Shown here piece after piece: positions 1 through 33,723 of a stretch of 33,723 nt of DNA (position 1 is its first letter; every line of letters begins with the position of its first letter). The notes under the pieces are model-generated. The model was given only the letters and a program-made list of their open reading frames with translations. It did no database searches and had not been told where the DNA came from. The stretch comes from Nanobdellota archaeon (GTDB taxonomy: Archaea > Nanobdellota > Nanobdellia > Woesearchaeales > CG1-02-33-12), in NCBI GenBank assembly GCA_018819345.1, contig JAHJQG010000001.1, forward strand, positions 1 to 33,723, in the 5' to 3' direction. A program made the position numbers and the translations under genes.

Positions 1-139
1 CAGGTTCTACTGGTGGCTGTTCTTCTACTGGTGGTGTTACATCTGGAGTAACAGTTTCGTCTGGTTGCTCTTCAACTTCAGCAGCACATCCGCTAAGCAT
101 AATCACAACAAGTACTGCCAAAATATGTTTTATTTCCAT
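1..139 (-). CDS. N-terminus of a putative lipoprotein (partial, runs off window start)
   Basis: Minus-strand reading MEIKHILAVLVVIMLSGCAAEVEEQPDETVTPDVTPPVEEQPPVEP...; signal peptide with lipobox LSGC then Pro/Glu/Thr-rich linker; SD-like GAGGTG upstream. Confidence 0.75.
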   Translation of the reverse strand, partial: MEIKHILAVLVVIMLSGCAAEVEEQPDETVTPDVTPPVEEQPPVEP

Positions 140-185
140 TCTTTCACCTCAAAAAACTACTTTTTATAATTTTAGTTTCTTATCT

Positions 186-821
186 TTAAATATCTTTTGG
201 TAATTTTTTACATAGTTTGCTTATAGGGCATTTATCACATTTTGGTTTGATAGGACTGCAAATTGTCTGTCCATGCCTTACAAACATCTCATTAATTTTA
301 ATCCAGTATTTTCTTGGAATTTTTTTCATTAGCTCATGCTCTGTCTGTTCAGGAGTTTTTGTTTTTACAATTCCAAGCCTGTTTGATATCCTGTGGACAT
401 GGGTATCAGCTGGTATTGCTGGAATATTAAATCCATAAACCAAGACACAATTGGCTGTCTTTCTTCCAACTCCTGGCAGATTCAAAAGTTTATCTAATTC
501 ATGAGGGACCTTGCCATTATATTTTTCTAATAAGATTCTGCTAACCTCTTTTATTCTCTTTGCCTTTACATTATAGAAACCTGACTCCTTGATTAAATTT
601 TTAATCTCAGAAAGATTCGCATTTGCAATTTTCTCAGCTGTTGGAAATATTAAAAATAATTTTTTAGAGGCCTTTATTGTATTCTCATCTCTTGTTCTCT
701 GGCTTAGTATTGTAGAAATTAAAACATTGAATGGTTTTTGTCTTGAAAAAAATGTTATTGGGTAATTTTTCTTCAATAAGTTGATAATTTTGGTTATTTT
801 ATCCTGCATTAACTTAATCAA
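186..821 (-). CDS. nth: Endonuclease III family DNA glycosylase/AP lyase
   Basis: HhH motif LPGVGRKTANCVL, DTHVHRISNRLG, C-terminal 4Fe-4S cysteines (CSPIKPKCDKCPISKLC). Confidence 0.92.
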   Translation of the reverse strand: MIKLMQDKITKIINLLKKNYPITFFSRQKPFNVLISTILSQRTRDENTIKASKKLFLIFPTAEKIANANLSEIKNLIKESGFYNVKAKRIKEVSRILLEKYNGKVPHELDKLLNLPGVGRKTANCVLVYGFNIPAIPADTHVHRISNRLGIVKTKTPEQTEHELMKKIPRKYWIKINEMFVRHGQTICSPIKPKCDKCPISKLCKKLPKDI

Positions 822-906
822 CAGAAGGTAATATTTAAAGTTTTACAAAAATTAAAAAAATAAAAGAACTGCCTACAAAAATAAAGAGGCAGGTAAAAGA
901 ATAATC

Positions 907-1029
907 TTATCTTCTCTTTCTCTTCTTTGCTTTTTTCTTGACTGTCTTTCTCTTAGCTTTCTTCTTGACCTTTTTCTTAGGTTTTTTCTTGACTGTCTTT
1001 CTCTTCTTAGCCTTCTTCTTTGCTGCCAT
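907..1029 (-). CDS. 40-aa extremely Lys/Arg-rich polypeptide (histone H1 tail-like)
   Basis: Minus-strand reading MAAKKKAKKRKTVKKKPKKKVKKKAKRKTVKKKAKKRKRR-stop; SD GAGGTG just upstream of ATG; not in the ORF track because it is short. Confidence 0.75.
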   Translation of the reverse strand: MAAKKKAKKRKTVKKKPKKKVKKKAKRKTVKKKAKKRKRR

Positions 1030-1590
1030 TATTTTTCACCTCTGAGTTTTTTGTGTGTTTGAACAACACTAATTTTATTTTTTGTTTTTATTGTTTAAAT
1101 AGTTTTCGTTTTTTTCTAAAAAAAATTATTTGTCGTCAATAATTTTTTGTTTTTTAAAGTTAAAAAATAATCTTTTTGAAAATAAATTAAACTAAATTCT
1201 GAAGGAATAAAAATAAAATTAATTATCAAACTATAATAAACAGGTTTATAATCAATAAAAAACTTGATTTTATCGTCGTTGTTAAAGGAATTTAACAATC
1301 TTGTTTGGAAGATATTCAATGAAAATTTTAAAAACACATTAAATTTTCAGAAAAAATAAAATATCAGAATTATTTGTCATAAATAAAATTTTAAGTTAAT
1401 TTGATTAGTAACTAAAATAAATTTTTCATTAAAAATTTTAATAAGATAAAGTTTTATGATTTTATTTTTAAAACCAGCAAAGAAATCATAAAAAATTAGT
1501 GAGTTCTGGAAAATGGTTACAAAGATTTATAAAGAATTAAAATAAAATACATAAAAAGCTAGAGAATCTAGCTATAAAGAGGTGCAAACA

Positions 1591-1947
1591 ATGGAGAAAA
1601 AAATAGGAGAAGTGTCTTTCGTTCTAGGCGTTGTTCTTGCAGTGGTCCTGGGATTGATAGGCGGTTATTTAGGAACATTGGAACCCTGGCTAATATCTCT
1701 CCTGGTAGTGTTGGGATTGATAGTAGGTTTTGTAAATATAGGTGGAAAGGAAACAAAAGATTTTGTGTGGACAGCAGTAGCATTAGTATTAGTTGCATAT
1801 GCTGGTGGAGCATCAGGCACATTAACAACCATATTGTACATTGGTGAATATCTAAGTGGAGTGTTTAATGCTATAATGGCATTTGTTGTGCCAGCAACAG
1901 TTGTAGTTGCTCTTAAACAGATATATGCTCTTGCACAGATAAAATAA
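1591..1947 (+). CDS. Small multi-TM membrane protein
   Basis: Hydrophobic segments (VLGVVLAVVLGLIGGYL, ISLLVVLGLIVGFVN, etc.); SD AGAGGTG before ATG 1591 supports this start over 1582. Confidence 0.75.
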   Translation: MEKKIGEVSFVLGVVLAVVLGLIGGYLGTLEPWLISLLVVLGLIVGFVNIGGKETKDFVWTAVALVLVAYAGGASGTLTTILYIGEYLSGVFNAIMAFVVPATVVVALKQIYALAQIK

Positions 1948-2069
1948 ATTTTTTATTTTTTTATTTTTTTGTTACTGGTTTTATTATATTTCCTAAATCA
2001 TAATTTTTAAACTTTAATCTATTTTTCTCAGAAAAATATATAAAGATAAGGCTTTATTTAATAAGTAGA

Positions 2070-3050
2070 ATGTATGATATCATTACAGTAGGATCTGCAA
2101 CTGTTGATGTTTTTGCAAATACAGAGTCTAAGCTTATAAAGATAAAGACATCCAGTTCAGAGGAAGATTTGATTGCTTATCCCTCTGGCTCTAAGATTCT
2201 GATTAAAGAATTAAGGTTTACAACAGGAGGAGGCGGAACAAATACTGCTGTTTCCCTGGCAAGGTTGGGCCACAAGGTTGCTTACCTGGGAAGTTTAGGG
2301 AATGATGAGAATGGAAGAAGAATTCTTGATTTATTAAAAAAAGAAAAAATAGATTTTATTGGCAGATTAACTAATGATATTACTGGCTATTCCATAATTC
2401 TTGATTCAATAGAGCATGACAGAACTATCTTGACATACAAAGGCGCAAACAACAAATTAAAATTTTCTAGCATAAACCAAAAAAAACTGAAAACAAGATG
2501 GTTTTATTTTTCTTCTATGGTTTCTAAATCATTCAAAACATTAGAGAAACTGGCAGAATTTGCTGAAAAAAACAATATTAAGATAGCATTTAATCCAAGC
2601 ACTTATTTAGCAAAAAAAGGCAAAAGTTATTTAAAAAAAATTCTCATTAGAACAACTATCCTTATATTAAATAATGAAGAGGCATTATTATTAGCAGGAA
2701 AAAATAATGTTAAATCTATGTTAAAAAAACTCTATGAGCTTGGACCAAAAATAATAGTTGTTACCAACGGAAAAAAACCTCTTAATGCTTATGATGGAAA
2801 AACTATCTATGAATTAATGCCAAATAAGATAAAGGTTATTGAAAGTACAGGTGCAGGAGATGCATTTGCCTCATCATTTTTATCAGGCATGATAAAAAAG
2901 AATGATGTTGGGTTTGCTTTGAAAATGGGCTTGGCAAACTCTGAATCAGTCATTACACATCCCGGAGCAAAAAACAGGTTGCTTAAATATAATGAAATAT
3001 TAAAAGCCATAAAGAACAGGCCTGCTAAAATAAAAAAATTTAAAAGATAA
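2070..3050 (+). CDS. PfkB/ribokinase-family carbohydrate kinase
   Basis: N-terminal GGGGTNTAVSLARLG and C-terminal STGAGDAFASSFLSG signatures; TATA (ATATATAAA) about 30 nt upstream. Confidence 0.92.
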   Translation: MYDIITVGSATVDVFANTESKLIKIKTSSSEEDLIAYPSGSKILIKELRFTTGGGGTNTAVSLARLGHKVAYLGSLGNDENGRRILDLLKKEKIDFIGRLTNDITGYSIILDSIEHDRTILTYKGANNKLKFSSINQKKLKTRWFYFSSMVSKSFKTLEKLAEFAEKNNIKIAFNPSTYLAKKGKSYLKKILIRTTILILNNEEALLLAGKNNVKSMLKKLYELGPKIIVVTNGKKPLNAYDGKTIYELMPNKIKVIESTGAGDAFASSFLSGMIKKNDVGFALKMGLANSESVITHPGAKNRLLKYNEILKAIKNRPAKIKKFKR

Positions 3051-3068
3051 AAGGTATTTTAGAAAAAA

Positions 3069-3629
3069 ATGAAGATTGTAGGCATAAGCGGCTCTCCAAC
3101 TAAAAGCGGAAATAATGAGAGAATAATAGATTATGTGCTTGATATTGCCAAGCAAAGGGGTTTTATAACACTAAGGATATTTCTCTCTGAGTATAATATA
3201 ACTGGATGCATTGATTGTGGCTTGTGCAAGGATAAGAAGGAATGCAGTATAAAAGATGATATGACAAAGCTGCTGCCATTATTAGAGGATGCTGATGCAA
3301 TAATTGTATCTAGCCCTGTTTATTTTGGCTCAGTCAGCTCGCAGTTGAAGGCATTTTTTGACAGAACACAGGTTTTAAGGAGAGCAGGTTTTTTATTAAA
3401 AAACAAGGTTGGGGCTGCTGTTGCTGTTGGCGGATCAAGAAATGGGGGCCAGGAAAAAACCATTGAAGCAATGCATGCATGGATGAATATTCACGGAATG
3501 ATTGTTGTCGGGGATGGCAGCCATTTTGGCGGCATTGTGCAAAAGCCGTTTGAAGAGGATAATATTGGCATAAGAACAGTAAAAGACACAATTTATAAGG
3601 TCTGTGATGTCCTTGATATGATAAGCTAG
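3069..3629 (+). CDS. Flavodoxin-like NAD(P)H-dependent FMN reductase family protein
   Basis: GISGSPTKSGNNERI, CIDCGLCKDKKECSIKDD, SSPVYFGSVSSQLKAFFDRT. Confidence 0.88.
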   Translation: MKIVGISGSPTKSGNNERIIDYVLDIAKQRGFITLRIFLSEYNITGCIDCGLCKDKKECSIKDDMTKLLPLLEDADAIIVSSPVYFGSVSSQLKAFFDRTQVLRRAGFLLKNKVGAAVAVGGSRNGGQEKTIEAMHAWMNIHGMIVVGDGSHFGGIVQKPFEEDNIGIRTVKDTIYKVCDVLDMIS

Positions 3630-3647
3630 GAAAAAGAGGTGAGTTTT

Positions 3648-4436
3648 TTGACAAAGCTGCAGATGCAGAAGATAATGCATAATGAGAGGTCTTTGCTTCT
3701 TGCATATGACCATGGCCTTGAGCACGGGCCAACAGATTTTAACCTCAACAATGTTAATCCAGACTATGTTCTTAAAATAGCAGAAAAGGGAAAATACAAT
3801 GCTGTTATACTTCATCATGGGGTTGCTGAGAAATATTATGACAAGCATAATGCAACTGTTCCATTAATAGTAAAGCTTAATGGAAAGACAAATCTTGTTA
3901 AGAAAGACCCAATCTCAAGCCAGGTCTGTTCAATTGGAAGAGCTGTAAAACTTGGAGCAGATGCTGTTGGCTATACAATCTATCCTGGCTCTGAGTTTGA
4001 GCATAAGATGTTTAAGGATTTTGGCAAGCTTGTTGAAACAGCCCATACTTATGGAATTCCTGTTATTGCCTGGGTTTATCCACGTGGCAGATTTATTCAG
4101 GATGAATTTTCAACTGAAACAATTGCTTATGCAGCAAGGATAGGCCTTGAGCTTGGCGCTGATTTTGTAAAAATAAATTATAACAATGATTTTGAGGGCT
4201 TTAAATGGGTTGTAAAATCAGCTGGAAAAACAAAGGTGTTGGTTTTTGGCGGGTCTAAGCTATCTGACAAAGAAGTACTGCAAAGAGCTTATGAGGTTAT
4301 GAAAGCAGGGGCCTCAGGCCTTGCCGTGGGCCGAAATATCTGGCAGCATGAAAAACCACTTGAGATTACAAAAGCCTTACAAAAAATAATCTTTGACAAC
4401 AAGAGTGTTAATGAGGCATTGAAAATATTAAAATAA
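3648..4436 (+). CDS. Archaeal class I fructose-bisphosphate aldolase (DeoC/LacD/FbaB family)
   Basis: LLLAYDHGLEHGP, AWVYPRGRF, ADFVKINYN, VFGGSKLSDKEVL, GLAVGRNIWQ; SD GAGGTG (3636-3641) favours TTG start at 3648 over GTG 3639. Confidence 0.88.
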   Translation: MTKLQMQKIMHNERSLLLAYDHGLEHGPTDFNLNNVNPDYVLKIAEKGKYNAVILHHGVAEKYYDKHNATVPLIVKLNGKTNLVKKDPISSQVCSIGRAVKLGADAVGYTIYPGSEFEHKMFKDFGKLVETAHTYGIPVIAWVYPRGRFIQDEFSTETIAYAARIGLELGADFVKINYNNDFEGFKWVVKSAGKTKVLVFGGSKLSDKEVLQRAYEVMKAGASGLAVGRNIWQHEKPLEITKALQKIIFDNKSVNEALKILK

Positions 4437-4448
4437 CTATTAAATCAC

Positions 4449-5066
4449 TTATTTTGGAAGTAATTTTTGATATAATTCTAAATAATTATTAGTAATTGGA
4501 TGATAATATTTTTTCCAAGAACCAATAAATTGTTTTAAAGAATCATCTATGCCTTCAGAATCTTCCTCATTATCAAAAAGTAGGTAAGGACTATTTAACA
4601 CTTCATTTTCAATCTCTTTTTTTTCTTCTTGATAGAATTCTTTGTTTTTGTAACATAAAACAGCTTTTTCAAGATTACCTTCTATTAACCCTTCATCAGC
4701 CAGTCTCCCCCATAAATCTTCTCCTTTTTTACAGTACTCAATTAATTTAGACTTAAATTCTGATATCCTTTTTTCATCCTCATCAACTATGCTTGAAAGA
4801 AGTTTTTGGATTTTATTCTTTCTTTTCCTATTAAGTTTTTCCCGAGAAGAATAAAGGGCTTCTTGATACCTTGAGAGAAAACAATGAGCTTGCCTAATCC
4901 AATAAAATGCTGGTACTTCAGGATTAGAACTACCATCAAAAGTTTTATCAATTTCTGGAAAAAGAGTATCAGTTATTCTTCTAACATACCCCATCACGAG
5001 ACCAAGACGAGCAGGATAATCTGAAAATATTTCTCTAAACATTTCTCTTAAATCAGATTTAATCAT
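4449..5066 (-). CDS. Hypothetical protein
   Basis: Open 205-aa frame with ordinary composition; no recognised domain. Confidence 0.65.
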   Translation of the reverse strand: MIKSDLREMFREIFSDYPARLGLVMGYVRRITDTLFPEIDKTFDGSSNPEVPAFYWIRQAHCFLSRYQEALYSSREKLNRKRKNKIQKLLSSIVDEDEKRISEFKSKLIEYCKKGEDLWGRLADEGLIEGNLEKAVLCYKNKEFYQEEKKEIENEVLNSPYLLFDNEEDSEGIDDSLKQFIGSWKKYYHPITNNYLELYQKLLPK

Positions 5067-5139
5067 AATATGTTCACAAAAAGTATATTGACTTCTTAAT
5101 ATTTAAATATTATCAAAAAATCACTCTTTTTAATTTTTT

Positions 5140-5763
5140 TCAATAACCATACTTGCCCTTTAATGGCACAAACACAAAATTACCAAGTGATTCTGTTTTT
5201 AGCTCTTTGTTCTTTTTTATGCCTTTTATCATGTTTTGGCCCAAAAACTGTGAAACAGGTGCAACTATTATTCCTCCTTCCTTAATCTGTTCTATCAAAG
5301 GGGGAGGTATTCTTGGGCATGCAGCAGTTACCATTATCTTGTCATAGGGAGCCTGTTTTTCATATCCCTGAGAGCCGTCATAATTTATGACCTCAACATT
5401 TTTTATTTCAACTCTTTTTATATTATTAGCTGCAAACTCTGCAAGTTCTGGAATGATTTCTGTTGTATAAACAAATTTTACCATCTTGGATATTATTGCA
5501 GCACAATATCCAGAGCCAGCACCAACCTCTAAAACCCTGTCTGTTTTTTTTAAATCAAGGGCATTTATCATAATCATAACAGTTGTTGGCTGTGATATTG
5601 TCTGGCCTTTCAAAATAGGCAATGGATAATCACCATAAGCCTCATTTAATGACTCCCCTAAGATAAATTCCTCTCTTGGAATCGCTTTAAAGGCCGCTAT
5701 CAGTCTTTTATCTGTGATTATTTTGCTGTTAGTCCAGTATTTTACTAATTCTTGTTTTCCCAT
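5140..5763 (-). CDS. pcm: Protein-L-isoaspartate O-methyltransferase
   Basis: PREEFI, DYPLPILKGQTISQPTTVMIMINAL, VLEVGAGSGYCAAIIS. Confidence 0.93.
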   Translation of the reverse strand: MGKQELVKYWTNSKIITDKRLIAAFKAIPREEFILGESLNEAYGDYPLPILKGQTISQPTTVMIMINALDLKKTDRVLEVGAGSGYCAAIISKMVKFVYTTEIIPELAEFAANNIKRVEIKNVEVINYDGSQGYEKQAPYDKIMVTAACPRIPPPLIEQIKEGGIIVAPVSQFLGQNMIKGIKKNKELKTESLGNFVFVPLKGKYGY

Positions 5764-5764
5764 A

Positions 5765-6082
5765 TTATCCTGAGTTCTTTTCTATCCATTCAAGAAAGCT
5801 CTTGTTTCCATAATCTATCTTAAAGAACAAAACCAGCGGCACTTCATCTTTTGAAAGCTCTTCAACTGTTTTTATTATTTTATCTTTATTTCTTTCAACA
5901 GCAAAGGCAGATATGTTGTAGTATGGCTCTTCATCAATCTTTCCTTTCCACCAGTGCCTTGAGTCGCCACCAAATATAAAGCCTCCAGAAACAAGTTTTT
6001 TCTCTAAAAGGGTTCTCAATATTCTCTCTGCCTCATCCTTTGATGTTGCGCTTATCAATGCCCTTAGGTATTCTCCTGCCAT
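5765..6082 (-). CDS. CutA1-like (divalent cation tolerance) protein
   Basis: ATSKDEAERILRTLLEKKLVSGGFIFGGDSRHWWKGKI-EEPYYNISAFA...VPLVLFFKIDYGNKSFLEWI; abuts pcm. Confidence 0.75.
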   Translation of the reverse strand: MAGEYLRALISATSKDEAERILRTLLEKKLVSGGFIFGGDSRHWWKGKIDEEPYYNISAFAVERNKDKIIKTVEELSKDEVPLVLFFKIDYGNKSFLEWIEKNSG

Positions 6083-6136
6083 AATGAAGTATTATATCAT
6101 TTAATATAAAAATTTATGTTATTTTAAACAGAAAGA

Positions 6137-6146
6137 TTTATATAAA
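6137..6146 (+). promoter_or_regulatory. TATA box upstream of ppsA
   Basis: TTTATATAAA about 52 nt upstream of ATG 6198, leaving a leader with SD AAGAGGTG. Confidence 0.5.
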
Positions 6147-6197
6147 CATTTGATTAAGTTTCTCACATCAGTTTATTTAAAATAAGAGGTGTTAATT

Positions 6198-8573
6198 ATG
6201 AAAATAATATCATGGTTTAAGGAAATATCAAAGGATAGTATTTCTATTGTAGGAGGCAAGGGTGCAAATCTTGGAGAGATGTATAACATAGGAATGCCTG
6301 TTCCACCAGGATTTATAGTAAATGCGAGTGTATATAAGGATTTTATAGTGAGAACATCTATAAAAGAGAAAATAGTTAATATTCTTTCAGGCCTTAATGT
6401 AGAAAACACCAAAGAGCTGCAAGACAAGGCAAACGAAGTACAAAAGTTGATAATTGCAACAGAGATTCCTGATGACATTAAAGAAGATATTATAGATGCC
6501 TATGAAAGCATGGGAATAAGTGATGAAAAAACAGATGCCTCTGATTTGGTTAAAAAAACAGAGGATGTATTTGTTGCTGTTAGAAGCAGCGCAACTGCAG
6601 AGGACTTGCCTGAGGCTTCTTTTGCAGGACAGCAGGAAACATTCCTTAATATCAAGGGAAATGATAATTTAGTGAAAGCTGTCAGGGCATGCTGGGCATC
6701 ACTTTTTACAGCAAGGGCAATATACTATAGGGTAAAAAATAATTTTGAGCATATGAAAGTTTTGATAGCTGTTGTTGTGCAAAAAATGGTTAATTCAGAC
6801 AAGGCAGGTGTGACTTTTTCTGTAAATCCCTCAACAAATAATGAAAATGAGATTGTAGTAGAAGCATGCTTTGGCCTGGGAGAGGCAATTGTTTCTGGCT
6901 CTGTAAATCCTGATTCCTACATTGTTGACAAAAACACAATGGAAATAAAAAACAAGGATATTAAAGAGCAGGAATGGGCATATGTCAGGGATGAAACAGG
7001 AAAGACTGTAAAGAAAACAATAATTGAAGATAAAAGAGGAATCCAAATATTAAAAAATGAGGAAATTATAGAACTTGCAGAGATTGCAAAAAAATTAGAA
7101 GATCATTATAACAAGCCACAGGATATTGAATGGGCTATTGAAAAAGATAAAATCTATGTTGTTCAGACGAGAGCCATAACAACACTAAAAAAGGTTGAAG
7201 AAGAAGCAGAGGAAATAACAATAGAAGAGCAAAAAACAACTGAAGAGGAAACTGAAAAAACACCTGTTGAAGAAAGCTCTGATATTTCCAATGCAGAGGT
7301 TCTGGCTACAGGAAACACAGCCAGCCCTGGAATTGCATCTGGTATTGTTAAGATTGTTCATGATGTGAATGAACTTTCAAAAGTCCAGAAAGGAGATGTT
7401 CTTGTTACAAAGATGACAAATCCAGACATGGTGCCAACTATGAAAAGAGCATCAGGTATTGTAACTGATACGGGTGGAACAACATGCCATGCTGCAATTG
7501 TAAGCCGTGAGATGGGAATACCATGCATTGTTGGAACAGGAAATGCAACCTCTGTTTTAAAAGAAAACACAATGATTACAGTGGATGCAACCCATGGAAA
7601 GGTCTATGCTGGAAAAATAACAATAAAGAAACCAAAGCAGGCAGAGGAAATGAGAAGGGATTATGGTGAATTAATCACAGCAACGCAAATCAAGGTTGTG
7701 ATGGATTTTCCAGAATATGCTGAAAAAGCAGCTGCAACAGGAGCAGATGGTGTTGGCTTGTTAAGGGCAGAGCACATGATTCTTGGCACTAAAATCCATC
7801 CTGCTTATTTAGTAAAGCAAGGCAGAAAGCAAGAGCTTATTGATATATTGGTTAAAGGTATATCAACTGTTGCAAGAGCATTTGACGGCAAGCCAGTTTG
7901 GTACAGAACATTAGATGCACCAACAGATGAGTTCAAAACTCTTGAAGGTGGCTCTGAGGAGCCTGAAGAGGAAAACCCAATGCTTGGCTGGAGAGGCATA
8001 AGGCGTTCTTTAGACCAGCCAGGATTTTTGAGAGCAGAGTTTGAGGCAATAAAAAAAGTTCATGAAATGGGATTAAAGAATGTTGGTGTTATGATCCCCC
8101 TTGTCACAAGGGTTGATGAGGTTAGAAAAGCAAAAGAGATTTTAGATGATGTTTTTGATGATGAATATGTTGAGTTTGGAGTAATGATAGAAACCCCTGC
8201 TTCTGTGTGGATAATAGAGGACATCTGCAAGCTGGGAATTGACTTTGTGAGTTTTGGAACAAATGACTTAACCCAATATACTCTTGCTCTTGACAGAAAC
8301 AATGATTTAGTGCAAAAGCATTATGATGAGCTGCATCCAGCAGTTCTTGCAGAAATATCAAGGGTTATAAAAATATGCAAAAGATATCATGTCCAGACCT
8401 CAATATGCGGCCAGGCTGGCTCAAAGCCAAAGATGGCTGCCTTCCTTGTAAGGCAGGGCATTGACAGCATAAGTGCAAATCCAGATGCCGTCAATCAGAT
8501 AAGGCAAACAGTTGCAATAACAGAAAAAAGGCTTTTATTAGATGCAGAAAGAAGGAATCTAAGGCCACAGTAG
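6198..8573 (+). CDS. ppsA: Phosphoenolpyruvate synthase
   Basis: IVGGKGANLGEM, AVRSSATAEDLPEASFAGQQETFL, TGGTTCHAAIVSREMGIPCIVG (phospho-His), FGTNDLTQYTLALDRN, SICGQAGSKP; SD before ATG 6198. Confidence 0.96.
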   Translation: MKIISWFKEISKDSISIVGGKGANLGEMYNIGMPVPPGFIVNASVYKDFIVRTSIKEKIVNILSGLNVENTKELQDKANEVQKLIIATEIPDDIKEDIIDAYESMGISDEKTDASDLVKKTEDVFVAVRSSATAEDLPEASFAGQQETFLNIKGNDNLVKAVRACWASLFTARAIYYRVKNNFEHMKVLIAVVVQKMVNSDKAGVTFSVNPSTNNENEIVVEACFGLGEAIVSGSVNPDSYIVDKNTMEIKNKDIKEQEWAYVRDETGKTVKKTIIEDKRGIQILKNEEIIELAEIAKKLEDHYNKPQDIEWAIEKDKIYVVQTRAITTLKKVEEEAEEITIEEQKTTEEETEKTPVEESSDISNAEVLATGNTASPGIASGIVKIVHDVNELSKVQKGDVLVTKMTNPDMVPTMKRASGIVTDTGGTTCHAAIVSREMGIPCIVGTGNATSVLKENTMITVDATHGKVYAGKITIKKPKQAEEMRRDYGELITATQIKVVMDFPEYAEKAAATGADGVGLLRAEHMILGTKIHPAYLVKQGRKQELIDILVKGISTVARAFDGKPVWYRTLDAPTDEFKTLEGGSEEPEEENPMLGWRGIRRSLDQPGFLRAEFEAIKKVHEMGLKNVGVMIPLVTRVDEVRKAKEILDDVFDDEYVEFGVMIETPASVWIIEDICKLGIDFVSFGTNDLTQYTLALDRNNDLVQKHYDELHPAVLAEISRVIKICKRYHVQTSICGQAGSKPKMAAFLVRQGIDSISANPDAVNQIRQTVAITEKRLLLDAERRNLRPQ

Positions 8574-8577
8574 TAGA

Positions 8578-8838
8578 ATGAAGAAACAAAAGATATTAGT
8601 ATTAACAGGAGCAATATCCACATTATTAGGAAGCATTGGTGCTGTTATCTCTGGGCTTGGTTTATGTGCCTGTGTTTGGGCTCCTTTGTTTTCATTAGCT
8701 GGCTTGGCATCTTTGACAGTTGGTTTCTTGTCTAACAACAAAATATTTTTTCTAATAACAGGAATTATACTATTACTAATAAGCTTAATACTCCATAAAA
8801 CAAAGAAAGCATTCAAGATACATCATAAAAAATTTTGA
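8578..8838 (+). CDS. Small hydrophobic membrane protein
   Basis: 86 aa, several hydrophobic segments, follows ppsA by 4 nt. Confidence 0.6.
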   Translation: MKKQKILVLTGAISTLLGSIGAVISGLGLCACVWAPLFSLAGLASLTVGFLSNNKIFFLITGIILLLISLILHKTKKAFKIHHKKF

Positions 8839-8924
8839 AAAGCTGGATATAAAATAATAAAAAGCTTTTGGAAATTAATTTCAATATAGAAAATTATTTA
8901 AAAAGAAATGTTTGTAATTTGTTT

Positions 8925-9254
8925 ATGAACAGGGGAAGGCCAATCCAGAGCAAAATAAGGCAGAATATTGTTGAGATACTATATTTTCTAAAGTCTGCTT
9001 ATGGATATAACATATACAAGGTTTACATAGAGATTTTTCCAGCAGTAACAATGCGGTCAATTTACTATCATCTCAAGAAAGGCCTTGCATTGAAGGAATT
9101 CAAGATAAGCAAAGTCAAGAGTGAAAAAGGTAACTATTCCTGGGGCCCAGAGGCAGAAAAGATTTATTACAGCCTTGATGTAAACGCAAGGCCGCAGATT
9201 GACAAAAAAGTTAAGAAATACTTTGAAAAAAGAAGTTCTAAAAAAATCCAATAA
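8925..9254 (+). CDS. Winged-helix (PadR-like) DNA-binding protein
   Basis: MNRGRPIQSKIRQNIVEILYFLKSAYGYNIYKVYIEIFPAVTMRSIYYHLKKGLALKEF; TATA-like ATTATTTAAAAAG about 25 nt upstream of ATG 8925 fits a leaderless mRNA. Confidence 0.6.
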   Translation: MNRGRPIQSKIRQNIVEILYFLKSAYGYNIYKVYIEIFPAVTMRSIYYHLKKGLALKEFKISKVKSEKGNYSWGPEAEKIYYSLDVNARPQIDKKVKKYFEKRSSKKIQ

Positions 9255-10443
9255 TATTTTGGATAAAAGGCCATAAAACATTAATTAAAACAAGCCCTAA
9301 GAAAACAAGGCTAATTGCCTTCCAAATCCTGTCGCCTATCTTTTTCTTAAAGAGCTTGTGCATCAATAACTGAAGCATCCTGCCGCCGTCTAAAATTGGG
9401 CCCAAGGGCACGAGATTAAACAAACCAATTCCAAGGTTTAGTATTAAAAGACAGTAAAAAAGCCCAGAAATCCAAAGTAAAATATCTGGAAGAATTTTTC
9501 CATATTTTTGCAATATATTTTCTTTTATTTCCTGATTCTGGGTTAAATAAATTCCAAGATAGCCCCTGCTTTCATTATCAGGGCTTCCAGCAAGAGTAAT
9601 ATTATAATTTGTTACATTTGTTGTAATAACAACAGATTCACCAGGTGTTTTATTTTGCATGATTTCTGTGAAATTTTCTACAGTTCTAATAGGCACATTA
9701 TCTATGCCAATTATTAGCTCATTTTCTGTTATTCCTGCATTTTCTGCAGGAAAGGTCTCATTCCCTGGAGTAAAGCCTGTTACTAAAACCCCATTATTAT
9801 TAAAAACAGCATTAGAAATAGGTACCATAACAAGCACCATTATTGCCAGAACAACAAAGGCAAAAATAATATTAGAAAAAGACCCTGCTGCAAAAACAGA
9901 CAACTGCTGTATCTTTGGTCTTTTTCTTAATTCTTTCTCATCTAGCTCAACAAATGCTAATGGGATTACAGGAATAAAAATATTAAGAAAACCTAGCCCG
10001 CTTGACTTTACCTTAATCTTATATAAACTTGCTATAACTCCATGAGAAAACTCATGTACAAGGATAAGCAAAAATATTGATATAATCCAGTAAAAGAAAG
10101 GAACATAAAAAATTCCCTCAGCCTCAAATGGAAGTACCATCATCAAACCAGAAACTGCTGCCGGCTTTGTAACCAAGCTATAAAAGTTCTGAATAAGAAT
10201 GACACACATTGCAACCATGCCTAAAAATCCAATTACAATGCCAGCATATGCCAAATATTTTAAGAATTTTGGATGTTTTTTTGCCATCCTGTCCATTGAT
10301 TTTAATCCAAGCTTGGTCTTATACATAGAGAAATAAAGAAATGGAAATAAAATCTTTTGAATAATTATTTTCTTTCTCTTGGCATAAAGAAATAGCAACA
10401 TACAACCTATAAATATAAGCGCGCATATAGTCTGAATATCCAT
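9238..10443 (-). CDS. Site-2 protease-type membrane metalloprotease (M50) with PDZ domain
   Basis: Zn motif HEFSHG (LVHEFSHGVIASLYKIK), PDZ-like NAGITENELIIGIDNVPI, LVPLGPILDGGRML. Confidence 0.9.
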   Translation of the reverse strand: MDIQTICALIFIGCMLLFLYAKRKKIIIQKILFPFLYFSMYKTKLGLKSMDRMAKKHPKFLKYLAYAGIVIGFLGMVAMCVILIQNFYSLVTKPAAVSGLMMVLPFEAEGIFYVPFFYWIISIFLLILVHEFSHGVIASLYKIKVKSSGLGFLNIFIPVIPLAFVELDEKELRKRPKIQQLSVFAAGSFSNIIFAFVVLAIMVLVMVPISNAVFNNNGVLVTGFTPGNETFPAENAGITENELIIGIDNVPIRTVENFTEIMQNKTPGESVVITTNVTNYNITLAGSPDNESRGYLGIYLTQNQEIKENILQKYGKILPDILLWISGLFYCLLILNLGIGLFNLVPLGPILDGGRMLQLLMHKLFKKKIGDRIWKAISLVFLGLVLINVLWPFIQNIIGFF

Positions 10444-10444
10444 T

Positions 10445-10606
10445 TTATTTCTTTTTAAGAGGCCTCAATGCCTTTCTGTTGCATTTCCTGCACTTGATTT
10501 TGCCCTGGAGAACCTTCATTATATTGGCCCTTATTTTTGTCTTGCAGTTTTTGCATACAAATATGTTATGTATTATTCTCGCTTCTGCTTCTGGAAATCT
10601 TACCAT
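10445..10606 (-). CDS. rpl40e: Ribosomal protein eL40 (L40e)
   Basis: Minus reading MVRFPEAEARIIHNIFVCKNCKTKIRANIMKVLQGKIKCRKCNRKALRPLKKK (53 aa, C2C2 Zn ribbon); not in ORF track. Confidence 0.9.
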   Translation of the reverse strand: MVRFPEAEARIIHNIFVCKNCKTKIRANIMKVLQGKIKCRKCNRKALRPLKKK

Positions 10607-10613
10607 TTTATAC

Positions 10614-11009
10614 CTATTCTGATTTAACCTGTTTCATAACCCTGCTGTTCATGATTGACCAGTAAAGCACATTAGAGCCAGGAACACAGTCTGCTTTTAA
10701 TTCTTCAGGAATCTCTAAGTCAAATGTTTCATATGTCACTGCATCCATTACATTAGCCATATCGCCATGTACTGATAAAACCTGTGCTGTTTTTTTGTCT
10801 ATTATAGGAGTCTGCAGCATGTCATGGCCAGGCATTACAGTTTCTCTTTTCTTATTATCAATAAGACCTATTGCTGTTATCCTGACCTTTGCATGGCCAT
10901 GCTTTCCAGGCCTTGATATCTGAATGCCTGTTACTTTGAATGGAGCATCATCAAGTATTATATATCTTCCCTCCTGAATTGAGGTTGCTGCAATAAGTTT
11001 TGTTGCCAT
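10614..11009 (-). CDS. eif5a: Translation initiation factor aIF5A
   Basis: Hypusine-site loop SRPGKHGHAKV, FKVTGIQ, SV/OB-type C-terminal domain. Confidence 0.95.
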   Translation of the reverse strand: MATKLIAATSIQEGRYIILDDAPFKVTGIQISRPGKHGHAKVRITAIGLIDNKKRETVMPGHDMLQTPIIDKKTAQVLSVHGDMANVMDAVTYETFDLEIPEELKADCVPGSNVLYWSIMNSRVMKQVKSE

Positions 11010-11082
11010 GATATTTACCTCGTTATAATAAAAAGGGAAAACTGGCTATATTTATAGTTTTTGGATTTTATGGCTGAAAAAC

Positions 11083-11889
11083 CTAGTTATGGTGAAAATA
11101 TATTCTACAGTTAATCTTATTCTTTTTACAAAATTCTTTTATGTTCCTTTCTTCAATATCCCAATAATTGCTATTTTTTGAATATATATTTTTGTATTTC
11201 TCTATAAGTTCAGGTTTGTTCTTTTTTAGGAATCTATAAATCTCTCTTTTTATAGATGGATAAAGATTTAGGTTTTCAAACCAATATTCATCTACAAAAG
11301 ATTTGGTTTTGTTGATTATTTTTTTCCAATCTGTTATTTCCGGAAAGATTGGTGAGATAAAAAGGGCTGTTGGAATTTTGTTTTTATGAACTTCTTTCAG
11401 CGCGTTTATTCTTTTATTTGGTGACGATGACAAAGGTTCTAATTCCTTCCTTATTTTATCGTCTAAAATTGATAAAGAAAGAGCAACAATACAATCCTTG
11501 AACTGCTTAAACAAATCAATATCCCTAACTACTAAATCAGACTTGGTCATCAAACCCAAATGTGGTTGAAGGGGTATGAGCCTTTCAAGAATTTTTCTTG
11601 TGAGTTTATATTGTCTTTCAATTGGCTGGTAGGGATCTGTAACAGAGCCAATTGTTATGGATTTATCTTTGTATTTATTTGTATCTTTTGGTATTAAATC
11701 AGGAGCATTAATTTTTATATCAACAAATTCGCCCCAAGGTTCTATATGGCCTGTAAATCTTTTCATAAATCTTGCATAGCAATATTTACAACCATGCTGG
11801 CATCCAATATATGGATTTATAACAAAATCTCCTTCAGGTAGATTTGACTTTACAATAATTGACTTTACTTTGATTTCTTTAATTTTCAT
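11083..11889 (-). CDS. SPL-family radical SAM protein
   Basis: NPYIGCQHGCKYCYARFM (CX3CX2C), EPWGEFVDIKINAPDLI, TIGSVTDPYQPIE, TKSDLVVRDIDLF. Confidence 0.88.
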   Translation of the reverse strand: MKIKEIKVKSIIVKSNLPEGDFVINPYIGCQHGCKYCYARFMKRFTGHIEPWGEFVDIKINAPDLIPKDTNKYKDKSITIGSVTDPYQPIERQYKLTRKILERLIPLQPHLGLMTKSDLVVRDIDLFKQFKDCIVALSLSILDDKIRKELEPLSSSPNKRINALKEVHKNKIPTALFISPIFPEITDWKKIINKTKSFVDEYWFENLNLYPSIKREIYRFLKKNKPELIEKYKNIYSKNSNYWDIEERNIKEFCKKNKINCRIYFHHN

Positions 11890-11905
11890 TGTTAATATAT
11901 GATTT

Positions 11906-12571
11906 TTAGCTAAAATACCTTAAAAATCCTTTGCTTTTTGACTTTCTAATCAGGAATTTTATTTTTTTCTCCATCTCTTTATGGTCATCAAATTCTTTTT
12001 CCTTTGCTTTAAATTCTTTTGTATGATGATAACTTCTATTGGCCTTATTCTTAAATTTTATTTTTTTATGTAAAATCTCATGATACATTATATAATCAAG
12101 AAGTTCTTGCTCAGCATCTAAAAATATCCTGCTTATGCTTATTGTGTCTGTATGATAATCATAAGAGCCAAGCTTTCTTTTTGAGTTGCTTCCCCACTCA
12201 AGATTAGGTATTTCAATAAGGTTGTAGAAGTATTTCTTATTTACCCTATTGAAAGAGCTTTCCAGTATTGGGTCTGACTTTTGCTTTGGGATGGATATAT
12301 GAAGATTTCTTATAAAAGAATTATATAAATCAATGTTTATTGTCTGTTTTTTATCATTAAATACCTTTAGAAGAAGGCTTTGTATTAATCCAATTACAAT
12401 ATCCTTGCTTATATGTTTCCACTGCCTGCTTAGGCTGAACTCAAGATTATTTTTATAATGCCTTACATTAGCATTGTATGGCTTAAACCTTGCAGTATAT
12501 TTGAGTTTTATAGAATAATTAAATGCCTTATCAGGATAAAGTTTTTCAAAAGCCTCTTTGATTAGTTGCAT
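11906..12571 (-). CDS. SprT-like zinc metalloprotease domain protein
   Basis: YHEILHKK plus downstream HHTKEFKAKEKEF typical of SprT-like/wss-type folds. Confidence 0.7.
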   Translation of the reverse strand: MQLIKEAFEKLYPDKAFNYSIKLKYTARFKPYNANVRHYKNNLEFSLSRQWKHISKDIVIGLIQSLLLKVFNDKKQTINIDLYNSFIRNLHISIPKQKSDPILESSFNRVNKKYFYNLIEIPNLEWGSNSKRKLGSYDYHTDTISISRIFLDAEQELLDYIMYHEILHKKIKFKNKANRSYHHTKEFKAKEKEFDDHKEMEKKIKFLIRKSKSKGFLRYFS

Positions 12572-12606
12572 TTTAAAAAAGAAATCTAACAGCTATAATA
12601 ATCTTT

Positions 12607-15222
12607 TCAAACCTCATATCTTAAAATAGCAGCTATCTTGCCAAGCTCTCTTAGCTGAACACCTTCTCTTGTTTCTGTTGAGATTATATTAACAGTAGTG
12701 CCAAATGTTTTTGCCAGCTTCTCCATTTCATCTATTATATTGTCATCAAGGCTTTCTGAAAGCAATAATATATTTACAGATCCAATTTCAAGGTTTTTCT
12801 TTACCTCATCAAGGCCATAGCTAACCATTCCGGGCTTTGTTGATAACAGGTTAAAGAATTTCCCCATTATCTCTTTTTCAGCTGCTACCTCTTCTTTTGC
12901 CAATACATCCTGTGATCTGTCTAATAATTCCTGCAGGCCAAATTCTTCGGTATAAGATAAATCCTTTATTGCAATTATTTTGTTTTTTAATTCTGTTGTG
13001 ATATAGCCGCCCTCAACAAAATCATATTTTGTAGGGCCAGGGCCGCCAACAATTATTCCCTTAAGCTCCTTTAGTGTTAGAAACTGGTTTTTCATGTATT
13101 CTGCAACTTTCTTGTAATGGTCTTTTGCAGCTCCCTCTCTTATTCTTGCGAACCTAGCTGCTGAATTATGAGTAATTATTCCATTTGCTATGAAGTTTTT
13201 GTTTTTGACTGATATATCAATCATTTTTACTTTCTTATTGATTTTTTCTATCTTGTTTATTTTAATTGGAAGAATTGGATAATTGTAAATAACCTCTAAT
13301 TGATTATAAAGTTTTTTATCTTTAATATTAGATAAAATTGAATTTTTGAAAGTTTGTTTGCTCATCATCCTTTCATTTCTAAAAAAGTTATTCACTTTAG
13401 GAAACAATTCAAGATTATAGCCTGATTTTTCTATTAATTTCCTTATTTTTCTTCCTGAAACTATTATTTGCCTTGAATAGCTTGAATCTGATTTTTTATT
13501 AAGGAGAGTATTTAATTTATTAGTTTTTTCATGAAAGCTGAAACCAATGTGTTTTTTGAACAATTGAATTGATTTTTTTTCAGTTATATCCACTGTAAAT
13601 CTCGGATTATTGCTATATTTATTTGCTTTATTGTCATATTCCAGCAATGAACTTAAAATAGAAAACCTTAACAGTGCAAGTTGGGTATGTTGAGCCAATT
13701 TCTTATTATTTATTCCCAGAGCAATTCCTCTTTTGCTAGCAACATATCCATCTGCATCAAATAATCCTCTCAAGAAAGCTGCAACAATCCCATTATCAGA
13801 TAGGAGTATTTTTTTAGGGATTTCAGAATCTAAAGCTTTCCTTATTTCCGGGAATTCTTCTTTGATTAATCTAACCAAGGGTCTGCTAGTAAATCTTATT
13901 TGGTGGTAGTTTTTGCTTTCTCTAAACCTATAGCTGGAATTAATTTTGAAGAATTGATTGAATTTTCTCTGGTAAGTTAACGCTAATTGTTTATTTTGCT
14001 CAAAGAAAGTAACCCTGTCAGTTTCTATGCAACCATCCCCTATGAGATAGCCTAAAAATTGAGCAAATTCCTTATTTAAAGTATTTGGTAAACTTATATT
14101 TCTATACATGTAATGATTAGTATAGTCTTTCAAAAATTTATCAAAATCAATATTTAACTTACTACACAACCTTTTTAATGGCATCCTGCATGCAGTTGAT
14201 TTACCAAGTTCATAACGGGAGATTGTTGTTTGTGTTAAACCTGCTTCTTTTGCCAATTGCCTTTGAAGCAATCCCTTTTTTAATCTTCTTTTCTTTAGAA
14301 ATTCCTGGCCTTCTTTGGTTATGATAAAAGAATTATAATATTTTTTTGAATTTATTTTTTGTATTTTTCCTTTGATGTATATTTTTTCAGGCATTATTAG
14401 ATAATCTCCCTGCTTTAATTCCTCAGCAGGTTTTTCAATTATTTTTTCAGAAGTTGCTACAAAAAACAAATGATCTTTAGATGATTGAATTTCTAAGCGG
14501 GGATTTTTAGTAATAATCTTGTAAATTTTGTTCTTCTTTACATTCCATTTATCTATGATATTTGAATCAGAAACTGCAAAATTATTTTTAATCATAACAG
14601 ACTTGATTATATTTGGATTATTAACAATTTCAATTTTAGGAAGAGAACCATCAGATAATTGGATTAAGGATTCATTTACAAGACATTGTCCCCCTGCTCG
14701 TTGTTTTCCAGGAACCTGTGAATGTGTCTTTACCAAAGGAACTATTGTTTTTCCTTTTAATAAAGCAATGTTTGCATCTCTCCTGTCCATCACAACAAGG
14801 CCGTAAACCTCTTTTGTGTCAAGCATATCTCTCAATAAATCAAGGACAAACTGCTTGTCGCATCTGTAAATTCTTGTATTCAAAGGCACTGGCGGCTCTA
14901 TGCTCCATACCTCTAAATCAATCTGGCCTTCTCTTTCAGCAACATTTCCTGAGAAAACAGCCAAGCCATGTTCTGGTGTTTTCTTAAACAAGCGCAAGTG
15001 CTGAACCATTCTTTCAAGGCCATCTGTAACATTCTTTCTTGTTGAAGCTGATTTTATATTGGTTGCAGTCCCCTGCTCCTGCTTTAGATGGTTTATTATC
15101 TTGTTTAAGTCATATCCTGCAGGCATGTACACTGTAATAAGCTCTGTGTGCGGCCTTCTGAATACCTCGAGCTTTTTGATAAATTTCTTTAGTTCATACC
15201 TTTGTTTTTCAGTTAGTGCCAT
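12607..15222 (-). CDS. prf1: Peptide chain release factor aRF1 containing an intein
   Basis: NIKS motif TATNIKSASTRKNV; N-extein ends VPGKQRAGGQ and C-extein starts SAARFARIREGAAKDHYK; Tyr/IIVGGPGPTK; 871-aa precursor, 364-aa spliced product. Confidence 0.95.
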   Translation of the reverse strand: MALTEKQRYELKKFIKKLEVFRRPHTELITVYMPAGYDLNKIINHLKQEQGTATNIKSASTRKNVTDGLERMVQHLRLFKKTPEHGLAVFSGNVAEREGQIDLEVWSIEPPVPLNTRIYRCDKQFVLDLLRDMLDTKEVYGLVVMDRRDANIALLKGKTIVPLVKTHSQVPGKQRAGGQCLVNESLIQLSDGSLPKIEIVNNPNIIKSVMIKNNFAVSDSNIIDKWNVKKNKIYKIITKNPRLEIQSSKDHLFFVATSEKIIEKPAEELKQGDYLIMPEKIYIKGKIQKINSKKYYNSFIITKEGQEFLKKRRLKKGLLQRQLAKEAGLTQTTISRYELGKSTACRMPLKRLCSKLNIDFDKFLKDYTNHYMYRNISLPNTLNKEFAQFLGYLIGDGCIETDRVTFFEQNKQLALTYQRKFNQFFKINSSYRFRESKNYHQIRFTSRPLVRLIKEEFPEIRKALDSEIPKKILLSDNGIVAAFLRGLFDADGYVASKRGIALGINNKKLAQHTQLALLRFSILSSLLEYDNKANKYSNNPRFTVDITEKKSIQLFKKHIGFSFHEKTNKLNTLLNKKSDSSYSRQIIVSGRKIRKLIEKSGYNLELFPKVNNFFRNERMMSKQTFKNSILSNIKDKKLYNQLEVIYNYPILPIKINKIEKINKKVKMIDISVKNKNFIANGIITHNSAARFARIREGAAKDHYKKVAEYMKNQFLTLKELKGIIVGGPGPTKYDFVEGGYITTELKNKIIAIKDLSYTEEFGLQELLDRSQDVLAKEEVAAEKEIMGKFFNLLSTKPGMVSYGLDEVKKNLEIGSVNILLLSESLDDNIIDEMEKLAKTFGTTVNIISTETREGVQLRELGKIAAILRYEV
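13165..14685 (-). mobile_element. Intein (507 aa) with LAGLIDADG homing endonuclease and XRE-like HTH, inserted after GGQ
   Basis: Starts Cys (CLVNESLIQLSDG, block A), SSKDHLFFV (block B), FLGYLIGDGCI and FLRGLFDADGYV (dodecapeptides), NFIANGIITHN then Ser+1 (blocks F/G). Confidence 0.96.
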
Positions 15223-15341
15223 AGTTATAGAGAATTACAGGCCATATATAAAATTTTGCTAAATATAATTCTTAAAATAGAATATGTATAATTAACTAAA
15301 TTTCAGCTAGAATTCTTTCTGGTGCTTCTGTCGGTTCCTCA

Positions 15342-16679
15342 CTAGTTTTCTCCATTTAAACAAAATTCAACTAAATCTTGTGTTACATCCCCTGCTTCAT
15401 TTGGCAGGATTTCAATTACAGTTATTCCTGCCCCATTTGATAATGTGAATGTATTACCTGTTCCCAAGAGTTCAGTTAGTTCACCATTTACCACAAACTG
15501 AACGTGATAAGGATATATATTTGTGGTGATTATTGGCCTGACATCATAATCAATACCATTAATTGTGTAAGTTTTTAATTCTCCATCAGCTAGTGTATCT
15601 ATCATATCACAACTACATGCTCCATCCTCACAACCGTTTGGGCAATTGAAATCATTATATTTCTTGAAAGTTGGACCTTCACAAACATATTCGTTGATAA
15701 AACAATTATCTCCTTCACATTTATCTGCTGGTAATAAAACTGAATGGTCGCCAGGGACATCCTCTACTATGCAAACATCTTCTCTTGCAACTCCTTCATA
15801 TGTAAGGGTACCTTTAGTGTAATAATCTCTTCCTCCATCAGAGTCTGTGCATATGGTAGTTAGTTCAGTAGATCCAATATTACATATGCTTACATCAATC
15901 CAGTCTGTAATATATGATTCTATTGACAAGCTATCAGAATATTGGGGAATAATCTGAAACCTTACATTTCCTGTGTAATAAGCTGCACAACCACTTGATT
16001 CCAGGTTATAATAAAAATATCTCTCTTTGGTGTTGAATATATCCTCCACGCACTTGCCATCTTCTATTTTATCTTTATTTTCATCATAAAAAGGGATAAT
16101 TTCATAGGAAATTGCTTTTTCATCCTTATCCCATGATAGGGTTATGTAAGGGCATTCAAGTTCCCATTGAAGCCCCTCTTCAAGATTTGAATCAAGCTTA
16201 CAGGACTTGCTTATAGGTGAGTAATGTGTTTCTTGTGGACAGTATGCACAGCATTTTATGTATTCACTATGATCACTATCCATGTTTAATTCCAAGCACC
16301 ACTTATCACCTTTTTCAACTTCATAAGATTTCCATGTACCATTATCTGTGTCTAAATCAATACGTTGGTCTATACATACTGAATAGCCAGATAGATACTC
16401 TGGATTACTCCCGGGATTACCAAGATAACTAGTAGAACTAAAAGGCAAACCAGTAACATTTTCACAAGAGTTTTTGTTATCCATTCCTGGGAGGGGCTCA
16501 GAAGTTGGTTGACCATCCTCCCCTATATCAGATTCAGGAATTTCAGCAGGTGATTGAGTATATGCTAAATAAATTAAGCCAATAAAGACAGCAACAATAA
16601 GAATAATAGGCCAAGAAACAGAAAGCCAACCTATTATTCCTAACCCTTTTTTATTTTTCATAAACCTCATAATATACAC
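15342..16679 (-). CDS. Membrane-anchored, Cys-rich extracellular protein
   Basis: N-terminal MKNKKGLGIIGWLSVSWPIILIVAVFIGLIYLAY TM, then long polar, Cys/Asp-rich ectodomain. Confidence 0.7.
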   Translation of the reverse strand: MYIMRFMKNKKGLGIIGWLSVSWPIILIVAVFIGLIYLAYTQSPAEIPESDIGEDGQPTSEPLPGMDNKNSCENVTGLPFSSTSYLGNPGSNPEYLSGYSVCIDQRIDLDTDNGTWKSYEVEKGDKWCLELNMDSDHSEYIKCCAYCPQETHYSPISKSCKLDSNLEEGLQWELECPYITLSWDKDEKAISYEIIPFYDENKDKIEDGKCVEDIFNTKERYFYYNLESSGCAAYYTGNVRFQIIPQYSDSLSIESYITDWIDVSICNIGSTELTTICTDSDGGRDYYTKGTLTYEGVAREDVCIVEDVPGDHSVLLPADKCEGDNCFINEYVCEGPTFKKYNDFNCPNGCEDGACSCDMIDTLADGELKTYTINGIDYDVRPIITTNIYPYHVQFVVNGELTELLGTGNTFTLSNGAGITVIEILPNEAGDVTQDLVEFCLNGEN

Positions 16680-16801
16680 CCCTTAATTAATTCATTAAAT
16701 TTTGATAATATTAATCTCTTTAATTTTGTATATAAACTTGTATATAAATGTTTGTTTTCAGTATTCATTAACTTCACTGGTTCGTTTTCAGTTGTTTTTT
16801 A

Positions 16802-18031
16802 TTAGTATTCTGATTCTCTGATTACCTCAATTTTAAGTTCCTGCCAATCAGAATAATCTTCATTATCTTTTTCTCTTGCATAAACTATTAAATTAATATA
16901 ACCCCTATCAAAATCAGATTGTGTTACATGATAGGGCAGGTTAGGTTCATAAGTAAAATCAATCTCATCCTCATCAGGGTCATCTGCTTTTGGATTTATC
17001 CTGCTTTCTGTTATTTCTTCTTCCATTATAGCCTGCGTACCAAAGAATGTAAGTTTTGTTATTGGAATATAACGCAGTGCAGGATACCTGTTTTCTCTTG
17101 CAAACTGGAACGTATAAGGCTCAGCATAGAGCATTGACTTATTGTCTCTTATTATAATGATGTCATCATAATTATAGGCATTCTCAATTTTTTCAATATT
17201 AATGTCGTCTTTGTTGTTTTCTGAATTGTTAATATTAAATAAAATATCTGTGGTATCTTTATTTATGATAAAATCAGTAAAATTATAAACCTTTTTCAGC
17301 CTTATCTGGGGATTTGTGTAAAAATAACTAACATTGGTTATTGTGTTTGTTAGTTTCTTTTTTATGCCTAAGGAATATTCTAAAAATGCAATTACATCAT
17401 TCTCGCCAATTATAACAGAAACATTAATATTATTAATATCAGCATCTATTTCAAAGCCCTGCTCATCAAAGATTGTTAAATTAATATTTTCTTTTAGATA
17501 GTTGGTTATAAATTCCATAAGCTGGAACTGTATTGACGGGCTAGAGCCATTTAATGGTGGCAGATTACTAATTCCAAAAAATCCAGCAAAAGACCCTTTT
17601 TCCCCTGATTTTGGAAAATGGGAATATGGATAGTAATACCAAGGATAATATTTTGGTTTATAAAAATAATAGTTAAAAAGATTATTATTCTGCTTGTGTA
17701 TGTTATAAAAAACCTTATGGTCCTTATAATAAATAAAATCATTACCTTCTTCTATTGGGTCTGGTATAGGACCGCCCTGGCTTTCATAGATATACCCCCC
17801 CTGCATTCCAATAAGTAAAAGACCTTTCTTTGTGGCATCATCAAGGTTTGTTGTTACATAGTTTGTTATTGGCCTTACTTCCCTTGGTATTTTCTGGGCA
17901 ATTATAAGTTCCTGCACACCAATCTCTTTTTCAGTTGTGCCCCTTAAATAAAAAAGTAAAATAGCCGAAAAAAGAATAATAATGCCTAGAATTATATATA
18001 CAGTAACCTGTCCCCTCTTTTTTTTATGCAT
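16802..18031 (-). CDS. Type IV pilin-like (class III signal) anchored surface protein
   Basis: N-terminus MHKKKRGQVTVYIILGIIILFSAILLFYLRG (K/R-G-Q before a hydrophobic helix), large ectodomain. Confidence 0.65.
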   Translation of the reverse strand: MHKKKRGQVTVYIILGIIILFSAILLFYLRGTTEKEIGVQELIIAQKIPREVRPITNYVTTNLDDATKKGLLLIGMQGGYIYESQGGPIPDPIEEGNDFIYYKDHKVFYNIHKQNNNLFNYYFYKPKYYPWYYYPYSHFPKSGEKGSFAGFFGISNLPPLNGSSPSIQFQLMEFITNYLKENINLTIFDEQGFEIDADINNINVSVIIGENDVIAFLEYSLGIKKKLTNTITNVSYFYTNPQIRLKKVYNFTDFIINKDTTDILFNINNSENNKDDINIEKIENAYNYDDIIIIRDNKSMLYAEPYTFQFARENRYPALRYIPITKLTFFGTQAIMEEEITESRINPKADDPDEDEIDFTYEPNLPYHVTQSDFDRGYINLIVYAREKDNEDYSDWQELKIEVIRESEY

Positions 18032-18104
18032 TGTTAGACCTTTACTGAGCTTAAATAAAGCAAATATTAAAATGTTTTGATAAAATCGGTTTTAAAACAA
18101 AAGA

Positions 18105-18112
18105 TTTAAATA
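18105..18112 (+). promoter_or_regulatory. TATA box for tRNA-Pro transcription unit
   Basis: TTTAAATA about 29-36 nt upstream of the tRNA 5' end. Confidence 0.5.
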
Positions 18113-18180
18113 ATGCCCCAATCCACCAAAACAAATAGTTGGGGCTGTAGGGTAGCTTGGTTTATCCTTTCTGGTTTGGG

Positions 18181-18197
18181 TTGTTAAAACACAAGAA
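18181..18197 (+). other. tRNA intron 1 (17 nt, position 37/38)
   Basis: BHB: outer helix UCUGG/CCAGA, central helix UUUG (18175-78)/CAAG (18192-95), bulges GGU (18179-81) and AAA (18196-98), inner helix UGU/ACA with UAAA loop. Confidence 0.9.
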
Positions 18198-18218
18198 ACC
18201 AGACGACCCCGGTTCAAA

Positions 18219-18420
18219 CAGCTTCTTGCTAAGCTGGCACGCATGAGCAACATGCTCAAAAATCATAGATTTTTGGCACCAACTAAAGTTGGTTTTTTGC
18301 TTTGCAAAAAAGTCCCTCTAGCTCACTTCGTTCGCAACTGAGCATTGGCTCAGTTGATATTTAAAGGAGGGTATTGCATAAATGCAGGCTCACCAAGTTC
18401 GATCGCAAGAGTTTTGGAAG
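18219..18420 (+). other. tRNA intron 2 (202 nt, T-loop position 59/60), hairpin-rich
   Basis: BHB: outer helix CCCGG/CCGGG, central helix UUCA (18213-16)/UGGA (18415-18), bulges AAC (18217-19) and AGU (18419-21), inner helix including UUCUUGC (18223-29)/GCAAGAG (18405-11); removal gives T-loop TTCAAAT. Confidence 0.88.
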
Positions 18421-18460
18421 TCCGGGCAGCCCCAGTTTATGGTAATATGAGGATAATAAG

Positions 18461-18697
18461 ATGACAAAAGCTAAAGGTTTGGGATCCATTAAAAGATTTG
18501 GAGCAAGATACGGAAGAACAGTAAAGCTAAAGCTGGCCAAAATAGAAAAAGAGCAGAGAAAAAAGCATAAATGCCCCTACTGCAACAGCTTGAAGGTCAA
18601 AAGAGTAGCTGTTGGAATATGGTTCTGCAAGAAATGCAAGGCTAAGTTTACAGGAAAGGCCTATACCATTGCAAAAGAAGAGAAGAAGGTGCTCTAA
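18461..18697 (+). CDS. rpl37ae: Ribosomal protein eL43 (L37Ae)
   Basis: GSIKRFGARYGRTVK, CPYCNSLKVKRVAVGIWFCKKCKAKFTGKAY. Confidence 0.95.
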   Translation: MTKAKGLGSIKRFGARYGRTVKLKLAKIEKEQRKKHKCPYCNSLKVKRVAVGIWFCKKCKAKFTGKAYTIAKEEKKVL

Positions 18698-18835
18698 ATG
18701 GTAGAATACAGATGTTTTGATTGCAATAAAAAGGTATCTATAGATTACCTAAGGAAAAAAATTAGATGCCCTTACTGCGGCTCTAAAATACTTTTCAAGC
18801 CAAGAACAACAATAACAAAGGTCAAAGCCAGATGA
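18698..18835 (+). CDS. rpoP: DNA-directed RNA polymerase subunit P (Rpb12-like)
   Basis: 45 aa MVEYRCFDCNKKVSIDYLRKKIRCPYCGSKILFKPRTTITKVKAR; C2C2 Zn ribbon; not in ORF track; overlaps pcc1 start (ATGA). Confidence 0.92.
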   Translation: MVEYRCFDCNKKVSIDYLRKKIRCPYCGSKILFKPRTTITKVKAR

Positions 18836-19065
18836 TTTATTCAGCTAAGATAAGGGTCTACAAGAATCCAGATATTATTTACAAATGCTTTATTTCAGAA
18901 TCAAAAAGCTTAAAAACAGACAGGTCAGATTACATTATTAAAAAAAACAAGGATTATGTGGAGTTTGATATAAAGGCAAAAGACTCTGTTGCATTAAGGG
19001 CAACCCTTAATTCAATCACAAAACTGCTTACTGTTTATGAAAAAATAGAAGGGTTAAAAAAATGA
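18832..19065 (+). CDS. pcc1: KEOPS complex subunit Pcc1
   Basis: Size, LKTDRSDYIIKKN...DSVALRATLNSITKLLTVYEKI, conserved placement after rpoP and before prefoldin beta. Confidence 0.85.
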   Translation: MIYSAKIRVYKNPDIIYKCFISESKSLKTDRSDYIIKKNKDYVEFDIKAKDSVALRATLNSITKLLTVYEKIEGLKK

Positions 19066-19391
19066 ATGTTTCAAAGGAAACAGAGCAAAAAATCCAGCAG
19101 CTACAGCTTATTGAACAAAGCATGCAGCAGTTTTTAATGCAAAAACAAAGCTTTCAAACTCAGTTGATGGAAACAGAATCAGCATTAAAAGAGCTCAAGA
19201 ATTCTGAAAAAGCATATAAGATAGTTGGAAATATTATGGTTTCTTCCAAAAAAGCTGACCTGGAGAAAGACCTTAAATCAAAAAAAGAAACACTTGAGTT
19301 AAGAATCAGGATGCTTGAAAAACAAGAGGAAAAAATCAAGGAAAAAGCGGACAAGATTCAAAAAGAAGTTCTCAAAGAAATAAAGGAATAA
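19062..19391 (+). CDS. pfdB: Prefoldin beta subunit
   Basis: Coiled-coil ETEQKIQQLQLIEQSMQQFLMQKQSFQTQLMETESALKELKNSEKAYKIVGNIMV. Confidence 0.92.
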   Translation: MNVSKETEQKIQQLQLIEQSMQQFLMQKQSFQTQLMETESALKELKNSEKAYKIVGNIMVSSKKADLEKDLKSKKETLELRIRMLEKQEEKIKEKADKIQKEVLKEIKE

Positions 19392-19403
19392 TAAACTTTA
19401 AAG

Positions 19404-19658
19404 ATGACAGAAAAAAAAATAAAAGAGATTATTAATGCCCTCTCAGAATTGAGCAATGATTCAGCAGTTCCTAAGAATGTAAAAAACAAGATAAATCAGA
19501 TGATTAATATTCTAGAAGATGATTCAGAGCTTTCAATAAGGGTTAACAAGGTCTTGAATGAGCTTGATGAGATAGCAGATGACACAAACATGCAGGCTTA
19601 CACAAGAATACAGATATTGAATATTGTATCTTTATTAGAAACAATTCAAACTATCTGA
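19404..19658 (+). CDS. UPF0147 family protein
   Basis: ALSELSNDSAVPKNVKNKI...DDTNMQAYTRIQILNIVSLLE. Confidence 0.85.
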   Translation: MTEKKIKEIINALSELSNDSAVPKNVKNKINQMINILEDDSELSIRVNKVLNELDEIADDTNMQAYTRIQILNIVSLLETIQTI

Positions 19659-20247
19659 ACTTTTTCTTTTTAAGTTTCACAACTGTTTTCTTGGTTAATA
19701 AGGAATTTGGAATATAAATTATATCACCCTGTTTTGTCTCTATCTTTGTCTCAACAAGGTTTATATGAACAACTTTTCCTTCAGTATTATCAACCTTAAT
19801 AATATCTCCATCTTTAATAAATCTTTTCTGATGGATAAAGAATCCTGCAAACATATTTGGCATAAAGTCTTTTATTGAAAGCAGGATTGAGATTATTATT
19901 ATAATTAGTACAGCTCCTGATATCATATGCAGGACAACTGTTGTAAGGCCCAGCTGGTTTAAGGCCATTACAATGAATATAAAATAAATAAAGTAAGTAA
20001 TAAAAGTGGAAATTATCTCCTCCATAGAAACCTTGATTCCAGCTGCTTTTTTTATAATTCTATTAAGTTCAACCTCATGAAGTGTCTTATGAATAAGCTT
20101 TCCTAATATTCTTCCAGCAATAAGGCCAATCAGCACTATTATTACTGCAATAACTAGTTTAGTGAAAAGGCCTGATAATAGTCTGGGCAAAATACCTATT
20201 GAATCAGTAATAATAGATGCATTATTTACAGGATCCATAGCAAACAT
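19651..20247 (-). CDS. Small MscS-family mechanosensitive channel
   Basis: TM helices followed by MFAGFFIHQKRFIKDGDIIKVDNTEGKVVHINLVETKIETKQGDIIYIPNSLL. Confidence 0.85.
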   Translation of the reverse strand: MFAMDPVNNASIITDSIGILPRLLSGLFTKLVIAVIIVLIGLIAGRILGKLIHKTLHEVELNRIIKKAAGIKVSMEEIISTFITYFIYFIFIVMALNQLGLTTVVLHMISGAVLIIIIISILLSIKDFMPNMFAGFFIHQKRFIKDGDIIKVDNTEGKVVHINLVETKIETKQGDIIYIPNSLLTKKTVVKLKKKKFR

Positions 20248-20336
20248 CAGAGGCCATTCATTTAAAAAACTTATGCTTTTCTATGAAAAAAATTAGTTAG
20301 AAAAGAATATAAAGAGAGTTTATTTTTTATTGAAAT

Positions 20337-21482
20337 ATGGCAAAAAAGAAGAAATCAAGGCATACTAACCTGAATGAAAAGCCTGAAAAGAAAACCAGTT
20401 ATGATAAAATAAAAGAGCTTGAGCAGGAGCTTTCAACCACAAAATACAACAAAAGAACCCAGCATCACATCGGCCTTGTAAAGGCAAGGATAGCTGGTTT
20501 GAAGAAAAAAGAGCTTGCACGTTCAGCATCAAAAGGAAAAAAAGAGGGCTATTCAGTAAGAAAAACAGGTGATGGAACAGTTATTATATTAGGATTTCCA
20601 TCAGTAGGAAAATCAACCCTGCTAAATAGCATTACAAACGCTGATTCACCAATAGGAACATATGATTTCACAACACTTAAGGTAATACCTGGAATCATGG
20701 ACCATAAGCATGCAAAGATCCAGATACTTGATGTTCCTGGTGTTGTTTCTGGGGCAGCATCTGGCCGCGGAAGAGGAAAAGAGGTGCTTGCAATAATCAG
20801 AAACTGTGATTTAGTCATTATTCTATTAGATATAAATCATCTTAAGGCATATAATGTTTTATGCAAAGAGCTTTATGAAGCAGGAATACGCCTAAACCAG
20901 GAAAAGCCAGATGTAAGGATAAAAAAGAAAGCCCGCGGAGGAATACAGATAGGCAAGACTGTTCATTTGCCAGATTTAGATGACAAGACAATAAAAAGCA
21001 TACTAAAGGAATTTTCAATATCAAATGCAGAGGTACTCATAAGAACCAGAATAAATGCAGACCAGTTTATTGATTGCATTGAGGGAAACAGGAAATATCT
21101 TCCAGGCATTGTTATTGTAAACAAGATTGATTTGGCCACCCCTGAACAGATTGTTGATGCTAAGAAAATATTTCCTGATGCCTTATTTATATGTGCCAAT
21201 AAAGGTGATTATACTAATGAACTCAAAGAAAAGATATACAACGGGCTTGAACTTATTAGTATATACCTAAAAGAAGTAGGGAAAAAAGCAGATTTGAAAA
21301 TTCCCCTGATAATGAATAAAGGCTGCATAATAAGGGATGTATGCAGCAAACTACACAGGGATTTTATAACAAAATTCAAATATGCCAGGGTTTGGGGTAG
21401 GTCTGCAAAGTTTGACGGCCAGATGCTTAGATTAAAACACAAACTTTTAGATGGAGATGTTGTTGAGCTTCATTTAAGATAA
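20337..21482 (+). CDS. DRG/Rbg-family GTPase with TGS domain
   Basis: GFPSVGKSTLLNSITNADSPIGTYDFTTLKVIPGIM, DVPGVVSGAASGRGRGKEVLA, NKIDLA, C-terminal TGS-like GDVVELHLR. Confidence 0.95.
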   Translation: MAKKKKSRHTNLNEKPEKKTSYDKIKELEQELSTTKYNKRTQHHIGLVKARIAGLKKKELARSASKGKKEGYSVRKTGDGTVIILGFPSVGKSTLLNSITNADSPIGTYDFTTLKVIPGIMDHKHAKIQILDVPGVVSGAASGRGRGKEVLAIIRNCDLVIILLDINHLKAYNVLCKELYEAGIRLNQEKPDVRIKKKARGGIQIGKTVHLPDLDDKTIKSILKEFSISNAEVLIRTRINADQFIDCIEGNRKYLPGIVIVNKIDLATPEQIVDAKKIFPDALFICANKGDYTNELKEKIYNGLELISIYLKEVGKKADLKIPLIMNKGCIIRDVCSKLHRDFITKFKYARVWGRSAKFDGQMLRLKHKLLDGDVVELHLR

Positions 21483-22355
21483 ACTTTTTAAGTAATCTTT
21501 TTTGTATTTGAAATTATTCTTTTTTGCTAATTTCTTAATTGCTTTGTCAATCCCAGAGCCATATTGTGCAGCTGTTTTCTTCCTGAATGCAAACTCTTTT
21601 GGCAGTCCTAAGTCAACTGCAATTTCACGCAGGATATATTTTCTTATATTCTTATTTAGTTTATATTTTTCTGGAACTTCCATTGCTGATTTTATGACTT
21701 TCTCATCGAGAAAAGGCGTTATTAACCCTGCTTTTTGGCTTTTTGCTATCAGGAAATCCCTTTTTAAGTCCTTGAATAAATTATTCAGGCTTGACCAGCA
21801 CTCTCTATTTATACCTTTTATATTTTCAAACCTGCTGTATCCTGCAAATAATTCATCAGAACCAGTACCAGTAAATAAAGTGTTTATTGAATCTTTTTTT
21901 GAAAGTTTTATTCCTGCATAAATAACTGAGCCAACTCCCACACTAATAACATCTGTTTGTTTTAGTATCTTAATAACTCTTTTTATTATTTTTTCTGTTT
22001 CATCTAATTCAAGGGTTATTGTTTTTAGTTTTAGGTTAAGGGCCAAGGCAGTTCTTTCTGCCCATTCAAGGTCTTTGGAGTTCTTGAGGCCAATTGCATA
22101 ACATTTAAAATTCAATCCAAGCTTCTTGCATATTAATGCAATTATTGACGAGTCTATACCACCAGAAAAAAGAATCCCAAATTTCTTTAGGTTAATGGTT
22201 CTTTTTTTTATTGAAGTTACAAGGCTCTCTTTAACTAACTCCCTGCATTTTTCTTTATTATTTTCTATTTTCTCTGTCTTTAAGCTATTGATGTATTTCC
22301 TCCATTCATCTTGGCTAATCAGTTTTTTATTTTCAATTATGCCTTGCATTTCCAT
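21474..22355 (-). CDS. Stand-alone asparagine synthetase-type (AsnB C-domain) ATP-pyrophosphatase
   Basis: SGGIDSSIIALICKKLG, TGTGSDELFAGYSRF, TPFLDEKVIKSAMEVPEKYKL, no N-terminal glutaminase domain. Confidence 0.87.
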   Translation of the reverse strand: MEMQGIIENKKLISQDEWRKYINSLKTEKIENNKEKCRELVKESLVTSIKKRTINLKKFGILFSGGIDSSIIALICKKLGLNFKCYAIGLKNSKDLEWAERTALALNLKLKTITLELDETEKIIKRVIKILKQTDVISVGVGSVIYAGIKLSKKDSINTLFTGTGSDELFAGYSRFENIKGINRECWSSLNNLFKDLKRDFLIAKSQKAGLITPFLDEKVIKSAMEVPEKYKLNKNIRKYILREIAVDLGLPKEFAFRKKTAAQYGSGIDKAIKKLAKKNNFKYKKDYLKSLS

Positions 22356-22455
22356 ATTTTTATCAAAAATTCAGAAGTTTAAAAATATGCCTTTTTTGAT
22401 TGAAAATTCAAAAAGAATAAATATAAGTAATCAAAACTAGTTATTGGTGATAGTT

Positions 22456-22683
22456 ATGGTAAAAAAAGCAAGCAAAGAGGAAATGATTGGTTTTCATAAG
22501 GGTGCATTAACCACTTTAGCAAAGGAAAGAGAGGAAATGGCCAAGATATTGAATATTGTGGAGCAGCTTATGCAGATGCATGTAAAGTCATTGCAAGAAT
22601 TGGGAGTTGACCTCACAAAGGATATTAAAAAAGAGAAAAATCCTGCTAAAAAACCAAAAGTGCCAATAGAAGATATAATATAA
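22456..22683 (+). CDS. Hypothetical small protein
   Basis: MVKKASKEEMIGFHKGALTTLAKEREEMAKILNIVEQLMQMHVKSLQELGVDL; start chosen at ATG 22456. Confidence 0.7.
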   Translation: MVKKASKEEMIGFHKGALTTLAKEREEMAKILNIVEQLMQMHVKSLQELGVDLTKDIKKEKNPAKKPKVPIEDII

Positions 22684-22705
22684 TTAGATTTTAATTAAGT
22701 TATAT

Positions 22706-24085
22706 TTAATCAATTTTTTCAGTTGGTGTTAATATAATTGGTTCTGAACCTGAATAAAGGTTATCCAAACTTCTTTTGTATACTTTATAAAGATAATCAT
22801 AGACTTCCCTCACAAGAGGTTTTTCATTGAGTAATTTATTTAATATCATTAGTCTCTCTTTCTTGTATTCTGCACCATGATTTTTATTTGATTCCTCTTC
22901 ATTATCTTTGCTTACACAATGTATGTCAAAAGTACAGCCACAATATCTTAGCCTTAATTGGTCTGCACTACGCCCTGTTTTTTTCTCTTTTCCTGTATAA
23001 TGTTTATATTCAATAATTCCGTCAAGACAAGAATTCCTTATTCGGTCATCCTTGAAAAAGACATTCTTAACATTATATTCTGGAAGCTTTTGCCCAAAAA
23101 AATCTGCAAATTTATGGGCTATTCTATATGCACCTAAATCATTATCAACAACAAAAGTCGCACCCAAGGTATCGGAAATTCCTTCAGCACTTGATACTTT
23201 TCCTTCAATCTTGCCCGGAGCAGGTTCTCCAAAAATCTTAAGTATTATTTTGTTAACAAGGCTCTCAACGGTTTTTATTCTTGCACGGAAATAAATGTAT
23301 TCATCTTTGTTTTCTGGTTTCCCTAATACATAAGATCTTATATCTGAAAATCTAATACCTATTTTTGAAAGTTGCTCTATGGTTAAATCTGAAAGGTTTG
23401 GTCCTCTAAGGTTAGGTAACCCATAAAGACCAATATCCTGAAGTTGTTCTACTGTAAGATAAGAAACTTTTCCGTTCTTTAGAATAGGGTCTTTTTTTAT
23501 TATATTCTCTAAGGTAAATTCTGCGTCATTCATATTATTTATTTTCCTACTTAAATCATATTCTTCCTTTGGATCATTAAATATAAGACTTACTGAATTC
23601 TCTCCAGACCTCAAGTTTTTGTTGTCAAAGATGTATCCCCTATGCTTTGATTTTCTTTTTTTCTTATTTTCTTCGATTATATTTGTTTTGTATTCAAAGA
23701 GGAATCTTTTTGTTTTGAAAATATTTTTTTTGAGAGTGCTTTTGCCCTTCTTATAAAGAAAGATTTGATTTGTCAGATCCAAAAACTTGTAAAAAATTTG
23801 TGTGTTAATCAGAGCAAGTTCATTGTATTCTCCATTTGCAACATCCATCAGTTTTTCTATCTTTCCCTCAATTTGTTCTCTCTCCTCTAATGTTTTAGGA
23901 TCTTGTTTCTTTTCCTTAGAACCCTTTACTGTACCATAATTAATAATCATAAAGTTAATTAAGTTTATCAGCTCTGTATAATTTTTAGACAATAATTTAG
24001 CCTGACTGTAAAAAGCTCCCTTTATTAGTTCACATTGTTCTCCTACATTTTTCATTTGGACAAAATTAGTTTTTTTGGTATCCAT
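22706..24085 (-). CDS. Divergent RelA/SpoT-like nucleotidyltransferase domain protein
   Basis: YFRARIKTVESLVNKI, ISDTLGATFVVDNDLGAYRIAHKF, FKDDRIRNSCLDGIIEYKHY, CTFDIHCVSKDNEEESNKNHGAEYKKERL align in order with RelA/SpoT motifs. Confidence 0.55.
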   Translation of the reverse strand: MDTKKTNFVQMKNVGEQCELIKGAFYSQAKLLSKNYTELINLINFMIINYGTVKGSKEKKQDPKTLEEREQIEGKIEKLMDVANGEYNELALINTQIFYKFLDLTNQIFLYKKGKSTLKKNIFKTKRFLFEYKTNIIEENKKKRKSKHRGYIFDNKNLRSGENSVSLIFNDPKEEYDLSRKINNMNDAEFTLENIIKKDPILKNGKVSYLTVEQLQDIGLYGLPNLRGPNLSDLTIEQLSKIGIRFSDIRSYVLGKPENKDEYIYFRARIKTVESLVNKIILKIFGEPAPGKIEGKVSSAEGISDTLGATFVVDNDLGAYRIAHKFADFFGQKLPEYNVKNVFFKDDRIRNSCLDGIIEYKHYTGKEKKTGRSADQLRLRYCGCTFDIHCVSKDNEEESNKNHGAEYKKERLMILNKLLNEKPLVREVYDYLYKVYKRSLDNLYSGSEPIILTPTEKID

Positions 24086-24154
24086 AATAGAAGATATGTA
24101 TTATTAGTTTATAAATCTTTCGGTTTTATTACTACTAATAAGTTATAAATAAAT

Positions 24155-24622
24155 TTAATCTGGGATTTCCAGATTATATTTAAATCGCCTGGCCTTTGGA
24201 ACAAAATTAAGCACTTTTTCATCCTTGTATTTACCTGTGCCGAGAAAATCATTTTCATGTTTCAGTATTACAAAGCCCCTGTAATTACCATCTGCATCAA
24301 CATCCTGGCCCTTGAGCCACTGCATGGCCTGTTTTTCATTAATCTCAATAAGATTTTGTTTTGCATCCTTTCCAATTAGCTGTGAGCCCTCAATGCTAAG
24401 CCTTAACTCATTGTTTTTAAGCTCTCCAAAATACAATCCAATTGAGTTAATTTTTAGCTTCTCAAGAGGCAAATCAAAAACCTCTTTGTTAACAAGAAAT
24501 ATCTTTCCCTTATCATTCATAAGAAAAACCAGCTCTGAACTGAAATCAGCACCCCATTGTTCTTTTATCAAAGCCAGTATTTCCTTGATTTTCTTTCTGT
24601 TCAATATTTTCAGTTCTAACAT
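24155..24622 (-). CDS. NIP7-like/PUA-domain protein
   Basis: C-terminal GFVILKHENDFLGTGKYKDEKVLNFVPKARRF PUA signature. Confidence 0.75.
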   Translation of the reverse strand: MLELKILNRKKIKEILALIKEQWGADFSSELVFLMNDKGKIFLVNKEVFDLPLEKLKINSIGLYFGELKNNELRLSIEGSQLIGKDAKQNLIEINEKQAMQWLKGQDVDADGNYRGFVILKHENDFLGTGKYKDEKVLNFVPKARRFKYNLEIPD

Positions 24623-24674
24623 AATACAATAGAATTAAATAACTTATTTATATCTTTTGATAAGAAAAACTAAA

Positions 24675-26435
24675 TCAAATACCCCAGATAGGATTTTCCT
24701 TTCTCATCATTACTGCAATCTCTTTTAATATGGCAATTTCTCCTTCTGTAAGATATTTTTTCAGTTCTTTCAGCTTTCTGAAATCATTTTCTGGAATTAC
24801 TGAATATAAGATGTCACCTTCACTAATTTGCCTTCCTACAGTAACCTTGTCAAGCGAGATTGCAACCTGCTTTCCCTTTCCAGCCTCTGCAACATTCTTT
24901 TTTTCAGATTGTATGCTCTTTACTTTAGTTAAAGGAGTAATATTTTTCATTAGTTGTATATTTGTTTTTATTTTTCCTTCAAGGACCTCAACCCCAACAA
25001 CAGCAGGATTGTTCTGCCTGAAGACATAGCCGGGCATTATTTTGATTTTGCATGGCCTGACAAGCATTTCTACATCAGCTGCCTCGCGCCTTTTTGTCTC
25101 TCCTTCAACCCATTTTTCAAAGTCTTCTATCAGCTTGTAGATTATATCATTTGTAAAAACCTTGACTTTTTCTGATTTTGCATCATCATTAAGTTTAACA
25201 TTAAAACCAATAACAACAGATTTTAAGGGGTCTTTTTCATAATTGCTCTCTGCATCAATTACATCTTTTTTTGATATATTGCCAATCGATGCCTTCCTTA
25301 TTTTGATGTTTTTCTCCCTGAATACAGTTATTAATGCCTCAAGAGAGCCAAGTGAATCTGCTTTCAGGATTATTCCCTGCTTGTCTGTTTCAATTATAAC
25401 TTCAGACACTAATTTCTGGGTTTCCTGTTTTGTTTTCTCAAGAGAATCTTTTGAGCTTGCCATCAATGGCATTCCTGCAACAACACTTTCTATTTCAGGA
25501 GCAGATATTCTTATGCATCTTGCAGCACATACCTCATCAACCTGTTTAAATCTTGTTCTTTTGTCCCTTATCTCTGACAAAGGCATTGGCTCAAGCAATG
25601 CCCTCGGCTTTGTTACAATCGGCTTCTTAATTCCTCCAATAACAATAAAATCATCTTTTTTCAGTGTGCCATCATAGATAATAACATCAAGGGCTACGCC
25701 AAGGCCTTTTTCCTCCTTTACTTCCAATATAGTTCCTTTTGCAGGGCTGTTAATATCACATTTCAGGCAGCTCTCAAGGTATTTCTGTGCAAGCCCTGTC
25801 AAGACCATTAAAAGTTCTGGAATTCCTTCTCCTGTTTTTGATGAAACAGGGATTATTGCAACCTCTTTTGTGTGGTCTGATACACGGTCAAAGCGCTCGC
25901 TTGCAAATCCAAATTCATGCAGCTTACCAACAAGCTCGTAAAGTTTTGTGTCAAGCCTTTTCTGTGTGTCAGGACCCTGGCTGGATATGTTTTTTAGTAT
26001 ATTATCTTTAGCTGAATTCCATCCTGGCAATAAATCTATTTTATTTGCTGCAACAATGAAGGGTGTTTTCTGCTGTTTTAATATCTCAACTACTTCTGCT
26101 GTCTGCGGCTTAAAGCCCTCATTAATGTCAACAACAAGGATAGCAATATCAGCAAGATTTCCTCCACGCTTTCTTAAATTTGTAAATGCAGCATGTCCAG
26201 GAGTGTCTATAAACAACAGTCCTGGAATTGTGAACTTTATTTTTAGTGAATCAAGCAGAGGCCCGCATATCTTCTTAATAATCTCAAGAGGTATTAAAGA
26301 TGCCCCTATTGCCTGTGTTATTGCTCCTGCCTCGCACTTGACAATATTGCTGCTTCTAATGTAATCAAGCAGGCTTGACTTTCCATGGTCCACATGGCCC
26401 ACAACAGTGCATACAGGAGATCTTATAGTATTCAT
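24675..26435 (-). CDS. infB: Translation initiation factor IF-2 (aIF5B)
   Basis: MNTIRSPVCTVVGHVDHGKSSLLDYIR, GAITQAIGAS, FIDTPGHAAFTNLRKRGG, AANKIDLLPGW; start at ATG 26435 (track frame begins 26546). Confidence 0.95.
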   Translation of the reverse strand: MNTIRSPVCTVVGHVDHGKSSLLDYIRSSNIVKCEAGAITQAIGASLIPLEIIKKICGPLLDSLKIKFTIPGLLFIDTPGHAAFTNLRKRGGNLADIAILVVDINEGFKPQTAEVVEILKQQKTPFIVAANKIDLLPGWNSAKDNILKNISSQGPDTQKRLDTKLYELVGKLHEFGFASERFDRVSDHTKEVAIIPVSSKTGEGIPELLMVLTGLAQKYLESCLKCDINSPAKGTILEVKEEKGLGVALDVIIYDGTLKKDDFIVIGGIKKPIVTKPRALLEPMPLSEIRDKRTRFKQVDEVCAARCIRISAPEIESVVAGMPLMASSKDSLEKTKQETQKLVSEVIIETDKQGIILKADSLGSLEALITVFREKNIKIRKASIGNISKKDVIDAESNYEKDPLKSVVIGFNVKLNDDAKSEKVKVFTNDIIYKLIEDFEKWVEGETKRREAADVEMLVRPCKIKIMPGYVFRQNNPAVVGVEVLEGKIKTNIQLMKNITPLTKVKSIQSEKKNVAEAGKGKQVAISLDKVTVGRQISEGDILYSVIPENDFRKLKELKKYLTEGEIAILKEIAVMMRKENPIWGI

Positions 26436-26511
26436 CTTACTTATCAGGAGGTTATATTTACTTTTAAAGCTTTCCAAAAGTTTTATATTAATCTTAATTA
26501 TCTTTTTCTTA

Positions 26512-27660
26512 ATGGAAAAAATACAAGAGGGAAAAGCAGGAATCAAGGCATATGCAGCTGAGACTATATCAAAAGAATTGCCTGTGTTTTATAATCCTGT
26601 GATGAAGCTTAACAGGGATATAAGTGTTTTATTGTTAAATTCAATTGATAAGAAAAATATGCAGATTGCACTTCCACTGGCTGCAACAGGTATAAGAGGA
26701 ATAAGGTTTTTGCTTGAATTGAAAAAAAGCATTATAAAGAACATTTCCTTTAATGATAAAAGCGGTGAAGCAGTAAAACTAATAAAAAGCAATTTGAAAC
26801 TAAATAAAATTAAGTTAAATAAGAAAATAAAGGTATCGGAGCTTGATGCAAACCTCTTTATTTTAAATTCAAAGGGTTTTGATTATATTGATATTGACCC
26901 ATTTGGCTCGCCCAATTTTTTATTGGACAGTGCAGTAAAAAGGCTTGGAAGAGAGGGAATTCTTGCTGTGACTGCAACAGATACAGGTGCCTTGTGCGGC
27001 AGCTACAAAAACGCCTGCTTAAGAAAATACTCAGGCAAGCCATTAAGGAACGAGTTCTGCCATGAAACAGGATTAAGAATTCTTATATTCAAAATACAGA
27101 TAGTAACAGCACAATATGACAAGGCCTTAACGCCAATATTCTCATACTCAAAAGAGCATTATTTCAGGGTTTTCTTTAAGTGCATAAAAGGAAAAAAGAA
27201 AGTGGATGAATTAATGAAAAATATTGGCTATATTGTTTACTGCAGCTCGTGCCTGTTCAGGAAAACAACAAGAGATATCTTTAATTCAAATAAATGCCCT
27301 GTTTGCGGTTCAAGGTTAGATTATGCTGGGCCTTTGTGGCTGGGCCAGCTGTGGGACAAAAAACTAATTAATAATATGTGCAAAAATATTAAGAATTTAG
27401 AGGATAAAGAGCTAGTTAAATTTCTGGAAATAATAAAAAAAGAATCAAAAATAAGCTCAGTTGGGTTTTATGATGTTGCACAGGTTGTCAAGCACAATAA
27501 GTTGAAAAACATTCCAAAAAAAGATTTATTAATTAATGAAATAAAAAAGGCCGGCTTTAAAGCAGCTGAAACACACATAAAGCCAAATTCCATTAAAAGC
27601 AATATAGAATTAAAAGAATTATTAAAATTAATTAAAAAGATTAACCAACAGCCCTTCTGA
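26512..27660 (+). CDS. trm1: tRNA (guanine26-N2/N2)-dimethyltransferase Trm1
   Basis: QEGKAGIKAYAAE, VFYNPVMKLNRDISVLLL, ATGIRGIRFLLE, YIDIDPFGSPNFLLDSA, Zn cysteines CSSC/CPVCGSRLDYAGPLWLG; start ATG 26512. Confidence 0.93.
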   Translation: MEKIQEGKAGIKAYAAETISKELPVFYNPVMKLNRDISVLLLNSIDKKNMQIALPLAATGIRGIRFLLELKKSIIKNISFNDKSGEAVKLIKSNLKLNKIKLNKKIKVSELDANLFILNSKGFDYIDIDPFGSPNFLLDSAVKRLGREGILAVTATDTGALCGSYKNACLRKYSGKPLRNEFCHETGLRILIFKIQIVTAQYDKALTPIFSYSKEHYFRVFFKCIKGKKKVDELMKNIGYIVYCSSCLFRKTTRDIFNSNKCPVCGSRLDYAGPLWLGQLWDKKLINNMCKNIKNLEDKELVKFLEIIKKESKISSVGFYDVAQVVKHNKLKNIPKKDLLINEIKKAGFKAAETHIKPNSIKSNIELKELLKLIKKINQQPF

Positions 27661-27916
27661 CATCAGTTACTTCAACAGAGTTTACGCCTTCTATTGAGGC
27701 CACATTCTGCTCAAGCTTGTCTGTGCTTCCAATGTCTTCATTGCTTACAAATATCAGGTTAAGGGACTTAATGCCAAATGCAACAGGCTGTATCTCAACC
27801 TTCCCTACTTCCCCACCATATTCTGCAATAAATATCTTAGCTTTTTCTTCTATTGCCTTCAAATCAGTATCAGGGCTTTCAGGCATTATCCTAAGTGTTA
27901 TTACTACGTCTGTCAT
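27641..27916 (-). CDS. ef1b: Elongation factor 1-beta (aEF1B)
   Basis: MTDVVITLRIMPESPDTDLKAIEEK...VQPVAFGIKSLNLIFV...VNSVEVTDVRRAVG; start ATG 27916. Confidence 0.93.
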   Translation of the reverse strand: MTDVVITLRIMPESPDTDLKAIEEKAKIFIAEYGGEVGKVEIQPVAFGIKSLNLIFVSNEDIGSTDKLEQNVASIEGVNSVEVTDVRRAVG

Positions 27917-27921
27917 TTTCT

Positions 27922-28098
27922 CTAGTTTGGGCCTGTAAAACCGCATTCCTGGCACGTATACATTGCTGCTATCTCTCTGCAGTGCTTACATCTTACTATT
28001 TGAGCTTTACCGCAGTTAGGACACATAAACACTGCCACTCCTTCTTTATTTGTCATTCTTTTACTGCAAGAAGAGCAAATAAGTTCTTTTTCATCCAT
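27922..28098 (-). CDS. Zn-ribbon RNA-binding protein involved in translation (COG2888-like)
   Basis: MDEKELICSSCSKRMTNKEGVAVFMCPNCGKAQIVRCKHCREIAAMYTCQECGFTGPN; SD GAGGT before ATG 28098; adjacent to aEF1B. Confidence 0.87.
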   Translation of the reverse strand: MDEKELICSSCSKRMTNKEGVAVFMCPNCGKAQIVRCKHCREIAAMYTCQECGFTGPN

Positions 28099-28250
28099 TT
28101 TAATTACCTCAACCAATATAATATAATAAAAAGGTTCTTCTGGCTAACTTAAAAACCTTATGATTTCATATAAATTTTTATAATACAATTACTATTTAAA
28201 AAGTATAACAAAGGTTTTTAAATAAACAAAAAAATATTATTTATATAAAA

Positions 28251-29552
28251 ATGTTCAAGAGAAATCTTAAGGATTTAGAGCTGCCAGACCTTCCTGACTT
28301 TAAAGCTGAAGAGCCGCCTATTTCTAAATCAGCTAAAAAAGAGAAGCTTGTTATTAAAAAGCCAAAATCAATGAAAAAGGCCTTTAAAAGAGAAAAAGTA
28401 CAAGAAAAAAAAATAGAGGAGAGGAAGATAAAACCAGAGCACCATTTTATTTTAAGGGGGGGCCATAGGATTAAAAGCATGAAAGAGCTTAAAGAGTCAA
28501 TTAAGTTTATGGACAAGCAAACATTTAAGCACCATGTAACAAAAGACAGGAATGATTTTGCAGATTGGGTTAAGAGCATTATAAAAGATAGGGAACTTGC
28601 TGATAAAATGCAAGAATCAAGCAGTCAGGAGCATGTTCTGACTCATCTGGAATCTAGTGAAAAACAAAAGGAAATGATGAAAAATATTGAAATTCTTGAA
28701 AGCGAGCTTAAAAAGAAGGAGATGTTTATATCTGAGGAAGAGGAAGAATTAAGAAAAAAGCAGGCTGAAATAAATGAACTGTCCAAAAGTCAGGCTCCTG
28801 CTCAGGAAGCAGGAATTGAGAAAAAAGAAATGGCTTTGATTAAGAGAGAAGGTGATATTAAAAGAAGAGAGAAAATTCTTAAAGAAAAGGAAGAAGAACT
28901 GACAAATAAAAACAAGGGACTAAATTCATTGCAGAGGGAGAAGAAAGCAATTGATAAGAAAAAATCCATGTTTGAGTCAATGAAAAAAGAGCTGGAAGAA
29001 CTTAAAGAAAAACAGAAAAACATTGAAAAAAAGAAAGAGATATTGAAAAAAGAGGCAGAATTATTTCTAAAAAAAGAGAGAAAAATATCAGAGAAAAATG
29101 AATTTGTTGATAGATTGGTTAATGAAAACAGAAAAATAAAAGATAATTTACTGTCAAAAGAAAAATTCCTTGTTGACCAGGAGAATGAACTAAGAAAAAA
29201 AGAGCAGGAGTTATTAGAAAAAGAAAGCTTGGTAGAGGAAAGAGAAGAAAAAAAGATTCAAGCACCAAGGAGAATCAGGCAAACTGTAAAGAAGGGCACT
29301 AAAAAAGAAAAAACTAAAGCGATTAAAAAGAAAAAACCTAGGAAAATCAAGAAGATTGAAAAAGATGATATATTATTTATGATAAAAGAAATTAATGATT
29401 CTGTAGCAAGAGGAGATATTTCTGGAGCAAAAAATGCATTATCAAGAATGGGAATAGCTTATAAAAAGTTAAATAAAAAAGATAAAGAATACCTAAAGTA
29501 TGATATTATAGCTCTAGAGACAGATATAAAGCTTGCTTCTTTAAACTTATAA
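28251..29552 (+). CDS. Long coiled-coil protein with N-terminal DUF5752-like segment
   Basis: HHFILRGGHRIKSMKELKESIKFMDKQTFKHHVTKDRNDFADWVKSIIKDRELADKM, then ~200 aa of Lys/Glu heptads, then a small helical C-terminal domain. Confidence 0.7.
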   Translation: MFKRNLKDLELPDLPDFKAEEPPISKSAKKEKLVIKKPKSMKKAFKREKVQEKKIEERKIKPEHHFILRGGHRIKSMKELKESIKFMDKQTFKHHVTKDRNDFADWVKSIIKDRELADKMQESSSQEHVLTHLESSEKQKEMMKNIEILESELKKKEMFISEEEEELRKKQAEINELSKSQAPAQEAGIEKKEMALIKREGDIKRREKILKEKEEELTNKNKGLNSLQREKKAIDKKKSMFESMKKELEELKEKQKNIEKKKEILKKEAELFLKKERKISEKNEFVDRLVNENRKIKDNLLSKEKFLVDQENELRKKEQELLEKESLVEEREEKKIQAPRRIRQTVKKGTKKEKTKAIKKKKPRKIKKIEKDDILFMIKEINDSVARGDISGAKNALSRMGIAYKKLNKKDKEYLKYDIIALETDIKLASLNL

Positions 29553-29556
29553 AAAA

Positions 29557-29579
29557 GTGTGGAACTTTGGTTCTCACAC
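29557..29579 (+). repeat. Stem-loop immediately 3' of the coiled-coil gene
   Basis: GTGTGGAAC-TTTG-GTTC(T)CACAC, 9 bp with one bulged T, starting 5 nt after the stop codon. Confidence 0.6.
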
Positions 29580-29804
29580 AAAAAATATAGCTGATTGGAA
29601 TAATAAGAAGATGTTTTTGTTTATAGATATACTTTCTTAAAATTTAGTTTAAAGCTTTATGAAACCATTTAAAACTTTATGAACATCTATAAGAGAGCAT
29701 ATTACTAAATAAAGTTCAATAAAACCCTTTTTAACTTTTTAAAGTCTTTTTTAGCCATGTAAAATTTAGAAATGTTTATATAGTCAAACTAAAGTCCATG
29801 GTTT

Positions 29805-30539
29805 ATGCTTAAAAAACTAATTATAGTATTAATGCTGTTAATCTTAATAGAAAACTGTTATGCTGCTACTATCTATGGAAACATCTATGACCCTGACCTT
29901 AATCAGATGAAAGGCAGGATTGAGGTAGAGGTTGACTCATCGCCAAGGCAGTATCGGGTTTCTACAGACGGGACATACTCCTTTTTCCTGCTGGTTGGGA
30001 AGTACACTATCAAAGCAAAGTACGAAGAGCACGGAAGACTAAAATACATTGCTGAAGAGAGAATAGTTGTCAGGGATGAAGGCAGATTTATACATGACAT
30101 TGTAATGTATCCGAGCCCTGAGGAAGAGGAAAGACTAATGGGGGATGTAATAGAAGAGCCCTCAAACAAAAATAATAGTATTGTTTTATTTATGATTATT
30201 GGATTTGTTTTTATAGTATCTATCTTGCTTGTTTTTTATATATTAAAAAAAACCAGGAAAAAAGAATATATCCAGGAGAAAAAAGAAGAAAGTTTTGATG
30301 AAACAAAAGAGGAAAAAGAAGATATCGAGAATCCTGAAAGCCTGGACACAATAATTAAGATTATTAAAGAGAATAAAGGAAGAATAACCCAAAGAGAGAT
30401 AAGAAAGCAGATTCCGCTGTCAGAGGCAAAGATAAGCCTTATGATAACTGAACTAGAGGATAAAGGAATTGTAAAGAGGATAAAGAAAGGCAGGGGCAAC
30501 ATAATAATATTTAAAAAAAATTTAGTTCTGATAGATTAA
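29805..30539 (+). CDS. Secreted-domain / TM / C-terminal winged-HTH membrane protein (membrane-associated regulator type)
   Basis: Signal peptide, beta-rich Ig/carboxypeptidase-regulatory-like segment, TM SIVLFMIIGFVFIVSILLVFYIL, then wHTH SLDTIIKIIKENKGRITQREIRKQIPLSEAKISLMITELEDKGIVKR. Confidence 0.8.
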   Translation: MLKKLIIVLMLLILIENCYAATIYGNIYDPDLNQMKGRIEVEVDSSPRQYRVSTDGTYSFFLLVGKYTIKAKYEEHGRLKYIAEERIVVRDEGRFIHDIVMYPSPEEEERLMGDVIEEPSNKNNSIVLFMIIGFVFIVSILLVFYILKKTRKKEYIQEKKEESFDETKEEKEDIENPESLDTIIKIIKENKGRITQREIRKQIPLSEAKISLMITELEDKGIVKRIKKGRGNIIIFKKNLVLID

Positions 30540-30586
30540 GTGTTATATAAAAAAGCTTTTAAACAAGAGAATCATATTCTTAACAC

Positions 30587-31759
30587 ATGGAAAATCACCT
30601 TATTATTATTGGAATAGACCCTGGCACAACAACTGCTTTTTCTATACTGGATGTTAATGGCAATCTCTTAAAAATAGCTTCTTATAAAAACCTGGGCTTG
30701 AGTGCATTAATCTCAATAGTAATGCCCTATGGGAACATTATGTTGGTAGGAACAGACAAAAAAAACTGCCCAAAGTTTATTGAAAATTTTGCAGTAAAGA
30801 CTGGTGCAAGGATTGTCACACCAAAACAAGACCTTTTGGTTAGTGAGAAAAAAGAGCTGCTAAAAGGAATAAAAACAAAGAACAGCCACGAGGCAGACTC
30901 ATTGGCATCAGCAATATTTGCCTATAATGAGTTTCATCCCTTATTTAAGAAAATAGATATCTTTTTGAAAAAAAACAATAAGGTATATCTCTCCAATAAG
31001 ATAAAAAAGATTGTCTTGACAAAAGAGTTATCCATAAGAGATGCCCTAAAACTTGTTGAAAAACCAGTTGAAAGAAAAATAGTGCCTGTAAAAGAGAGTA
31101 TAAAAGAAAAAGAGGTAACAGAAAAAAGAAGTTCCCTAGTGTATAAAAAACTAAAGAGCCTTGAAAACACAAACACCTTGATAAGAAACCAAAACATTGA
31201 GTTAAAGAAAAATCTTAAGAAAATTCAGGAAAAACAAAGATTTCTGATAAAAAAAACAGCTACTCTTATTTCTGATAAAAAGGCCAATGAACTCCTTAAG
31301 TTTAGGGAAAAAAGGATTATTTCGTTTGACAGGGAATTAAAGGAAAAGGACAAACAAATAAACAAATTGAATGATGAAATTAAAAAAATTAATAATCTAA
31401 TACTAGACATTGGTAATAGTGTTTTAGTTAAAAAACTTGATAACCTTGGCTATAATGAGTTTCTAACAAAAAATAAAGTGTTAAATATTAGGAAAGATGA
31501 TGTTTTGCTGGTGGATAATCCAAATATATTCAGTGAGAAAACAATTAATGCCCTGAAAAATATGGTTGATGTTATTATTTCCAAGAGAAAGGTAAGCAAG
31601 AAGCTAACTGAGGATTTAAATTTCATTGATGCTCATAACCTAAAAATTAATGAAAGCAAACTTTTTGCAATTATTAATAAAGAGGATTTTGAAATAGAAA
31701 AAGGCAAGATTAATCTGTTAGCAAGGATTGTCCATGACTATAGGAAAAGCAGGTTATAG
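30587..31759 (+). CDS. DUF460 family (RNase H/RuvC-like N-domain plus coiled coil)
   Basis: IIIGIDPGTTTAFSILDVNG, VGTDKKNCPKFIENFAVKTGARIVTPKQDLLVSEKKELL, NSHEADSLASAIFAYN. Confidence 0.87.
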   Translation: MENHLIIIGIDPGTTTAFSILDVNGNLLKIASYKNLGLSALISIVMPYGNIMLVGTDKKNCPKFIENFAVKTGARIVTPKQDLLVSEKKELLKGIKTKNSHEADSLASAIFAYNEFHPLFKKIDIFLKKNNKVYLSNKIKKIVLTKELSIRDALKLVEKPVERKIVPVKESIKEKEVTEKRSSLVYKKLKSLENTNTLIRNQNIELKKNLKKIQEKQRFLIKKTATLISDKKANELLKFREKRIISFDRELKEKDKQINKLNDEIKKINNLILDIGNSVLVKKLDNLGYNEFLTKNKVLNIRKDDVLLVDNPNIFSEKTINALKNMVDVIISKRKVSKKLTEDLNFIDAHNLKINESKLFAIINKEDFEIEKGKINLLARIVHDYRKSRL

Positions 31760-31923
31760 ATTCTAAAAATATTGATAAACTAATAGTTCTTAATCTATTG
31801 GTTTAAAATGTTAAGCAATAATTTTAAAAAAGTATTTTTGTCAAGTTAAATCTTGAGTTAATAACTACCATATAATAGTTACAAATAGAAAGATTTAAAA
31901 ATAGGGAAAATTTCCTTATAGTT

Positions 31924-32868
31924 ATGGAGTCTATTAAAAAAGAACTTGGATATGAATTAAGTGCCAGCAGAATGAATAATCTCTGCACCCAATTATTAGA
32001 AGAAACAGTGTCATCTGCAAATGCTCTAATAGGAGTAGATTCTGTTGTTCCTGAATGGTTTGCAATATTTAATGGAGAATCAATATCCCAGATAGAAGCC
32101 AGGGGAATTGATACAAAAAGGTATAATAAGCATTTAGAAGAATTAATTAAATGGGAAAAATTAGCAGTTTATTTTAACAATATTGCTGGTTTTAGGATTC
32201 CAAGAACTCTGGGAAAAGAGGATTTAATTTGCTTATTGGATAGCATGTTTCATGAGTATGTACATCTGATAAGTGAACAGGTATGGCAGGAAACAGATTC
32301 AAGATTACATTATTGGCTTAAGCCTAAGTGGGCAAAAGAAGCAATAACTGAAAGAACGGTTTTTGAGCATTTGCCTAATCTATACCCTAATAAGTTCCTG
32401 CAGTCAGCTGGATTAAATGCAGAGGATTTTAGAAGATACACTCAAAGAAGAGTCAAGAGCGCTAAACCAAATTCTCTTGCAAATTTATTGTTTATATATT
32501 TAGTAGATGCAATTGCAAATGAGGAATATGTTTATGGAAATGAGAAAGATTTATTTCTGGATTCAATAAAAGATCCAAATTTTAATCCAATCAAATCAAG
32601 GTTCAATACCAGCGTTGGAGGTCTTAAAGACTCTTATGAAAAATATGATGATGCTTTTAAGTATTTTGTTAATGCACCTATTCCAGAAGTTGCACTTTAT
32701 TTTTTTATTGAAGAAAAGGGAAGAAAAAAATTTAATGGAAGAACCCTGGCCCAGCTGGTAAAAGAAGCTTATGATATAGGATATTCTGCAGAAAATGTAA
32801 AGCTATTAAAAGGTGGAAAAGAACTAAAAGCTGAATATTATACTAAATGGGCACATGAGTTTGACTAA
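31924..32868 (+). CDS. Putative HExxH metallopeptidase-like protein
   Basis: LLDSMFHEYVHLISEQVW in a 314-aa ORF with TATA-like AT run upstream. Confidence 0.55.
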   Translation: MESIKKELGYELSASRMNNLCTQLLEETVSSANALIGVDSVVPEWFAIFNGESISQIEARGIDTKRYNKHLEELIKWEKLAVYFNNIAGFRIPRTLGKEDLICLLDSMFHEYVHLISEQVWQETDSRLHYWLKPKWAKEAITERTVFEHLPNLYPNKFLQSAGLNAEDFRRYTQRRVKSAKPNSLANLLFIYLVDAIANEEYVYGNEKDLFLDSIKDPNFNPIKSRFNTSVGGLKDSYEKYDDAFKYFVNAPIPEVALYFFIEEKGRKKFNGRTLAQLVKEAYDIGYSAENVKLLKGGKELKAEYYTKWAHEFD

Positions 32869-32953
32869 AGAATTTAATAATTCCGGGTATAAATCTGAAG
32901 TATAAGGCATTTCTTGCTGATAGCAGTCAGCTGACCAAAACATTTATATATAA

Positions 32954-32968
32954 GTAAGACATTCTTAC
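32954..32968 (+). promoter_or_regulatory. Inverted-repeat operator candidate of the toxin-antitoxin unit
   Basis: GTAAGA-CAT-TCTTAC between TATA (TTTATATA, 32943-32950) and ATG 32972. Confidence 0.6.
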
Positions 32969-32971
32969 CTT

Positions 32972-33262
32972 ATGAAAAGCAAATTATTGGAACAAATACC
33001 AGAACTTACAAGAATAAGCTCAAAGGGGCAGTTGGTAATACCAAGTGAGATAAGAAAAAATCTCAATATAAGGGAAGGTGATGTTTTTGCAACCACTAGC
33101 AGTGACCATGATTTGATTATATTAAAAAAGATAAAAAATCCGATAATGAAAGAAGACCTCATAATCTTGAAAGAGATAGAAGAAGCATGGAAAGAGATAG
33201 AGCAGGGTAGAAGTAAGACTATGAAAAAAGAGGATTTTTTAGAAGAGATTAAAAAATGGTAA
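32972..33262 (+). CDS. AbrB/SpoVT-type antitoxin
   Basis: LTRISSKGQLVIPSEIRKNLNIREGDVFATTSSDHDLIILKKI. Confidence 0.87.
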   Translation: MKSKLLEQIPELTRISSKGQLVIPSEIRKNLNIREGDVFATTSSDHDLIILKKIKNPIMKEDLIILKEIEEAWKEIEQGRSKTMKKEDFLEEIKKW

Positions 33263-33504
33263 GAATCACCTTCTCAGATGGATTTGAGAGGGAATTCAGG
33301 AAAATAAAAGACAGTTCAACAAAAGAGAGAGTAAGAAAACAAATTAGGAAAATAATTGAGAATCCTTCTATTGGAAAGCCTTTAAGATATAACCTAAAGG
33401 GAGAAAGGACATTATACATAAAACCTTACAGGCTGATTTATGCCATAAGGAAAGATGAGATAATTTTATTGAGATTTCACCATCGGAGCGATGTTTACAG
33501 GTGA
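33256..33504 (+). CDS. RelE/ParE-superfamily toxin
   Basis: FEREFRKIKDSSTKERVRKQIRKIIENPSIGKPLRYNLKGERTLYIKPYRLIYAIRKDEIILLRFHHRSDVYR; 7-nt overlap with antitoxin gene. Confidence 0.87.
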   Translation: MVRITFSDGFEREFRKIKDSSTKERVRKQIRKIIENPSIGKPLRYNLKGERTLYIKPYRLIYAIRKDEIILLRFHHRSDVYR

Positions 33505-33610
33505 TATTGGCATAAGATTGGCTGTATACTTATTGTTAATCTTGGACTGTATGGAAGAATAATTAATGTTTAAAAAATTTAAATTAAAAAATTAAGAAAA
33601 AAATAAAAAA

Positions 33611-33723
33611 TTAATATTTTTTCTTTTTCTGCTGGACAAAGTAGCCAACTACTGCAAGAACTATAATTACTGCTATCAAAGTTATTATCAAAGCTGTGTT
33701 TGATGGTGGTTTTTCTGGCGGCA
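33611..33723 (-). CDS. C-terminus of a surface protein with TM anchor (partial, runs off window end)
   Basis: Minus reading ...PPEKPPSNTALIITLIAVIIVLAVVGYFVQQKKKKY-stop. Confidence 0.7.
   Translation of the reverse strand, partial: PPEKPPSNTALIITLIAVIIVLAVVGYFVQQKKKKY

Follow-up and report, generated by a model that had tools for sequence, protein, structure and literature searches.

The window of DNA analysed here, 33,723 nucleotides from the 895-kb, 87% complete assembly of a member of the Woesearchaeota (DPANN), contains what we take, with a probability of roughly 0.87, to be a functional tRNA-Pro(UGG) gene, probably the only one in its genome, interrupted by two bulge-helix-bulge (BHB) introns, the body of the T-loop intron being a repeat that moves between tRNA introns. 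The structure of the gene, the covariation of its splice site, the element family to which the repeat belongs, the turnover of the inserts and their sharing among non-orthologous tRNAs were all computed in this study.

Results

The gene lies on the forward strand. Exon 1 (18141..18180), located by ARAGORN in the spliced form, comprises the acceptor 5′ strand, the D arm and the anticodon 5′ half, with the anticodon TGG at 18177-18179. It is followed by a canonical 17-nt BHB intron at position 37/38 (18181..18197), defined by reading the sequence, and by exon 2 (18198..18218), which supplies A38, the 3′ strand of the anticodon stem, the variable loop, the 5′ strand of the T stem and TTCAAA. The second BHB intron, at position 59/60 in the T loop, spans 202 nt (18219..18420), and exon 3 (18421..18434) completes the gene with T60, the 3′ strands of the T and acceptor stems and the discriminator A. 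At the 59/60 site UUCA of the exon (18213..18216) pairs with UGGA of the intron (18415..18418), including one G-U pair, to form a central helix upheld by covariation over 81 introns; the bulges are AAC (18217-18219) and, next to the intron strand of the helix, AG^U (18419-18421). The gene for ribosomal protein L37Ae (18461..18697, same strand), identified by reading the sequence and from relatives, lies directly 3′.

Removal of both introns, as expected of BHB introns, leaves a complete cloverleaf: ARAGORN calls the spliced 75-mer, discriminator A included, as tRNA-Pro(tgg), giving it an acceptor stem of 7 bp and finding the D, anticodon and T arms all intact. The whole precursor folds better than all of 200 dinucleotide shuffles (z -3.9). 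The initial annotation, which had proposed a tRNA-Pro(UGG) interrupted by a canonical intron at 37/38 and by a long BHB intron at 59/60, is therefore upheld with exact coordinates, and its suspicion that scanners may miss such a gene proved well founded, as ARAGORN called nothing on the unspliced gene and no tRNA anywhere in the window, and Rfam gave no match to the gene at its gathering threshold. It had also asked whether this is the only Pro-UGG gene. A second copy was sought by BLAST with the gene region and by Rfam, and none was found in the 87% complete assembly; the tRNA body matched once, and no Pro gene was present among the tRNAs of this genome above the Rfam cut-off. Our wider tRNA set was assembled from searches and short stretches of this genome and its relatives, and the ARAGORN isotypes, which were partly wrong for intron-bearing genes (Pro-UGG appearing as Leu or Ser), were put right by clustering of the exons and by manual inspection.

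The pairing of tRNA-Pro(UGG) with L37Ae recurs in most of the relatives read, other families included, and a T-loop intron interrupts the tRNA in all eight relatives examined. Across seven relatives the exons and the short intron are 95-99% identical (the 17-nt intron is unchanged in 5/5 congeners), as against 34-50% for the T-loop insert, which in these genomes measures 89-132 nt. Because the exons are so conserved next to so divergent an insert, the structure of the gene is far beyond chance, and the worry that the 202 nt might be an assembly artefact can be dismissed since independent genomes show the identical arrangement. Eleven further tRNA-Pro(UGG) loci were taken from beyond the genus and its sister genus, nearly all of them from other families of the order; ten carry a 59/60 intron of 19-60 nt and one has none, and in nearly all of the set a YGRA-type sequence of the intron matches UUCR of the exon. 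To judge from this distribution, the T-loop intron site of tRNA-Pro(UGG) is old, or ancestral, in the order.

For the T-loop introns as a class, splice sites were set from the T stem and the acceptor stem alone, with BHB geometry ignored. ARAGORN called 78 of the 81 candidates once spliced and two of the 81 unspliced. Position 57 of the tRNA and its partner in the intron form A-U in 42 cases, G-C in 24 and G-U in 11, with four mismatches (n = 81), and three tRNA-Pro(CGG) genes with an unusual UCCG loop carry CGGA in the intron, a second compensating position. The central helix averages 3.90 of 4 pairs, compared with 3.72 ± 0.03 when partners are permuted, and the inner helix between the first bases of the intron and its 3′ tail averages 4.27 of 7, compared with 3.10 ± 0.16, a value reached by none of 2000 permutations; as the permutations preserve column make-up and ignore kinship between sequences, these figures serve as a guide. 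The 3′ bulge reads AG^U in 76 of the 81 introns. Covariation thus holds a BHB of 3 nt, 4 bp and 3 nt in which UUCR of the exon faces YGRA of the intron. The inner helix is just fair in many copies under strict 3/3 bulges, so the BHB may be relaxed at some T-loop sites, and a single-subunit EndA would be expected to cut those poorly. On visual inspection, the inner helix frequently runs on into the loop of a hairpin of the insert, H1 (described below), and the two would presumably compete.

The same genome encodes one EndA, of 190 aa, whose closest solved relatives are the N. equitans alpha subunit (3iey) and the M. jannaschii enzyme (1a79), the latter aligning with it almost without gaps; it also encodes RtcB. 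The suggestion in the initial annotation of a heteromeric or three-unit EndA did not hold, as neither a second subunit nor a three-unit chain was detected and the nine genomes contain no convincing paralogue. A single EndA is in keeping with the mostly strict BHB geometry. From the sequences we infer that the T-loop introns are spliced and by which enzyme: most likely, both introns of tRNA-Pro(UGG) would be cut by the single EndA and the exons joined by RtcB.

A DNA search with the first 46 nt of the 202-nt insert and the T arm recovered many other places in this genome and its congeners. The core common to these copies was captured in a covariance model, R1, which matches 12 times in the source genome, between 11 and 19 times in every one of seven others, and once in the ninth. 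In order, the core consists of hairpin H1, a spacer with ACGCA at its end, hairpin H2 and then GCTCGCTnnCGCTCGC. H1 occurs as CAAATG/CATTTG, CAGCTT/AAGCTG or CAGCTG/CAGCTG, its stem held by two-sided changes at three of six pairs; the sequence of H2 varies, a mismatch and a bulged A recur in it, and its mean folding z is -4.1 over 95 distinct segments. Within the insert, copy 1 of the element (18219..18335, forward strand; R1 E = 3.9e-8, as two partial matches of 29 and 33 bits) runs from H1 (18219-18236) through the spacer GCACGCA and extra hairpins in the H2 region to the 3′ motif GCTCACTTCGTTCGC (18321-18335), and a degenerate copy 2 follows on the same strand (18343..18406; 11 bits, with E = 0.0015 when 241 bases are searched). 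It is the extra hairpins of copy 1 and the addition of copy 2 that account for the length of 202 nt. No Rfam family matches the element or the insert at the gathering threshold, and a permissive scan of the gene yielded no more than two weak hits below threshold, to sRNA and miRNA families that are unrelated. Among 85,462 species genomes, the exact H1 motif is almost confined to records labelled Woesearchaeota or Nanoarchaeota, or to bins grouped with them. A viral origin of the element was considered and rejected, the exact H1 motif being missing from 2.9 million viral contigs. One contig labelled Actinomycetota (JABMRD010000023.1, locus L187) carries the element motif and is probably misbinned Woesearchaeota DNA.

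Flanking sequence was read for 113 of the 116 R1 copies. About 77 copies lie in T loops, in at least 17 isoacceptors across the nine related genomes: Val(CAC, UAC, GAC), Pro(UGG, GGG, CGG), Arg(CCU, UCU), Glu(CUC, UUC), Ser(UGA, GGA, GCU), Gly(CCC), Lys(CUU), Thr(UGU) and, by eye, Ile(UAU). The introns that bear them measure from 42 to 202 nt. Far from the isolated oddity that it had seemed, the intron of the window is thus the longest of some 77 T-loop introns built from one element family. The source genome alone has the element in the T loop of ten tRNA genes, and its tRNA-Asp(GUC) (contig C9, 1562-1650) has a minimal T-loop intron of 16 nt, so that short and long types coexist. The other copies are found directly 3′ of tRNA-Val and tRNA-Pro genes, nested within copies, and in a few non-tRNA places. 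Diverged non-tRNA copies were noted in three genomes (G001:C13, G002:C27 and G005:C115), two of them beside apparent start codons of small genes.

The element is rare in other families of the order: outside the Woesearchaeota family of the source, one or two copies occur in 12 genomes (147 genomes were searched in all). Six of these loci were read: three are D-loop introns, of Val(CAC), Glu(CUC) and a third tRNA, one is an anticodon-loop intron of Glu(CUC), one lies in the T loop of Gln(CUG), and one is in an apparent partial tRNA copy adjoining an intact tRNA gene. The source genome and its relatives have many more noncanonical introns in their tRNAs (L019, L020, L022, tRNA-Lys(CUU) and tRNA-Arg(UCU)), the D loop being a notable site, and some tRNAs have two or three introns each.

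Turnover is much faster in the inserts than in the exons. At genus level, the median identity of inserts is 0.58 between orthologous tRNAs and 0.57 between different tRNAs, and 46 of the 77 inserts have their nearest neighbour in a different tRNA. Near-identical inserts (0.92-0.96) occur in different isoacceptors, as in a family of transposed introns. Because turnover outpaces that of the exons and near-identical inserts sit in unrelated tRNAs, we conclude that the inserts move.

Duplicated 3′ exons were seen at about four loci. In one relative (G004) the T loop of tRNA-Val(CAC) is unbroken, and the gene is followed by the element and by a second 3′ exon that is perfect; at the same locus in the source genome and two relatives (G000, G003 and G005) this second exon has decayed. 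In tRNA-Pro(CGG) of two genomes (G001 and G008) a T-loop intron is followed by the exon, the element and a second exon, and in G003 an intact tRNA-Thr(UGU) is followed by the element and a 24-nt repeat of its own 3′ end. It is plausible, on the arrangement of these loci, that an element lying between a tRNA 3′ end and its duplicate represents an intermediate in the birth of an intron. A search for partial 3′-exon copies across all introns found them, a few exact cases aside, no more often than in shuffles, and since only about four loci show the duplication, birth by this route may be rare.

No transposase, integrase or reverse transcriptase linked to the element was found. A Y1 transposase gene is present in most of the genomes; a link to Y1 (HUH) or IS200/IS605 elements was tried and rejected, R1-like flanks being absent around the two Y1 genes checked. 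In the source genome, a Y1-type transposase gene (C40:168-527) shares its contig with one copy of the element, and its flanks do not resemble the element.

Discussion

We propose a model in which a structured repeat of 60-110 nt moves among tRNA introns, with the T-loop intron of tRNA-Pro(UGG) occupying an ancestral 59/60 site and carrying one full and one degenerate copy as its body. The T loop (UUCR) is nearly invariant across tRNAs, so an intron ending in YGRA-AG can build a BHB in almost any of them, and this would explain the spread through T loops of at least 17 isoacceptors. As to how the element moves, our best guess, which we infer from the loci with duplicated ends, is insertion at the DNA level at the 3′ end of a tRNA gene with duplication of the 3′ exon, one copy of which would afterwards be lost. 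Tentatively, and at somewhat less than even odds, we regard the repeat as a selfish, non-coding mobile element that has the BHB intron as its niche, with T-loop introns born by landing at the 3′ end and duplicating the exon. Such an element would spread from tRNA to tRNA as the invariant T loop always supplies half of a splice site, and the host tRNA would keep two usable 3′ ends until one was lost.

The same observations could be read as the trace of a MITE-like DNA transposable element that depends on an integrase or HUH transposase acting in trans. On this reading selection, as opposed to targeting, would account for where it sits, since it would survive mostly in tRNA introns, from which it is spliced out. 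The conservation of H1 and the 3′ motif, the copies beside tRNA 3′ ends and the few intergenic ones, the resemblance of the duplicated 17-24 nt tRNA 3′ ends to att-site or target duplications, and the Y1 transposase of most genomes all suit this account; yet very few non-tRNA copies exist in genomes of 0.9-1.1 Mb, where intergenic insertions should be tolerated, and the Y1 genes checked lack R1-like flanks, which leaves it doubtful in our estimation. Ordinary, vertically inherited BHB introns, made alike by recombination (gene conversion) between tRNA paralogues with no mobile element involved, would agree with the age of the tRNA-Pro(UGG) T-loop introns in the order, the likeness of T arms between tRNAs and the 31 of 77 inserts that have an orthologue among their nearest neighbours. 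We consider this unlikely, however, as the element is found as well in the D loop, in the anticodon loop, 3′ of tRNA genes, nested and in a few non-tRNA places, and near-identical inserts sit between flanking exons that differ.

Two further explanations concern the gene itself. Were the insertion to mark a pseudogene, the working tRNA would have to lie elsewhere or be missing from an assembly that is 87% complete; this is highly improbable, and we have set it aside together with an artefact, given exons that are conserved at 95-99% over eight independent genomes around a diverging insert, the compensating changes at the splice site and the lack of any other Pro(UGG) gene found in this genome. 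Scarcely credible, finally, is the idea that the long insert could be a known non-coding RNA or a group I intron that splices itself: Woesearchaeota rRNA genes do hold group I introns (PMC6125680) and the insert is highly folded, but it falls below the size of a group I core, the ends of nearly all copies obey BHB rules, and Rfam offered nothing at its gathering threshold and two weak, unrelated matches in the permissive scan.

It is well documented that Thermoproteales and some other archaea have T-loop introns, several introns per tRNA and introns that transpose (PMC4090602, PMC4033280, PMC8450103). Noncanonical BHB introns at 59/60 and other positions are known from Crenarchaeota and Nanoarchaeota, and tRNA-Pro(UGG) of Pyrobaculum islandicum has three introns (PMC4090602). 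The Woesearchaeota introns resemble these in position class, BHB logic and the presence of several introns in one tRNA gene, and differ in that those at 59/60 are mostly 80-202 nt long, rich in hairpins and of one sequence family. With the transposed Thermoproteales-type introns of 2010, for which PMC4090602 and PMC4033280 are our sources, they share the occurrence of similar introns across isoacceptors within a lineage; what differs here is a single structured element with a recognisable core and a preference for the T loop within one family, whose copies may be nested, arranged in tandem or placed immediately 3′ of tRNA genes, together with a single EndA gene.

In Caldiarchaeum, integration of a mobile element disrupts a tRNA gene (Sugahara et al. 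2012, PMC3293823). Both that case and ours tie intron gain to duplicated tRNA fragments adjoining the gene, although the Caldiarchaeum insertion is 1.8 kb long with a putative recombinase, whereas the Woesearchaeota elements are 60-150 nt, lack a gene and go with duplication of the 3′ exon. The tandem 3′ exons fit 3′-end insertion with exon duplication, close to the Caldiarchaeum model (PMC3293823), in the few cases seen. Intron-rich tRNAs were also reported in 2024 from the Asgard lineages Atabeyarchaeia and Freyarchaeia (PMC11291895); in these too, noncanonical introns interrupt many tRNA genes of a lineage other than Thermoproteales, but the portion of that report consulted describes neither a shared structured element nor a T-loop bias. 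A survey of the mostly open-access literature found no report of Woesearchaeota tRNA introns, T-loop introns or the element, an absence that is weak evidence. What is new here, T-loop introns and transposition being already known, is a family of long structured elements in DPANN T loops alongside a single EndA gene.

The origin and the jumping of archaeal tRNA introns are unsolved, and the element family makes the question testable, since sister genomes display what appear to be successive stages: an intact tRNA, an intact tRNA with element and second 3′ exon, a T-loop intron, and a decayed second exon. A single-gene EndA beside many 59/60 introns likewise provides a test of the rule that ties noncanonical introns to enzymes of broad specificity. 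As a standard finder misses many Woesearchaeota tRNA genes, reports of missing tRNAs and estimates of genome completeness may be off.

Elsewhere in the window, the gene for the release factor aRF1 (12607-15222, reverse strand) contains an intein directly after the catalytic GGQ (...RAGGQ|CLVNES ... IITHN|SAARFARIREG...), the interior of which has HTH and homing-endonuclease-like regions.
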